Below, piece after piece: positions 1-64,000 of a stretch of 64,000 nt of DNA. Both the position numbers and the translations under genes were made by a program. The DNA is from Humidesulfovibrio mexicanus (GTDB lineage: Bacteria; Desulfobacterota; Desulfovibrionia; Desulfovibrionales; Desulfovibrionaceae), in NCBI RefSeq assembly GCF_900188225.1, contig NZ_FZOC01000002.1, forward strand, positions 306,310 to 370,309. Direction: 5' to 3'. Every line of letters starts with the position of its first letter. Within the stretch, counting starts at the first letter, position 1. The notes under the pieces were generated by a model. That model was not told the origin of the DNA. It did no database searches and saw only the letters and a list, made by a program, of their open reading frames with translations.

Positions 1-665
1 GGCGGATAGCCGGGCTCGGTGGAGTTGAAGCCGTGCGGTCCCTTGAGCGCCACGCCGCCCACAAACGCACTGGGGCGCTTGGCTCCGGGTATCTTGGCCG
101 CCCGGCGGCCCAGCTCGGCGATGTGTGCGTCGAAGAAGCGGACAAGGGCCTCGGCGCGCTCCTGCCTGTGGACCACCTGGGCCATGATGCGCAGGGAGGC
201 GAAGAAGTCCGGGCGCTTTTTGCCCAGGTCGCCGTAGTTCAGCGCAACGACAGGAATGCCGGTCTTGCGTTCCAGATCCTGCGGGCTGACGCCCATCTCC
301 GGGCTGGTCTTGAGGATGACCTGGGGCGCCGGGGACAGGGTGAGGATGCGTTCGGGGTTGTCGCTGCCCCGGAACTGCCCGAAGACGGGCAGCGTGCGCA
401 GCTCTGGATGGGCCAGGGCGTAGGGGCGCGCATCGAAGGCGTTTCTGCGGCTTTCGATGTCGTCGGCGGCCACGGCCATGCCCTGGGCCTGCAGGTAGAC
501 CAGCAGGCGCAGGCAGCCCGGACCGGAGCAGATGACCCGCTCCACCTTGGCCGGAATGGTCACCGCGCGGCCATAGCCGTCTGTGATGGTTCTGGTCTGC
601 GCGGCCTGGGCTGCATTGGCGCACAACAGCAGCAGGATCAGCGCGCAGGAAAGAGCTTTGCCCAT
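1..665 (-). CDS. Iron-type ABC transporter substrate-binding protein, 3' end cut by window edge
   Basis: About 221 residues are visible; the C-terminus lies beyond base 1. Residues 1-22 form a signal peptide (KALSCALILLLLCANAAQA). The mature part opens with TDGYGRAVTIPAKVERV, the usual entry of the helical-backbone metal receptor fold (Fe-siderophore, haem or cobalamin binding proteins, PF01497 type), and continues with typical lobe-1 patterns such as PERILTLSPAPQVI. It should capture a metal chelate in the periplasm for an inner-membrane ABC importer whose permease and ATPase genes are presumably off the left edge. ATG at 665 is preferred over ATG at 668 because GGAGG sits at a better distance from it. 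The substrate cannot be read from the sequence. Confidence 0.85.
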   Translation of the reverse strand, partial: MGKALSCALILLLLCANAAQAAQTRTITDGYGRAVTIPAKVERVICSGPGCLRLLVYLQAQGMAVAADDIESRRNAFDARPYALAHPELRTLPVFGQFRGSDNPERILTLSPAPQVILKTSPEMGVSPQDLERKTGIPVVALNYGDLGKKRPDFFASLRIMAQVVHRQERAEALVRFFDAHIAELGRRAAKIPGAKRPSAFVGGVALKGPHGFNSTEPGYP

Positions 666-683
666 CATGGCCTCCGGAAGGAT

Positions 684-723
684 ACGTGTTGGGAAGGTCG
701 AGAATGCGAAAAGCGTAACACGT
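684..723. repeat. Inverted repeat in the leader of the binding-protein gene
   Basis: ACGTGTT (684-690) and AACACGT (717-723) are perfect 7-nt inverted arms around a 26-nt spacer. They lie between the candidate -10 and the ribosome binding site, where a hairpin or a dimeric repressor could act. The function is unknown. Confidence 0.35.
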
Positions 724-725
724 TT

Positions 726-754
726 TGTGTATCTCCTGGGCAGGTGTCTGTCAA
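726..754 (-). promoter_or_regulatory. Candidate sigma-70 promoter of the ABC binding-protein gene
   Basis: On the minus strand a perfect -35 TTGACA (749-754) is followed after 17 nt by TACACA (726-731), a weak -10. It lies about 60 nt upstream of the start at 665. No Fur-type box and no clear cobalamin riboswitch core was seen in the leader. Confidence 0.5.
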
Positions 755-1068
755 TCATGCTCCGCCAATCGATTCAGTTCGTTGAGATTGTTTCTTGGTG
801 CAGGCGCTTGAACGCCAGGGCTGTGGCGGAGGCCGAAGGCGGGGAGCGAGGTGTTGCGGAGGCCCAGCTGGCGGGAAGGGCGGAGGCTTGGGACAGGGGG
901 GGGCGCAATGGCCGCACCATGCCGCGGTCATGGTGTGCGCGAACAAACGCCGACTGCAGGAGGCCGGGGCGTGGCGGGCGCCATTGGATTGTCAGGGCCG
1001 GAGCCTCGTGGTTCACGTCCTTCGCTGTCGGGCTGGCCGTCTGCTCCGGCTGTGGCCGCCCCCTTCGC
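755..1068. other. Intergenic stretch with no supported gene
   Basis: This lies between the end of queC and the promoter of the binding-protein gene. Reading frames here have no ribosome binding site or recognisable product. The only structure seen is a perfect inverted repeat CACCATG (915-921) / CATGGTG (929-935) with a 7-nt loop, without a T-run. Confidence 0.5.
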
Positions 1069-1770
1069 TCACTCCGAGTAGTCGCGCCATCCTGCCGCGC
1101 GCAGCTGGCAGGCCGGGCACTGGCCGCAGCCATAGCCCCAGGGGTGGCGCTGGCCGCGCTCGCCACGGTAGCAGGTATGGGTGTGTTCGAGGATGAGGTC
1201 CACAAAGGGCTGGCCGCCCAGGTCGCGGGCCAGGGCCCAGGTCTGGCCCTTGGTCAGCCACATGAGCGGCGTGTCGATGACCAGGCGCGTCTCCATGCCC
1301 AGGTTCAGGGCGACTTGCAGGGCCTTCATGGTGTCGTCGCGGCAGTCCGGGTAGCCGGAGTAGTCGGTTTCGCAGACCCCGGTGACGAGGTGCTTGAGGC
1401 CGCGACGATAGGCCTGCGCCCCGGCGAGGGTGAGGAAGACGAGGTTTCGGCCGGGCACGAAGGTGCTGGGCAACCCGGTGGCGGTCATGGAGATCTCGAC
1501 ATCATGGGTGAGGGCGGTTTCGCCCAGTTGGCGGAACACGTCGAGGGAGAGCAGGGTGTCCGAGCCGAGCTTTTGGGCCCAGTCCGGCCGCTGGCCGCGC
1601 AGGGCGGCGAGGACAGCCTCGCGGCATTCGAGCTCGATGCTGTGGCGCTGGCCGTAGTCGAAGCCCAGGGTCTCCACGCGGTCGAAGCGCGAGAGCGCCC
1701 AGGCCAGGCAGGTGGTGGAGTCCTGCCCGCCAGAAAAGACAACGAGCGCACCGATGGGGGTGGGGGTCAC
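1069..1770 (-). CDS. queC: 7-cyano-7-deazaguanine (preQ0) synthase QueC
   Basis: The 233-residue protein converts 7-carboxy-7-deazaguanine to preQ0 using ATP and ammonia, in the queuosine pathway. The N-terminal PP-loop [10 protein letters not shown] (about residues 12-21) binds ATP, and the C-terminal [11 protein letters not shown] supplies the conserved zinc cysteines. Start is GTG at 1770, 5 nt after the queE stop; AGGAG lies about 10 nt upstream inside the queE end. It is the last gene of the queD-queE-queC run and probably depends on that transcript. Length and motifs match the family. Confidence 0.95.
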
Positions 1771-1775
1771 GTCAG

Positions 1776-2426
1776 CTAGACTCCTCTGGCCTCGGCCGGC
1801 CAGATGTGCTTGTGCAGTTGCAGGTTGAGCCGCGCGTCCAGGTCGGCGTCGAGCATCCAGCGCGCAAGGTCGGCGGCGGCGAGAATGCCGGGCACGGGAG
1901 AGAGGTTCACGGGGTTTCTGCGGGCGTCTATGCGCGGCAGCAGGCAGAGCATCCGCTCCCAGTCCAGCCGGTCGGCGATGACGAACTTGACCTCGTCGCG
2001 CGCGCGCAGGCGCTCCAGGTTCTCGGTGTCCATTTTGGCGGACTCGCCGCTGGAGGGGCCTTTCATGTCCACGATGGCGGCCACGTCCGGATGCAGCGCG
2101 GAGATGTCCAGGCTGCCGTTGGTCTCCACCAGCACGGTGCGGCCATCGCGCGCAAGCCTGTTGGCCAGGGCCACGGCCTCTGGCTGGAGCAGGGGTTCGC
2201 CGCCGGTGAATTCCACAAGCATGTGCGGCAGGCCTCCGCCCAGGGCGTCGATGCGCGCAAGCACGGCTTCGGCGCTCAGGTCTTCTCCGCCCTCGTGGGA
2301 GTAGGCGGTGTCGCACCAGGCGCAGCGCAGGTTGCAGCCGACAAGCCGCACGAACACGCAGGGCCTTCCGGCAAAGGTGCTCTCGCCCTGAATGCTCTTG
2401 AAGATTTCGCAGATGCGCAGGCTCAT
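1776..2426 (-). CDS. queE: 7-carboxy-7-deazaguanine synthase QueE (radical SAM)
   Basis: The 216-residue radical SAM enzyme rearranges carboxytetrahydropterin into 7-carboxy-7-deazaguanine. The cluster-binding motif CNLRCAWC (CxxxCxxC, about residues 31-38) sits early, after the family signature [20 protein letters not shown] around residue 70 is the glycine-rich SAM-binding segment. It overlaps queD by 4 nt (ATGA) and is followed by queC after 5 nt, so translation is likely coupled. Confidence 0.96.
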
Positions 2427-2824
2427 GGCTCCTCCCAGTAGGTGACCTCCGCGCCGGGGGTCTCGGCGATGCGCACGCGCGAGACGCGGGCGGCCGAGCC
2501 GTTCTGGGGCGCGCTCTGCGCCAGCCGTTCACCCAGGTCGTGGAACAGATGCCGTGCGATGTTCTCGGCCGTGGGGTTCTGTCCGCTGAACGGCGGCAGG
2601 TCGTTCAGGCAGGCGTGGTCCAGGGTGGCGAGCGCCTCGCGCAGGATGCGCTTGATTTCGCGGAAGTCGAGCCCCATGCCGATGTCGTCGAGCTCGTGGC
2701 AGAGCACGTAGGCGGTGACGCCCCAGTTGTGCCCGTGGGTGTTCCTGCAGTCGCCGGGATAGCCCGCAAGCCGGTGGGCGGCGCAGAACTCGCCGCGCAC
2801 GCAGAGTTCGTAGTTGCGTTTCAT
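2423..2824 (-). CDS. queD: 6-carboxytetrahydropterin synthase QueD
   Basis: The 133-residue PTPS-family enzyme makes 6-carboxy-tetrahydropterin from dihydroneopterin triphosphate, the pathway step before QueE. Zinc-binding histidines are visible in FCAAHRL and HGHNWG; the conserved Asp-His near DHACLND is also present. The ATG at 2824 lies 33 nt after the end of the otsBA frame (2858) on the same strand, so queDEC may share a transcript with the trehalose genes. No GTP cyclohydrolase gene is seen in the window. Confidence 0.95.
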
Positions 2825-2857
2825 GAGCGTGATGCTACGGCCTCACGCGCCGGGTCG

Positions 2858-5212
2858 TCAATGGCCGCGCGGCCAGGTTTTTCCGGCGCGGCGCGGCGGC
2901 TTCTCGTGGAACTGCACGGTTTCGATCGGCGCGAAGTCGTCCAAGTGGCGCGAAAAGGCTGCATCAAGAAAGGAGTCCACCCATCCGGAGACATTGCTGC
3001 GGCGCACGTTTTCGCGCAGCTTGTGCATACGCATACGGCGGTCGGGCCTGGAGAGGCAGCAGGCGGTCTTGATGGCGTCCGCCACCTCCTCGGTGTCGTA
3101 GGGGTTCACCAGCAGCGCGCCCAGGCGCTGGAACTGGGCCGCCGCCCCGGCGAACTCGCTCAAGACCAAGGCCCCGGTCTCTGTGACGTTGCTTGCGCAG
3201 TATTCCTTGGCCACCAGGTTCATGCCGTCGCGCAGGGGCGTAACCAGCGCCACGTCCGAGGCCAGGTAGTAGGCCACCAGTTCCTGGCGCGAGAGGTTGC
3301 GGTACAGGTGGTGGATGGGCACCCAGCCGGGCACGGTGAACTCGCCGTTGATCTGGGTCACCAGGCGCTCGATCTCGTTTTTGAGTTCCTGGTACTCGCC
3401 AACGCCCTCGCGGCTGGGCACCAGCACCTGCACGTGGCAGACGCGCTCGCGCAGCTCCGGGTGGCGGGCCAGGGCGCTGCGCAGGGCCCGCAGCCGCTGC
3501 GGCACGCCCTTGGAGTAGTCCAGGCGGTCCACGCCGAGCAGGATGGTCCTGTCCCGGTAGGCCTGGCGAATGGCGCGCGCCTGCGCGGCCATGGCCGGGC
3601 TGGCGGCGAGCTTGGCGAAGGCTGCGTAGTCTATGCCGATGGGGAAGCAGCCGATGCGCACGCTCTTTTCCTCCACCCCCGCGGTGACGACGCAGCCGCG
3701 TCCCCAGACTTCCGCCCGCGGGTGGAGCACCTGCAGGCAGCGGATGAAGTTGCGCCGGTCGGCCAGGGTTTGGAACCCCACCAGCTGGTGTTCCAGCAGC
3801 GCGGAGAGCACCTGCCTGCGCCAGGGCAGCTTGAGGAAGATGTCCGGGGCGGGGAAGGGAATGTGCAGGAAGAAGCCGCAACTCCTGCGTGCGCCCTGTT
3901 CGCGCAGAAATCCCGCCACATGCATGAGGTGGTAGTCGTGCACCCAGACGTAGTCGTCCTCGCGGGAGTTGGCGGCCACGGTGCGGGCGAACTTCCTGTT
4001 CACCTCCTGGTAGCAGTTCCAGTAGCGGGGCTCGAAATTGCAACGCGACTGGAAGTCGTGGAACAGGGGCCAGATGATTTCGTTGGAGAAGCCCTCGTAG
4101 TAGTCGCGGTGTTCCTCCCCGGTCAGTTCCACGGGCAGGAGCCTGTACCCCGCCTCCTTGGAGAAGCGGGCGAAGGGGGCGCTGGCCTCGGCCTCGCCGC
4201 CCTGTCCGCAGGAGCCGATCCATAGCCCGCCGCGATCGCGCAGCACCGGGGCCAGCGCGGTGACAAGCCCGCCCGCCCCGGCCTGGACCTCCCAGCCGGA
4301 GGGCTTGCGCGCCAGGGTCACGGGCAGCCTGTTGGAGACCACCACCAGCCGTCCCCGCAGGCCGTGGGCCTCCCCCCCCTCCTCAGGGCCATCGCCGGGA
4401 GCGGTGGCGACCGCAGGGGGGCTTGCGGAGAGGGCGCAAGCGTTGAGGAACTCCAACAACTCCCCTGGCGGGCGCAGCAGGTGCCGGGCCAGGCTGGAGC
4501 GGCCGCGCCTGGCCACAAGCACGGCCAGCCCCTCGCCGCCCAGGGCGCTAAAGGCGTCCTCGTCGGTGAGATCGTCCCCCAGGTACGCCACGGCCAGCCC
4601 CTGGCCGTGCCGGGCGCGTTCCTCGGCCAGCAGCCGTTCCACGGCATGGCGCTTGTTGCAGGCGTGGCAACGCAGCTCAACGCCGCCGTCGAAGGGCAGC
4701 ACCTCGGCCCCAGCGGCCTGGGCCATGTGGCCAAAAGCGTGGGTGGCCGCAGCCAGCAGCTCCGCGGCCTTGGGTGGGGTCAGGCCCCGCACGTGCAGGG
4801 CAAGGCAGCCGTGCTTTTCCTCCAGCTGCTGGGTGACGGCTTGGCCTTCAGCCCAGAAGCGGGCATCGGCCAGGGCGCGTTCCCAGGCCGGGGGCAGGGG
4901 CGCGCGCGAAATGGTGCCACCCGGATCGAGCCGCTCGGCCCCGTGACTGCCGAAGACTTCCAGACCCTTGGGCAGCCCGAGCAGGGAGGACACCTCGGTG
5001 GCCAGCCGACCGGAGACGATGACCACCCGCCAGTCCGATGCGCGGCACAGGGTCTCCAGGTGGCTGCGCACGCCGACATAGGGCGCGGCCTTGTGGCGTT
5101 CCACGCTGAATGGAGCCAGGGTGCCGTCATAGTCGAGCATCAGGAGCTTGCGGGGCGCGCTCAGGAAGGCGCGGAATTCTTGGGAGCGCACAAGCTGTGT
5201 CCAGTGTTTCAT
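2858..5212 (-). CDS. Fused trehalose-6-phosphate phosphatase/synthase (OtsB-OtsA order)
   Basis: The 784-residue bifunctional protein should make trehalose from UDP-glucose and glucose-6-phosphate. The N-terminal HAD phosphatase has DYDGT at residues 27-31 and [10 protein letters not shown] near residue 211. The C-terminal GT20 synthase starts at [10 protein letters not shown] (about 289) and carries [19 protein letters not shown] and RDGMNL, typical of OtsA. The phosphatase-first order is the reverse of eukaryotic TPS-TPP fusions. Start ATG at 5212 overlaps the upstream TreS-maltokinase gene by 4 nt. The region upstream of this ATG in the same frame is antisense to that gene and is not coding. 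Confidence 0.93.
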
Positions 5213-8200
5213 GGGGTCTCCTCCGTGGGGGCGGGCGGGGTGGTGAGCAGGCGTATGCCGATGTGAAGCAGGCCGCCAAGGCCAGTCTTCGGGGCGGTGC
5301 CCAGGGCTTCGCCCAGTTCGAAGAGCGCCTGGTCGAGCAGGAAGGTTGAGAGCACGAGCTCCCGCCCGGACCGGTCTTTTGGCAGGAAGTCCGCTCCATC
5401 GGCCTCTCCCAGGTAGCCGCGCAGCAGGCAGCGGGCCATGCGCCCGCACCACTCGTCGGCCCAGGCGCGCAGTCTCGTGGCGTCCTGCGGCCGGGCCTGC
5501 ACCTGTCGATTGAGAACGCTCTCCGTCACCAGCAAAAGGGAGCACAGCAGGTCGCATACGTCGCGCAGGGGCGAGCGCTTGAGCCTGCGGGCGGAGAGCG
5601 AGCGCGTGGTGCGGCCCTCGAAGTCCACGATCATGAAGTCGCGACCGGTGAAAAGCAGGTGCCGCAGGTCCAGTTCCCCGTGCACGCGGATCTTGCGCCC
5701 GCGCGTGGAGCTGTCCCGAAAGCGCAGCAGACGCGCGGCCAACTCCTTTCGCAGATCCAGCAGCTGGTCGGCCAGGAGCGACTCCGCCTGGGGCAGGCCG
5801 GGGCGCTCCAGGGCCAGAAGGTCCAGAATGCGTCTGCTGTGGCTTGAGATGTCCTGGTACACCGAGCGTTTGTAGCCCTTGTCGAAGGGCTCCGGGACAA
5901 AGGCGGGATCGCCCCGGTCCAGGGCCAGGGCCAGGTGCATCTGGGCCGCCCGGCGGCCGATGAGCTCTATGGCCGCTTCTGCGGGATCGCCCGGAGAGGC
6001 GGAGGCCTCGGCTTCGTCGTCCGGTGGCCACGCCAGTCCGGAGAGCAGGGACAGCGGTGCCGGGGCGGGCTCCTCGCTTGGGGCCTTGCGGTGCAGGTGC
6101 AGATCAAGGGCCGTTGCGCATAGTTGCCAGGCCGTGGATTCGCTGTCGACGAAGCGGCGCGCCAGGGCCAGCACCAGGGGGTCGGCTCCGGGCCGCTCGT
6201 AGCGCAGCTCGCCCAATATCTCCGGGGTGTTCTGGAAGCCTCCGGGGCCGGTCAGGTGTCGCACCACGTCCAGGTCCGGGGTGCCGCCCTCCGCAGTGCG
6301 GCGGAACAGTTTCACCAGCACCCTGCGCCCGTAGGCCAGCAGCACGTTGGTGGAGGGACCGTCGATGAGCTCCGCGTGCGGAGGGGGTTCGGTTGCGCCG
6401 CGCAGCCCACGCCCGGCCGGGTCCAGGCTGACCACGAACTCCCCGTTGTGGGCGCGGATGCGCCGCTGCTGGTCGAAGAGCCGCAGCAGTCCGTTGTGGG
6501 CGCGGCGCTCCCTTGGCCCCTCGATGATGGCGCCGGGTGGTTCCGTCAGCGCGCAGATGTGATCCTCCGGGCGTTCCTCAAGCACGCGCGCCCCCTGCTC
6601 CGCGTCCACGAAGGACAGGAGCAGCGTGCGGGCCTGCGCGGCGCCGCTCTCGTGGCGCGATTCGAGGACGCAGAGCCAGGCCGGGGCGCGGTCCGTGCCC
6701 ACGGGCAGGGCATCCAGCAGGGCCACGTCGATGAGCTGGACCTCCGCATGGGCGCGCCTGCGCAGGAATTGGGGCAGAACCCGCGACTGGAGCGCAGCCT
6801 TGAGCTCCGCATCCAGGAAGCGGCCTATGCCCGGTCCGCGCCTGCGCAGGGCCAGGGTGGGCGGCGCGTGGGCGCCGGTCCCTGCCTGCCGTTGCACATC
6901 GTTCAGGGCAAGGATGAAATACCCGTGCGCGCCCAGGGTGAGCGGGTATTCGCGCCTCTCGACGGGGTGCAGGCGCGCGCCGCCCAGGCATTCTACAGGA
7001 GTGCAGCCCGCGTAGTCGGGCAGGTCCAGGCGTGCGGCCTGCGGATGGCGGGAGAGGTTCACCACCACCAGCAGGCAGTCGCCGTCGATCTCGCGCAGAT
7101 AGGCCAGCACCTTCGGGTTGTCCTGGCGCACCATGCGCATGACTCCCTGGCTCAGGGCCTTGTGGCGGCCGCGCAGGGCAATGAGCCGCTTCATCCACCA
7201 CAGCAGGGAGGATGGATTGCGCTGCTGCACCTCCACGTTTACGGCTTGGTAGTGGTATTCCGGATCGATGACCACGGGGAGGTAGAGCTGTTGCGGGTTG
7301 GCGCGGGAGAACCCGGCGTTCTTGTCCGGGCTCCACTGCATGGGGGTGCGCACCCCGTTGCGGTCGCCCAGGTAGTAGTTGTCGCCCATGCCGAGTTCGT
7401 CGCCGTAATAGATGACTGGGGAGCCGGGCATGGTCATGAGCAGCACGTTCATCAGTTCCATGGCGCGGCGGTTGTTGCGCAGGAGGGGGGCAAGGCGGCG
7501 GCGTATGCCCAGGTTGATGCGCGCTCTTTGGTCGCGGGCGTACACTTGGTAGAGGAAGTCCCGCTCCTCCTCGGAAACCATCTCCAGGGTCAGCTCGTCG
7601 TGGTTGCGCAGGAATATGGCCCACTGGCAGTGGGGAGGTGCGGTCGGAGTCTGTTCCAGAATGTCCGCCACAGGGGCCCGGTCCTCCATTTCCAGGGCCA
7701 GGAACATGCGCGTCATGAGCGGGAAGTGGAAGATCATGTGGCTCATGTCGCCTGCGCCGAAGTAGCGCGCCGCGTCCTCGGGCCACTGGTTGACCTCGGC
7801 CAGGAGCATACGTCCGGGGTGCCGCCTGTCCACATGGGCGCGCAGCCGCCGCAGCAGGTCGAAGGTCTCCGGCAGGTTCTCGCAGCCCGCGCCCTCCCGC
7901 TCGAAGAGGTAGGGCAGGGCATCCAGGCGCAGGCCGTCCACGCCCATGGAGAGCCAGAAGTCCACCACCCGCAGAAGCTCGGTCTCCACCCTGGGGTTGT
8001 CGTAGTTCAGGTCCGGCTGGTGGGAGTAGAAGCGGTGCCAGAAATAGGCCCCGGCCACATGGTCCCAGGTCCAGTTGGCGTGTTCGAAGTCCTTGAAGAT
8101 GATGCGCGTGCCCGCGTACTTGTCCGGGTTGTCGCTCCAGACGTAGAAGTCCCGCTCCGGCGAACCGGGTTTGGCCTTGCGGGCGCGCTGGAACCAAGCG

Positions 8201-8547
8201 TGCTGGTCCGAGGTGTGGTTCAGCACCAGTTCGGTGATGACGCGGATGTCCCTGCGGTGCGCTTCGCGCAGGAAGGAGCGGAAGTCCGCCAGGGTGCCGT
8301 AATCGGGGTGCACGGCGCAGTAATCGGCGATGTCGTAGCCGTCGTCGCGCAGGGGAGAAGGATAGAAGGGCAGAAGCCACAAGGCGTTTACCCCGAGGTC
8401 CTGGATATAGTCCAGGCGGCTGGTGAGGCCGGCGAAGTCTCCGTGGCCGTTGCCGCTCTTGTCCAGAAACGAGCGCACATGGACCTCGTAGATGACGGCG
8501 TCCTTGTACCAGTGCGGGGCGTTGTTCCTAGCGTATGGTGAAGGCAT
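5209..8547 (-). CDS. treS: Trehalose synthase-maltokinase fusion (TreS-Mak)
   Basis: The 1112-residue protein joins a GH13 trehalose synthase (about 1-550) to a maltokinase-like domain (about 640-1100). Family knowledge: TreS interconverts trehalose and maltose and Mak phosphorylates maltose to maltose-1-phosphate, usually for GlgE glucan synthesis. TreS active-site segments are GLRLDALPYLF (Asp near 203), AEVNQW (Glu near 249) and RNHDE (Asp near 313). The kinase part shows VHGELDLRHLL and MIVDFEG near 950. ATG at 8547 has GGAGGA in front, inside the end of the mscS gene, which it overlaps by 20 nt. Confidence 0.95.
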   Translation of the reverse strand: MPSPYARNNAPHWYKDAVIYEVHVRSFLDKSGNGHGDFAGLTSRLDYIQDLGVNALWLLPFYPSPLRDDGYDIADYCAVHPDYGTLADFRSFLREAHRRDIRVITELVLNHTSDQHAWFQRARKAKPGSPERDFYVWSDNPDKYAGTRIIFKDFEHANWTWDHVAGAYFWHRFYSHQPDLNYDNPRVETELLRVVDFWLSMGVDGLRLDALPYLFEREGAGCENLPETFDLLRRLRAHVDRRHPGRMLLAEVNQWPEDAARYFGAGDMSHMIFHFPLMTRMFLALEMEDRAPVADILEQTPTAPPHCQWAIFLRNHDELTLEMVSEEERDFLYQVYARDQRARINLGIRRRLAPLLRNNRRAMELMNVLLMTMPGSPVIYYGDELGMGDNYYLGDRNGVRTPMQWSPDKNAGFSRANPQQLYLPVVIDPEYHYQAVNVEVQQRNPSSLLWWMKRLIALRGRHKALSQGVMRMVRQDNPKVLAYLREIDGDCLLVVVNLSRHPQAARLDLPDYAGCTPVECLGGARLHPVERREYPLTLGAHGYFILALNDVQRQAGTGAHAPPTLALRRRGPGIGRFLDAELKAALQSRVLPQFLRRRAHAEVQLIDVALLDALPVGTDRAPAWLCVLESRHESGAAQARTLLLSFVDAEQGARVLEERPEDHICALTEPPGAIIEGPRERRAHNGLLRLFDQQRRIRAHNGEFVVSLDPAGRGLRGATEPPPHAELIDGPSTNVLLAYGRRVLVKLFRRTAEGGTPDLDVVRHLTGPGGFQNTPEILGELRYERPGADPLVLALARRFVDSESTAWQLCATALDLHLHRKAPSEEPAPAPLSLLSGLAWPPDDEAEASASPGDPAEAAIELIGRRAAQMHLALALDRGDPAFVPEPFDKGYKRSVYQDISSHSRRILDLLALERPGLPQAESLLADQLLDLRKELAARLLRFRDSSTRGRKIRVHGELDLRHLLFTGRDFMIVDFEGRTTRSLSARRLKRSPLRDVCDLLCSLLLVTESVLNRQVQARPQDATRLRAWADEWCGRMARCLLRGYLGEADGADFLPKDRSGRELVLSTFLLDQALFELGEALGTAPKTGLGGLLHIGIRLLTTPPAPTEETP

Positions 8548-9622
8548 GGTCCTCCTTGGCGTTTGTGCCCTGGGGGCCCTCGGCCCTGGCCAGGCGCGTG
8601 CGCGGCAGGGCCTCGGGCAGAGATTCGCGCAGGAAGTCGGTCAGGCGTTCGCGCACCAGGCAGCGCAGATCCCAGCAAGTAGAAGCATCGGCCGCGCTGA
8701 CCAGGGCGCGCAGCTCCAGGGTCGCCGGTCCGGCCTGGGTCACCTGCAGCCCGCAGACCCTGCCGTCCCACAGCCCGCCCGCCTCCTGGCTGCAGATGCG
8801 CTCCAACTCCCGCCGGATGGCCGATACCGGGGCGCGGTGGTCCACATGCACGAACACCGTGCCCAGAAGTTCGGAGCTGGAGCGTGTCCAGTTCTGGATG
8901 GGCCGCTCAAGAAAGTACGTGGTGGGCAGCACCAGGCGACGCTGGTCCCAGATGCGCACCACAACATAGGTGATGCCGATCTCCTCGATGCGGCCCCATT
9001 CGCCTTCCACCACCACCACGTCGTCCAGGCGGATGGGCTGGGTGATGGCTATCTGCACCCCGGAGATGACGGCGCCGAGCAGCCGTTGGGCCGAAAGCCC
9101 CGCCACCGCGCCAGCGATGCCCGCCGAGGCCAGCAGGCTGGCGCCCACGCCGCGAGTGGCCTCGAAGACCATGAGCCCGGCGGAGAGCGCCAGCACGGCC
9201 ACCAGCACCGTGAATAGCCGCCGGAACAGGCGCGCTTTGGTGAGCATCCTGCGCGCGTGCAGGTTATCCTGGGCGTTCAGGTCGTACGCGTGCTGCACCC
9301 ACAGGCCCAGCACGCCGCCAAGGGCCAGGGCCAGCCAGGCCAGAAGCGCGATGAGACCCAGGATTGCGGCCTTGTCCGCTGTCGGCCGGGCGGCTTCGGG
9401 AAGGGGCCAAGCCGTCATGGCCAGTTCCAGCGCCAAGAGCAGCGTGGCCATGCGGCCGGGGCCGCGCAGCATCTCCAGAGCCTGGGGCCATATGCCGTTT
9501 CCCCTGGCCAGGGCTGCCCGCCGCAGGGCGCGAAAGGCGAGGGCCTGGGCCAGCAGCCCCAGGGGGATCGCGCAGGCCAGGGCGAGAAAGGGCATGAACA
9601 GTTCTTGGGCAGGCATCGGCAT
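8528..9622 (-). CDS. MscS-family small-conductance mechanosensitive channel
   Basis: The 364-residue membrane protein has four to five hydrophobic segments, then an MscS core rich in small residues (GVGASLLASAGIAGAVAGLS) leading into a cytosolic beta domain with DVVVVEGEWGRIEEIG. Such channels open under hypo-osmotic shock to release solutes. As first gene of the trehalose operon it pairs compatible-solute synthesis with a safety valve. ATG at 9622 is chosen; GGGAGG lies about 12 nt upstream, so the start is moderately certain. Confidence 0.9.
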   Translation of the reverse strand: MPMPAQELFMPFLALACAIPLGLLAQALAFRALRRAALARGNGIWPQALEMLRGPGRMATLLLALELAMTAWPLPEAARPTADKAAILGLIALLAWLALALGGVLGLWVQHAYDLNAQDNLHARRMLTKARLFRRLFTVLVAVLALSAGLMVFEATRGVGASLLASAGIAGAVAGLSAQRLLGAVISGVQIAITQPIRLDDVVVVEGEWGRIEEIGITYVVVRIWDQRRLVLPTTYFLERPIQNWTRSSSELLGTVFVHVDHRAPVSAIRRELERICSQEAGGLWDGRVCGLQVTQAGPATLELRALVSAADASTCWDLRCLVRERLTDFLRESLPEALPRTRLARAEGPQGTNAKEDHAFTIR

Positions 9623-9937
9623 GATGGAAAAACGACCTCCCTCTGGGTGCGCGGCTGCGCCGCCCCTGGGGGGGCTGACCTCCGGATATCCGGAACTCGG
9701 CTCCGCAATTGAAGAAAATACTCCGGCCAGGGCGCTGTCGCAGCCGGATACTCACCTCCGAGCGTATGTGGTAGCATCTGCGGGCCTGGGCCACAAGGCT
9801 TGGATCGGATTGGCTGAAGCGGCGCGCAGACCTCGACCAGGCCGCTTCGTCGCAGGAATGTCACTGTACACGCAGGGCCGGACATGGCAATTGGGGAGAA
9901 GCGGAGTTGTGTCTTGAGCGTGGCGGTGGAGAGCCCC
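9623..9937. other. Divergent intergenic region between mscS and the TauE/SafE gene
   Basis: No gene is supported. The region holds a perfect 14-bp palindrome TCCGGATATCCGGA (9681-9694) and an AT-richer patch (about 9708-9722) that may belong to the promoter of the minus-strand osmotic operon. No confident -35/-10 pair could be fixed. Confidence 0.4.
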
Positions 9938-10711
9938 ATGGACTATCTTGTCATCTGCCTTGCCAGCCTGGCCGTGTCGGGCCTGACCCTTTTTTCCGGC
10001 TTCAGGCTGGGCACCGTGCTTGCCCCTGTCATGGCCGTCTTCTTCCCCGTGGAAACGGCCGTGGCCATGACGGCTGTGGTGCATTTCGCCAACAATCTTT
10101 TAAAGCTGGCCATGTTCCGCCGCGCGGCGAGCCTCCAGGTCGTGCTCCGTTTCGGCATACCCGCGCTTTTGGCCAGCCTGGCCGGAGCATGGCTTCTCGT
10201 CAGGATTTCGGACATGCAGCCGCTCTTGCGGTATTTCCTGTTGGGTCGGCAGCTGGAGGTCGCCCCGGTCAAGCTCCTGGTTGGCCTGCTGATCGCCATT
10301 TTTGCCGTTCTGGAATTTCGTCCCGGCAAAGGCTCCAAGCCGTATCCGCCGTCGTCGCTCCCGCTGGGCGGCGTCCTGAGCGGTTTCTTCGGGGGTCTTT
10401 CCGGCAATCAGGGGGCCTTTCGCAGCGCCTTTCTGCTGGGGGCCGGGCTTGACAAGGAGGCCTTCATCGCCACGGGGGTTGTGCTGGCCTGCCTGGTGGA
10501 TGCGTCGCGCCTGACGGTGTACGCCGCTATGGCGGGCTCGGTGATGATCTCCGGCAATCTGGGGCTGGTCGTCACGGCGACCTTGTCCGCCTTCCTCGGA
10601 GTGTTCATAGGGGCAAGGGTGCTCAAGAAGGTCACCATCAAGACCGTGCGTCTTCTGGTGGGGAGTCTGCTTCTGGGGCTGGCCGCGGCTTTGTGCCTGG
10701 GCCTCGTCTAG
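9938..10711 (+). CDS. TauE/SafE (TSUP) family membrane transporter
   Basis: The 257-residue protein has seven to eight hydrophobic segments and the internal pseudo-repeat of the sulfite exporter TauE/SafE family. The conserved patch SGFFGGLSGNQGAFRSAF near residue 150 marks the second repeat. Members export sulfite, sulfoacetate or other small organic anions; the substrate here is unknown. Start ATG at 9938 is preferred over ATG 9884 because GGAG lies 8 nt upstream and the protein then begins directly with a membrane segment. It converges with the PFOR gene on a shared terminator. Confidence 0.88.
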   Translation: MDYLVICLASLAVSGLTLFSGFRLGTVLAPVMAVFFPVETAVAMTAVVHFANNLLKLAMFRRAASLQVVLRFGIPALLASLAGAWLLVRISDMQPLLRYFLLGRQLEVAPVKLLVGLLIAIFAVLEFRPGKGSKPYPPSSLPLGGVLSGFFGGLSGNQGAFRSAFLLGAGLDKEAFIATGVVLACLVDASRLTVYAAMAGSVMISGNLGLVVTATLSAFLGVFIGARVLKKVTIKTVRLLVGSLLLGLAAALCLGLV

Positions 10712-10780
10712 GAGGCCCGCCGCCGGGCCTTGGCCGGACCGCCTGTCCGGGATCACAGACCAAAGGCGCGCAAAAGAAAA

Positions 10781-10802
10781 GGCCCCGGATCGCTCCGGGG
10801 CC
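10781..10802. terminator. Bidirectional rho-independent terminator (TauE/SafE and PFOR genes)
   Basis: A perfect 9-bp stem GGCCCCGGA / TCCGGGGCC with a TCGC loop is flanked by TTGTGTTT on the right and AAAAGAAAA on the left, so it has a U-rich tail on both strands. Confidence 0.9.
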
Positions 10803-10826
10803 TTGTGTTTGTGGCGGGGCGGGCGG

Positions 10827-14743
<3,917 letters not shown>

Positions 14744-14864
14744 GACTTTCGGCCACAGGGGGTTCAGCGACCGAATACCGCCAGATTGGGCTGGCGTCCC
14801 GTCCCGTCCTGCGCTAGATTTCCCCATGGTCGAGAAAAGCAATCATTACGAGTAGGGAATCTCC

Positions 14865-16691
14865 ATGGATTACTGCGAGCTGCCACTTCCCGAAGGGCCA
14901 TGGCGCAAGGCCGTCCAGGCTGCACCGCGCTTTCTGCCGTTTTTGTCCTGGCTGCCGGACGTGAGTGCGCGCAGCCTCAAGGCCGACCTCTGGGCCGGAC
15001 TCACCGGGGCGGTCATTGTGCTGCCGCAGGGTGTGGCCTTTGCGGCCATAGCTGGGCTCCCGCCGCAGTACGGCCTGTACGCGGCCATGGTCCCGGTGAT
15101 CATCGCCGCGCTCTTTGGATCGTCCATGCACTTGGTCTCCGGGCCAACCACAGCGATTTCCCTGGTGATTCTGGCGAATGTGAGCCATTTTGCGGAGCCG
15201 GGCAGCGCGGAGTACATCCGCCTGGTGCTCACCCTCACCCTTTTGGCCGGGATGTTCCAGCTGGGGCTTGGCTTGGCGCGGCTGGGCGCGGTGGTGAACT
15301 TCGTGTCGCATTCGGTGGTGACCGGTTTCACCGCTGGCGCGGCCATCCTCATCGCCACCAGCCAGCTGGGCGGATTCTTCGGCGTCGAGATGCCCGGCGG
15401 CGGCGGTGTTTGGGCCAGCTGGCGGCATTTGCTCACGCATTTGCCCCAGTCGAATCCCCGGGTGCTGGGGCTGGGCGTGTTCACCATGTTGGTGGTGCTG
15501 GCCGTGCGCCGCCTCAACCCCAGGCTGCCCGCGCTGCTTCTGGCCATGGTTGCGGCCAGCCTGGCCGCCGCGCTTTTGGACGGCGCGTCCCATGGGGTGC
15601 GGCTGGTGGGCGCTTTGCCCGCCTCCCTGCCTCCCCTCTCGCTGCCGCTGCCGGGATTCGACGAGGTGCGCCAGCTGGTGCCCGGCGCATTGGCCATCGC
15701 CATGCTGGGCCTGGCCGAGGCGGTCTCCATAGCCCGCGCCGTGGCCGTGCGCTCGCAGCAGCGCATCGACAACTCCCAGGAGTTCATCGGCCAGGGGCTG
15801 GCCAATGTGGTGGGCAGCTTTTTTTCGGCATACGCGTCCTCGGGCTCCTTCACCCGCACCGGGCTCAACTTCGAGGCCGGCGCCAAAACTCCGCTGGCGG
15901 CGGTGTTTTCGGCCCTGCTTCTTGCGGCCATCGTGCTGCTGGTGGCCCCGCTTACCGCGCATCTGCCCCTGGCGGCAATGAGCGGCGTGATTCTGTTGGT
16001 GGCGGCCAATCTGGTGGACCTGGACGGCATCCGGCACATCCTGCGCACGGACAAGAGCGAAGCGGGCGTGCTGGCCGTGACCTTCCTGGCGACGCTCTTT
16101 GTGCAGATGGAGTTCGCCATCTTCTGCGGGGTCATCCTCTCCCTGCTCATGTACCTCAAGCGCACCTCGCATCCGGGATTCACCGTGCTGGCCCCGGACC
16201 CGGACAGCCTGCGGCGGCCCCTGGTGAACGTCGAGCGCAAGCCCGTTCCGGAATGTCCGCAGCTGAAAATCCTGCGCCTGGACGGCAGCATCTTCTTCGG
16301 CGCGGCGACGCACATTTCCGAGGAACTGCACCGCATCATGAACACCTTCCCGGAGCAGTGCCACATCCTCATCGTGGGCAGCGGCATCAATTTTATCGAC
16401 GCCACCGGCTGCCGGATGCTCTACGACGAGGCTTTGAGCCTCAAGCTCTCTGGACGGGACATGTTCTTCTGCGGGCTCAAAAGCGAGGTGCGCGAAGTGC
16501 TGGAACGCGGCCTGTGCTTGAAGCGCCTGGGCGGCCGGCATATTTTTGATACCGAGGCCGAGGCCATTGCGCGCATGGTGCCCCGGCTGGACCCGGAGCG
16601 CTGCGCCTGCTGCCACACGCGCGTGTTCCGCGAGTGCGAGCACATGCCCGGCGGCGAGCACTACCAGCCGCTGGGCGGCACTAGCGTGTAA
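14865..16691 (+). CDS. SulP-family anion permease with STAS domain
   Basis: The 608-residue inner-membrane transporter has the SulP entry ADLWAGLTGAVIVLPQGVAF near residue 40, about twelve membrane segments, and a C-terminal STAS domain (about 460-575: LKILRLDGSIFFGAATHIS, then DATGCRML). SulP proteins carry sulfate, bicarbonate or other anions; in a sulfate reducer sulfate import is a reasonable guess only. The extreme C-terminus adds a Cys/His-rich tail, CACCHTRVFRECEHMPGGEH, a possible metal site that is unusual for the family. ATG at 14865 has AGGGAA upstream. The 3' end overlaps the convergent LysE gene by 11 nt. Confidence 0.92.
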   Translation: MDYCELPLPEGPWRKAVQAAPRFLPFLSWLPDVSARSLKADLWAGLTGAVIVLPQGVAFAAIAGLPPQYGLYAAMVPVIIAALFGSSMHLVSGPTTAISLVILANVSHFAEPGSAEYIRLVLTLTLLAGMFQLGLGLARLGAVVNFVSHSVVTGFTAGAAILIATSQLGGFFGVEMPGGGGVWASWRHLLTHLPQSNPRVLGLGVFTMLVVLAVRRLNPRLPALLLAMVAASLAAALLDGASHGVRLVGALPASLPPLSLPLPGFDEVRQLVPGALAIAMLGLAEAVSIARAVAVRSQQRIDNSQEFIGQGLANVVGSFFSAYASSGSFTRTGLNFEAGAKTPLAAVFSALLLAAIVLLVAPLTAHLPLAAMSGVILLVAANLVDLDGIRHILRTDKSEAGVLAVTFLATLFVQMEFAIFCGVILSLLMYLKRTSHPGFTVLAPDPDSLRRPLVNVERKPVPECPQLKILRLDGSIFFGAATHISEELHRIMNTFPEQCHILIVGSGINFIDATGCRMLYDEALSLKLSGRDMFFCGLKSEVREVLERGLCLKRLGGRHIFDTEAEAIARMVPRLDPERCACCHTRVFRECEHMPGGEHYQPLGGTSV

Positions 16692-17310
16692 GAAGCTCCC
16701 AGGCCGTGCGCGCGAACCAGCCCGCGTAGCCCAGCAGCATGATGCCAAGCCCGCGCATGACCAGGACATAGCCCCGGCCGCCCAAGAGCGGGCCGAAGCG
16801 TCCGGTGAGCATCGCCACCAGCACCTTGGCCCCCACCAGGCAACCGAAGAAGCCGCACAGGAAGGCCACGGCCGCAGACGCCCCGCCGGCCCAGGCCTGG
16901 GTCAGCAGCGGCGCGCCCACCGTGCCCCAGAACAGATAGGGGCTGGGGTTCAGCAGGTTGGCGAACACGCCTTTTCGGAAGGATTGGGGCTGCACGGGGA
17001 TGGGCGTTTCGTTCGGCGGGCGGAAGCGCAGGCTTCCAAGGGCGCACCGGCAGAGGTAAGCCGCGCCGCAGAGGGTGAGGGTGGCGAGGAGGCGCGGGTG
17101 TTCTGCCAAGCCTGAGGTGAGCAGCAGGGCGCAAAGCACGATGGGCGCGTCGGTCACAAGGGGCGAGGCCGCCACCTTGGCCCCTTCGCGAACGGAGAAG
17201 GCCAGGGTCTGCACGATGACCAGGGCCAGCAGCGGTCCTGGGGAAAGACCCGCCGAGAGGCCCAGGGCGGCTCCGGCAAACAGGGCGCTCGCGGGGTCGC
17301 CCATGGTCAT
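16681..17310 (-). CDS. LysE/RhtB-family exporter
   Basis: The 209-residue protein has six hydrophobic stretches and the family start GLSAGLSPGPLLALVI. The segment FANLLNPSPYLFWGTVGAP is the conserved second half. LysE/RhtB proteins export amino acids or related small molecules; the substrate is not evident. The start overlaps the end of the PAS/GGDEF/EAL gene by 4 nt, so the two are co-transcribed and probably translationally coupled. Confidence 0.88.
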   Translation of the reverse strand: MTMGDPASALFAGAALGLSAGLSPGPLLALVIVQTLAFSVREGAKVAASPLVTDAPIVLCALLLTSGLAEHPRLLATLTLCGAAYLCRCALGSLRFRPPNETPIPVQPQSFRKGVFANLLNPSPYLFWGTVGAPLLTQAWAGGASAAVAFLCGFFGCLVGAKVLVAMLTGRFGPLLGGRGYVLVMRGLGIMLLGYAGWFARTAWELLTR

Positions 17311-19790
17311 GGGAACGGGCAGACCCCGTCCTCGAAGCGACCGAGAAACGCCTCGGCCTGGGCCTCGGGCAGGGGCTTGGCGAACAGGTAGCCCTGGAAG
17401 AATTCACAGCCGAGGTCCAGCAGAATGCTTTGCTGCCGCCGGGTCTCCACGCCCTCGGCCACCACGTCCATGCGCAGGCTCGTGGCCAGCTGGATGATGG
17501 CCTTGACGATCTCCAGGTTTTCCTTGCCGTGCTCCAGCATGTGCACGAAGGACAGGTCGATCTTCAGGTGGTCCAGGGGCAGGCGCGTGAGATAGGCCAG
17601 GCTGGAGTACCCGGTGCCGAAGTCGTCCACCGAGAAGGTGACCCCCATTTCGCGCAATTCCGCAAGCTTGTTCAGCACCGTTGTGCCGCTCTGCATCAGC
17701 GCGGTTTCGGTCACTTCCAGCTTGAGGTTTTTGGTGGGCAGCCCCGTCTCCGCGAGGATGTCGCGCACGCGCGGCAGAAAGTCCGGCCGGGGCACCTGCT
17801 GGGGCGAGAGGTTCACGGAAAGCACCGCGTCGCGCAGGTGGGGGTGGCGCCGCCGCCAGCTGTTCAGAATGCGCGAGCCCTCGCGCAGGGCCCAGTAGCC
17901 CAGCTCCACCACCTTGCCCGATTCCTCCGCGATGGGGATGAACTCTCCGGGCATGACGAGCCCGCGTTCCGGGTGCCGCCAGCGCGCCAGGGCCTCGAAG
18001 CCGAACAGACCCTGCTGTTTGCCCATTTGCACGATGGGCTGGAATTCCAGGAAGAATTCGCCCCGCGCAATGGCCCGGTCCATCTCGTTTTCCAGCCGCA
18101 CCACCTTGAGCGTTTGGGCCAGCAGCGAAGGGGTGAAGCTCTTGACGCGGTTTTTGCCCATGGATTTGGCCCGGTGCATGGCCAGGGTGGCGTTGCGCAG
18201 CACCTCCTCGGCGCTGTCCGCCGGGGTCTGGCCCAGGGCTAGGCCGATGCTCGCGGTGACGCTGAGTTCCTGCCCGCGCGCCGTAACCGGCGCGGCCAGG
18301 GCATGGCGGATGCGCCGGATGGCCTGGATGGGGCGTTTGTAGGAGTCGAACTCCTCCATGACCACCACGAATTCGTCCCCGCCCGTGCGGGCCACGGTGT
18401 CCAACTCGCGCACGCAGGCGCGCAGGCGCGCGGCCGTCTCGATCAGCAGCGCGTCGCCAGCGGTGTGGCCCAGGGATTCGTTGACGAGCTTGAAGCGGTC
18501 CAGGTCGATGAGGATGACGGCGTAGCGGTAGTCGGGCCGCCTGCGCACGCGCTGCAGCGCGGTGTCGATGCGCTCCACGCACAGCGAGCGGTTGGCGATG
18601 CCCGTAAGGGGATCGTGCAGGGCCTGGTGGCGCAGGCGCGTCTCCAGGCGCTTCTGCTCGGTGTGGTCCAGGAACATCAGCGCGCACACGCGGGGCTCTA
18701 TCTGGAAGCAATGCACCTCGTAGGCTCCGGCAGCCTGCTCGTCCCTGTAGGTGTTGCGCTCGGTCCGCCAGAGCTCTCCGTGGGAGCAGGCGCGCTCTAT
18801 GCGCCGCCGGGGTTCGGCGCCGGACAGTTCCGGAAAAGCCGCCTCCAGCGGCTGTCCCAAAAGCGGACCGTGGTCGCGATGCAGGATTTTGTCCGCGGCG
18901 GGGTTGGCCGCCACCAGCAGCAGTCTGCCGCTGGGGGTGAGGCGGTACACATGCATCCCCAGGGGTGATTGGCGGAACAGGGCATCGGCGCGGCGCTCGG
19001 CCTCGCGCAGGGCGTTTTGTGCCGCGGCGCGATCCGTCACATCGACGCCGGAAGCCCAGCCGACCCAGCCGGTCACGGGTTGGGCATGGCGGTTTCTGTT
19101 CCACACGATGGTTCTGTCGCCGCCATCACGCGCGCGCATGACGGCTTCGCAACAGTCCGGACCCTCTTCCCCGGTGTGCCAGGCCCGCATCCTCTGGCGC
19201 CGTTCCGGGTCGGGGTACAGGCGTTCCATGATGTCGGCGGCGCCCAGCGCCTCGTCTGCGGTGTAGCCCAGCGCGCGCTCGCACTCCCTGTTCCAGAACG
19301 CCACGCGGCCATGTTCGTCGAAGGCCATGAGCAGCATGGACAGGCCCATGACCAGGGCCTCCAGGCGTTTCTGGTGCAGGGCGCAGGCAAGCTCCGTGTC
19401 GCGCAGGGGGGTCAGGTCCAGCACATGTCCGGCCGTAAGCCCGCCGCCGTCCATGGCCTCGCGCAGGACGCACACCACGTGCTCGCGACCGTTCCAGGTC
19501 AGCACGCGTTCGCTGGCATGGCGCTCCACGCCCGTCGGCGGTGGGAAGAACAGGGCTTCCGATGCGCCCAAAAGCGCCTCGGCGGGCTTGCCCAGCACGG
19601 TGCACGCGGCCCGGTTGACAAAGGCCAGTCGGCCTTTGCGGTCCGTGGCGAACACCGGCAGGCTCAAGGAATCGAGAATGCTGGAAAGCGCCCGGAGCGG
19701 AAGCCCCCGCCTCGGCGTCTTGCCGGAGGACGGGGCCGTATGTGGGCTGGGGCTCGCCGCGAGGGGGAACGGCTTGGAGCTCATGGTCAC
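17307..19790 (-). CDS. PAS-PAS-PAS-GGDEF-EAL cyclic-di-GMP signalling protein
   Basis: The 827-residue protein has about three PAS-like sensor domains (about 35-150, 150-270 and 275-380), a GGDEF domain with intact GGDEF near 468, and an EAL domain with FEALARW near 597, ETALMQ and DDFGTGYSSL. Both catalytic signatures look intact, so either cyclase or phosphodiesterase activity is possible. No membrane segment is seen, so it is likely cytosolic and senses an internal signal through PAS ligands. It precedes the LysE gene with a 4-nt overlap. Confidence 0.93.
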   Translation of the reverse strand: MTMSSKPFPLAASPSPHTAPSSGKTPRRGLPLRALSSILDSLSLPVFATDRKGRLAFVNRAACTVLGKPAEALLGASEALFFPPPTGVERHASERVLTWNGREHVVCVLREAMDGGGLTAGHVLDLTPLRDTELACALHQKRLEALVMGLSMLLMAFDEHGRVAFWNRECERALGYTADEALGAADIMERLYPDPERRQRMRAWHTGEEGPDCCEAVMRARDGGDRTIVWNRNRHAQPVTGWVGWASGVDVTDRAAAQNALREAERRADALFRQSPLGMHVYRLTPSGRLLLVAANPAADKILHRDHGPLLGQPLEAAFPELSGAEPRRRIERACSHGELWRTERNTYRDEQAAGAYEVHCFQIEPRVCALMFLDHTEQKRLETRLRHQALHDPLTGIANRSLCVERIDTALQRVRRRPDYRYAVILIDLDRFKLVNESLGHTAGDALLIETAARLRACVRELDTVARTGGDEFVVVMEEFDSYKRPIQAIRRIRHALAAPVTARGQELSVTASIGLALGQTPADSAEEVLRNATLAMHRAKSMGKNRVKSFTPSLLAQTLKVVRLENEMDRAIARGEFFLEFQPIVQMGKQQGLFGFEALARWRHPERGLVMPGEFIPIAEESGKVVELGYWALREGSRILNSWRRRHPHLRDAVLSVNLSPQQVPRPDFLPRVRDILAETGLPTKNLKLEVTETALMQSGTTVLNKLAELREMGVTFSVDDFGTGYSSLAYLTRLPLDHLKIDLSFVHMLEHGKENLEIVKAIIQLATSLRMDVVAEGVETRRQQSILLDLGCEFFQGYLFAKPLPEAQAEAFLGRFEDGVCPFP

Positions 19791-19944
19791 CTGATCGTTT
19801 GGTCCGTGTTACGAAACAAATACCATTATCCAAGCGCAAATGCAAAGGGGGGGAGAGGGATTGCCGCGGTCCCGCCATGATGCTAGGCTGACGGCAGGGC
19901 CGGGCCGCCATTCGGCGTTGGCCATGTTCTTCAAGGAGGGTGCG

Positions 19945-20403
19945 ATGCTGAAGGATTTCAAAGAATTCATCATGCGCGGCAACGTGGTGGACATGGCCGT
20001 GGGCATCGTCATCGGCGCGTCCTTCGGGGGCATCGTCAAGTCCCTGGTGGACGATGTGCTCATGCCGCCCATCGGATTGCTGCTCGGTCGGGTGGATTTT
20101 TCCAACCTCTACGTTGTGCTGCGCGAGGGCGCGACGCCCGGACCTTACGCCGCCCTGGTCGAGGCCAAGAAGGCTGGCGCGGTGACGCTCAATCTGGGCC
20201 TGTTCGCCAACACGGTCATCAGCTTTCTCATTGTGGGCATGGCGATTTTTCTGGTGGTGCGCGCCATGAACCGCCTGCGCGACATGCAGAAAAAGGACGA
20301 GCCCGCCGCCGCGCCCACCACGCGCGAATGTCCGTATTGCGCCACGAGCATCAGCGTGAAGGCCGTGCGCTGCCCCAACTGCACCTCGCAGCTGGATTCC
20401 TAG
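19945..20403 (+). CDS. mscL: Large-conductance mechanosensitive channel MscL with C-terminal zinc ribbon
   Basis: The 152-residue protein begins [19 protein letters not shown], the classic MscL first helix, and has the two membrane segments of the family. The C-terminus adds CPYC-x10-CPNC, a four-cysteine zinc ribbon absent from E. coli MscL. It opens under extreme turgor loss to vent solutes. ATG at 19945 is set by AAGGAGG 6 nt upstream. The stop overlaps that of the convergent butyrate kinase gene. Confidence 0.95.
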
Positions 20404-21506
20404 GACTGCCGCCCCGCCAGGGCCGCGTAGCTCCGCACGGGTTCGCGGCCTTCCAGGGCCAGACGCGCCCCGGTGGCAAGGGCCAGCATTTCGTCCACCT
20501 GGGGCAGGGCCAGCACCGGGGCCAGAAAGCGCACCCGTCGCGAAATCTCCTCCACCAGCAGGGGGCTGCGCGACATGCCCCCGGTAAGCACGATGGCGGC
20601 CGGGCCGCCGCTGGCGTCCTCCTGCAGGGCCGCCGCCATGGCACCCACGAACTTGGCCACGCCGTAGGCCATGGCCTGGATGACCGCACCGCACGCCGCA
20701 TCGCCCTCGTGGAAGCGCCGCTCCACCTCGCGCAGGTCGTTGGTTCCTGTGTGGGCGTACATGCCGCCGCTGGTCAGAATCTCCTTGCGCAGCCGCACGG
20801 GGTCGTCCCCGGCGCGGACCATCTCCACCAGCACCAGGGCGGGCAGGGCGCCCGCCCGTTCCGCGCTCATGGGCCCTTCGCCGTCCACGCCGTTGGTCAC
20901 GTCCACCACGCGGCCCCGGTCGTGCGCGCCCACGCTGACCCCGCCGCCCAGGTGCGCCACAACGAATGTGGCGTCCTCGTAGCGCAGGCCGAGGTGGCGC
21001 GCGGCCAGACGCCCGGCCATGCGCTGCGAGAGCGCATGGAACACCGAACGCCTGCGGATGCGCGGCAGTCCCGTCATCCGGGCGATGTCCCGCAGTTCGT
21101 CCGTCACCGGCGGATCGACCACAAAGGCCGGGCAGCCGCACGCAGCGGCGAAGCGCAGGGCCAGGGGCGCGCCCAGGTTGCAGGGATGCTCGCCGTGGGC
21201 TCCGGCGGCCAGCTCCGCCAGCATCGCCGCATCCACGGCGTACACGCCGCCGGGCAGCGGCCGCAGCAAGCCGCCCCGTCCGGACACGGCGGCATATGCG
21301 CCGGGCGCGGCGGCGAAGCCCGCGTCGGCCAAGGCCTGCTCGATGGCGGCCAGGCGCAGGGGCAGTTGCGCTCCAACGCCGCCGCAGGCGGAGAGTTCGG
21401 CCTTGGGGTGGCGCAGTTCCACGGAGAAGCGCGGCGCATCGCCCTCGAACACGGCAAGCTTGGTGGAGGTGGAGCCAGGATTCAGGCACAGGATGCGCGC
21501 GTTCAT
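20400..21506 (-). CDS. buk: Butyrate kinase
   Basis: The 368-residue ASKHA-fold acyl kinase carries [15 protein letters not shown] at the N-terminus, [20 protein letters not shown] mid-protein and [11 protein letters not shown] near the end, all typical of Buk. It converts butyryl- or branched-chain acyl-phosphate plus ADP to acid plus ATP. It overlaps the phosphotransacylase gene by 4 nt, completing an acyl-CoA to acid plus ATP route. The real substrate could be branched acyl groups from amino acid oxidation. Confidence 0.93.
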
Positions 21507-22456
21507 GAACGAACTCCGGTTTCGTGCGCGCCCTGCCGGGCCAGGAACACGGCCAGGGCGATGGATGCCAGCTTGGAGCGGTCGGAGTCGCCGCGCGAGG
21601 GCACAACCACCGGGGCCTTGCTGCCAACCACAACGCTGGCCACGGGAGCGCCGAGCAGGGTGCTCACGGCTTTGTGCAGGATGTTTCCGGATTCGATGTC
21701 CGGAGCGAGCAGGATGTCCGCATGTCCGGCCACGGGGCTGTCCACGCCTTTCAGCCTTGCGGAGACGGGCGACACCGCCAGATCCAGGGCCAGCGGTCCG
21801 GCCACCTGGGCATCGCCGAAGGCCCCTTCCGCGCCCATCTTGGCCAGCAGATCGGCGTCGAGGGTGGCGGGCATGGCCGGGAAGTTGACCTTTTCCGTGG
21901 CGGCGAGCACGGCGGCGCGTGGCCTGGGAATGCCCAGCGCCCGCGCCACGGCCAGGGCGTTCTTGAGGATGTCCGCCTTGCGCTGGAGGCTGGGGCGGAT
22001 GTTCACGCCCGCATCGCTGAGGAGCATGAGCCGGGGCGGCTGCGAGCCCGCCGGGGCGGCCGGGGCGTCGAAGACGCTCACCAGGCTCAGGATGCCGCCG
22101 GGCGCGACCAGATTCGCGTCCTTGGCGAGCACCGCCTTGAGCAGGGTGGCCGTGGACACGAGCCCCTTCATGAGGAGCTGGACCCTGCCTTGCCGATAAA
22201 GGTCCACGGCCTTGTGCACGGCCTCGGCGTCGTCCGGGCAGTCGATGAATTCGAACCCTGCAAGGGCGCACCCCAGTTCCGCGGCCACGGCCTGTGTGCG
22301 TTCCTTTTGTCCGATGAACACCGGCTCGGCCAGCCCCAGCGTTGCGGCGTCCAGGGCGGCGCGCAGCACGAACGGTTCGGCGCAGGGCGCGATGGCCACG
22401 CGCAGGCGGGCGCCTTGCCCGCGCACGGCCTGGGTGATGCGCTCCAGGCTGTCCAC
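21503..22456 (-). CDS. ptb: Phosphate butyryltransferase (phosphate acyltransferase family)
   Basis: The 317-residue enzyme exchanges CoA for phosphate on butyryl- or related acyl-CoA. LMKGLVSTATLLKAVL near residue 95 and ILLAPDIESGNILHK near 245 are family landmarks. It is preceded by a lone acetolactate synthase small subunit (3 nt gap) and overlaps buk by 4 nt, so the three form one operon. Confidence 0.93.
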   Translation of the reverse strand: MDSLERITQAVRGQGARLRVAIAPCAEPFVLRAALDAATLGLAEPVFIGQKERTQAVAAELGCALAGFEFIDCPDDAEAVHKAVDLYRQGRVQLLMKGLVSTATLLKAVLAKDANLVAPGGILSLVSVFDAPAAPAGSQPPRLMLLSDAGVNIRPSLQRKADILKNALAVARALGIPRPRAAVLAATEKVNFPAMPATLDADLLAKMGAEGAFGDAQVAGPLALDLAVSPVSARLKGVDSPVAGHADILLAPDIESGNILHKAVSTLLGAPVASVVVGSKAPVVVPSRGDSDRSKLASIALAVFLARQGAHETGVRS

Positions 22457-22459
22457 GGG

Positions 22460-22948
22460 CTACTCGTCGCCGCGCTTGAGCGCGATTTTTCCCGTGCGCG
22501 CCATGGAGAGGATGCCGAAGGGCTCCAGCATCCGGATGAGGCCTTCCACGCGCTCGGCATCGCCGGAAAGCTCCACGGTGATGCTGCCTTCGCCCAGGCC
22601 CACCACTCCGGCGCGGAAGACCTCCAGGATCTGCATGAGTTGGGAGAGGCTTTCGCCGTTGCGGCGCACTTTCAAAAGCACCAGTTCGCGGTCCACGAAC
22701 TCGCGCCGGGAAAGGTCGTCCACCTGGATGACAAAGGCCATGCGGTCCACCGCGTCGACGATGTCGCCGGTGTCGCCGGGCTGGTCGTCCGGGGTTTCGA
22801 AGCAGATGACCATGCGCGAGACGTCCGGATTTTCGGTCTCGCCGCTGGAGATGCTGCGGATGTTGAGCCCGCGGCGCTTGAATTCCTCGGCCATTTCGGC
22901 CAGCACGCCGCTGCGGTTGGCCACCAGGGCGGAGATGGTGTGTTTCAC
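22460..22948 (-). CDS. ilvN: Acetolactate synthase small (regulatory) subunit, stand-alone
   Basis: The 162-residue protein has an N-terminal ACT domain (KHTISALVANRSGVLAEMAE, then GLNIRSISSGET) and the C-terminal domain of IlvH/IlvN (VELSGDAERVEGLIRML). It normally binds valine and controls the catalytic subunit IlvB. No ilvB lies beside it; instead it heads ptb-buk. Start is GTG at 22948, with GGAGG about 9 nt upstream. It could regulate a distant IlvB or mark a branched-chain keto-acid role for the operon. Confidence 0.85.
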   Translation of the reverse strand: MKHTISALVANRSGVLAEMAEEFKRRGLNIRSISSGETENPDVSRMVICFETPDDQPGDTGDIVDAVDRMAFVIQVDDLSRREFVDRELVLLKVRRNGESLSQLMQILEVFRAGVVGLGEGSITVELSGDAERVEGLIRMLEPFGILSMARTGKIALKRGDE

Positions 22949-23136
22949 GGCAGTCGTCCTCCATGCCGGGGCGGATGAATCCATGGTCCTGCAATCCCTG
23001 CCACAGTACAGCATTCCCGCCTGGAAGCAAAGGCCATCCCGATGTGGACGCTTGCCAATCTTTGCCGTCCGGGATAGGAATTCTATATGGAGCAGAGGAG
23101 CATTCCCCCCATCATCGAGCGCGAAGCGGGGCCCTT

Positions 23137-23979
23137 GTGAGGGTGCGCTGCCACGGCGCGCGGGGCTCCGTTCCGGTCTCAGGGCCGGAACATCTGCGCT
23201 ACGGCGGCGACACCTCATGTCTGGAGGTCCGCTCCAGCCGAGGCGATCTCCTCATCCTGGACGCGGGCACGGGCATCCGGTTGCTGGGCTGCGAACTTTT
23301 GGGCCATGAGCCCTTCGACCTGACGATCCTGTTCAGCCATTACCATTGGGACCACATCCAGGGCCTGCCGTTTTTCAAGCCCCTGTACGACCCCCGGGTC
23401 ACCCTGCGCCTGGGCGGCTGCCGCGATGCGCGCGGCGAACTGACCCGCGTGCTCTCACGGGCGCTTCGCCCGCCGTTGTTCCCTGTGCCCTTCGAAAAGG
23501 TTCCCGCCAGGATCGAGGTCGCGCCTTTCGAGAACGAGTCCCTGCGCGTCGGCGCGTTGTCCGTGCGGCGCATCGCCACGTCGCACCCCAACCGCGGGGC
23601 GGGCTTCCGCATCGAGGAGAACGGGCGGAGCCTCGTTTATTTGACGGACAACGAGCTTTCTCTCCGGCACAGGGGAGGGCTTTCCTTCGCCGACTACGCC
23701 GCGTTTTGCCGCGGGGCCGATCTGCTCATCCACGATGCGGAGTATACGCCCGAGGAGTATCCCCATCGCCGGGGCTGGGGGCATTCGCATTTCATGGAGG
23801 TCGCGGCCCTGGCCCGAGAGGCCAAAGTGGGGCGGTTGGGCCTGTTCCACCACAACCAGGAGCGCACGGACCAGGCGCTGGACCAGATTGTGGAACGTTG
23901 CCGGGCGCTGTTCGACCGGCCCGGCGATCCCGCGTGCGAGGCACTGGGGCAGGGCTGGGCGGCGGACATCCCTGCGTGA
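23137..23979 (+). CDS. Metallo-beta-lactamase-fold hydrolase
   Basis: The 280-residue protein has the metal-binding HYHWDH motif near residue 70, an early VRCHGARGSVPVSGPE signature, HDAEYTPEEY near 205 and the late histidines HSHF and FHHNQ. Related proteins are phosphodiesterase- or ribonuclease-like hydrolases of unknown substrate. GTG at 23137 is chosen since the signature begins at once after it; its ribosome binding site is weak. A receiver gene follows 133 nt downstream. Confidence 0.82.
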   Translation: MRVRCHGARGSVPVSGPEHLRYGGDTSCLEVRSSRGDLLILDAGTGIRLLGCELLGHEPFDLTILFSHYHWDHIQGLPFFKPLYDPRVTLRLGGCRDARGELTRVLSRALRPPLFPVPFEKVPARIEVAPFENESLRVGALSVRRIATSHPNRGAGFRIEENGRSLVYLTDNELSLRHRGGLSFADYAAFCRGADLLIHDAEYTPEEYPHRRGWGHSHFMEVAALAREAKVGRLGLFHHNQERTDQALDQIVERCRALFDRPGDPACEALGQGWAADIPA

Positions 23980-24112
23980 AGGCGGATTGCGCGCGGTCCT
24001 TGCGGGCCGGGCGTCCAAGGGGGTGCGGCACTTGATTTATCCCCCCATACGTGCCACACCAACACCTGCCGCGCAAGGCGGCCTTGAAAGAACCCGGAGA
24101 CAAGGGGGGACA

Positions 24113-24511
24113 ATGCGCGCGCTCATTGTGGATGACGATTTCTACAGCCGCATCGTGCTGCACGACATGCTCCGGGCCGTGGCGGAGTGCCACATCGCCG
24201 TCAATGGCGAAGAGGCCGTCGGGGCTTTCAAGAAGGCGCTTGAGGATGGCCGCGGTTATGATCTCGTGTGCATGGACCTTGTCATGCCCGAGATGGACGG
24301 CCAGCAGGCCCTGCGGGAGATGCGCGCCCTGGAGGATGATCTGGGCGTGGCCGCCGCCGAACGCTGCGTTGTGTTCGTCGTCAGCATGGTGGAGGACAAC
24401 CGCGAGACCAACGAGGCTTTTTTTCTTGGCGGCGCGGACAGCTTCCTGGTCAAACCCATCGAGGAGGCCCGGCTTTTGGCCGAGCTTCGGGAGCATCGGC
24501 TGCTGGACTGA
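24113..24511 (+). CDS. Stand-alone response regulator receiver
   Basis: The 132-residue protein consists of one receiver domain: acidic pocket D7-D9, phosphoacceptor Asp near 55 in CMDLVMPEMDG, and the conserved Lys in FLVKP. No output domain is present, so it works as a CheY-like switch or phosphorelay intermediate. No kinase gene lies next to it. The ATG follows a G-rich AGGGGGG ribosome binding site. Confidence 0.92.
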   Translation: MRALIVDDDFYSRIVLHDMLRAVAECHIAVNGEEAVGAFKKALEDGRGYDLVCMDLVMPEMDGQQALREMRALEDDLGVAAAERCVVFVVSMVEDNRETNEAFFLGGADSFLVKPIEEARLLAELREHRLLD

Positions 24512-24605
24512 CGCCCCGCGCCGTTCCGCCATTGTTTGATAATCACGCGATAGTCGGCTAGAAAATGCCGCGTCGGGCGGGTGTTGCCGCCCGTCAGGAT
24601 GGTGC

Positions 24606-25979
24606 ATGAGTCAGATTCTTGGAATCAAGTTCAGTGATCACGGTCCGGTATGCTACTTCGCCTCCGGCGAGCACGAACTGGGCGTGGGCCAGCACGTGCT
24701 GGTGGAGACGGACCAGGGCCAGGCCCTGGGGCGCGTGGCCACGGTGAGCGTATCGCCGGTTTCCTCCTTGTGCGGCGCCTCGGAGCAGGACGCGGCCGCC
24801 CCGGCCCCGGCCCCTTTCGAGGTCAGCCTGGGCGTTGCGGAGTGGGAAGGCCAGCCGTGCGAGGCGGCGGTCCTTGACGCCCCCTGCGCCGCAAGGCCGG
24901 AAGGCGCGGTCTGCTTGTCCGAGGCCTCGGCCTTTGACGGCGAAGGCGCTCCGGCGCCATCTCCTGTGGCCCTTTTCGCCAGCGACCAGGCCCCGGCCCA
25001 GCCCGTGCCCCGCACGTCGCAGGGACTGGAGCGCATTCTCCGTCCGGCCACCGAGGCGGACCTGGACATACAGGGAGAAAACCGCCGCTTGGCGCGCCGG
25101 GCCTTCAGCTTTTGCCGGGGCTGCATCAGCTCCCAGAACCTGGACATGAAGCTGGTGGACGTGGAGGTGCTGCACGACCGCAGCAAGATGATTTTCTTCT
25201 TTACCGCGCCCAGCCGCATCGACTTCCGCGAGCTTATCAAGAGTCTTGTGCGGGAGTTCCACACTCGCATCGAACTCCGGCAGATCGGCGTGCGTCACGA
25301 AACGCAGATGATCGGGGCCATAGGCAACTGCGGGCAGGTCTGCTGCTGTCGCCGTTTTTTGCGCAAGTTCGCGCCCGTCACCATAAAAATGGCCAAGGAA
25401 CAGAACCTGTTCCTGAATCCGGCCAAGATATCGGGCATCTGCGGACGCCTCTTGTGCTGCCTGAGCTACGAGCAGAAGGGTTACGAGGAATTCCACAAGC
25501 AGTGCCCCAAAATCGGCAAGCGTGTGCAGACGCCGCTGGGCTCGGTCAAGGTGCTTCGGGCCAATTTCTTCAAGAAGTCCATTTCCGTTTGGGTGGAGGA
25601 CGCGGGAGAACGCGAGTTCACCCTTGAGGAGTGGCGCGAGATGCTCGCTCGCCAGCCGGCCGACGCGGCGGTGGAAGCGAAGGCGGAGCCCAAGGGCGCT
25701 GCAAGGGGCGAGCCCAGGGCGGAGACCGCTTCCGATGGCGCTGGGCGCGCTCCGGCGGGAAGACCGGGCCGCACGACCGGGCGCGTGTCTACAGGCAGGC
25801 CCGCGCGCACCGAACGGCCGCCCCGCATCGACAAGGATGACCGGCCGCCCAAGGCCGAGGCCGCCCAGGACGCAGGCGCGGGACCTCGCGCCGAGGCGGC
25901 GGAAGGCGAGGCCCGCGAGCGCTCCAGGCCGCGTCGCAAGCGCCGCAAGAGCAAAAGCGGTCCCAAGCCGCAGCAGTAA
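24606..25979 (+). CDS. PSP1-domain protein, RicT/YaaT-like, with basic C-terminal tail
   Basis: The 457-residue protein has the PSP1 core around residues 150-310 with the cysteine pairs CGQVCCC (about 242) and CGRLLCC (about 278) typical of RicT-type proteins, which in Bacillus form an Fe-S complex acting on RNA processing. The first 130 residues include an Ala/Pro-rich insert, and the last ~100 are Arg/Lys/Pro/Ala-rich and probably disordered, plausible for nucleic-acid contact. No RicA or RicF partner is visible. metG follows on the same strand, an arrangement seen in other bacteria. Confidence 0.85.
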   Translation: MSQILGIKFSDHGPVCYFASGEHELGVGQHVLVETDQGQALGRVATVSVSPVSSLCGASEQDAAAPAPAPFEVSLGVAEWEGQPCEAAVLDAPCAARPEGAVCLSEASAFDGEGAPAPSPVALFASDQAPAQPVPRTSQGLERILRPATEADLDIQGENRRLARRAFSFCRGCISSQNLDMKLVDVEVLHDRSKMIFFFTAPSRIDFRELIKSLVREFHTRIELRQIGVRHETQMIGAIGNCGQVCCCRRFLRKFAPVTIKMAKEQNLFLNPAKISGICGRLLCCLSYEQKGYEEFHKQCPKIGKRVQTPLGSVKVLRANFFKKSISVWVEDAGEREFTLEEWREMLARQPADAAVEAKAEPKGAARGEPRAETASDGAGRAPAGRPGRTTGRVSTGRPARTERPPRIDKDDRPPKAEAAQDAGAGPRAEAAEGEARERSRPRRKRRKSKSGPKPQQ

Positions 25980-26029
25980 ACGGCCTCGACTTGGCGGGCA
26001 CTTTTCCGCGGCGGCACCGCGCCGCAACA

Positions 26030-26061
26030 GCCGGACGGACGCAAGAATGCCTCCGTCCGGC
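26030..26061. repeat. Strong inverted repeat in the metG leader
   Basis: GCCGGACGGA (26030-26039) and TCCGTCCGGC (26052-26061) form a perfect 10-bp stem with a 12-nt loop, ending 23 nt before the metG start. It has no T-run, so it is not a standard terminator. It might stabilise or regulate the leader. Confidence 0.5.
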
Positions 26062-26084
26062 AAACGCATTGAAGGAGTAGCGAC

Positions 26085-28058
26085 TTGAGCCGCTTTTTCG
26101 TCACCACCCCCATATTCTACGTCAACGCCAAACCCCACCTGGGGCACGCCTTCACCACCATCCTTGCCGATTCCGTGAGCCGCTTCCATGCGCTCATGGG
26201 CGAGGAGTCCTATTTCCTCACCGGCACGGACGAGCACGGCGACAAGATCGCCAAGGCCTCCGAGGCGGCAGGGCAGTCGCCCAAGGAGTACGCCGACCAG
26301 GTCAGCGCGCTTTTCCGTGGTCTGGCGCCCATTGTCGGGGCCAAGCCCAACCAGTTCATCCGCACCACGGACCCGGACCACGTGAAGTGCGTGCAGAAGG
26401 TGCTGCAAAAGGTCTACGAGTCCGGAGACATCTATTTTGGCGAGTATGGCGGGCACTACTGCTTTGGCTGCGAGCGTTTCTACACCGAGAAGGAGCTTGT
26501 GGACGGCATGTGCCCGGACCACAAGACCAGGCCCGAGTATATTGCGGAGAAGAACTATTTCTTCCGCATGTCCAAGTACCAGGGGTGGCTCATCGACCAC
26601 ATCAATGAGCATCCGGAATTCATCCGGCCCGCGCGCTACCGCAACGAGGTCTTGAGCCTGCTGGAGTCCGGCGCGTTGGAGGACCTGTGCATCTCGCGCC
26701 CCAAGAGCCGTCTCACTTGGGGCATTGAGCTGCCCTTTGACCCGGATTTCGTCTGCTACGTGTGGTTCGATGCGCTTTTGAACTACGTGAGCGCCCTGAA
26801 TTATCCGCGCGGCGAGAAGTTCAAGAAGTTCTGGCCCGCCGCAAACCATATTGTGGCCAAAGATATTTTGAAGCCCCATGCCATATTCTGGCCCACCATG
26901 CTCAAGGCCGCTGGCATCGCGCCCTACCAGTCCCTCAACGTGCATGGCTATTGGCTTGTGCGCGACACCAAAATGTCCAAGTCCTTGGGCAACGTGGTGG
27001 AGCCCCAGCGCATGGTGGAAACCTACGGGGCGTCCGCCTTCCGCTACTTCCTCATGCGCGAGATGGCCTTTGGGTCCGACGCGTCCTTCACCGAGGAGGC
27101 CCTTGTGGGCAGACTCAACGCCGACCTGGCCAACGACCTGGGCAATCTGTTCAACCGCGCGCTGGCCATGACGCACAAGTACTTCGGCGGCACGGTGCCC
27201 ACCCCGGCCGAGGAGTACCAGGAGGACGCGGAGCTCAAGCGCCTGGGCTTCGAGGCCATGCAGGGCTTTCAGGAAAACTTCGGCGAATTCCGCACCGCCC
27301 GCGCCCTGGAGTCCCTTTGGGAGCTCGTGCGCGCCCTCAACAAGTACATCGACCAGACCGCGCCCTGGACACTGTTCAAGAACAAGCAGATGGCCCGCCT
27401 GGGCACCGTGCTGTATGTCGTGCTGGAGCACATGCGCAAGGTGGCCGTGCATTTGTGGCCGGTGATGCCCGAGGCCAGCTGCAAAATGCTCGAACAACTC
27501 GGAATGCCCTTTGACCAGGAAAAGGTGATGCTCCCCAAGGAGCCGGAAGTGTGGGGCATTTTGGAAAGCGGCGTGGCCGTTGCCGAAACCTCGAACCTGT
27601 TCCCCAGGCTTGAAATGCCTGAACCCGCTCCGCCAGCGCCGTTGGAGCCGTCCGCCACGGAACCCAAAAAGGCCAGGGCGGAAAAGGCCGCAAAGCAGCC
27701 CGCCGCGCCCGCCGGTCCAGTGGGCCCGGCTGACTCCATCGAATTCGCGGATTTCCAGAAGCTGGACCTGCGCGTGGGCACTGTGCTCTCTGCCGAAAAG
27801 CACCCCGATGCGGACAAGCTGCTGGTGGTCAAGGTGGCCCTGGGCGAGCCGGAGCCGCGCCAAGTCGTGGCCGGCCTGGCCGACCGCTTCAGTCCGGAGG
27901 AGCTTGTGGGCAAGCAGGTGGTGGTGGTGGCCAACCTCGCCCCGCGCAAGCTGCGCGGCGTCCAGAGCCAGGGCATGATCCTGGTGGCCAAGGACGCCGA
28001 GGTCACCCGTCTGCTTACCGCCTCCGGCCTGGTGGACGACGGCGGCAAGGTGGCCTAG
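26085..28058 (+). CDS. metG: Methionyl-tRNA synthetase with C-terminal tRNA-binding domain
   Basis: The 657-residue class I synthetase charges tRNA-Met. Visible are the HIGH-type PHLGHAF near residue 20, a zinc knuckle CFGC plus CPDH, and KMSKS near 296. From about 553 an EMAP/Arc1-type tRNA-binding OB fold begins (DLRVGTVLSAEKHP), joined by an Ala/Pro linker. The start is TTG at 26085, with AGGAG 8 nt upstream. Confidence 0.97.
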   Translation: MSRFFVTTPIFYVNAKPHLGHAFTTILADSVSRFHALMGEESYFLTGTDEHGDKIAKASEAAGQSPKEYADQVSALFRGLAPIVGAKPNQFIRTTDPDHVKCVQKVLQKVYESGDIYFGEYGGHYCFGCERFYTEKELVDGMCPDHKTRPEYIAEKNYFFRMSKYQGWLIDHINEHPEFIRPARYRNEVLSLLESGALEDLCISRPKSRLTWGIELPFDPDFVCYVWFDALLNYVSALNYPRGEKFKKFWPAANHIVAKDILKPHAIFWPTMLKAAGIAPYQSLNVHGYWLVRDTKMSKSLGNVVEPQRMVETYGASAFRYFLMREMAFGSDASFTEEALVGRLNADLANDLGNLFNRALAMTHKYFGGTVPTPAEEYQEDAELKRLGFEAMQGFQENFGEFRTARALESLWELVRALNKYIDQTAPWTLFKNKQMARLGTVLYVVLEHMRKVAVHLWPVMPEASCKMLEQLGMPFDQEKVMLPKEPEVWGILESGVAVAETSNLFPRLEMPEPAPPAPLEPSATEPKKARAEKAAKQPAAPAGPVGPADSIEFADFQKLDLRVGTVLSAEKHPDADKLLVVKVALGEPEPRQVVAGLADRFSPEELVGKQVVVVANLAPRKLRGVQSQGMILVAKDAEVTRLLTASGLVDDGGKVA

Positions 28059-28157
28059 TCCGCATACGTTCCAAGGAGCCGGGGGGCCCCGCTTTTCGGC
28101 TCCGGATACGGCTCGTGGGACCGTACACGAGAACGCCCTCTCTTTTTCCCTCGTGCC

Positions 28158-28200
28158 GGGTTCGGGGGCGGCCAGCCCCCGGCCGCCGGAGGCTTTCCCT
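28158..28200. repeat. GC-rich palindromic intergenic element, copy 1
   Basis: The stretch reads (minus sense) GCCTCCGGCGGCC, then a GGGGGCTGGCCGCCCCC palindrome and GAACCCGGC. A closely related element occurs at 52121-52158 in the opposite orientation (GCCTCCGGCGGCC, AGGGGCGCGCCCCT, GGACCCG). It lies between convergent metG and the AOR-cluster gene. It looks like a dispersed REP/BIME-type repeat. Confidence 0.55.
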
Positions 28201-28215
28201 TCCTTTCACCTGAGG

Positions 28216-28782
28216 CTAGGGATTCATGGCCCAGGACTCTTCCCGCCGGGCCAGAAACACGGCGTAGCCGGGCTCCAGGTGCCGTGTGGAGAAGAGGTAC
28301 ACCGCGCCGGAGGCGGTGTTAACGGAGCGGATGTCTCCGTACTCCGGGGCTGCGTCCATGGCGGCCAAGGCGCGGGCCACGTCCCCTGGCGCAAGGTTGA
28401 ATGGCGGTCCCTCGAAAAGCTCCACCGGGACCGGACGCGGATAGTCGCGGGAGTTGGCCCGGATCTCCTCGGCCAGGAGCAGCAGCGGCGAATCCTGTCG
28501 GTCCAGGATGTCGGCGTAGGTGCGGCTGAGCAGCTGCGGGGCATGGTAGAGGGGTTTGCCTGCGCGGCTCTGCAACGCAGCCAGATCGGGATGCGCGGCC
28601 AGCAGGCCCGGCAGCAGTGCGCGGGCGTCCTCAACGAAGGCAGCGTCCGCCTCGGCGAAATGGCCTTCGGCCTCCAAGGCCTCCAGCACCTCTCCGCAGT
28701 CCAGCAGGCGCAGTGTGCCGCTGGCGGCGCGTACCGCCTCCGCAGCCGCCTCGCCCAGCCGGTCGGCGTCCTCGGGGGTCAT
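28216..28782 (-). CDS. Unknown protein co-transcribed with aldehyde oxidoreductase
   Basis: I do not recognise a family. The 188-residue protein is acidic and Ala/Leu-rich with no signal peptide, membrane segment or cysteine cluster (one cysteine near residue 29). Its ATG overlaps the AOR stop by 4 nt, so it is the last gene of the ferredoxin-AOR operon. A role as chaperone or maturation factor for the tungsten enzyme is inference from position. Confidence 0.75.
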   Translation of the reverse strand: MTPEDADRLGEAAAEAVRAASGTLRLLDCGEVLEALEAEGHFAEADAAFVEDARALLPGLLAAHPDLAALQSRAGKPLYHAPQLLSRTYADILDRQDSPLLLLAEEIRANSRDYPRPVPVELFEGPPFNLAPGDVARALAAMDAAPEYGDIRSVNTASGAVYLFSTRHLEPGYAVFLARREESWAMNP

Positions 28783-30896
28783 TCCCCGCTCTCCTTGGCA
28801 AGGCCCTTGTCCGCCAGGGCCTTCCCCACAGCCTTCAGGCCAAGCCGGGAATAGGTGGCGAGTGTCGGCGCGCCGGTGGCCGTGTCCCAGCCCATGAGCT
28901 CGTAGAACATGTCCATGGCCAGGCCCATGTCGGCCTCGTCCATGCGGATGGTGCCCTTGCTGAAGGGCTCCGCGCCATTGTGATCCTCGTACACCCAGCG
29001 GGGGACATGGTCGTGGGCGGAGCGCATGTCCGCGGTGCCCATGTCTCGGATGGTCAGGGCGCGGTGCAGGGTGAACACGCGCTCTCCGGCCAGGTCCAGC
29101 CCCTCGCGGTCAAGGTGGCGCCCCGTGGCCAGGCTGAAGAAGCGGGACTCCAGGCTGTTGTCGCCCCTGTAGCCGCGCTCCTTCAGTGGCGAGGCCACCC
29201 ACGGCCCCATCCAGTTGCACAGGCCGAGGCAGTCGTGCAGCTCCTTGCGGATGAGCGCCCATTTGGCGCGCTGCGCCTTGTATGGATTCATGCGGGTGTA
29301 GTGCCCCGGGGCGTCCATGGAGTCCGGCGAGCCCCACAGCTCCCCGGCCAGACGCTTCTGCTCGTGCACGGGCAGGCCGTTGCGCACGAAGTTGGTATGC
29401 GAATGGCACTGGGCATCGCGGTTGTACTGGGTGTTGATGATCACCCCGCATTGGCCATCGTCCTCGTTGGCGTGGTGCTTGGGGTGCCCCATCTTCCAGT
29501 ACGTGGTGGCATGGTCCGCCTCCCAGGCGGATTCCGGAACCCCCCAGTGGTCGAAGGGGCCGCCGCAGCCCTGGCCAAGCACATGCCCCAGTTCGCCGCG
29601 GCGTTCGCCGATGCGCGGAATCAGGTCCAGCAGAAAAGCGGGATCCCCCGCGTGCCACTTGTCCCAGGGCAGGGAGGCGTACTCTTTCGAGCCGAGTTTG
29701 GCCGCAAGCACGCCGTCCCTGGCGAGCTTGATGAAGTCGCGCTGGAGCTGGCCATAGTTGCTCCAGATGCCCATGTCATCGGCCATGTCCATGCCGATCA
29801 TGCAGGCTTCGAAAGCGGCCTCGCCCTTGGGGCCGCCTGGCAGGCTGGGGAAGAAGCGGCGGCCGAAGTTGAGGGCGATGCAGGTGCCCTGGGCGATTTC
29901 GTTCAGGCCGTATTTGGCGGCCACGGTCGGCGCCTTGAGGGTGGTGTGGCAGCGGATGGGGCAGGCGGTGCAGCCGTTGCCGCGAACCGTGTGCTTCCAG
30001 GCCTGTTCGCCCAGGAAGAAGGCCGCGCTGTTGGTGCGGTAGGAAATGCGGTTCATGCTGCGGATGCTGCCCGTGATCTCCACCGGGGGCCGGGCCGCGC
30101 CCCAGCGTTTGCCCGGCTTGCCCACCCAGCGGGAGCCTGGATTGTAGTACTCGGACTCCGGCGAGGGGAAGGCCGGCACCACGTGCTGGTTGTTGGCCCC
30201 CAGGATGGACAGGTGGAACTTCACCAGTTGCTCCCATTGTTCCTTGTCTCCGGCGATGCGCAGCGCGCCCGAGCCCTGGACCCCGATGGCCTTGAGATTC
30301 TTGGCGCCCATGACGCCACCGACCCCTCCCGCGGAATGGGACAGGGAATTGACCACGGTGGCCAGGGGCGCGAGCCGTTCCCCGGCCTGGCCGATGGCGG
30401 CGACGCAGCAATCCGCGCCCATTTCCTGGCTGATCTCCAGGGTGGTGCGGCGGATGCCGCAGCCCCAAAGGTGCGCGGCGTCTCGCAGCTCCACCTGCGT
30501 GTCGCGGATGAACAGCCACACGGGGTGATCGGCCTTGCCGTTCACGATGATCGCATCGTAGCCGGCGTATTTGAGCTTTGCCGCGAACTGCCCGCCCATG
30601 TGGCCGGAACCCACCAGGGCCTTGGGCCAGCAGGAGGGAAAGATGGTGGTGATGGCGGTGCGGCCGTTGCAAGGCACACTCGTTCCGGCCAGAACGCCCG
30701 TGGCGAAGACGAGCGCGTTTGCGGCATCGAAGGGTCCGGTGCCCGCGGGCACTTCCTCCCACAGCACCTGATAGCCAAGACCCGTGCCGCCCAGCATCTC
30801 GCCGTAGCGCTCCACCGTGTCCTGGGTGCTGATTGTTCCAGTGGACAGGTCCACGCGCAGCACCTTGCCCGCAAAGCCTCCCGGGGTCGCCTTCAT
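28779..30896 (-). CDS. Tungsten/molybdenum aldehyde:ferredoxin oxidoreductase family protein (YdhV-like)
   Basis: The 705-residue protein starts with the AOR fold (KVLRVDLSTGTIS, then GGTGLGYQVLWEE) and has the Fe-S cysteines GCTACPIRC near 306 with a distal CLGLC near 560; these hold a 4Fe-4S cluster beside the bis-pterin W/Mo site. It is longer than the archaeal enzymes (about 605) and like enterobacterial YdhV. The upstream gene is a YdhY-like 4Fe-4S ferredoxin. It likely oxidises an aldehyde or reduces an acid, passing electrons to that ferredoxin. Confidence 0.9.
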   Translation of the reverse strand: MKATPGGFAGKVLRVDLSTGTISTQDTVERYGEMLGGTGLGYQVLWEEVPAGTGPFDAANALVFATGVLAGTSVPCNGRTAITTIFPSCWPKALVGSGHMGGQFAAKLKYAGYDAIIVNGKADHPVWLFIRDTQVELRDAAHLWGCGIRRTTLEISQEMGADCCVAAIGQAGERLAPLATVVNSLSHSAGGVGGVMGAKNLKAIGVQGSGALRIAGDKEQWEQLVKFHLSILGANNQHVVPAFPSPESEYYNPGSRWVGKPGKRWGAARPPVEITGSIRSMNRISYRTNSAAFFLGEQAWKHTVRGNGCTACPIRCHTTLKAPTVAAKYGLNEIAQGTCIALNFGRRFFPSLPGGPKGEAAFEACMIGMDMADDMGIWSNYGQLQRDFIKLARDGVLAAKLGSKEYASLPWDKWHAGDPAFLLDLIPRIGERRGELGHVLGQGCGGPFDHWGVPESAWEADHATTYWKMGHPKHHANEDDGQCGVIINTQYNRDAQCHSHTNFVRNGLPVHEQKRLAGELWGSPDSMDAPGHYTRMNPYKAQRAKWALIRKELHDCLGLCNWMGPWVASPLKERGYRGDNSLESRFFSLATGRHLDREGLDLAGERVFTLHRALTIRDMGTADMRSAHDHVPRWVYEDHNGAEPFSKGTIRMDEADMGLAMDMFYELMGWDTATGAPTLATYSRLGLKAVGKALADKGLAKESGE

Positions 30897-30905
30897 GCTG
30901 ATCTC

Positions 30906-31664
30906 CTAGCGGTGTGTGGGGTTCTTGGCGGCGGGCGCGTGGTTGCCGACGCGGGCCTTGGCCTTGGCGGTCGGCCTTGCGGCCTGGGGCCCTGCGGTTG
31001 GTGGCGCTTCGCCGGTGATGTCGCGCCAGGGCGCGAAGCGCAACGCCCCGGATGGACAGGCTTCCACGCATTTGGGTTTGCCATTGCAGAGAAAGCACTT
31101 GGAGGCCTTCTGCCGTTCCTCATTGAAGCTCATCATGTCCCAGGGGCAGGCCTGCTGGCACAGGCGGCAGCCCACGCACCTCTCTGTGTCCACCACGCGC
31201 GCCCCGGTTCTCGGATCTGACACGATGGCGTTCTCAGGGCAGGCCGTGGCGCAGGGAACGGGATGCGGGCATTGCCGACACACGCCCTGGACCACGAGGC
31301 CATCGCCCCAAGTCCCGTGCATGTCGGGCCCGCCTGTGGGCCCCGCAGGCCCGAAGTTCAGGGATCGGGTGATCTTGATGCGCGCGAGCGAGGGTTGGGC
31401 GAGGCCTTCGTTGAACTCGGTGCAGGCCAGCTCGCAACGCTGGCAGCCCACGCAGCGCGAGGGGTCGGCCAGAATCATGCCTGTGGCGTTGTCCAGAACC
31501 ACCAGCGGCGGATTGGCCGCAAAGGCCTCGCACAGCCCCAGTGCGGCAAGGCTGGACACCGCGCAGGCCGAGAACACAAGAAAGCCGCGTCGCGACAGGG
31601 CGTCGTCCAGGCCTGTGGACTTGGCGGCCAGTTCGATCACGTCAGGGGGCTTTCCAGGCGACAT
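30906..31664 (-). CDS. Tat-exported 4Fe-4S ferredoxin-type subunit (YdhY-like)
   Basis: The 252-residue protein has SRRGFL at residues 24-29 followed by a hydrophobic stretch (SACAVSSLAALGL), a twin-arginine signal. Then come four clusters' worth of cysteines: CVGCQRCELAC, CRQCPHPVPCATAC, CVGCRLCQQAC and CFLCNGKPKCVEAC, as in DMSO reductase beta subunits. It should carry electrons for the AOR gene 9 nt downstream. The Pro/Ala/Lys tail is low complexity. AOR itself has no signal, so either it is co-exported or the pair meets at the membrane. Confidence 0.9.
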   Translation of the reverse strand: MSPGKPPDVIELAAKSTGLDDALSRRGFLVFSACAVSSLAALGLCEAFAANPPLVVLDNATGMILADPSRCVGCQRCELACTEFNEGLAQPSLARIKITRSLNFGPAGPTGGPDMHGTWGDGLVVQGVCRQCPHPVPCATACPENAIVSDPRTGARVVDTERCVGCRLCQQACPWDMMSFNEERQKASKCFLCNGKPKCVEACPSGALRFAPWRDITGEAPPTAGPQAARPTAKAKARVGNHAPAAKNPTHR

Positions 31665-31823
31665 GGGGCCTCACGTCCGCAGGGACAGGCTGAAATGCAG
31701 GAAGTGCGATGCTTGAGCTATATGCGGAGGTTTCTGGGGCGTCAATCCGGGGCTGGCGTGGCGTGAAATTTTTGGCCGCCGCAGCCAGCCTTTCAGGAGC
31801 GCGAGATTCCCCAGGGAGGCGGT

Positions 31824-32591
31824 TCAGCCACGGCGCAGCAGGGCCACATATTCCTGGTTGCCCTTGGGGCCGAGCAAGGCGGAGGGGACCACGCCGCTGA
31901 CGCCGAGGCCGAGTTCCTGGCGGCAGAACGCCAGGACTGCATCCACGGCCTCCCGTCTGTCCGTCTCGCTGCGCACTACGCCCTTGTCCGTGCGCCCGGC
32001 CGGCAGCTCGAACTGGGGCTTGATGAGCACGGCCAGCTCGCAGCAGGGCTTCATGAGCGCCATGCAGCCGGGCAGAATGGCCGTGAGCGAGATGAAGGAC
32101 AGGTCGGCGGTGAGCACGTCGAAGAGTTCCGGAAAGGGCGATCCCGGACCTACGGGCGGCGGGGTGCGCAGGTTCATGCGTTCCACCACCACCACGCGGG
32201 GGTCGCTGCGGAGCTTCCAGTGCAACTGGCCGTAGCCGACATCGGCGGCGTAGACGCGCGCCGCGCCGTGCTGCAGCAGGCAGTCGGTGAATCCGCCGGT
32301 GGAGGCTCCGGCGTCCAGGCACACCTTGCCGGAAGGGTCGAAGCCGAGCGTTTCGATGGCGGTAAGCAGCTTGTAGCCGCCCCGGCTGGCGAAGCGGTCC
32401 TGCCCGCGCAACACGAACTCGGTATCCGCAGGAAGTTGCTGCCCGGGCGAGGCCACAGGCAGCTTTTCCCCGTTCTTGAGGTAGTGCGCGGCTCCGGCCA
32501 TGACAAGGCGCATGGCGGCGTCCTGGCTTTCGGCCAACCCCTGCTCGAACAGAAGCAGGTCGGCCCGCGCCTTGGGGGCCTTGGGGGCCAT
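31824..32591 (-). CDS. tlyA: TlyA-family rRNA 2'-O-methyltransferase/hemolysin
   Basis: The 255-residue protein has an N-terminal S4 RNA-binding domain (RADLLLFEQGLAESQDAAMR) and an FtsJ-like methyltransferase domain with DAGASTGGFTDCLLQ near residue 93. Family members methylate 16S and 23S rRNA. The start is 1 nt after the thrC stop, so the genes are probably coupled. Confidence 0.93.
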   Translation of the reverse strand: MAPKAPKARADLLLFEQGLAESQDAAMRLVMAGAAHYLKNGEKLPVASPGQQLPADTEFVLRGQDRFASRGGYKLLTAIETLGFDPSGKVCLDAGASTGGFTDCLLQHGAARVYAADVGYGQLHWKLRSDPRVVVVERMNLRTPPPVGPGSPFPELFDVLTADLSFISLTAILPGCMALMKPCCELAVLIKPQFELPAGRTDKGVVRSETDRREAVDAVLAFCRQELGLGVSGVVPSALLGPKGNQEYVALLRRG

Positions 32592-32592
32592 G

Positions 32593-34038
32593 CTATTTCC
32601 TGGCCAGCCCCAGGCGCTCCACCACGTTCTGCGCGGCCTTGGCCACGTAGTCCGGCGCGGCCAGGGCGTCCTTTTCGGCCTGGGTGATGACGAGCTTGGG
32701 CCTGTTGGCCAGTTCGGGGCGGGGCGTCACGCCGAATTCCGCCGGGAAGCTGTTCTCGAAGTACATGTCCTGGAAGCCGATGAACTTCAGGTGATGCGCC
32801 GTGGCGTCGAGCACGAGGGTCTCCTGGGCGCTGACAAGCCCCAGTTCCTTTGCGCGGCGGGCCCCGGCGAGGCATTCTCCGCCCTGGGTGCAGGCGATGT
32901 GCCCGTGCCGGTTGGCCTCAATCATGGAGTCCATGATCTGCTGCTCGGTGACCTGGACCACCTGGAAGGCGTTCTCGCCGCCAATGGCCTCGTAGCGCTC
33001 GGCGAAGTGCTTCACGCGGGGGAAGCTCACCGGGTTGCCGATCATTGCGGCCTGGGCCACGCTGGGGGTGACGGCCACGGGCTGGAACTGGCGGGAGCCA
33101 GCGTCGGCCGCGTAGTACCGATACACGGGATCGGCATGGTGCGACTGCACGCCGAACACGCGGGGCAAGGCGTCGATGACGCCCAGCTCATGCAGCTTGA
33201 GAAAGCCGCCCATGATGGCCGTGATGTTGCCCGCGTTGCCGATGGGCACGAACACGCACAGTCCGTCCATGTTCCAATCGTACCACTGGGCCACCTCGAA
33301 GGCGTAGGACTCCTGGCCAAGGATGCGCCAGGCGTTTTTGGAGTTGAGCAGGGCCACGCGGTAGTTGTCGGCGAGGAACTCCACCACCTTCATGCAGTCG
33401 TCGAACACGCCGGGCACCTCAAGCACCACCGCGCCGCTGCCAAGGGGCTGGGCCAGCTGCTGCGGCGTCACCTTTCCGGCGGGCAGAATGACGGCGCTCT
33501 TGACCGCGCCGCCCAGGTAGGAGGCGTACAGGGATGCCGCGGCGCTGGTGTCGCCGGTGCTGGCGCAAATGGCCAGCACGTCGGTCCAGCCCTTGCGGCG
33601 GATGAGCGACTTCAGGAAGCTGAAGGCGCAGGCCATGCCACGGTCCTTGAAGCTGGCGCTGGGGTTCTGGCCGTCGTTCTTGTACGCGGTCTTAAGGCCC
33701 AGTTCCTGGCGCAGGGCAGGGGGGGAGTCCACGATGGGCGTGTTGCCTTCGCCCAGGTAGAGAATGTCATCTTCTTCCAGCACCGGGGCCATCAGCTCGT
33801 AGAACCGAAACACGCCGCGCAGGGCGGGGTTCTTGCTGGCGGCGCGGGCGTCGAAAAGGGCGCGCCACTGTGCGCCGCTGGTCTTTTTGAGGGTGTCGAA
33901 GGTGGTGTCCGTCAGCAGGAACACGCCGCCGCAGGTGGGGCAGGTGTAGTGCAGTTCGTCGATGCCGAAGCGCGCGCCGCAGCCCAGACAGACGTATTCC
34001 ATGCGGCCGCGATAGGAAGGGAAGGTGTTGGCGGACAT
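32593..34038 (-). CDS. thrC: Threonine synthase
   Basis: The 481-residue PLP enzyme converts O-phosphohomoserine to threonine. An N-terminal zinc ribbon (CLGCG, then CPTCGG, residues about 17-37) precedes the fold-type II PLP domain. SASFKDRGM near 128 carries the PLP lysine, and FVPIGNAGNITA contributes the phosphate loop. Its length fits the zinc-ribbon subgroup. ATG at 34038. Confidence 0.95.
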   Translation of the reverse strand: MSANTFPSYRGRMEYVCLGCGARFGIDELHYTCPTCGGVFLLTDTTFDTLKKTSGAQWRALFDARAASKNPALRGVFRFYELMAPVLEEDDILYLGEGNTPIVDSPPALRQELGLKTAYKNDGQNPSASFKDRGMACAFSFLKSLIRRKGWTDVLAICASTGDTSAAASLYASYLGGAVKSAVILPAGKVTPQQLAQPLGSGAVVLEVPGVFDDCMKVVEFLADNYRVALLNSKNAWRILGQESYAFEVAQWYDWNMDGLCVFVPIGNAGNITAIMGGFLKLHELGVIDALPRVFGVQSHHADPVYRYYAADAGSRQFQPVAVTPSVAQAAMIGNPVSFPRVKHFAERYEAIGGENAFQVVQVTEQQIMDSMIEANRHGHIACTQGGECLAGARRAKELGLVSAQETLVLDATAHHLKFIGFQDMYFENSFPAEFGVTPRPELANRPKLVITQAEKDALAAPDYVAKAAQNVVERLGLARK

Positions 34039-34065
34039 GTATGCTCCTTGAATATGTGTGCCGCC

Positions 34066-34581
34066 TTACGCGGCCTGGCTGGTGAAACGGGCGACGCTCA
34101 TGACGATGATGACGGCGCCGACTGCGGCCTTGCCCACAAGGCCCAGGCTGCGGCCCCAGAAGGATCCCCAGGCCGCCTGCGCCGCCTGCGCGTGCGATTC
34201 CCGGCGCAGGCGCTCCACTGCGAAGCAGCCGAGCCACGCGCCGACGAGCGCCCCGGCGATGGCGCCCAGGCCCAGGCCAAAGGGCGCGCCTAGGATCGCC
34301 CCGGCTATGGAGCCCACGACGCCCCCGAAATTGCCAGCGCCGCTGGCGCCGCCGCGCTTGCCGCCTATTATCTGCGCCACGAACTCGATGCCCTCGCCCA
34401 GCAGGGCGAGCAGGCTCATCATGCCCACGAAGGACCAGGTGATGCGGCCTTCCGGACCGAAAGCGGCCAGCAGGGCCAGCACGCCGAGCATGAGCCAGTT
34501 GCCCGGCAGGGACAGCAAATTGAGCCAGAGCAGAGCGAAGAGGACCAGCCCCAGGGCCAGTCCGGCCACGGCGTCCAGCAT
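34066..34581 (-). CDS. DUF456-family small membrane protein
   Basis: The 171-residue protein has two N-terminal membrane helices (VAGLALGLVLFALLWLNLLS, then NWLMLGVLALLAAFG), a Gly/Ala-rich glycine-zipper region (GGVVGSIAGAILGAPFGLG) and a C-terminal helix, matching the DUF456 family. The ATG at 34581 follows the paaK-like stop by 4 nt. Function is unknown. Confidence 0.8.
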   Translation of the reverse strand: MLDAVAGLALGLVLFALLWLNLLSLPGNWLMLGVLALLAAFGPEGRITWSFVGMMSLLALLGEGIEFVAQIIGGKRGGASGAGNFGGVVGSIAGAILGAPFGLGLGAIAGALVGAWLGCFAVERLRRESHAQAAQAAWGSFWGRSLGLVGKAAVGAVIIVMSVARFTSQAA

Positions 34582-34585
34582 CGGC

Positions 34586-35881
34586 CTACTGCTTGGCGCG
34601 AAGGTCCACCACGCGCACGGCCTTGCCCTCGCCCTTGGGGATGGAGTCGTGCTGCACCAACTCCACGCGCGGGGTGACAAGGATCTCGTCGCGCAGGCGC
34701 GCGGCGATTTTCTTCTGCAAGCCGGTGAGCGCGCGCATGTCCTCCACGAAGAATTCGTCCTTGATCTCGACCTTTACGCGCAGTTGGTCCATCTCGCCCT
34801 CCTTGAAGAGCTCGATGAGGTAGTTCTGCGCCACCTCGGGCATACTCATGAGCGCCTGCTCGATCTGCATGGGGTAGATGTTGCACCCCTTGATGATGAG
34901 CATGTCGTCGGCGCGGCCGGTAATGCGGTCGATACGGCGGTGGGTGCGGCCGCAGGCGCACGCGCCGGGTATGAAGCGGGTGAGGTCGCGGGTGCGGTAG
35001 CGCAGAATGGGCATTCCATCGCGGCAAAGCGTGGTCATGACCAGCTCGCCCATTTCGCCTTCGGCTGCGGGTTCGCCGGTCTCGGGGTTGATGATCTCCG
35101 CGATGTAGGCGTCCTCCCACACGTGCATTCCGGCCTGCTTCTCGCACTCGAAGGCCACGCCGGGTCCGTTCATCTCGGTCATGCCGTAGGAGTTGAAGGC
35201 CTTGAGCCCCAGCAGGTCCTGAATGCGCTGGCGGGCCTCCTCGGTGTGCGGCTCCGCGCCGATGAGCGCGATGCGCCAGTTGAGGCTCCGCGGGTCGACG
35301 CCTTCTTCCTTGAGGAAGCTGGCGAAGTGCAGCGCGTAGGAAGGGATGATGTGCACGCCGCTGACGTGGAAGTCGCGCAGGAGCTTGAGCTGCCGCTTGG
35401 AGTTGCCCGCGCCGGCCGGAACGGTCAACAGCCCCAGGCGTTCCGCTCCGTAGTGGATGCCAAGCCCGCCCGTGAACAGGCCGTAGCCGCTCATGTTCTG
35501 GAACACGTCGCCTTTCCTCAGGCCCACGGCGTACATGCAGCGCGCCACCAGGCCCGCCCAGGAATCCAGGTCGTTTTGGGTGTAGAAGATGGCCGTGGGC
35601 GTGCCTGTGGTGCCGCTTGAGGCGTGCAGACGCACATAGTGGTCCATGGGCTGGCAGAGGAGCCCATAGGGATAGTTGGCGCGCAGGTCGTCCTTGGTGG
35701 TGAAGGGCAGCTTGCGGATGTCGGCAGGCGAGTTGAAATCGTCCGGGGTGAGGCCCAGCGCGCCCAGGCGGCCGGAATAGAACGGGGAGCGCAGGCAGGT
35801 GGCGATGGTGCGTTTCAGGCGTTCGGTCTGCAACTTCTCAAGCGATTCGCGGGCCAGGCCCTCTGCGGCTTCGTAGTACAT
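34586..35881 (-). CDS. Phenylacetate-CoA ligase family (PaaK-like) AMP-forming ligase
   Basis: The 431-residue ANL-superfamily enzyme activates an aryl or other carboxylic acid to its CoA thioester. The phosphate-binding loop is SSGTTGTPT near residue 87; YGMTEMNGPG and RTRDLTRF are the later core motifs, and CACGRTHRRI near 325 is characteristic of PaaK. ATG at 35881 with a G-rich SD is preferred to an upstream TTG at 35938 that touches dnaB. Substrate may be an aryl acid from amino acid breakdown. Confidence 0.9.
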   Translation of the reverse strand: MYYEAAEGLARESLEKLQTERLKRTIATCLRSPFYSGRLGALGLTPDDFNSPADIRKLPFTTKDDLRANYPYGLLCQPMDHYVRLHASSGTTGTPTAIFYTQNDLDSWAGLVARCMYAVGLRKGDVFQNMSGYGLFTGGLGIHYGAERLGLLTVPAGAGNSKRQLKLLRDFHVSGVHIIPSYALHFASFLKEEGVDPRSLNWRIALIGAEPHTEEARQRIQDLLGLKAFNSYGMTEMNGPGVAFECEKQAGMHVWEDAYIAEIINPETGEPAAEGEMGELVMTTLCRDGMPILRYRTRDLTRFIPGACACGRTHRRIDRITGRADDMLIIKGCNIYPMQIEQALMSMPEVAQNYLIELFKEGEMDQLRVKVEIKDEFFVEDMRALTGLQKKIAARLRDEILVTPRVELVQHDSIPKGEGKAVRVVDLRAKQ

Positions 35882-35934
35882 CTCCCCCCCTGGTGAAGCG
35901 TTCGGTTTGGTCGAAACAAGGCGCGCTGCGCCGG

Positions 35935-37398
35935 TCAACTGGACGTGAAGTACTCCGAAGGGTACGCCATCGTGTTGAGATTTTCAAACCTGCTGTACTG
36001 CTTCTTGAAGAACAGCTCCACTTCTCCCACGGGTCCGTTTCGCTGCTTGCCGATGATGATTTCGGCCACCCCGGCCTTGGGGTTGCCTTCCTTCTTGTTG
36101 TAGACCTCGTCGCGGTAGATGAACATGATGACGTCGGCGTCCTGCTCGATTGCGCCGGATTCGCGCAGGTCCGAGAGCATGGGGCGCTTGTCGCCTCTCT
36201 CCTCGACCTTGCGGTTGAGCTGGGAGAGCGCGATGACCGGGATGTTCAGCTCCTTGGCCAGCGCCTTCAAATTGCGCGAAATGTCAGAAATTTCCTGCTC
36301 GCGGGAGTCGATGTCGCGGCTGGCGCGCATGAGCTGGAGATAGTCCACCACCACCAGGCCCAGGCCGTGCTCGCTTTTCAGCCTGCGGCAACGGGCGCGC
36401 AGCTCCATGGTGGACAGCGCGGCCGTGTCGTCAACGAATATGGGCGCGTTGGAGATGATGTTTGCCGCGTCGTAGAGCTTGGCCCAGTCCTGGTCGTCGA
36501 TGCTGCCGCGCCTGAGGTTGGTCTGGTCCACGCGGCCCTGGCAGCACAGCAGGCGCATCATGATCTGGTCCATGGACATTTCCAGCGAGAAAATGGCCGT
36601 GGGCACGGCGATTTCGCCCTTGGTAGCGGCGTTGAGCGCCAGGTTCAGGGCAAAGGCCGTCTTGCCCATGCTGGGGCGGGCCGCCACGATGATGAGGTCC
36701 GAGTTCTGGAGGCCCGCGGTCATCTCGTCGAGCTTTTCATAGCCCGTGGTGGTGCCGGTGACCAGCGCCTGCCGTCCCACGCGCTTCTCCAGCTCCTTGA
36801 AGACCCGGTCCACCAGCTCCTTGCCGGAATGCACCGTGGCCTTGCTGCGCACGTCGGAAATCTGGAAGATCGCCTGCTCGCTTTTGTCCAGCAAGCCTTC
36901 GATATCCTGGTTGTCGTAGCAGTTGCCGATGATGTCGCTGGCGGTCTCGATGAGGCGGCGCGCAACGGCCTTGTCCCGCACGATGCCCGCGTGGAAGAGC
37001 GCGTTGGCCGCGCTGACCGGGGAATTGGCCAATTCCGCCAGGTATACGGGCCCGCCGATGTCGTCCAGCACCTGGCTTTGCGTCAGGTATTCGGTGACCG
37101 TGATGAGGTCCACCGGCGCGTTTCGGGCGTAGAGGTCCTCGAAGGCCCTGAAGATGATGCGGTGCGCGGGGGAATAGAAGTCGTCGGAACGGACGACGTC
37201 CACCAGGGAATGGAACAGCGAGTTGCGCAGAAAAACCCCCCCGAGAACCGCCTGTTCGGCTTCAAGGTTCTGGGGGGGGATGTTGCGCGAAAGAGCGGCG
37301 GAGGCCCGTTCAAGGGCCTCTGCGCCGTCCTCCTGAGCATTGCCCTGGCGGTTACGCCTCGGGCTGCTGCTCGGGCTCTGCTTCCTGCTGCTGGCCAT
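35935..37398 (-). CDS. dnaB: Replicative DNA helicase DnaB
   Basis: The 487-residue hexameric helicase opens with a basic Ser/Arg/Gln tail, then the primase-binding N-domain (IPPQNLEAEQAVLGGVFL) and the RecA-like domain with Walker A ARPSMGKTAFAL near 245, Walker B VVVDYLQLM and ALSQLNRKVE. Its start lies 47 nt inside rplI in another frame with a poor SD, so expression likely depends on translation of rplI. Confidence 0.96.
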   Translation of the reverse strand: MASSRKQSPSSSPRRNRQGNAQEDGAEALERASAALSRNIPPQNLEAEQAVLGGVFLRNSLFHSLVDVVRSDDFYSPAHRIIFRAFEDLYARNAPVDLITVTEYLTQSQVLDDIGGPVYLAELANSPVSAANALFHAGIVRDKAVARRLIETASDIIGNCYDNQDIEGLLDKSEQAIFQISDVRSKATVHSGKELVDRVFKELEKRVGRQALVTGTTTGYEKLDEMTAGLQNSDLIIVAARPSMGKTAFALNLALNAATKGEIAVPTAIFSLEMSMDQIMMRLLCCQGRVDQTNLRRGSIDDQDWAKLYDAANIISNAPIFVDDTAALSTMELRARCRRLKSEHGLGLVVVDYLQLMRASRDIDSREQEISDISRNLKALAKELNIPVIALSQLNRKVEERGDKRPMLSDLRESGAIEQDADVIMFIYRDEVYNKKEGNPKAGVAEIIIGKQRNGPVGEVELFFKKQYSRFENLNTMAYPSEYFTSS

Positions 37399-37837
37399 GC
37401 TTGATCACGCTGATTTTGAGCGTGCCGGTGACGCCGGGGTGCAGTCGCACATCCACCTCGAAGTCGCCCAGGGCGCGGATGGCCTCGGGCAGCTCGATCT
37501 TGCGGCGGTCGATCTCGATGCCCTGCTCGGCCAGGGCGTCGGCCACGTTCTGGGCGGTGACGGAGCCGTACAGCTTGTCGCCTTCGCCCACACGGACGGT
37601 GATGACGATCTTGGCGGCGGCGATCTTCTCGGCCAGGGTGGAAGCCTCGGCGCGCAGCGAGTCGGCCTGTGCGGCCAGCTTTTTGCGCTCCAGTTCGAAC
37701 TGCTTCAGGTTGGCCTCGGAGGCCTGCATGGCAAGGCCCTGAGGGATCAGGTAGTTCCGTCCAAAGCCGGGCTTGACCGCGACGATGTCGCCCAGGCGCC
37801 CCAGGGTGTCCACGTCGGCGCGCAGTATGAGTTTCAT
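37352..37837 (-). CDS. rplI: 50S ribosomal protein L9
   Basis: The 161-residue protein has the L9 N-domain (MKLILRADVDTLGRLGDIVA, GFGRNYLIPQGLA), the long linker helix and the C-domain (GVTGTLKISVI), with an added Gln/Glu-rich tail. ATG at 37837 is preferred over ATG at 37843 because AGGAGG would be only 1 nt from the latter. Standard rpsF-rpsR-rplI-dnaB order. Confidence 0.97.
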   Translation of the reverse strand: MKLILRADVDTLGRLGDIVAVKPGFGRNYLIPQGLAMQASEANLKQFELERKKLAAQADSLRAEASTLAEKIAAAKIVITVRVGEGDKLYGSVTAQNVADALAEQGIEIDRRKIELPEAIRALGDFEVDVRLHPGVTGTLKISVIKHGQQQEAEPEQQPEA

Positions 37838-37848
37838 GGTCATGCCTC

Positions 37849-38109
37849 CTAGACGGTCTTCTTCTTGACGTCCGTGCTGTGCACGGTGGTGTAGAACAGC
37901 AAAGCCATCTGCCGGGCGCGCTTGATCTCAGTGGTGAGCTTGCGCTGGTGCTTGGCGCAGGTGCCGGTGATGCGGCGGGCGATGATCTTGCCCCGCTCGG
38001 TGATGTAGTCACGCAGGATGTCCGGGCGCTTGTAGTCCAGCGGCAGATTCTTGTCGGCGCAGAAGCGGCAGAACTTGCGCTTCGGGGTGAACTTTTTGCG
38101 GAACGCCAT
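37849..38109 (-). CDS. rpsR: 30S ribosomal protein S18
   Basis: The 86-residue protein carries [10 protein letters not shown] near residue 11 and the conserved core [18 protein letters not shown], followed by [11 protein letters not shown]. It lies between rpsF and rplI, 3 nt from rpsF. It is the cysteine-containing, zinc-binding S18 form. Confidence 0.97.
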
Positions 38110-38112
38110 GGT

Positions 38113-38433
38113 CTAGGCCTCCTCTGTGCTGGGCGCCTCGGGCGCCTCGTCAAGACGGACGGTGACGAACTTGAACAGGCCGTCGGTGATGCGGATGTTG
38201 CGCTCCAGTTCCGCCACGGCGGCGCCGGGAGCGGTGTAGTCCAGGCGCACGTAATGTCCGCGGGTAAGCTTGCGCACGGGGTAGGCCAGGGTGCGCACGC
38301 CCCAGTCGTCGACGAGGCCGATCTTGCCTCCGTCGCGCTCGATGACGCCGGAAAGGTTGCCCAGGATCTCCTTGCGGTTCTCCTCGGTCAGCTCCGGACT
38401 CATGAGCACAAGAGTCTCGTAGTGATTCAGCAT
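38113..38433 (-). CDS. rpsF: 30S ribosomal protein S6
   Basis: The 106-residue protein begins LNHYETLVLMSPELTEE and has the GHYVRLDY beta strand typical of S6, with a short acidic tail. ATG at 38433 with AAAGGAGC upstream. It is the first gene of rpsF-rpsR-rplI-dnaB, behind its own TTGACA promoter. Confidence 0.97.
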   Translation of the reverse strand: MLNHYETLVLMSPELTEENRKEILGNLSGVIERDGGKIGLVDDWGVRTLAYPVRKLTRGHYVRLDYTAPGAAVAELERNIRITDGLFKFVTVRLDEAPEAPSTEEA

Positions 38434-38493
38434 GTGGTGCTCCTTTTGGTCTTTGGCCCTTCCCGCACGGGGGAAGAGCAAGGTAGAGGGGTG

Positions 38494-38522
38494 CTCTTAC
38501 GCCAGGCTCCTGCTTCTGTCAA
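38494..38522 (-). promoter_or_regulatory. Sigma-70 promoter of the rpsF operon
   Basis: A perfect -35 TTGACA (38517-38522, minus sense) and TAAGAG (38494-38499) are 17 nt apart, about 60 nt upstream of the rpsF ATG. Confidence 0.6.
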
Positions 38523-38581
38523 GCCTTGCCGGGCCTGTCCTGGTCATCGGCCGTCTCACGGACGCGCCGCTCCGGAGCCGC

Positions 38582-38674
38582 TCAGCCCCGAAGCCCGAGG
38601 CTTGGCGGCACGAGCCGGAACGCCGCATAACCGGCGATGGCCACCACAAACACCAGCAGGATCGTGGTCAGCAT
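38582..38674 (-). CDS. 30-residue single-helix membrane peptide
   Basis: MLTTILLVFVVAIAGYAAFR is one hydrophobic helix, followed by LVPPSLGLRG and TGA. The ATG stands 3 nt after the UAG of the preceding candidate selenoprotein frame, with AAGGTG about 9 nt upstream, which suggests translational coupling. No family is recognised. The layout (helix, then FRLVP) echoes the SRLIP of its neighbour, so the two may be partners or distant duplicates. Confidence 0.5.
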   Translation of the reverse strand: MLTTILLVFVVAIAGYAAFRLVPPSLGLRG

Positions 38675-38677
38675 GGG

Positions 38678-38833
38678 CTATTGCACCTTGTCCTCGGGCC
38701 GTTTCTTGTTTGCATCCTTGGGCGGCGTCCAGCCGCACTGCTTCTTGGGGCCTCAGCCCACGCCGGGGATGAGCCGGGAAAGCACCACCCAGCCCACAAC
38801 GATGGCCACGAGAATCCAGATGTTGGCGTCCAT
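38678..38833 (-). CDS. Candidate 51-residue membrane selenoprotein (in-frame UGA at codon 27)
   Basis: The start has an excellent ribosome binding site, AAGGAGG-CCCC-ATG, 24 nt after purC. Residues 4-20 form one membrane helix (NIWILVAIVVGWVVLSR) followed by LIPGVG. Codon 27 is TGA (38753-38755). The same frame then runs 24 codons with genome-like GC-rich third positions, GPKKQCGWTPPKDANKKR onward, to TAG at 38678, 3 nt before the next ORF. A hairpin 16 nt after the TGA fits a bacterial SECIS. Read as Sec it is a small anchored protein with U27 and Cys33. The alternative is a 26-residue peptide or a nonsense-mutated Cys codon. Confidence 0.55.
38722..38736 (-). promoter_or_regulatory. Candidate bacterial SECIS hairpin
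   Basis: In the mRNA, GCGGC-UGGAC-GCCGC forms a perfect 5-bp stem with a 5-nt loop whose second base is G. The stem begins 16 nt after the UGA and the loop 21 nt after it, within the usual bacterial spacing (about 16-37 nt to the apical loop). Confidence 0.5.
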
Positions 38834-38857
38834 GGGGCCTCCTTGCGGTGCGCCGCG

Positions 38858-39766
38858 CTACACGGCCAGCTCGCGCCCGGTGAGCAGGCGGAAGGCTTCC
38901 AGGTACTTGGCGCGGGTCTGGTCGATGATGGATTGCGGGATCTTGGGCGCTGGGGGGCGCTTGTCGAACTTGATCTCCTCCAGCCAGTCGCGCAGGAACT
39001 GCTTGTCGAAGCTCTGTTGGCCCCGGCCGGGGGCGTAGTCGCTCATGGGCCAGAAGCGCGAGGAGTCCGGGGTCAGCACCTCGTCGATGAGGATGAGCTT
39101 CTCCTGGCCGCCGTTCTGTACGGTACCGAATTCGAACTTGGTGTCCGCGATGATGATGCCGCGCTTTTCGGCGTAGTCCCGGGCTTTGGAATAGATGCCC
39201 AGGGCCAGCTCCTGTGCCGTGTTGGCAAGAAGCGGCCCGGTGATGCGCATGGCCTCTTCCACGGAGATGTTTTCGTCGTGCGCGCCCAGTTCCGCCTTGG
39301 TGGAGGGGGTGAACAGCGGCTTTTCGAGCTTGTCGCTTTCGCGCAGCCCCTTGGGCAGGGCGTGTCCGCACACGCTGCCGCTTTTGAGGTAGTCTTTCCA
39401 GCCTGAGCCGGTGATGTAGCCGCGCACGATGCACTCTATGGCCAGCGGTTTGGCGCGCCTGACAAGCACGCTGCGGCCTTCCAGCATGGAGGCGTGCGGG
39501 GCGAGAACCTTGGGGAAGTCGCGTACATCGGTGGCAAGCAGATGATTTTCCACCAGGTCCTTGAACATGTCCATCCAGAACAGGGTGATCTGGTTGAGCA
39601 CAACGCCCTTGTGTGGGATGGGGTCGTCCATGATCACGTCGAAGGCGGAGATGCGGTCCGTGGTGACGATGAGCAGGCTGTCCGGCCCGGCCTCGTAGAT
39701 GTCGCGCACCTTGCCGCGGGAGAGGAGGGGCAGTTCCGTGATGTCGGTGGTGATGACGCTTTCCAT
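38858..39766 (-). CDS. purC: Phosphoribosylaminoimidazole-succinocarboxamide synthase
   Basis: The 302-residue purine enzyme ligates aspartate to CAIR using ATP. GKVRDIYEAG near residue 18, ECIVRGYITGSGWKDY near 113 and IIIADTKFEFG near 195 are SAICAR synthase signatures. The length matches the roughly 300-residue subgroup. ATG at 39766 with GGAG 7 nt upstream, 20 nt after hisD on the same strand. Confidence 0.96.
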   Translation of the reverse strand: MESVITTDITELPLLSRGKVRDIYEAGPDSLLIVTTDRISAFDVIMDDPIPHKGVVLNQITLFWMDMFKDLVENHLLATDVRDFPKVLAPHASMLEGRSVLVRRAKPLAIECIVRGYITGSGWKDYLKSGSVCGHALPKGLRESDKLEKPLFTPSTKAELGAHDENISVEEAMRITGPLLANTAQELALGIYSKARDYAEKRGIIIADTKFEFGTVQNGGQEKLILIDEVLTPDSSRFWPMSDYAPGRGQQSFDKQFLRDWLEEIKFDKRPPAPKIPQSIIDQTRAKYLEAFRLLTGRELAV

Positions 39767-39786
39767 TTGGGTCTCCGTGGTTGTGT

Positions 39787-41100
39787 CTAGTTGGCGTCGG
39801 GCTTCAGCCGGGCCTCGACGCTGCGTGCGTGGGCCTCCAGCCCCTCCAGCCGCGCCAGCCGGGCGATCTTGCCGCCGTGCTCCGTCACATAGGCTGCGGA
39901 CGTGGCGATTATGCTCGATTTTTTGCAAAAACTCTGCACGGAGAGCGCCGAGGAGAAGCGCGCCGTGCCCAGGGTGGGCAGCACATGGTTTGGCCCGGCG
40001 AAATAGTCGCCCACGGGCTCCGGGCAGTGGTGGCCCAGGAAAATGGCCCCGGCGTTGCGGATTTTTCCCAGCAGGGCAAAGGGGTCGGCAACCGCCAGCT
40101 CCAGGTGTTCCGGGGCCAAACGGTTCACAAGCTCGATGCCCGCCTCCGTGTCGTCCGCCACGAGGATGGCGCCCCAGTCCTTGAGGGAGCGCCGGGCCAG
40201 CTCGTGGCGTGGCAGTGTCGCAAGCTGTCTGTCCAAGGCGCTGCGCAGGGCCGTGGCAAGTTTCGGGTTTGTGGTGATGCAGATGGCGGCGGCGAGGGGG
40301 TCGTGCTCGGCCTGGGAGAGCATGTCCGCGGCCAGGTATTCCGGGTCTGCGCTCTCGTCGGCCAGGATGGTGATTTCGCTCGGCCCGGCGATCATGTCGA
40401 TGCCGACCTCGCCCACGAGCAAGGCCTTGGCCGTTGCAACGTAGATGTTGCCTGGCCCGGCGATGACATCGCAGGGGCGGATGGACGCGGTGCCGTAGGC
40501 CAGCGCTGCGATGCCCCAGGCGCTGCCCGCGCGGTGGATCTCCGTGAGGCCGAGGAGTGCTGCCGTGGCGAGAATATACGGGTTGAGCGTCGAATCCTTG
40601 CGCGGCGGGGAGATGACGGCGATGTCGGTCACTCCGGCCACTTGGGCGGGCACGGCGTTCATGATCAGGCTGGAAATGAGCGGAGTTTCGCCACCCTGGC
40701 CGCCGGGCACGTACAGGCCCACGCGGTCCACGGGGCGCACCATCTGCCCGAGCACGGTGCCGTCGGCGCTGGTGGTGAACCAGGACTGTTCGGCCTGCCG
40801 TGCATGGAAGTCGCGCACGCGGGCGATGGCCTCGCGCAGGATGTCCAGATCGGACGCGGCCACGCTTTTGAGGGCCGCCGCAATGTCGCGGTGGGGAACG
40901 CGGAAGCGGCTGGGCAAATTTGGGGCGTCGAAGCGGCGCGTGTAGTCGCGCAGGGCTGTATCGCCGCGTTGCTGCACATCGGCGAGGATGTCGCGCACGC
41001 GCGCGGTGACGTCATTTCCGGGATTCTTGCGTCCGGAAAGCCAGGAGAGCAGGGCGTCCACGTCCATCTCGGCGGGAACGCGCAGGATGCGGCAGGGCAT
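39787..41100 (-). CDS. hisD: Histidinol dehydrogenase
   Basis: The 437-residue zinc enzyme performs the last two steps of histidine synthesis. GLYVPGGQGGETPLISS, IAGPGNIYVATAK and IAGPSEITILAD are family motifs; the zinc and active-site residues follow in SQAEHDPLAA and APEHLEL. ATG at 41100 with AGAGG upstream. The other his genes are not nearby. Confidence 0.96.
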   Translation of the reverse strand: MPCRILRVPAEMDVDALLSWLSGRKNPGNDVTARVRDILADVQQRGDTALRDYTRRFDAPNLPSRFRVPHRDIAAALKSVAASDLDILREAIARVRDFHARQAEQSWFTTSADGTVLGQMVRPVDRVGLYVPGGQGGETPLISSLIMNAVPAQVAGVTDIAVISPPRKDSTLNPYILATAALLGLTEIHRAGSAWGIAALAYGTASIRPCDVIAGPGNIYVATAKALLVGEVGIDMIAGPSEITILADESADPEYLAADMLSQAEHDPLAAAICITTNPKLATALRSALDRQLATLPRHELARRSLKDWGAILVADDTEAGIELVNRLAPEHLELAVADPFALLGKIRNAGAIFLGHHCPEPVGDYFAGPNHVLPTLGTARFSSALSVQSFCKKSSIIATSAAYVTEHGGKIARLARLEGLEAHARSVEARLKPDAN

Positions 41101-41193
41101 GTGGAACCTCTGGATTCGGTGTGGGACGAATGAGACTGGCGTCATGCTAGCGGAAGCGGCGGCAAAAGTCGAGGCAGGCCCCTGCAGGAAGAA

Positions 41194-41226
41194 AAAGGGC
41201 CCGGACCAGATGTCCGAGCCCTTGAG
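41194..41226 (-). terminator. Terminator of porin gene 1
   Basis: Minus strand: AAGGGCTCGGAC, loop, GTCCGGGCCCTT and then TTTC. The stem has two mismatches and the tail is T-rich. It ends the porin transcript before hisD. Confidence 0.8.
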
Positions 41227-41245
41227 AGGTCATGCAAGCCAGCGG

Positions 41246-42724
41246 CTAGAAGAAGTAGTTCAGGCCAACGCCGACCTTGTAGGCGTTGCCGCTGCTTCCG
41301 CTGGCGGCAATGTTGCCCGCGTTGGTAACGGCGCTGGCCCCCCAGGTGGCGGTGTCGAAGTGGGAGTTGATGTAGCCCAGGTACAGGTATGCTGTCAGCT
41401 CGTCGTAGATCTTGTAGCGGGAGTTCAGGTCCACTTCCCAGAGGGAATCCTTTTCGGTGAGAAAGCCCGCGTAGTTCACGCCGCGAAGGTTTACGGTGTT
41501 TTTCAGATAGTCTGCGCTGTTGGTGCCCTTGGCGTAGAGAATGTTCAGATCGTGGGAGAGCTTGTCCACGAAGGAGATGTTTTTAAGGGCGACGCCTGCG
41601 GCCCAGTAGCCCAGGGTGAAGAGCGTGTAGCCCGAAGGGTTGTTGATGGAGCCCGCGAGTTCCAGGCGTTCGCCAAAGAAGAAGGAGCCTGTTCCCACGC
41701 TCCAGTTCTGCGGCACGCCCACCACGGGCATTCGGCCGGAGCGGTCCGGATTTTGTCCGGATTCGCCGGAAGAATAGACGAAGTAGGCCTCGGGCGTCAT
41801 GTAGGAAAGGCCGGTGTAGTCCACGGCCAGATCGGCCATCCAGCCAGCGCGGCCGCCGTCCTTGGTGTTGTTGAAATAGTTGGTGTAGGTGGCCTTGCCG
41901 TAGTGGAAGTCAGCCATGACTTTAAGGGGCAGCTCTTCCGGGATCATGGTGAAGGACGCGCCGCCCCAGTAGCCGCGAACGCCTTCGCTGGTGGAGCTGT
42001 TGGGGCCGGCGAGGCCGAGCAGCGTGGCGGAGTTGAGGTTTGAATTGGTCCCGGCGGCCTGGGATCCGGCATACAGGAACATGCCGTAGGGCGTGATGTT
42101 CATGGTCTGGGTCTTGATGGGCAGCATGGCGAAGGCCGCGTCTGCCGAGGTGCCGGTGCCGTTAATGTTGGCGGTGGAGCCGAAGTTGTTGCTGTCGGCC
42201 GGGCGCACGTACCCGGCGACCAGGCTGACGGAGTCGGTAAGCGGGGTGCTGACCACGGCCGCAGCCACTTGGTCGTCCAGGATGGGGCTGCCGCCGCCGA
42301 AAGCCGCGGGCAGGGTCACCGTTTGAAAGCCTACCGAGATGTTGGTGGCGGTTTCCGGCCATTTGTATTCGATGTAGGCCTTGCGCAGCATGATGTTGCC
42401 GTTGCCTGCACCGTTTGCGCCGGTGGCGGTGCTGTTGGGGGTGCGTCCGGCGCTGATCTGGTAGAGACCAGCACCCCAGTTCTGCGTGCCGATCTGGGTG
42501 TCCAGAATGCCGCGCAGGTTTTCGTTGGCCGTGAAGGTGAAAGCCGTGCGCAGCTTTTCTTCTATGGAGAAGGCGTTTGACCGGGATGCGTTGAAGTCCC
42601 AGTTGGAGCGGCTCACCGCCTCAATCCACCAGTAGCCCCTGGCTTTGATATCAGCAGCCTGCGCAACCGAACAAAGCCCCAATGCCAGCAGGACCGCCGC
42701 AGCCAACGATGTCATCCGTTTCAT
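41246..42724 (-). CDS. Outer-membrane porin, Desulfovibrio type (copy 1)
   Basis: The 492-residue protein has a signal peptide ending SVAQA and a beta-barrel pattern ending in a terminal aromatic (GLNYFF), a BAM signal. It shares long matches with the next two genes, including YQISAGRTPN, MLRKAYIEYKWP and PAAFGGGSPILDDQV. ATG at 42724 with GAGGAG upstream. It is the most divergent of the three paralogues. Role: general or anion-selective diffusion pore. Confidence 0.88.
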   Translation of the reverse strand: MKRMTSLAAAVLLALGLCSVAQAADIKARGYWWIEAVSRSNWDFNASRSNAFSIEEKLRTAFTFTANENLRGILDTQIGTQNWGAGLYQISAGRTPNSTATGANGAGNGNIMLRKAYIEYKWPETATNISVGFQTVTLPAAFGGGSPILDDQVAAAVVSTPLTDSVSLVAGYVRPADSNNFGSTANINGTGTSADAAFAMLPIKTQTMNITPYGMFLYAGSQAAGTNSNLNSATLLGLAGPNSSTSEGVRGYWGGASFTMIPEELPLKVMADFHYGKATYTNYFNNTKDGGRAGWMADLAVDYTGLSYMTPEAYFVYSSGESGQNPDRSGRMPVVGVPQNWSVGTGSFFFGERLELAGSINNPSGYTLFTLGYWAAGVALKNISFVDKLSHDLNILYAKGTNSADYLKNTVNLRGVNYAGFLTEKDSLWEVDLNSRYKIYDELTAYLYLGYINSHFDTATWGASAVTNAGNIAASGSSGNAYKVGVGLNYFF

Positions 42725-42832
42725 GCAAAATTCTCCTCGCCACGAGATTTGAAACAGTCGCAATGTAAGTAAACACTCCTAACTTGAAACGTGTGGAAAA
42801 TCAAGGATGAAATGCAAATATGCTGAGGCAGC

Positions 42833-42869
42833 AAAAAAACGAAGGGGCCGGAACTTTCGTTCCGGCCCC
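42833..42869 (-). terminator. Terminator of porin gene 2
   Basis: Minus strand: an 11-bp perfect stem GGGGCCGGAAC / GTTCCGGCCCC with a GAAA tetraloop, then TTCGTTTTTTT. Confidence 0.95.
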
Positions 42870-42898
42870 GAAGTGAGCGTCAGGCGGTTCGTGATGAA

Positions 42899-44365
42899 CT
42901 AGAAGGTGTACTTGAGGCCGAGGGCCACGCGGTACGCGTTCTTGGTCAGCATGTCGTCGTTGCCGTAGTTGGCGTTGACCTGGCGCCAGGTGTCCTTGTC
43001 GATGTCGGCGTTGATGTAGCCGAGGTCGAGGATCAGATCCAGACCCTGGTAGATCTTGTACTTGTTCTGCAGGTCGATCTCGAACAGGCTGTCCTTGTCG
43101 GTCAGCATCACGCCGTAGTTGCGGTTGACGGAGCGGGCGATGGCGTCGTGGTCGTTGGTGCCCTTCACGTACATCACGTTCACGGTGTGGCTGAAGTTGT
43201 CGAACAGCTTGATGTCCTTCAGGGCGAAGCCGGTGGCCCAGAAGCCCATGCTGTTGCGGGTGCCGCCGCCGTTGGAGCCGCCATTGGCGTTGGTGTTGTT
43301 GCCGCTGATCAGGTTGCGGTCGGAGAAGAAGAAGGAGTTGTTGATGGTCCAGCTCTGGGGGTTGCCCATCACCGGCATGCGGCCGTCCTTGTCGTCATTC
43401 TTGCCGTTGCCGGAGGTGTACACGAAGTACACTTCGGGGGTCATCATGGACAGGCCGGTGTAGTCCACGGCCAGGTCGAACAACCAGCCCTGGCGGCCAC
43501 CGTCGGTGGAATCGGGCAGGGTGTAGTTGCTGTAGGTGACCTTGCCGTAGTTGAAGTCGGCCATGACCTTGAAGGGCTCAAGGGCGGTCATGGTGAAGGC
43601 GACGCCGCCCCAGTAACCGCGGGCGCCCACGGAGGCGTTGGCGCCAAAGCTGTTGAAGCCGATGGTGGTGGCGGGGCCGGCATTGGTGCCAGCAGCCTGA
43701 CGGCCAGCGTACATGTACGCGGCAAACGGGGTGATGTTGAAGCCGGAGAAGTCGACCGGCACGGCGGCGAAGGCCACGTCACCCTGGGTGCCGTTGCCAG
43801 CAACGTTGGCGGTGGAGCCGAAGTTGTTGGCGTCGTAAGGACGGGCGTAACCGGCCAGCAGCTTCACGTTGTCGGTGATGGGGGTGCTCACCACGGCCGC
43901 GCCCACCTGGTCATCCAGAATGGCGCTGCCGCCGCCGAAGGCGGCAGGAAGCGCCACGGTCTGGAAGCCCACCAGGAAGTTCACTTTGGTGTCGGGCCAC
44001 TTGAAGTCGATGTAGCCCTTGCGCAGCATGATGTTGCCGTTGCCTGCGCTGTTGGAGCCGGTGGCGGTGTCATTGGGGGTGCGGCCGGCGCTGATCTGGT
44101 ACAGGCCATTGCCCCAGGAGTTGGAGCCGATCTGGGTCTCGAGGACGCCCTTCAGGTTCTCGTTGGCGATGAACTGGAAGGCGGTGCGGATCCGCTGCTC
44201 GATGTGGAAGCTCTTGTCCTTGTCCAGGGTCGTGAAGTTCATGGAATTGTTCCAGTACGAATCGATCTGGAACGCACCGGTGGCCTTGATCTCGGCCGCC
44301 TGGGCAAAGCCGGTGAAGCCCAGGACGAACAAGGAGGCCAATCCAAGCATCTTCATTTTTTTCAT
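42899..44365 (-). CDS. Outer-membrane porin, Desulfovibrio type (copy 2)
   Basis: The 488-residue porin has a signal peptide ending GFAQA and a C-terminal beta-strand ALGLKYTF. It shares the family blocks YQISAGRTPNDTATG, KGYIDFKWPDTKVNF and PAAFGGGSAILDDQV with copies 1 and 3. ATG at 44365 with GGAAGGATAAC upstream. Its own strong terminator and separate leader make it a single-gene unit, probably highly expressed. Confidence 0.88.
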   Translation of the reverse strand: MKKMKMLGLASLFVLGFTGFAQAAEIKATGAFQIDSYWNNSMNFTTLDKDKSFHIEQRIRTAFQFIANENLKGVLETQIGSNSWGNGLYQISAGRTPNDTATGSNSAGNGNIMLRKGYIDFKWPDTKVNFLVGFQTVALPAAFGGGSAILDDQVGAAVVSTPITDNVKLLAGYARPYDANNFGSTANVAGNGTQGDVAFAAVPVDFSGFNITPFAAYMYAGRQAAGTNAGPATTIGFNSFGANASVGARGYWGGVAFTMTALEPFKVMADFNYGKVTYSNYTLPDSTDGGRQGWLFDLAVDYTGLSMMTPEVYFVYTSGNGKNDDKDGRMPVMGNPQSWTINNSFFFSDRNLISGNNTNANGGSNGGGTRNSMGFWATGFALKDIKLFDNFSHTVNVMYVKGTNDHDAIARSVNRNYGVMLTDKDSLFEIDLQNKYKIYQGLDLILDLGYINADIDKDTWRQVNANYGNDDMLTKNAYRVALGLKYTF

Positions 44366-44469
44366 TGTTATCCTTCCCTCTTTTGCGGTTACGTAAACCA
44401 CCCTGACGCATGCTTGCAGAACAGGTCTATCCCAATGGTTCCATGGTTTGCAAGAGAAATATTGACTCG

Positions 44470-44504
44470 GGTTCAATTTTTTTTATCGTATCCTTTTTTG
44501 AACC
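44470..44504. repeat. Inverted repeat upstream of porin 2
   Basis: GGTTCAA (44470-44476) and TTGAACC (44498-44504) flank a 21-nt AT-rich spacer, about 105-140 nt upstream of the porin 2 ATG. It could be a regulator site. Confidence 0.4.
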
Positions 44505-44593
44505 TGTGACGATGAGGTTACAAAATTGATATGAAGTGCACCAGTCAGGCCGTATTCGGTTCGCCGTAGCCGTTAGCCGAAAAAGCCCCAAAA

Positions 44594-44621
44594 AAAAGGC
44601 CGACGCCTTGCGGCGTCGGCC
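44594..44621 (-). terminator. Terminator of porin gene 3
   Basis: Minus strand: a 10-bp perfect stem GGCCGACGCC / GGCGTCGGCC with a GCAA tetraloop and eight Ts. Confidence 0.95.
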
Positions 44622-44643
44622 TGAATCATTGGCTTGCCCGGGA

Positions 44644-46089
44644 CTAGAAGCTGTAGTTGAGCATGAAGGTGGCCTTGTAGGCGTCCTTGCTCAGCTTGTC
44701 GCGGTCGCCACCCATGACAGGACCCCAAACGTCCTTGTCGAAGTCGGCGTTGATGTAGCCGAGTTCCAGACCGAGGGAGAGCTCCTCGTAGATCTGGTAC
44801 TTGCTGTTCAGGTCGATTTCGACCAGGGAGTCCTTGGTGGTCAGCATGTTGCCGTAACCGGTGGTGCCGATCTTGCCGACAACGTCCTTGTCGTTGGTGC
44901 CCTTGAAGTAGATCAAGTGGAAGGTGTGGGACAGCTTGTCGATGAACTTGATATCCTTCAAGGACAGGCCGGCAGCCCAGAAGCCCAGGTTGCTGGTGTT
45001 GTCGGTGCCAGCGCCGCCGGGAGCGGTGTAGGAATTGGCCAGGGTGTCGCCGCCCTGCATCCAGAAGGTGCCGTAGGCCCAGTTCTCACCGGACATGGAG
45101 GGCATGCGCTCGGACTTCTGTCCGTCCTTGCCTTCACCGGAGCTGTACGCGAAGAACACGCTCGGGGTCATGAAGGACAGGCCGGTGTAGTCGACGGCGA
45201 GGTCGGCCAGCCAACCGCTGCGGCCGGAACCGCCGTTGGTGGCGGCGCTGTCGTTGGTGGCGCGGCCGTAGTTGAAGTCGGCCACAACCTTGAAGGGATC
45301 AAGGGCGGTCATGGTGAAGGCGGCGCCGCCCCAGTACGCGCGGGTGCCGTACGCGGTGGCGGTGTCCAGGGTCTTCATGCCGGAGAGCTGGTTGGCGCCG
45401 ACACCGGTGTTGACGGTGTTCGCGCCAGCGTAGGCGTAGGCGAAGAAGGGCTGCACCTTGAAGCCGGTGAAGTCCAGGTTGGCGTACAGGAACGCGGCGT
45501 CAGTGCTGGTGCCAGCGTAGTTGATGTTGGCGGTGGCGCCGAAGTTGTTGGAGTCCAGGGGACGGGCGAAGCCGCCGACCAGGCTGATGTTGTCGGTGAC
45601 GGGCACGATAGCCGCAGCGCCGGCAACGTGGTCGTCCAGGATGGCGCTGCCGCCGCCGAAGGCCGCGGGCAGGGTCAGGCTCTGGTAGCCCACCAGGAAC
45701 TTCACCTTGGTGTCGGGCCAGTTGAAGTCGAGGTAGCCCTTGCGCAGGATCAGGTTGCCGTTGCCAGCGGACAGGGAGCCGGTGGCGGTGGCGTTGGGGG
45801 TGCGGCCGGCGCTGATCTGGTACAGGCCATTGCCCCAAGAGTTGGTGCCGATCTGGGTCTCGAGGACGCCCTTCAGGTTCTCGTTGGCGATGAACTGGAA
45901 GGCGGTGCGCATGCGCTGGCCGATGGAGAAGCTGTTGTCCTTGGTCTGACGGTTGAAGTCGTTGTCGCCCGTGAAAGCGGCATCGACCTGCCAGGCGCCG
46001 GTGGCCTTGATGCTGGCCGCGTTGGCGGTGGTGGCGCCCATGACGAGGCCGGCCACCAGGGCCAGAGAGAGAGCGAATCTCTTTTTCAT
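44644..46089 (-). CDS. Outer-membrane porin, Desulfovibrio type (copy 3)
   Basis: The 481-residue porin has a signal peptide ending TTANA and ends in a beta-strand FMLNYSF. It is closest to copy 2, sharing KGVLETQIG, YQISAGRTPNATATGS and DFNWPDTKVKFLVGYQ. ATG at 46089 with AAAGGAAGG upstream. It is the first of three tandem paralogues and has a separate terminator. The order suggests repeated duplication. Confidence 0.88.
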   Translation of the reverse strand: MKKRFALSLALVAGLVMGATTANAASIKATGAWQVDAAFTGDNDFNRQTKDNSFSIGQRMRTAFQFIANENLKGVLETQIGTNSWGNGLYQISAGRTPNATATGSLSAGNGNLILRKGYLDFNWPDTKVKFLVGYQSLTLPAAFGGGSAILDDHVAGAAAIVPVTDNISLVGGFARPLDSNNFGATANINYAGTSTDAAFLYANLDFTGFKVQPFFAYAYAGANTVNTGVGANQLSGMKTLDTATAYGTRAYWGGAAFTMTALDPFKVVADFNYGRATNDSAATNGGSGRSGWLADLAVDYTGLSFMTPSVFFAYSSGEGKDGQKSERMPSMSGENWAYGTFWMQGGDTLANSYTAPGGAGTDNTSNLGFWAAGLSLKDIKFIDKLSHTFHLIYFKGTNDKDVVGKIGTTGYGNMLTTKDSLVEIDLNSKYQIYEELSLGLELGYINADFDKDVWGPVMGGDRDKLSKDAYKATFMLNYSF

Positions 46090-46328
46090 GTTTCCTTCCT
46101 TTGCTTGAATCGTTGAGAGCGAGCCTTTGCCATATCTTGACGAACAGTCTTTATCCGTATTTTTCCCGCTACGCAAGGTTTTGGAGGCAGAAAATCACGA
46201 CTGGGTCAAAAAAATTTTACCGTCCAGTTTTTTTTCTTTGCGCTGCGTATGGCCTTTGGGTAGGTTGGACAGGCCGCAAGGCGACATGCTTCTGTAACCT
46301 TTATGCCCCGCAATCGACACGGAACCTT

Positions 46329-48149
46329 GTGGAATTCATAGCCAAAGACTATCCCGATAGCCCCGGCGTCTATCTGATGAAGGACGATTCCGGGCGCATC
46401 ATCTATGTGGGCAAGGCGGTGAGCCTGCGCAAAAGGTTGTCTTCGTATTTTCGCGCCGGTGCCGATCACTCCCCGAAAACGCGGGCGCTTGTGGCGCGCA
46501 TCGCCCGTGTGGATTTTCTGCTCGTCTCCACCGAAAAGGAGGCGCTGCTGCTGGAAGAAAGCCTCATCAAGAAGCACCGGCCGCGCTACAACATCGTCCT
46601 GCGCGATGACAAGCGCTCCCTGTTGTTCCGGTTGGACAAGGCTGCGGCCTTCCCCCGCCTGACCATGACGCGCCACGTGGTGCGCGACGGCTCCGCCTAT
46701 TTCGGTCCCTACGCCTCGGCCTCGGCCGCCCGGGCCACGCAGAAGCTGGTAGGGGGCATATTCCGCCTGCGCAAGTGCTCCGACACGGTGTTCAAGAACC
46801 GCGTGCGGCCCTGCCTGTATTTCCAGTTGGACCAGTGCCTGGCCCCCTGCGTGCTTCCCGTGGACAGGGACGAATACATGGCCCTCGTGCGGCAGGTGGA
46901 GCAGTTTCTCTCTGGCCGGTCGCAGTCCCTTGTGCGCGACCTGCGCCGCCGCATGGACAAGGCGGCGGGCGACATGCGGTATGAGGACGCGGCGCGCCTG
47001 CGCGATCAGATCCGCGCCATTGAGGCCACGCTGGAGAGCCAGGCCTCGGTGCTGCGCGACGCCCTGGACCGCGACGTGGTCGCCGTGGCCCAACTGGCGG
47101 AGGAAGGGCTTGGAGTGGGCCTGCTGTTCGTGCGCGGGGGCAAGCTTCTTGAGCAGAAGACCTTCCATTGGTCCGGCCTCGGCGCGAGTGAGGCCGCAGA
47201 CGCACTGGAGAGCTTTCTCGCCCAGTTCTATGGCGCGCAGCGCTACATTCCCGGCCGCGTGGTCCTGTCGCACCCGCCGGAGACCACCTCACTGGCCGAG
47301 GTGCTCGCCGAGCGCCGGGGAGGTCCGTGCCGGGTCTCGGCCCCGCGCGGTGACGACGAGCGCCGCTTGCTGGACCTGGCGCTCAATCTGGCGCGCACGG
47401 CCCACCGTACGGACGGCGTTCAGGACGTGGCTTCCGTTCTCGAACAGGCCCTGGGCTTGCCGGGGCCGCCGTTGCGCGTGGAGTGCGTGGACATCTCGCA
47501 TTTGGGCGGCAGCGGGGTGCGCGCGGGGGTGGTGGTGTTCGAGAACGGGGAAGAGCGCAAGGAGGACTTCCGCACCTATGCCCTGCCCGGCGTGGAGGGC
47601 AGCGGCGACGACTACGCCGCGCTGGCCCAGTGGGCCGAGCGGCGCGCCCAGTCCGGGCCGCCCTGGCCGGATCTGCTGCTCATCGACGGCGGTCGCGGCC
47701 AGCTTGCCGCAGTGACCGCGGCCTTGGCCCAGGCCCTGCCGGACACGCCCCTGGAGTGCGCGTCCATCGCCAAGGGGCCGAGCCGCCGCGCGGGCGAGCT
47801 GGAGGACCGCGTGTTCCGCCCAGGCAGGCGCAACCCCGTGGCCCTCAAGCCGGGCAGTCCGGCCCTGCTTTTTCTGCAACGCGTGCGCGACGCCGCCCAC
47901 CGCTTCGTCATCGGCAGGGGCAGGGCGGCCACGCGCAGGCGGTCCCTGTCCGGGGAGCTGTTGGCCCTGCCCGGCGTTGGCCCCAAGACCGCGCGACACC
48001 TCTTCGACCATTTCGGCAGCGTGAAGGCCATCCGCGCAGCCAGCGTGGAAGCGTTGGCCGCCGTGCCCGGCCTCGGCCCGGCCAAGGCCGCGCGCCTGCG
48101 CCAGGCTTTTGATGGCGCGCAGGCCGAAACGTCCCGTCAGGAGTCCTGA
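46329..48149 (+). CDS. uvrC: Excinuclease ABC subunit C
   Basis: The 606-residue nuclease makes the dual incisions of nucleotide excision repair. It has the GIY-YIG domain (GVYLMKDDSGRIIYVGKA, residues about 12-30), a UVR motif near 203-230 (YEDAARLRDQIRAI), the RNase H-like domain (VECVDISHLGG, LLIDGGRGQL) and C-terminal helix-hairpin-helix motifs (LLALPGVGPKTARHL). GTG at 46329 gives the family start; the frame is open further upstream but without UvrC similarity. No SOS box was found in front. Confidence 0.95.
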   Translation: MEFIAKDYPDSPGVYLMKDDSGRIIYVGKAVSLRKRLSSYFRAGADHSPKTRALVARIARVDFLLVSTEKEALLLEESLIKKHRPRYNIVLRDDKRSLLFRLDKAAAFPRLTMTRHVVRDGSAYFGPYASASAARATQKLVGGIFRLRKCSDTVFKNRVRPCLYFQLDQCLAPCVLPVDRDEYMALVRQVEQFLSGRSQSLVRDLRRRMDKAAGDMRYEDAARLRDQIRAIEATLESQASVLRDALDRDVVAVAQLAEEGLGVGLLFVRGGKLLEQKTFHWSGLGASEAADALESFLAQFYGAQRYIPGRVVLSHPPETTSLAEVLAERRGGPCRVSAPRGDDERRLLDLALNLARTAHRTDGVQDVASVLEQALGLPGPPLRVECVDISHLGGSGVRAGVVVFENGEERKEDFRTYALPGVEGSGDDYAALAQWAERRAQSGPPWPDLLLIDGGRGQLAAVTAALAQALPDTPLECASIAKGPSRRAGELEDRVFRPGRRNPVALKPGSPALLFLQRVRDAAHRFVIGRGRAATRRRSLSGELLALPGVGPKTARHLFDHFGSVKAIRAASVEALAAVPGLGPAKAARLRQAFDGAQAETSRQES

Positions 48150-49921
48150 TGTCCCATACGCCCCCCCCTGTCCCCCAGGCGCCAGGACCGCTGTCCGCTT
48201 GCGCCCCGCGCTGGCCGCTTCTGTTTTGCCTGCTGGCCGTCGCCGCCGCCGTGCTGGCCTACCGCGATGTGGGCTTCTTCGGCTTCTGCAACCTGGACGA
48301 TTCGGTGTACGTCACAGAGAACCGGCTGGTGCTCTCCGGCCTGTCCTGGGACACGGTGCGACGCGCCTTCGTGCCGGACAACACCGGCTACCTGAGCCCG
48401 CTGGTGACCTTGTCCTTCGTGTTGGATGCGCAGGCCTTCGGCTTTTGGGCCGGGGGCTTCCACCTGGTGAACCTGGCCTGGCATGTCGCCAACGTGGTTC
48501 TGTTCTTCTGGCTGGTGCTGCGCCTTTCGGACAGCCGGATCGCGGCGCTGCTCGCGGCCGCGCTTCTGGCCGTGCATCCGGCGCATGTGGAGGCCGTGGC
48601 CTGGATCTCCGCCCGCAAGGACATGCTTTCGACCTTCTTCGGGCTGGCGGCCATCCATATATATATAGGCTGGGCGCGCAGGCCTCGCGCCTCTCTCAAC
48701 GCCGGGCTGCACGCGGCCCATGTGCTGAGCCTCATGGCCAAGCCCATGCTGGTGACCCTGCCGGGGCTGCTCGTGCTGTTGGACTTCTGGCCCCTGCGCC
48801 GCCTGGGCGCGGCCAAAGGGGGCGTCCTGCCGGACTGGCGCGAACTGGCGGCCAGGGTGCGCGAGAAGTCGCTGTTGCTGGCCCTGGGCGTGCTGGCGGC
48901 GTTCGTGGCGCTCTCCACGCATATGCAGACCTTCGACCGTCTGGACCCCGGCCTGGGGCTCAAGGTCGCCAACGCCTTGGCCTCCTGCGCGGGGTACTTG
49001 AAGCTGCTGGTCTGGCCGTCCAATCAGGCCCTTGTCTACCCCTTTCCGGAGAGCGTGCCCCTGGCCCACAGCCTAGGGGGCCAGGGCCTTGTCTTGGGGC
49101 TGACGGCCCTCTGCGTCTGGCAGGTTCGCAGGCGCCCGTATCTGTTGGTGGGCTGGCTGTGGTTTTTGTGCGCGCTGATTCCGGTGATCATGCCGCCCAG
49201 GGTGGGAATGCATGTGGCCATGGCCGACCGCTGGGCCTACGTGCCGTTTCTTGGCCTGTACCTGGCCCTGGGCTGCCTGGTGGCCGAGGCGTTTTCGGCC
49301 CTGCGCAGGCCCTGGGCGCGCGTGGCACTCTGTCTGGCCCTGCTTGCGCCCCTTGCGGCGCTGACCCTTGTCCAGCAGCGGCAACTGGCCACCTGGGCCA
49401 CGCCCTCGACCATCTATGAGCAGGCCCTGCGCGTGACGCGCAAGAGCCATGTGGTGCTGAACAATTACGGCGGCATCAAGGTCGCCGAGGGCGACGACGC
49501 GGCCGCCGAGGAGTTGTACCGCGAGGCCCTGCGGCTGCACCCCACCTATGATGCCTGTCTGTACAACCTAGGGCTTTTGTGTATGCGCGGCGAGCGTTTC
49601 GACGAGGCCCTGGACTTTCTGACGCGGGCGCGGCCGGAAATGAAGCGCGTGGGCAAGGAATACGAGGCCATGCGGGCCATGGCCCACTGCCTGGCCCGGC
49701 TGGGCCGCTCCGGCGAGGCCCAGGTCTTGTATCTGGGCTGCCTGGAGCTTGAGCCGGGGAAGCTGGACGCGTGGCTGGACTGGGCCAAGTTGGCCGAGGT
49801 CCTGGGCCAGCGGGACCGGGCGCTTGGGCTCTACCGCATGAGCCTCACGGTCGCTCCCGGCAACCCCAACGGGCTCGACGGAGTCCGGCGGCTGGAAGCC
49901 CCGGCCCCAAGCCTGCCCTAA
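48149..49921 (+). CDS. Polytopic membrane protein with C-terminal TPR repeats (TMTC-like)
   Basis: The 590-residue protein has about ten membrane segments and C-terminal tetratricopeptide repeats (about 460-570: AEELYREALRLHPTYDACLY, EALDFLTRARPE). The early luminal loop NLDDSVYV and HPAHVEAVAWISARKD near 148 are typical of TMTC/PMT-like O-mannosyl or glycosyl transferase-type proteins. The ATG overlaps the uvrC stop (TGATG), so it is translated with uvrC. Substrate and role are unknown. Confidence 0.8.
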   Translation: MSHTPPPVPQAPGPLSACAPRWPLLFCLLAVAAAVLAYRDVGFFGFCNLDDSVYVTENRLVLSGLSWDTVRRAFVPDNTGYLSPLVTLSFVLDAQAFGFWAGGFHLVNLAWHVANVVLFFWLVLRLSDSRIAALLAAALLAVHPAHVEAVAWISARKDMLSTFFGLAAIHIYIGWARRPRASLNAGLHAAHVLSLMAKPMLVTLPGLLVLLDFWPLRRLGAAKGGVLPDWRELAARVREKSLLLALGVLAAFVALSTHMQTFDRLDPGLGLKVANALASCAGYLKLLVWPSNQALVYPFPESVPLAHSLGGQGLVLGLTALCVWQVRRRPYLLVGWLWFLCALIPVIMPPRVGMHVAMADRWAYVPFLGLYLALGCLVAEAFSALRRPWARVALCLALLAPLAALTLVQQRQLATWATPSTIYEQALRVTRKSHVVLNNYGGIKVAEGDDAAAEELYREALRLHPTYDACLYNLGLLCMRGERFDEALDFLTRARPEMKRVGKEYEAMRAMAHCLARLGRSGEAQVLYLGCLELEPGKLDAWLDWAKLAEVLGQRDRALGLYRMSLTVAPGNPNGLDGVRRLEAPAPSLP

Positions 49922-50598
49922 TCCACGTCCACGGTCTGGCCGGGGCGCACCTGGACCAGCGCCGTGTCCGGGGCGTGCTCCTTCAGGGCCGCGGCAAAGG
50001 CGTCCGTGTTCTGGGCCAGAATGGGGAAGGTGCCCCAGTGCATGGGGGCCACGTTCCGGCAGCCCAGAAACGAGCAGGCGACCGCCGCCTCGGTGGCGTC
50101 CATGGTGAACCAGCCGCCCATGGGCAAAAGCGCCAAGTCGATGTCGAAGAAGCGGCGGAAGAGCTTCATGTCCGAGAAGAGCGCGGTGTCGCCAGCGTGG
50201 TAGGCGCAAAAGCCGCCGGGGAAGGTCATGATGTACCCGGCGGGCGCGCCGGTCTGGGCGGAGTGGAAGGCCTGGACCATCTTCACGCGTACGCCGGCGG
50301 CGTCCACCGTGCCGCCCATGTTCATGCCCAGCAGCCGGTCCGCGGGCACGCCGTCGCCGCGCAGGCGCGTGGCCAGATCGAAGATGCACACAAGCTGCGC
50401 GTCGTGGGCGGCGCGTATCTCCACCGCCTGGCCCAGGTGGTCGCCGTGGTCGTGGGTCACCAGCACCGCGTCCACCGCGCCAAGGTCTTGCCATTTCATG
50501 GGCGCGCTGGGGTTGCCCTCGAAGAAGGGATCCACAAGCACGCGCTTGCCGTCCGCCTCAAGCAGAAAATTGGAATGCCCGAACCAGGTCAGCCGCAT
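49918..50598 (-). CDS. UPF0173 metal-dependent hydrolase
   Basis: The 226-residue metallo-beta-lactamase-fold protein has THDHGDHLGQ near residue 48 for metal binding, YHAGDTALF and the late APMHWGTFP, all of the UPF0173/YtkL group. Its stop overlaps the convergent TPR gene stop by 4 nt. It lies 10 nt downstream of ubiX on the same strand. Substrate is unknown. Confidence 0.9.
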   Translation of the reverse strand: MRLTWFGHSNFLLEADGKRVLVDPFFEGNPSAPMKWQDLGAVDAVLVTHDHGDHLGQAVEIRAAHDAQLVCIFDLATRLRGDGVPADRLLGMNMGGTVDAAGVRVKMVQAFHSAQTGAPAGYIMTFPGGFCAYHAGDTALFSDMKLFRRFFDIDLALLPMGGWFTMDATEAAVACSFLGCRNVAPMHWGTFPILAQNTDAFAAALKEHAPDTALVQVRPGQTVDVD

Positions 50599-50608
50599 GG
50601 CGTCCTCC

Positions 50609-51175
50609 TTAGTCTCCCCAGCGGGTGAACAGGCTGTGCTCCACCCCCAGTTGGTCCAGAATGCGCCCGGCCAGATGGTTCACCAGGTCCTCTATGGTCC
50701 TGGGCTTGTGGTAGAACCCTGGCGAAGCGGGCACGATGTCCGCCCCGGCCTGCTTGGCCGCCAGCATGTTCTTGATGTGGATGAGGTTCAGCGGGGTTTC
50801 GCGGGTCACCAGCACCAGCCGTCTGCCTTCCTTCAGCGTCACGTCCGCCGCGCGGTGGATGAGGTTGGTGCCGAAGCCCTGGGCGATGGCCGCAAGGCTG
50901 GCCATGGAGCAGGGGCACACGATCATGCCCGCGTGCAGCCAGGAGCCGCTGGCCGGACCCGCCGCGATGTCCTTCTCGGAATAGGTTTTGTGCGCCAGCG
51001 CGGCCAGTTCGTCCGGGGCGAAGTCCGTTTCCAGCCCGATGACCTGCCGAGCGGCCTCGGAGAGGATGAGGTGCAGTTCGATGTCCTGGCGGCCGGACAG
51101 GGCCCGGGCAAGGGCGAAGGCGTACTGCGGGCCGCTGGCTCCGGTGACGGCGAGAAGGATGCGTCGTGCGTTCAT
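50609..51175 (-). CDS. ubiX: Flavin prenyltransferase UbiX
   Basis: The 188-residue enzyme makes prenylated FMN, the cofactor of UbiD decarboxylases. TGASG (residues 11-15) is the FMN-binding start; CPCSMASLAAIAQG near 86 and VTRETPLNLIHIKNM near 121 are family signatures. ATG at 51175 with GGGGAG upstream. The gene for its partner UbiD lies about 1.1 kb upstream on the same strand. Confidence 0.95.
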   Translation of the reverse strand: MNARRILLAVTGASGPQYAFALARALSGRQDIELHLILSEAARQVIGLETDFAPDELAALAHKTYSEKDIAAGPASGSWLHAGMIVCPCSMASLAAIAQGFGTNLIHRAADVTLKEGRRLVLVTRETPLNLIHIKNMLAAKQAGADIVPASPGFYHKPRTIEDLVNHLAGRILDQLGVEHSLFTRWGD

Positions 51176-51254
51176 GGCTCCCCTTGTGCGGACGGCCTGC
51201 GCCCGGCATGTGCAAGGATACGGGAACCCGGCTCCGTTTGCAACGCGCCCGGCC

Positions 51255-52097
51255 CTATGGCCAGAGCCCGGCCTCGCGACACTGGCCTTTGACCACCGGA
51301 TTTTCGTTGCTCTGGATGGCCTCAATGCGCCGGGCCCGTTCGCATTCCCACTGGTCCACAGGGTACATGCGGTCCCAGGCGTCCATGAGTTGCTGCTGCT
51401 GGCGGCTGGGCGTGAAGCGCGGGTAGGCCCAGGCCATGTACTTGACCGTGCGGGCGATGGCCCCGCGCGCGTGTTCCGGCGGTTCCACCTTGTTGCCCTC
51501 GATCTTCATGCCGAAGGGCCCGAAGGTCTCCTTTGCGCCGGGCAGCATGGCGTAGTTGTAGTTGCTGCGCATGGCGTTCACCGCGCCGATGGCCGGGTAC
51601 AGGTTGTACATGTCCGCCTGCATGAGCCGGTATTCCGCGTTCACCCGCTCCGCGCACTTCCTGCCCTTGAACGGCCCGCGCGCGTCCAGGCAGTCTGGGT
51701 GTCCGTCGCGCCACTCGGCAAAGCTGCGGCCGAAGTTCTCCGCTGGAACCACGTGCTCCCACTCGATGCGCTCCGCGCGCGCCTTGTGCTTGGGCGTATG
51801 GAACCCCGGCGGCGGCGTCACCTGGCCCTTGGCGTCGAAGACGGCCAGGCAATAGAAGGTCACGCGGTGGTCGTGGTACACATGGCGGAGCAGGGCGCGC
51901 TTGGCGTCCTGGAAGGACTGTTCGCGGGTGTTGCCGCGCGCGGCCTCGGCGGCGGGCCTCTCCTTGGCGGGCTTTGTGTCCGGCTCGCCGCAGGAGGCGA
52001 GCAGGAGCGCGGCCACAAGAGACGCCAGCAGCGTGGCCAGGCGACGGGAAGACGGTGCGGTGCGGTGGGGCGATTGGTGGGGCATGGCGTGTGTCAT
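51255..52097 (-). CDS. Endonuclease I-family nuclease, predicted lipoprotein
   Basis: About 280 residues. Residues 20-36 form a lipoprotein signal with lipobox LLAS-C (Cys36). The mature part has the EndA/endonuclease I core RIEWEHVVPAENFGR, with the catalytic His, and later asparagine-rich MRSNYNYAMLPGA. It would cleave DNA in the periplasm or at the membrane surface. Start is uncertain: ATG 52097 or ATG 52085; neither has a clear SD. It separates ubiD from ubiX. Confidence 0.82.
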   Translation of the reverse strand: MTHAMPHQSPHRTAPSSRRLATLLASLVAALLLASCGEPDTKPAKERPAAEAARGNTREQSFQDAKRALLRHVYHDHRVTFYCLAVFDAKGQVTPPPGFHTPKHKARAERIEWEHVVPAENFGRSFAEWRDGHPDCLDARGPFKGRKCAERVNAEYRLMQADMYNLYPAIGAVNAMRSNYNYAMLPGAKETFGPFGMKIEGNKVEPPEHARGAIARTVKYMAWAYPRFTPSRQQQQLMDAWDRMYPVDQWECERARRIEAIQSNENPVVKGQCREAGLWP

Positions 52098-52120
52098 TGG
52101 GGGACAGGGGGTGTGGGGGA

Positions 52121-52194
52121 TGCCTCCGGCGGCCAGGGGCGCGCCCCTGGACCCGTTGGCCGCGCTCCGGAGCAAAGCTCCGGAGCGCGGGGCA
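52121..52194. repeat. GC-rich palindromic intergenic element, copy 2, with adjacent hairpin
   Basis: The stretch GCCTCCGGCGGCC, AGGGGCGCGCCCCT, GGACCCG (to about 52155) matches the element at 28158-28200. It is followed by a perfect hairpin CGCGCTCCGGAGC / GCTCCGGAGCGCG (about 52160-52190) with an AAA loop. It lies in the noncoding gap between ubiD and the nuclease gene. Confidence 0.6.
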
Positions 52195-52317
52195 GGTCGT
52201 TACGGTTGCGGCAGAATCAGGCGCGACTGCTGGACGAGGCGCTCCCCACCCTTGGCGGGATTCCTAAGGGCGAAGCCCTTTGGCCCCCGGAGGGTGGACA
52301 TGAGGCGATGCCGGGTC

Positions 52318-53763
52318 CTACAGCCCCAGCTGCCCCCAGAGCGCGTCCACCCTGGACTTCACGCCAGGGTCCATGCGCAGGGAGTCGGGCCACAGGCGGT
52401 GGTGGCCGTCCTCCGGGCCCTTCTTGGTGGCGTCGATGCCCATTTTCCCGCCATAGAAGGCCAGCGGCGAGGCGTGGTCAAGCGCGTCCAGCGGGCCTTC
52501 CAGGATGGCGATGTCGCGCCTGGGGTCCACATTGTTGCCGATGCGCCAGAGCACCTCGGACACGTTTTGCACGTTGATGTTCTTGTCCACCACCACGATG
52601 ATCTTGGTGAACATCATCTGCCCCATGCCCCACAGGGCGTACATGACCTTGCGCGCCTGGCCGGGGTAGCGCTTGTCAATGGAGACGAAGCAGAGGTTGT
52701 GGAACACCCCTTCAAGGGGCAGGTTCATGTCCACCACCTCGGGCAGCTGCTTCTTGATCAGCGGCAGGAACAGGCGCTCCGTGGCCTTGCCGATGAAGCA
52801 GTCCTCCATGGGCGGCGGCCCAACGAGCGTGGCCGGGTAGATGGCGTCGTTCCTGTGGGTGAGGGCCGTGACGTGGAAGACCGGGTAGTCGTCGGCCAGG
52901 GAGTAGTAGCCCGTGTGGTCGCCGAAGGGGCCTTCGCGGCGGCGCTCCCCCGGATCCACGTAGCCCTCCAACACGAACTGGCTGGTTGCGGGCACTTCAA
53001 GGTCCACTGTCTTGCATTTGACCAGTTCCACCGGCTGGTTGCGCAAAAAGCCCGCAAAGAGCATTTCGTCGATTTCGTCCGGGATGGGCGCGGTGGCCGC
53101 GTAGGTCACGGCCGGGTCAGGGCCGATGGCCACGGCCACTTCCAGCCGCTTGCCGAGCTTTTCGGCCAGATGGTAGTGGTACGCCCCGCCTTTGTGCCGG
53201 TGCCAGTGCATCCCGGTGGTGTTCTTGTCGTACACTTGCATACGGTACATGCCCGCATTGCGTACGCCTGTCTCCGGATTCTTGGTGAAGACCACGGGCA
53301 GGGTGATGAACGGCCCGGCGTCGCCCGGCCAGGTGGTCAGGACCGGCATGATGCCGAGGTCCACCTGCTCGCCCGTCAACACCACGTCCTGGCAGCAGCC
53401 GCGCTTCACGTGGTCGGGAAAGATGTTGGCGAGCTTGGAGATCTTGGGGATCATCTGCAGCTTCTTGATGATGCCGTCGGGCCGCTCGATCTCCAGGTAC
53501 TGATGGATGCGTTCGCCCAGCTCGTCCAGGTTGTCGGAATCCAGCGCCATGTTCATGCGCTTGTACGAGCCGTACATGTTGGTGAGCACCGGGAAGCGCG
53601 CGCCCTTGGCCTTTTCAAAGAGCAGGGCCGGGCCGAACTTCTTGCTCACCCGGTCCGTGACCTCGGCGATTTCGAGCTTCGGGTCCAGCTCCGCGCCGAT
53701 GCGTTTAAGCTCCCCTTCGCGTTCCAGATGTTTGAGAAAGTCCTGTAAATCCTTGTAGGGCAT
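52318..53763 (-). CDS. ubiD: UbiD-family prenylated-FMN-dependent decarboxylase
   Basis: The 481-residue enzyme decarboxylates a polyprenyl-hydroxybenzoate or other aromatic acid, probably in quinone synthesis. EGYVDPGERRREGPFGDHTG near residue 280 and MHWHRHKGGAYHYH near 180 are UbiD landmarks. ATG at 53763 with AGGA upstream. In an anaerobe lacking ubiquinone the likely context is the futalosine menaquinone route or aromatic acid use; this is inference. Confidence 0.94.
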   Translation of the reverse strand: MPYKDLQDFLKHLEREGELKRIGAELDPKLEIAEVTDRVSKKFGPALLFEKAKGARFPVLTNMYGSYKRMNMALDSDNLDELGERIHQYLEIERPDGIIKKLQMIPKISKLANIFPDHVKRGCCQDVVLTGEQVDLGIMPVLTTWPGDAGPFITLPVVFTKNPETGVRNAGMYRMQVYDKNTTGMHWHRHKGGAYHYHLAEKLGKRLEVAVAIGPDPAVTYAATAPIPDEIDEMLFAGFLRNQPVELVKCKTVDLEVPATSQFVLEGYVDPGERRREGPFGDHTGYYSLADDYPVFHVTALTHRNDAIYPATLVGPPPMEDCFIGKATERLFLPLIKKQLPEVVDMNLPLEGVFHNLCFVSIDKRYPGQARKVMYALWGMGQMMFTKIIVVVDKNINVQNVSEVLWRIGNNVDPRRDIAILEGPLDALDHASPLAFYGGKMGIDATKKGPEDGHHRLWPDSLRMDPGVKSRVDALWGQLGL

Positions 53764-53839
53764 GGAGTCCTCGCAGGTTTGCGTTTGTCGCACACTACCA
53801 AGGGGCGGCGCGCCTGACAAGGGAGCCAGTGACCTGGGC

Positions 53840-53876
53840 TTGACAAGTGGAAAACAAGAATTTAAACATTGTTTAA
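53840..53876 (+). promoter_or_regulatory. Promoter and palindromic operator of the TetR gene
   Basis: A perfect -35 TTGACA (53840-53845) is followed after 17 nt by TAAACA (53863-53868). The palindrome TTAAAC-ATT-GTTTAA (53862-53876) covers this weak -10, a typical layout for TetR autorepression. Confidence 0.6.
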
Positions 53877-53926
53877 CGCACGCGATGGTGAGAGAGCCGT
53901 GCGTTCAATTTTGCCGGGAGGCAGCC

Positions 53927-54565
53927 ATGACCGTACAGCCCGATTCTGGAACCAAGGCGAGGCTCCTCGCCGCAGCCCGGGAACATTTCGCCCGGCGCGG
54001 GGTGAAGGAGAGCACCGTGCGCGACATATGCGCGCAGGCTGGGGCCAACGTGGCAGCGGTGAACTACCATTTCGGCAGCAAGGAAAAGCTGTTCATGGCC
54101 GTGCTCATGGACTTTCTTGAGAAGGCGCAGGACCAGTTCCCCGTGCTCATGGGCCTTGGGCAGGACGCTCCGGCAGAAGACCGCCTCAAGGCCTACATCC
54201 GCTCGCTGCTGTACCGGGTCATGGGCGATGGAGACCCTGTGAACGAGAAGCTCGGCCAGTTGTTGAGCGGCGAGTTCATCGAGCCTTCGCCGGACTTCGG
54301 CATCGTCACCGAGCGTTTCATCACCCCGCACCACGAGGTGCTGCTGGGCATACTGCGCGAGATGATGCCCACGGCCGATGCCCGCACCGTGCACCTTTGC
54401 GCCGCCGGGGTGGTGGGCCACTGCATTCTGTTCGAGAACGCCAAGCAATTCATCCGCCAGATGTACCCGGACATCAGCCTGGACAAACTCGGCGTCGAGT
54501 ACGTTGCGGATTTCATCCACCGCTTCTCCCTGGCGGGCATCGCCCGCATGGCCGAGCACGGCTAG
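53927..54565 (+). CDS. TetR/AcrR-family transcriptional regulator
   Basis: The 212-residue protein has an N-terminal helix-turn-helix (about 8-55: ARLLAAAREHFARRGVKEST, then NVAAVNYHFGSKEKLF) and a C-terminal ligand domain of the CerR/DUF1956-like group (FITPHHEVLLGILREMM). GGGAGG 6 nt upstream sets ATG at 53927. No efflux pump gene lies beside it. Since ubiD is divergent, it may control itself and possibly ubiD. Confidence 0.93.
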   Translation: MTVQPDSGTKARLLAAAREHFARRGVKESTVRDICAQAGANVAAVNYHFGSKEKLFMAVLMDFLEKAQDQFPVLMGLGQDAPAEDRLKAYIRSLLYRVMGDGDPVNEKLGQLLSGEFIEPSPDFGIVTERFITPHHEVLLGILREMMPTADARTVHLCAAGVVGHCILFENAKQFIRQMYPDISLDKLGVEYVADFIHRFSLAGIARMAEHG

Positions 54566-54777
54566 CCCCCTCCATCTTTCGTTGCCGCCCTTCGCCCCTC
54601 CCTTCGCCAAGCCCTCGTCTGCGACGACAGGGGGCCTGGCGGAGGCTTGAGGAGGGTGTCCTTGCGCCACACGCTCTTGACTTCCGGCCCATACGCCCCA
54701 CCATAAATGAACAAGATGCGTTGCGTGCGACCCGAGGCGGGACGGAGCCGCGCTTCCCGAACCGCCGCAGTTGGTGT

Positions 54778-54806
54778 TTTACAAATTCTTGGGGCTGGGC
54801 TAGTAT
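54778..54806 (+). promoter_or_regulatory. Sigma-70 promoter of tatA
   Basis: TTTACA (54778-54783) and TAGTAT (54801-54806) are 17 nt apart and about 30 nt upstream of the tatA ATG. Confidence 0.65.
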
Positions 54807-54835
54807 ACACCCAGTCATTCCCCTTGGAGGAAAAC

Positions 54836-55105
54836 ATGCTTGGCGAACTTTTGCAGCCCCAGCATTTGTTGTTGATCCTGGTCATCGCCTTGTTGGTGTT
54901 TGGCCCGAGCAAGCTGCCGCAGATCGGCGCGAACATGGGCAAGACCATCCGCGAGTTCAAGTCGGCCTTGTCTGCGCAGGACGAGGTGAAGGTCGCGGCC
55001 CCGAAGCAGTCGGCCCAGCCGGAACCCGCCGCCCAGCAGCCTGTGCAGCCTGCCCAGACCTCCGCCCAGGCGGAGGCTCCGAAGCAGGAGCAGAAGAGCG
55101 CCTAG
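54836..55105 (+). CDS. tatA: Sec-independent protein translocase TatA
   Basis: The 89-residue protein has one N-terminal membrane helix ([20 protein letters not shown]) with the TatA hinge motif FGPSKLP, an amphipathic helix ([16 protein letters not shown]) and a Gln/Ala/Pro-rich tail. It forms the pore of the Tat system, which the window needs for its Tat-signal ferredoxin. ATG at 54836 with GGAGG upstream. tatC is not in the window. Confidence 0.92.
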
Positions 55106-55229
55106 TGGCCGCCGTCATGTCCCGCCTGAACACTGTTGCGGGCCGTGCCTTGGGACAGCGTGCCAATTTGACGCGCGTGCCCGGTGAACTGGCTTGCGGT
55201 CCTGCCGCGTTCCGTCGGAGGCCGCACGG

Positions 55230-55790
55230 ATGGATCTGACGTCGTTTCTGTCCACCTACGGCTATCTCGCCCTGTTCATCGGAACCTTTCTTGAGGGCGA
55301 GACGATCCTCATCATTGCCGGATTTGCAGCCTACAACGGACATTTGTCCTTGCCCCTGGCCATTCTCACGGCCTTTCTCGGCAGCTTCGCCGGAGACCAG
55401 ACCGCCTTTTATATCGGCCGCTACAACAAGCGCTTTCTTGAAAAGCGGCTCAAGAAGTGGGAATGCCGGATCGAGAAGGTGCATCGCCTGTTGGAGAAAC
55501 ATCAGGTGCTGGTGCTGGTGTCGTTTCGCTTCTTCTACGGCTTCCGCAACGTGACGCCATTCGCCGTTGGCATTTCCAACATTCCGCCCTTGCGTTTCTT
55601 CTGCCTGAACGGCATCGGCGCGGTCATCTGGGCCGTCTCCTTCGGCGTTGGCGGCTATTATCTGGGCGACGTGCTGGAGCGGTTTCTTCAGGAGGCCAAG
55701 TGGTGGGTCGCCGGAGGGCTGTTGTGTGTTCTCGTCGCGGTGTGGGGCGTCAAGACGTTGCGCAACCGCAAGCGCAAGACCATTTGCTAG
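55230..55790 (+). CDS. DedA-family membrane protein
   Basis: The 186-residue protein shows the DedA/SNARE-associated pattern: GTFLEGETILIIAGFAA near residue 18, FAGDQTAFYIGRY near 55, and RFFYGFRNVTPFAVGIS near 105. Family members are thought to act in lipid flipping and membrane homeostasis. ATG at 55230 with GGAG 9 nt upstream. Confidence 0.9.
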   Translation: MDLTSFLSTYGYLALFIGTFLEGETILIIAGFAAYNGHLSLPLAILTAFLGSFAGDQTAFYIGRYNKRFLEKRLKKWECRIEKVHRLLEKHQVLVLVSFRFFYGFRNVTPFAVGISNIPPLRFFCLNGIGAVIWAVSFGVGGYYLGDVLERFLQEAKWWVAGGLLCVLVAVWGVKTLRNRKRKTIC

Positions 55791-55793
55791 GGG

Positions 55794-56567
55794 CTATGGC
55801 TTAGCCCTGCGGAAGCGGTTTCCTTCGCCGGGAAGTTCCGGGATGACGCCCAGCGCCGCCCAGAGTTCGAATACCTCCAGCCCTGGCGCGTTCGCGGTTC
55901 GGGCCGTTGCTTCCGCTTCCTGATCGGGGTTGGCGTGGTACGTGCGGGTGCGGCCTCGGTCCAGGCTGAGCGCGCCGCCGCGAAAGGCCACTCCGGCCAT
56001 GATCCCGACGCCATCGGCGAAGGTCATGACCGGCTGTTCCGTTGTCAGCCTGCCAACGCCCGTTTCCTCCCGCACGCCGAGCACATCGTACTTCGCCGAA
56101 GCGCCGAGGTCGAGCGACGCGCCGGAAAGCAGCCGTTCCACCATTTCCTCCTCGGTGATGACAAGCACCACGCGCGAGCGTTCCAGCCCGGCCTGCCAGC
56201 CGTAGCCAGCTCCGGCGACGCTTACGAACACCGGTGCGCCCCAGCCGCCGTCCGGCCTGCGGGCCACAAGCACCCCGTTTCCGGCGTGGATGGAATACAT
56301 GAGGCCTGCCTGGTATACGCCGGGCAGGATCACGACCGCGCGGGCCAGGGGCAAGGCGTCATCCAGCACGCGCTCGGCCGTGGCGATTCGGATTTCGCGC
56401 AGGGCGTGCGCGGACTGCTCCACAAGCGCGGCTTCGGGCGAACGCCTTCTGGCTTCCTGTTGCGTCTGGACAGGTGCGGCCGCGCGGTGACTGGCCGATC
56501 CCGCACATGCGCCGATGACGGGCAGGGCGCACAGCCCGAGCAGGGACGCCAGCGCCAGCGTCCGCAT
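55794..56567 (-). CDS. SYLF-domain (Ysc84-like) predicted lipoprotein
   Basis: The 257-residue protein has a lipobox PVIGAC with Cys21 and a SYLF lipid-binding domain (about 60-215): ARAVVILPGVYQAGLM, GAPVFVSVAGAGYGWQAG and DLGASAKYDVLG. It is expected at the periplasmic face of a membrane, binding lipids. It lies 3 nt after the Hpt gene, so it shares the cheV operon; the functional link is unclear. Confidence 0.85.
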   Translation of the reverse strand: MRTLALASLLGLCALPVIGACAGSASHRAAAPVQTQQEARRRSPEAALVEQSAHALREIRIATAERVLDDALPLARAVVILPGVYQAGLMYSIHAGNGVLVARRPDGGWGAPVFVSVAGAGYGWQAGLERSRVVLVITEEEMVERLLSGASLDLGASAKYDVLGVREETGVGRLTTEQPVMTFADGVGIMAGVAFRGGALSLDRGRTRTYHANPDQEAEATARTANAPGLEVFELWAALGVIPELPGEGNRFRRAKP

Positions 56568-56570
56568 GGC

Positions 56571-56954
56571 CTAGTCCGCCAGCCTGGCCAGCGCGGCCAG
56601 GCGCTTGTCCTGTTCCAGATTCCGCTGTTGTGCGGGAGATTCCAGGATCTCCCGCAACAGATCCACGCCATCCAGCAGGGTCTGGCACACGTCCGGGGCG
56701 GTGGCCAAGCGACCGGAACGCAGCAGGTCGAGCACGTTTTCCAGGCGGTGGGCGGCGGATTCCACATTGCGCAGTCCCAGCAGGTTGGCCCCGGCTTTCA
56801 CGGAATGCGCATCGCGGAACACGGCGTTGAGGAGTTCGGGGTCCGCTGTCCGGGGGTCGTTCTCCAGGGCCAGCAGGCCGCGTTCCAGTTCATTGATGCG
56901 TGCGCCGCTCTCCTCTGCGAAGGCGGCCAGCACCTCTGGGTCATGGTCAAACAT
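56571..56954 (-). CDS. Single Hpt-domain phosphotransfer protein
   Basis: The 127-residue helical protein has the Hpt signature RDAHSVKAGANLLGL with phospho-acceptor His50. It can shuttle phosphate between receivers; the adjacent cheV encodes a receiver. ATG at 56954 with GGAG upstream, overlapping the end of cheV by 8 nt. Confidence 0.88.
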   Translation of the reverse strand: MFDHDPEVLAAFAEESGARINELERGLLALENDPRTADPELLNAVFRDAHSVKAGANLLGLRNVESAAHRLENVLDLLRSGRLATAPDVCQTLLDGVDLLREILESPAQQRNLEQDKRLAALARLAD

Positions 56955-57921
56955 TCGCGGCGCTCCGTTTCGCATCGCTTGCGGCCGCAAGCTCCACGGC
57001 GATCTCCGGCAGACGCTCCAGATCCGGCTTGGCGATCTGCATGGTCGCGCCAACGCTTTCGCCCTTGTGGCGCAGCTCGTCGGTGATGATGGAGGAATAG
57101 AGGATCACGGGCACGTCCTTGAGTCTGGGATCGAGTTTCAGGTGCTTGGTCAGGCTGAAGCCGTCCATGAGCGGCATCTCGATGTCCGAGATGAGCACAT
57201 CGATGAAGTCGGAGACCGGGCGCGCCTCGGCCTGGGCGCGCGCGGCCAACTCGCGCAGAATGCCCAGGGCCTCCTGTCCGTTGCCCACGACAGTGGGCGC
57301 AATGCCGGAACGCTCCAGGGTCTTTTGGATCATGAGGCGGATGGTGGCGGAATCGTCGGCCACAACAGCCTTGATCTCGCGCGGGGCAAGCACCTTGGGC
57401 GGGGCGGAGAAATCCAGTTCGTCGGGCGAGAGGTCGGCGATGATGGTCTCCAGGTCCAGCAGTTGTATGAAGTGCCCGTCGCGTTCCACAAGTCCGATTA
57501 TGGCCTGGATGCCGGTCTTGGGCAGGTAGCCGTCCGGAGGAATGACCTCTGGCCAGCCCACGCGGTGGATGCCCGTGACGCCCGAGACCACGAAGCCCGT
57601 GACGGACTTGCTGAACTCCGTGACAATGACGTTGTCCCTGGGTGCCGGAGACTTGTTGATGCCGAGCCAGACGGCGAGATCGATGACCGGAAGGATGTGG
57701 CTGCGCAGGGGGATGAGCCCCCGGAAGCTGGGATGCGACGCGCCGGGTTGGACCTCCAGGCGCGGGCTCTCGATGACCTCCATGACCTTGGCCACGTTGA
57801 CGCCGAAGGAGTGCCGCTCGGGCTCGTCCTGGGAACCGCGGTCCGAGTCGATGTGAAATTCGAGGATTTCAAGTTCGTTGGTGCCGGTTTCGAGCAGAAT
57901 CCCGGTGTCCATGGCGTCCAT
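56947..57921 (-). CDS. cheV: Chemotaxis protein CheV (CheW-receiver fusion)
   Basis: The 324-residue adaptor has a CheW domain (about 20-170: FGVNVAKVMEVIE, HPSFRGLIPLRSHILPVIDL) and a receiver domain (about 180-305) with VVADDSATIR and the phospho-Asp near 243 in ISDIEMPLMDG. It links chemoreceptors to the CheA kinase and tunes it by phosphorylation. ATG at 57921 is chosen over ATG 57957 because GGGAG lies 8 nt upstream. Confidence 0.93.
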   Translation of the reverse strand: MDAMDTGILLETGTNELEILEFHIDSDRGSQDEPERHSFGVNVAKVMEVIESPRLEVQPGASHPSFRGLIPLRSHILPVIDLAVWLGINKSPAPRDNVIVTEFSKSVTGFVVSGVTGIHRVGWPEVIPPDGYLPKTGIQAIIGLVERDGHFIQLLDLETIIADLSPDELDFSAPPKVLAPREIKAVVADDSATIRLMIQKTLERSGIAPTVVGNGQEALGILRELAARAQAEARPVSDFIDVLISDIEMPLMDGFSLTKHLKLDPRLKDVPVILYSSIITDELRHKGESVGATMQIAKPDLERLPEIAVELAAASDAKRSAANV

Positions 57922-58290
57922 GGCGCAAGCTCCCGTGTTGGCGTGATGGGGGTGCATACTGCAGAATGCTTACTCCCGCGAGGCTTGGCTGTAAAGCTTT
58001 CCGGTTCCGCTCAAATGCGTTGCCCGTATGCGGGTGCGGGCGATTTTCCCGCTTTTCTACTGGGGTGGACGAGAGTTTCGTTATTCCATGGCGCCCCGTG
58101 TCTACTGTTTTATAAAACAGGGAAATATATTTCGGAAAATGCTTGCCTATATCGTAATTCGGGTATAGCGGTGTATGTACTCTCCGCCGCCATGGATGTG
58201 TCGCGGTCCGGGCGGGGGAAGCCTTGCGCCGGGCTGGCGTCGAGGGGGCACGAATCGCGTCCCGAAACTTGAGACATGGAGGATATGCAA
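57922..58290. other. AT-rich divergent regulatory region between cheV and the DUF2589 cluster
   Basis: No gene is supported. The region is far more AT-rich than its surroundings around 58075-58180. It holds the LexA-form palindrome (58105-58120), a -10-like TATATT (58127-58132) and further AT-rich patches. Confidence 0.6.
58105..58132 (+). promoter_or_regulatory. SOS-box-like palindrome with overlapping promoter elements
   Basis: CTGTTTTATAAAACAG (58105-58120) is a perfect 16-bp palindrome of the form CTGT-N8-ACAG and is preceded by TA, as in the E. coli LexA consensus. CTGTTT within it can serve as a -35, with TATATT (58127-58132) 16 nt downstream as a -10. A bound repressor would block this promoter. 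Whether the local LexA reads this motif is not known from the sequence. Confidence 0.5.
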
Positions 58291-58935
58291 ATGGCGAACG
58301 AGCTTGTGAACATGTCGGACCAGTTCAAGGGTCTCCCAATGGGCGATCTCATCGGCGGCCCGCTCAACGCGGCTTGCGAAGCCCAGATCAAGCTGGCGCA
58401 GGCCACGGCGGACTTCATCAAGGTCATTGGTTTTCTGCCCCCGGAAAAGGACTCCAAGGATCCCTACAGCGGCGGCACCCGCACGGCCACCTTCCGCTTC
58501 AAGCGTCCGGTGGACAATCCCACAATGAAGCCGGGCGATCCCGGCTCCACCAAGGAAGAGGAAGTGGAGATTTGCGTTCCGCTTCTGGCCATCGTCAAGG
58601 TTCCCAACCTGAGCATCACCACAGTGGATGTCACCTTCGACATGGAGGTGAAGTCGTCCTTCGCCTCCAAGGAATCCCAGGACACGGCAGCCTCGCTGGA
58701 CGCCGAGATGTCCATCGGCTGGGGCTGCTTCAAGGCCACGGCCAAGGTGCACGGTTCCGTGGCCAGCCACAAGGAGAACACGCGCAGTTCTGACAATTCC
58801 GCCAAGTACCATGTGCTGGTCCACGCCGAGGACAAGGGGATGCCCGAGGGTCTGGCCCGCGTCATGGACATCCTCCAGACGGCGTGCGCGCCCAGGGCCA
58901 TCGGCGCGGCCAAGGACGTTCCCGCTTTGAACTAA
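58291..58935 (+). CDS. DUF2589-family protein (cluster gene 1)
   Basis: The 214-residue protein has a segment VPLLAIVKVPNLSITTVDVT followed by FDMEVKSS, the beta-rich core of the DUF2589 family, preceded by an N-terminal helical part (PLNAACEAQIKLAQATADFI). Related cores appear in genes 3 and 5 of this cluster. No signal peptide is present. ATG at 58291 is preferred over 58276 because GGAGG lies 8 nt upstream of it. It is the first gene behind the LexA-like palindrome. Function unknown. Confidence 0.75.
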   Translation: MANELVNMSDQFKGLPMGDLIGGPLNAACEAQIKLAQATADFIKVIGFLPPEKDSKDPYSGGTRTATFRFKRPVDNPTMKPGDPGSTKEEEVEICVPLLAIVKVPNLSITTVDVTFDMEVKSSFASKESQDTAASLDAEMSIGWGCFKATAKVHGSVASHKENTRSSDNSAKYHVLVHAEDKGMPEGLARVMDILQTACAPRAIGAAKDVPALN

Positions 58936-59031
58936 TGCGGCGGCCGGACCCCGGCCCGTTTCGCGCCAACAGCCTATACCGTGGACCCGGGGCGTCCGCA
59001 GACGTTCCCGGGTCCGCACCGGCGGAGCGCC

Positions 59032-59289
59032 ATGGTCGATCTATCGGAAATACGGTTTGTCAAGCGTGTCACGGTCGGCAGCGACAACCCCGCGCACATG
59101 TGCAGCCCGGAACAGCTTGAGGCGGCAAACGCCCTGCTCAACCGTTGTCTGAACGACACCCCCAGAGGCCATATCCTGGGCATCGAGAAAAGCTTCACGG
59201 TCCTGCAGTCGGGGGAACACCAGGTGGTGCTCCAGTGGATGGTCTACCATGTGGGCTTCCCCCGCAAGCCCATCTGGCTGGATTCCTGA
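59032..59289 (+). CDS. Unknown 85-residue protein (cluster gene 2)
   Basis: No family is recognised. The 85 residues suggest a compact alpha/beta protein with LSEIRFVKRVTVGSDNPAH near the start and a Trp/Val-rich C-terminal half (VVLQWMVYHVGFPRKPIWL). GGAG is 5 nt upstream of the ATG. Gene 3 follows after 10 nt. Confidence 0.65.
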   Translation: MVDLSEIRFVKRVTVGSDNPAHMCSPEQLEAANALLNRCLNDTPRGHILGIEKSFTVLQSGEHQVVLQWMVYHVGFPRKPIWLDS

Positions 59290-59299
59290 GGAGGCGAGC

Positions 59300-59854
59300 A
59301 TGGCGGAAGAGCTTTTGGACGATCTGCTGCGGTCGCTTCAGGCGGCGTTGGACGAAGCCGGGGCGCGGGTCGATTCGGCGAGCGCCGCGCGCCGCAACGT
59401 GCCTGGGCGGAGCCTGACTTTCATGCTGCCCCGCGCAGGCGGCTGCCAGGACGCCGTCGAAGCTGTTGAGATTCCATTGGACAGTTTGCGGCCCTCCGCG
59501 CGCCTGCGGGTCGCAGGGGTGTCGCTGGACTTTGACTGCGAACTGGCGCGCGTTGGGCTGTTCCGCGCGCGGCGCAGGACAGTGGTGCGCATCGTGCCTG
59601 GCGGCGCAGCGCCAGGCCGAACGCGGCGGATGCGCATTGTCCTGGAGTGCGGGGACCGGGCGCAGGGCGAGGTGCGCATCGACGGGATGCTGCTGCAAAA
59701 CCTGCCCGTGCCGCGGGCCACGGCGCACAAGCCGCTGGGGCCGTTGCGGACCGTCGTTGCCCGGATGCTGGAGATGCTGCTGCCGGGCCGCCCTCTGGAA
59801 GGCTTTGTGCTGAACGAGGAGCAGTCGCGGCGGGTGGAACGTTTGTGTGCATGA
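59300..59854 (+). CDS. DUF2589-like protein, divergent (cluster gene 3)
   Basis: The 184-residue protein has AVEIPLDSLRPSARLRVAGV, then SLDFDCEL, aligning with the core of cluster genes 1 and 5 (three or more beta strands ending in FDxEL). The C-terminal third is Arg/Leu-rich and probably helical. GAGGAGG precedes the ATG. No signal peptide. Assigned to the same group by this internal similarity, not by a search. Confidence 0.6.
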   Translation: MAEELLDDLLRSLQAALDEAGARVDSASAARRNVPGRSLTFMLPRAGGCQDAVEAVEIPLDSLRPSARLRVAGVSLDFDCELARVGLFRARRRTVVRIVPGGAAPGRTRRMRIVLECGDRAQGEVRIDGMLLQNLPVPRATAHKPLGPLRTVVARMLEMLLPGRPLEGFVLNEEQSRRVERLCA

Positions 59855-59876
59855 TGAACACAACAGGAGGCTGAAC

Positions 59877-60302
59877 ATGAACGCATCGAACTATGCCCAG
59901 TGGTTCACCAAGGCGGCGCTTGCCGCCATGCTGGCCTTTGCCCTGGCCGCAACGGCCCTGGCCGGGGGCAACCCGCCGGATGACATGAACGGCGTGTGGA
60001 CCGGGGAGACCGCCTCGGGGCAGACCTCGGCCATCACCTTGACCCTGGGCGAGGCGTCGTCGAGCCTGCGCTACGGCAATCCGCGCAGTTGCATCCTCGG
60101 CCTTGAGGACGCCATCGACAATCCCGACGGTTCGCGGAAATACGCCTTGGCCACGTCCACGGGCGGCCGCTGCGATGATTTTCTCAACTGCAAGCTTGTG
60201 CTGCGTCACGCCGGATCAAGCGCACTGGACTACGAGATCAAGGACACAGGCGGCAAGAGCGTTGAGCAAGGGCAATTGCGGCGCCGTGCCGCCCGGAAGT
60301 AA
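59877..60302 (+). CDS. Secreted protein of unknown function (cluster gene 4)
   Basis: The 141-residue protein has a signal peptide (KAALAAMLAFALAATALA, cleavage after about residue 29). The mature part begins GGNPPDDMNGVWTGETASGQ, a small beta-barrel-like start, and has three cysteines (SCILGLED, RCDDFLNC) able to form a disulfide. It is the only exported product of the cluster. GGAGG lies 6 nt upstream of the ATG. Confidence 0.7.
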   Translation: MNASNYAQWFTKAALAAMLAFALAATALAGGNPPDDMNGVWTGETASGQTSAITLTLGEASSSLRYGNPRSCILGLEDAIDNPDGSRKYALATSTGGRCDDFLNCKLVLRHAGSSALDYEIKDTGGKSVEQGQLRRRAARK

Positions 60303-60369
60303 GCCCACCCGTGGACCGTTGGGAACAGCGGCGGTCTGCGACCCGACACCTTGAACCCCGGGAGTGCCC

Positions 60370-60882
60370 ATGGCCAGCAACATACGCCTGAATGATCTGA
60401 TCGAGGCCTTGGCGGGAGCGGTCATTGAGGCCCAGGACAACATCGAGCGGCATCAGATATCCAATCTGCGCAGCTACTTCGATGATCAGATGCGGCCCAA
60501 GAGCCTCGTGGTGCGGCTGCCGTCCATACAGCCCCAGGCCGAGCCCGGCTCGGAGGACTATTACCGCGCCCCCCTGCTGCCGCTGGTTTCCGCCAATATG
60601 CTTAAAATCAAGGATGTCGAAATCACCTTTGACGCGGACTTGGGGCAGCTGTTGGAGGCGCCGGCCGAGGAGCCGCAAAAGGGAAAGGAGTCGGCAAAGG
60701 ATGCGCCCGAGGCCCCGCGCAAGGACATCTTCGTGGACATGGCCGGAAGCAGGCAGGGCAAGGCCGGGAGCATCCATGTGGTGCTGCGCGTGGAAAGCGC
60801 GGAGACCACCGACGGTGCGGGTCGGCTCATCAACCACCTTGCGCAGACCCAGGGCGTGTTCAAGACCTTCAAGGCCGATTGA
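60370..60882 (+). CDS. DUF2589-family protein (cluster gene 5)
   Basis: The 170-residue protein has an N-terminal helix (LIEALAGAVIEAQDNIERHQ) and the family core APLLPLVSANMLKIKDVEIT, then FDADLGQLL, as in gene 1. A Lys/Glu/Ala-rich linker (about 100-120) leads to a last beta region. ATG at 60370 follows GGGAG; the GTG at 60364 is less likely. Confidence 0.72.
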   Translation: MASNIRLNDLIEALAGAVIEAQDNIERHQISNLRSYFDDQMRPKSLVVRLPSIQPQAEPGSEDYYRAPLLPLVSANMLKIKDVEITFDADLGQLLEAPAEEPQKGKESAKDAPEAPRKDIFVDMAGSRQGKAGSIHVVLRVESAETTDGAGRLINHLAQTQGVFKTFKAD

Positions 60883-60913
60883 CGCGGTACGACGGGCCGC
60901 GCGGGAGGATGAC

Positions 60914-61876
60914 ATGGCGGTGTTTCGGAACGGTTCAAATGGGGTCGAGGTGACGCGCATCCAGCAGCGGCTGGCCGAGCTGGGGCTTTTTTCCGCGAGT
61001 CCGGACGGGGTGTACGGCGCGCAGACCGAGGCGGCGGTGCGGCGTTTTCAGCAGAGCCAGGGGCTCGCCGTTGACGGCGCGGTCGGGCCGCAGACCTGGG
61101 CGCTGCTTTTCCCCGGCCAGGAGGCTGGCGCGCCGCTGGTTTCCGGCGATGTGGCCACGCGCAGCCTGGCCCTTACCGGCTCCTTCGAGACCGGACATTT
61201 GGCCCCGGAGTGCTTCGCCGCGGTGACGGGCAATTTCGATGGCCAGGGCATGAGCTTTGGGGCCTTGCAGTGGAATTTCGGCCAAGGCTCCCTGCAACCG
61301 CTCTTGAAACGGCTTCTGGACGAACACCCGGACGTTGCGGAGAAGGTCTTTGGCAATCGGCTGGACGAACTGCGGCAAGCCGTGCTGGGCGGCCGCGACG
61401 CCTCCATGCGCTTTGCCGCGTCCATACAGGCGCCCGGCGGCAAAAACGTCGCCGAGCCCTGGCGCACCCTGTTCCATTCCCTTGGCCTCACGCCGGAGTT
61501 CCAGGCAATCGAGCGCGACGGCGCGGCCGCCTATTTCGATCGCGCGGTGCGCCTGTGTTCGGCGTACGGCTTGTGGTCCGAGCGGGGCAGGGCGCTCATG
61601 TTCGACATCTGCGTGCAGAACGGCAGCATTGCCGACGCCACGGCCAAACTCATCCAGTCCGGATTCGCCGCGCTGTCCGCAAACCTGCCCCCGGAGGAGG
61701 CCGAGGTGGAGCGGATGCGCATCGTGGCCAACCGCCGCGCCGAGGCGGCCAATCCGCGCTTTGTGGAGGATGTGCGCACGCGCAAGCTGTGCATCGCCGA
61801 AGGCCGGGGCACGGTCCACGGCATTGCCTACGACCTGGAGGGCCAGTTCGGACTGGGCCTCCGTCGCGTGGCCTAG
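60914..61876 (+). CDS. Peptidoglycan-binding (PG_1) protein with lysozyme-like hydrolase domain (cluster gene 6)
   Basis: The 320-residue protein starts with a PG_1 domain (residues about 8-65: EVTRIQQRLAELGLF, DGVYGAQTEAAVRRFQ, LAVDGAVGPQTW). The rest begins SFETGHLAPECFAAVTGNF and continues GMSFGALQWNFGQGSLQPLL, resembling chitosanase/lysozyme-superfamily glycosidases with a catalytic Glu in SFETG. It has no signal peptide, so reaching the wall would need another export or release route. GGGAGG precedes the ATG. Confidence 0.72.
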   Translation: MAVFRNGSNGVEVTRIQQRLAELGLFSASPDGVYGAQTEAAVRRFQQSQGLAVDGAVGPQTWALLFPGQEAGAPLVSGDVATRSLALTGSFETGHLAPECFAAVTGNFDGQGMSFGALQWNFGQGSLQPLLKRLLDEHPDVAEKVFGNRLDELRQAVLGGRDASMRFAASIQAPGGKNVAEPWRTLFHSLGLTPEFQAIERDGAAAYFDRAVRLCSAYGLWSERGRALMFDICVQNGSIADATAKLIQSGFAALSANLPPEEAEVERMRIVANRRAEAANPRFVEDVRTRKLCIAEGRGTVHGIAYDLEGQFGLGLRRVA

Positions 61877-61932
61877 GCGGCCCCGCCTCTGCCCGGCCAT
61901 TGTCCCCACACCCTTGAACCAAGGAGCCTCCC

Positions 61933-62637
61933 ATGCCGAATTATAAGCCTATGCAGACCTATGTGGTGAACAAGCTGGACATGGAGGTGCATCCCTTCGC
62001 GGCCGCGCCGGAAAACCGCTTCGAGCAGGGGGTGGCCCTGCAGTACGGGGCCGACTTCAAGATTCGCTTCCGCAGGCAGGGCGAGCACAAGGACACGCTC
62101 GGCCTGCTGCAGCTGATCTTCCCCCAGACACAAATTTTCCAGCACACCCAGCCCCACGCCTGGAACGTGGACAAGCAGGCCCTGGGCCAGGAGACGGTCA
62201 CCATGGCCAAATGCCTCTATGGCAATGACGCCACCCTCATCGGCGCGCACTCCGCGCCCTACCAGGGGCAGCACATGCGCTCCCTTGGAACGGGGGAATG
62301 CTGGCTCATCGACACCCCGCGCGAGATAAGCGGCGCGTTCGCCAATGGCGTGTTTACCGGCCAGACCTCCACCAAGTTCGCCAACTACGTGGTGGAACTC
62401 TCCGGTGCCGATGGGCGGATCTTCAACCAGGGGGCCATCTGGGGCTACTCCGTGGTGCAGAACGGCCAGAACCTGGACGAGTTCGACTGGCTGGTCCAGC
62501 CGCCGAGGGAAGTGCGGTTACGAGACACCAATGAGCATCTGGACGCCATTGCGCGCTTTCTTGGGCTGGACCAGACCACGGAAGAAGCGCGCAAGGCCGC
62601 CAGGGCGCGCATCGCGGGCATGGTGGTCGGGGGGTGA
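61933..62637 (+). CDS. Unknown 234-residue protein (cluster gene 7)
   Basis: No family is recognised. The protein is polar with Gln- and aromatic-rich strands (LLQLIFPQTQIFQHTQPHAW, FANYVVELSGADGRIFNQG) and no signal peptide or membrane segment; the C-terminus is helical (TTEEARKAARARIAGMV). AAGGAG precedes the ATG. It is the last gene before the terminator at 62689. Confidence 0.7.
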   Translation: MPNYKPMQTYVVNKLDMEVHPFAAAPENRFEQGVALQYGADFKIRFRRQGEHKDTLGLLQLIFPQTQIFQHTQPHAWNVDKQALGQETVTMAKCLYGNDATLIGAHSAPYQGQHMRSLGTGECWLIDTPREISGAFANGVFTGQTSTKFANYVVELSGADGRIFNQGAIWGYSVVQNGQNLDEFDWLVQPPREVRLRDTNEHLDAIARFLGLDQTTEEARKAARARIAGMVVGG

Positions 62638-62688
62638 CGCCTGTCCCTGCGGCGTCCTGCCTCTGGCCCTAAGGAGCGAGCACACATG

Positions 62689-62713
62689 GCCCCGGAGCAA
62701 TCCGGGGCTTTTT
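62689..62713 (+). terminator. Terminator of the DUF2589 cluster
   Basis: An 8-bp perfect stem GCCCCGGA / TCCGGGGC with a GCAA tetraloop is followed by TTTTTG, 50 nt after the last cluster gene. Confidence 0.93.
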
Positions 62714-62949
62714 GCGTCCGTCCCGAGCCTGTGCCAGGAAGGGGCGCGGCGCTTGCCGCTTGGCTCCGCGCCCGCTTTGGGCTACAGATGTTGGCCTGCC
62801 TGGCGGGAAACACGGCGGGCTGCCGCCGATTTTTTCGGAATCAGGCCACGGAATGCACGGCCGGAAGCTTGGGCGGCAGGGGCGCTGGACAGGGCCGATT
62901 GATGAAAGAGAGGATTTGGGCAGAGTCTACGCAACGCATGGGGATTCTG

Positions 62950-63026
62950 TGGCGCGCCAGGGAGGATTCGAACCCCCGGCCGACGGCTTAGAAGGCCGTT
63001 GCTCTATCCACCTGAGCTACTGGCGC
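62950..63026 (-). tRNA. tRNA-Arg, anticodon UCU
   Basis: On the minus strand the 7-bp acceptor stem GCGCCAG / CTGGCGC, D-arm GCTC/GAGC, anticodon stem ACGGC/GCCGT with loop CTTCTAA (anticodon TCT at 62990-62992), a 5-nt variable loop, T-stem GGGGG/CCTCC with TTCGAAT, discriminator G and an encoded CCA are all present. It reads AGA codons. Confidence 0.97.
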
Positions 63027-63091
63027 GCACGGGTTTCCTTCACTAAACAAGCAACGCGGCGCGGTCAAGGGGCCGCGCGGACAAGGCCGCC

Positions 63092-64000
63092 GTGACGCAC
63101 ACCTATGAAGACTTCCTGGCCAGGCTGGACGAGCTTGGCGTGTTCCATATGGATCTGTCCCTGGACCGCATGGCCGCTTTTGTGAAGCGCGCGGGGCAGC
63201 CTGGCTTTCCGGTGCTGCATGTGGTGGGCACCAACGGCAAGGGCTCCACTTCCACGGTGCTGGCGGAACTGCTTTCCACCCACGGGCTGCGCGTGGGCCT
63301 GTTCCTCAGCCCGCATTTTGTCTCCGTGCGCGAGCGCGTTCTGGTGGACGGGGCCATGCTGTCCGAGGAGACCTGGGCCAGGCTTGGCGCGCGCGCGTTC
63401 GAACTCGCAGAGGGTCTTGGCCTCACCTATTTTGAGGTGCTCACGGCTGTTGCCCTGCTGGCTTTCCAGGAGGCCGGCTGCGGTGTGGCGGTGATGGAGG
63501 CGGGCCTTGGCGGCCGGTTCGACGCCACCAATGTCCTTAATCCCGCGCTCACCGTGTTCACCCCCATCGCCATGGACCACATGAACGTGCTGGGTGACAC
63601 CCTGGAGAAGATCGCAGAGGACAAGGCCGGAGCCATGCGGCCGGACGCAGTGGCGGTCAGCGCTCCGCAGGAGCCTGCGGCCTGGGCCGTGCTGGAGGCC
63701 CGCGCCGCCGCCGTGGGCGCGGAGCTTGTGCCCGCCACGGAGGTGCTGCGCTATTCGCGGCGTTCCGGACGGGTGGAGCCGGGCGGCCATGCGCGCTACG
63801 TCCGCACCGTGCGCCACATCGACGAGGCTTGGCTGGCCCTTGCTGGCGCGCACCAGGAGCAGAACGCCCGCACGGCCCTTGCCGCGTTCCATGTGCTCGC
63901 GGCCCGCATGCGCCTGCCGGTGAGCGCCGATGCCTGCCGCGAGGCCCTCAGGCGCGCCTTTATTCCCGGCCGGATGCAGATTGTCGCCGATGCTCCCGGC
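63092..64000 (+). CDS. folC: Folylpolyglutamate/dihydrofolate synthase, 3' end cut by window edge
   Basis: 303 residues are visible from GTG at 63092. The ATP-binding loop VVGTNGKGSTSTVL is near residue 46, followed by LFLSPHFVSVRER and VMEAGLGGRFDATNV (about 134), typical of the Mur-ligase-like FolC. It adds glutamate to dihydropteroate and folates. The C-terminal domain starts at HQEQNARTALAAF and runs off the edge. The SD is weak (AAGG). Confidence 0.94.
   Translation, partial: MTHTYEDFLARLDELGVFHMDLSLDRMAAFVKRAGQPGFPVLHVVGTNGKGSTSTVLAELLSTHGLRVGLFLSPHFVSVRERVLVDGAMLSEETWARLGARAFELAEGLGLTYFEVLTAVALLAFQEAGCGVAVMEAGLGGRFDATNVLNPALTVFTPIAMDHMNVLGDTLEKIAEDKAGAMRPDAVAVSAPQEPAAWAVLEARAAAVGAELVPATEVLRYSRRSGRVEPGGHARYVRTVRHIDEAWLALAGAHQEQNARTALAAFHVLAARMRLPVSADACREALRRAFIPGRMQIVADAPG

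Follow-up and report, generated by a model that had tools for sequence, protein, structure and literature searches.

The window, i.e., the whole 64,000-nucleotide stretch of DNA analyzed here, very probably contains a gene for a small single-pass membrane selenoprotein, in which selenocysteine (Sec) would be inserted at UGA codon 27. The gene is an ORF of 51 residues on the minus strand (38678–38833), and its product, translated from 38833 to 38678, is MDANIWILVAIVVGWVVLSRLIPGVG-U-GPKKQCGWTPPKDANKKRPEDKVQ. The start codon ATG (38833–38831) is preceded by a CCCC spacer and the ribosome binding site AAGGAGG (38844–38838). The in-frame TGA (38755–38753) is followed by 24 codons, 20 of which have G or C at the third position, and then by TAG (38680–38678), with Cys33 located six residues C-terminal to the TGA codon. 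The TAG is separated by CCC from the ATG (38674) of the next ORF. The neighbors on the same strand, purC upstream (38858–39766) and rpsF downstream (38113–38433), serve as context only; their names come from the original prediction and the conserved context. That prediction, which did not give the strand, had described a strong ribosome binding site, a membrane helix, TGA at codon 27, 24 further codons (20 of them G/C-ending) up to a TAG lying 3 nt before the next ORF, a Cys six residues past the TGA and a location between purC and rpsF, and each of these was found again in the sequence and its neighboring ORFs.

A scan of genome contigs with patterns from one protein yielded four near relatives, all of them with TGA. 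At the family level, 288 genomes were queried by a single sequence and by a 22-row profile, and with the profile a member was found in 95 genomes (E-values up to about 3 × 10−4), 94 of which were read as DNA, with G242 left out. A 40-row profile matched 170 out of 348 genomes at the order level (E-value ≤ 1 × 10−3) and, at the phylum level, 136 out of 395 evenly drawn genomes and 90 out of 245 genera (E-value ≤ 1 × 10−5). Some of the matches (e.g., to profile positions 1–28) span the helix only, and those fetched among them all have TGA. Members occur across the phylum, which makes the finding larger than originally claimed: the gene is present in about a third of the evenly sampled phylum genomes, with almost no Cys stand-in. 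Distant blastn and tblastn searches of plasmid records gave no match. No member was found at E-value ≤ 1 × 10−3 in genus g18 (G036–G114), which has apparently lost the gene, though many of its genomes have selA; thus, the use of Sec does not always require this gene.

The recoding site was compared in 192 distinct genes, i.e., all loci read except for duplicates, the Cys homologue L107 and loci L138–L140, with L097 represented by its second copy only. L138 and L140 were judged by eye to encode Cys-rich proteins of another kind, and L139 was doubtful. TGA occupies the site in all 192 genes, so the site is more than a chance occurrence; the terminal stops of the same genes are mixed (74 TAG, 61 TGA, and 57 TAA). 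The first reading of these genes took TGA as a residue and was repeated with all stops masked. Among the 195 distinct loci then scoring over 15 bits, 193 (including the doubtful L139) have TGA, none has TAA or TAG, and the remaining two are L107 and the unrelated L140. In the searches reading through all stops, neither TAA nor TAG alone occurred at the site among the matches listed that span it at E-value ≤ 1 × 10−5. The only homologue found with Cys at the Sec site is L107 (G028:C2, around 62365–62526), in which the frame is open. The genome of L107, G028, also has selA, and a genome of the same genus, G029, has TGA at the site.

The TGA of the window is followed by a SECIS-like hairpin, GCGGC-TGGAC-GCCGC (38722–38736, minus strand), which starts 16 nt after the TGA, has its loop 21 nt after it and carries G as the second loop base, in agreement with the 5-bp GC hairpin, 16 nt past the TGA and with a G within the first two loop bases, that had been predicted. 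Folded as a single sequence, the window hairpin has a minimum free energy (MFE) of −10.1 kcal/mol, compared to a mean of −12.54 kcal/mol for shuffled sequences, 171 out of 200 of which fold at least as well. Since this fold is not significant by itself, the case for the hairpin is a comparative one. Hairpins were scored by the bSECIS limits given in PMC13188914 (loop of 3–9, stem of 4–16, G in the first two loop bases, 16–37 nt from the UGA, and MFE ≤ −7.5), with the energy limit relaxed, by our own choice, to ≤ −5 kcal/mol for an unbroken stem-loop. By this measure, the family set has a hairpin in 87 out of 92 genes, the order set in 30 out of 40, and the phylum set in 50 out of 60 (167 out of 192 overall), and 25 genes miss the criterion. 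Dinucleotide shuffles give 15.1, 3.6, and 3.75 hairpins in the respective sets (about 22 overall), and synonymous resampling gives 20.9, 6.1, and 6.2.

The stem reads GCGGC/GCCGC in most CGW genes and GCTGC/GCAGC in many CSW genes. Compensatory changes are found in L039 (GTGGC/GCCAC) as well as in L096 and L129, in which the stem contains GAC/GTC and Gly is changed to Asp together with Pro to Ser. Non-standard pairs make up four out of 265 stem cells in the 53 CGW/CDW genes (two at pair 1, and one each at pairs 2 and 4). In the 50 CGW genes, Gly is encoded by GGC in 49 and the stem Pro by CCG in 48, while the codon after the stem Pro is CCC in 25, CCG in 11, CCT in 10, CCA in one and that of another residue in three. 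Ser is encoded by AGT in all 20 CSW genes, whereas AGT accounts for six of the 57 other Ser codons of the same genes. Synonymous codon choice is fixed within the hairpin and looser beyond it. In two FdhA genes of the same genome, the hairpin loop starts 23 nt after the UGA and has TGG at its apex, similar to the TGG at 21 nt here. The Rfam model SECIS_1 had no match in the genome, nor in any of 14 controls, which makes the former result uninformative.

The genome encodes selA, selB, selD, and a tRNA-Sec with a TCA anticodon. The selA and selB genes adjoin at G000:C2:370729–375481, with selA beginning 420 bases beyond the end of the window. In the same genome, selD has one in-frame TGA, and an in-frame TGA is also found in two out of the four FdhA genes above the cut-off. 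Within the family set, selA was found in 90 out of 95 gene-positive genomes versus 139 out of 193 others (Fisher test, p = 1.9 × 10−6), and in the phylum sample, in 127 out of 131 versus 220 out of 253 (p = 0.0016), counts that ignore relatedness, so that the p-values overstate the association. Nine gene-positive genomes gave no selA match: G162, G164, G168, G267 (67–82% complete), and G269 (96%) in the family set, and G415, G512, G557, and G636 in the phylum sample. The original candidate, a small membrane selenoprotein, is supported, and none of the three points by which it was to be judged refutes it: there are homologues with TGA (many) or Cys (L107) at position 27, there is conservation past the TGA, and selB and tRNA-Sec are present in the genome, alongside selA and selD.

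Past the TGA, the frame continues and the sequence is conserved at the protein level, including a Cys and a charged tail. Throughout the 192 genes, the part before Sec comprises 22–30 codons, and the tail 14–36 residues. For the best 17-residue segment upstream of Sec, the mean hydropathy has a median of 2.41 and a minimum of 1.59 across the genes. Lys and Arg together average 0.10 before Sec versus 6.57 after it, and are more numerous after it in every one of the 192 genes. According to the positive-inside rule, the positively charged side of a membrane helix is the cytoplasmic one, and the tail, with Lys and Arg following the helix, is therefore predicted to be cytoplasmic. Hydropathy and charge point to a topology of one helix, N-out/C-in, with Sec on the cytoplasmic side, close to where the helix leaves the membrane.

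The typical form of the protein is LPKLGIxG-U-GPxxxCSWQP, and further out the form NRWxLPKLGIxT-U-MSxSCxIGDR, followed by Lys, is found. Counting from Sec, the nearest downstream Cys stands at +5 in 47 genes, +6 in 78 and +7 in 46 (171 out of 192 at +5 to +7), and at +8 in six; it is elsewhere within 20 residues in nine genes, and six have none within 20. In two of these six, L250 and L258, the Cys comes after a second TGA. Each of these two loci has a pair of in-frame TGA codons ahead of its terminal stop, with the Cys directly after the second, and is a possible two-Sec form. In the divergent L170 to L173 (genus g33), the near Cys is gone and the C-terminal end is GGCGG plus one residue, which suggests that the Cys moved to the C-terminus.

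In the genus and in many relatives, the gene is flanked by purC and rpsF. Elsewhere, the neighbors vary, both in 17 loci with a different context and in another 40 from the phylum and order. Within about 4.5 kb in the latter 40, recurrent clusters are an EngB-like GTPase (seven), another large protein (six), and CcdA-like (five), GltX-like (four), and FmdB-like (three) proteins, with the EngB-, CcdA-, GltX-, and FmdB-like labels given by eye. A cluster found in 13 out of the 40 loci was set aside, as it seemed to merge unrelated regulators. The neighboring genes point to no function.

Were the TGA an ordinary stop, translation would yield a peptide of about 26–30 residues containing a single membrane helix, and what is conserved downstream would be non-coding or otherwise used. 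Gene finders would end the gene there, and the window hairpin by itself is not significant, but the absence of TAA and TAG from the site in 195 loci, the in-frame conservation downstream as a protein with Cys and a charged tail, and the open frame of L107 with its Cys make such a stop highly improbable. The nine gene-positive genomes lacking a selA match would fit a UGA read by another route, either as another amino acid or by leaky termination. Several of these genomes, however, are incomplete, and the retention of the SECIS-like hairpin, the whole Sec set in the genome, and Cys as the only other residue found at the site likewise speak against non-Sec readthrough, which has a very low probability. 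The ORF might also be a selenium-sensing leader that controls downstream genes (rpsF here) through UGA decoding, as in many relatives the rpsF group follows it directly; yet in many other lineages its neighbors are different, and the tail is conserved as a protein, making a leader very unlikely.

With the ORF read as a membrane selenoprotein gene, SelB would deliver Sec-tRNA-Sec (UCA anticodon) to UGA codon 27, guided by the hairpin after it, and translation would run 24 more codons to the TAG. The helix would be anchored N-out/C-in, thus placing Sec27 on its cytoplasmic side, a few residues away from the membrane; after it would come a short linker, Cys33, and a flexible charged tail. With a flexible Sec/Cys pair next to the cytoplasmic face of the membrane, the protein could work as a selenenylsulfide switch or relay electrons, as proposed for SELENOS (PMC10650576), or else hold a metal/selenium site. 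The putative role of the pair as a reversible selenenylsulfide that exchanges electrons with a partner in the membrane or with a small oxidant is given a chance slightly below even. Alternatively, within the same explanation, the Sec/Cys tail could handle metal or selenium/sulfur species and not act as a redox switch. Small Cys-rich membrane proteins exist, e.g., the FeoB-associated type, and a short flexible Sec/Cys tail on a helix is like them in form, L138 and L140 being of that sort by eye. On the other hand, one Sec with usually one near Cys provides few ligands, and no consistent metal-related neighbor was found. A metal or selenium role appears rather unlikely. It is unlikely that the pair has a putative role other than redox, metal, or selenium. 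Tentatively, and with some doubt, the family may be seen as a core membrane selenoprotein of the phylum that would form a minimal redox module of Sec and Cys on the cytoplasmic side of the membrane, a counterpart in form of SELENOK/SELENOS, duplicated in some lineages and with two Sec residues elsewhere (L250, L258).

The eukaryotic SELENOK and SELENOS are about twice the size of the new bacterial protein or more. According to PMC10650576, they have one helix near the N-terminus, a Gly-rich positively charged part, and Sec in the C-terminal region, which in SELENOS is disordered; a Cys-Sec selenylsulfide has been suggested for SELENOS. The new family is like them in having one helix near the N-terminus (by hydropathy) and Sec in the C-terminal part, whereas it differs in being bacterial, in having Sec close to the membrane, and in having a bacterial-type hairpin inside the coding region. 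The likeness is considered as one of form only, with no claim of common descent.

Searches of Pfam and NCBIfam with 14 members, including two of the second type, gave no match above the curated cut-off, only sub-threshold ones. Table 1 of PMC13188914 (2026), within the accessible part of that source, lists 119 prokaryotic selenoprotein families and subfamilies, none of which has this motif and form by description; shared with them are Sec at an in-frame UGA and a hairpin within the published bSECIS limits. The accessible parts of PMC1914089, PMC9312934, PMC5029168, and PMC1794560 contain nothing like the family, and literature searches of the main text of open-licence papers found no description of it, so far as that text was accessible. 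Based on these open-licence searches, the family appears to be absent from print. The deep-Sep survey of 20 genomes reported zero new selenoproteins in Salidesulfovibrio onnuriiensis IOR2 and Desulfomicrobium orale DSM 12838 (PMC12013277). Both of these cultured species seem to carry the gene (G228, two copies, L097; and G293, L201, respectively), with the identity of the genomes with the surveyed strains being inferred. The homology step of deep-Sep asks for either a known homologue with Sec or two or more with Cys (PMC12013277), and the new family hardly offers these. The gene has probably been overlooked because gene finders end it at the TGA, and it would be missing from the family libraries and from the accessible table of PMC13188914 because of its short length, its UGA at around codon 30 and the near absence of Cys homologues. 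Current methods lean on length, the place of the UGA, and Cys homologues, and the new family fails on these. If the reading is right, a selenoprotein gene of 90 out of 245 sampled phylum genera is absent from the family libraries and the table checked; the family would add a membrane type without thioredoxin fold to the prokaryotic selenoproteins and provide a small testable system for the role of Sec beside the membrane.

The ORF that follows the gene in the window (38519–38674, minus strand, read from 38674 to 38519) has a conserved TGA at codon 31 (38584–38582), followed by 20 codons and a terminal TGA. It is probably a derived tandem paralogue of the selenoprotein gene in which the near Cys was lost, and it is reasonably likely to be a selenoprotein as well. 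A similar second ORF is located directly after the first gene in eight out of the 14 loci of the genus (L013–L026). The tails of these ORFs include UMPRPPDVWETPDK and UAACPPEVRETSKK, and the near Cys is lost in most of the eight. The terminal stop is TGA in all eight, so stop usage gives no help in this case. Past the TGA at codon 31 lies a weak hairpin, CGTC-CGTGA-GACG (38552–38564, minus strand; −2.3 kcal/mol). At the matching place in the eight ORFs, the hairpin is strong in L014 (−11.0 kcal/mol), weak in six and not found in one. An apparent degraded second copy with extra stops is found in L015, and the Cys is kept in both tandem copies of L097 and L112. Another tandem arrangement is seen elsewhere in the window, where two similar ORFs (41246–42763 and 42899–44476, minus strand) look, by eye only, like outer-membrane porins.
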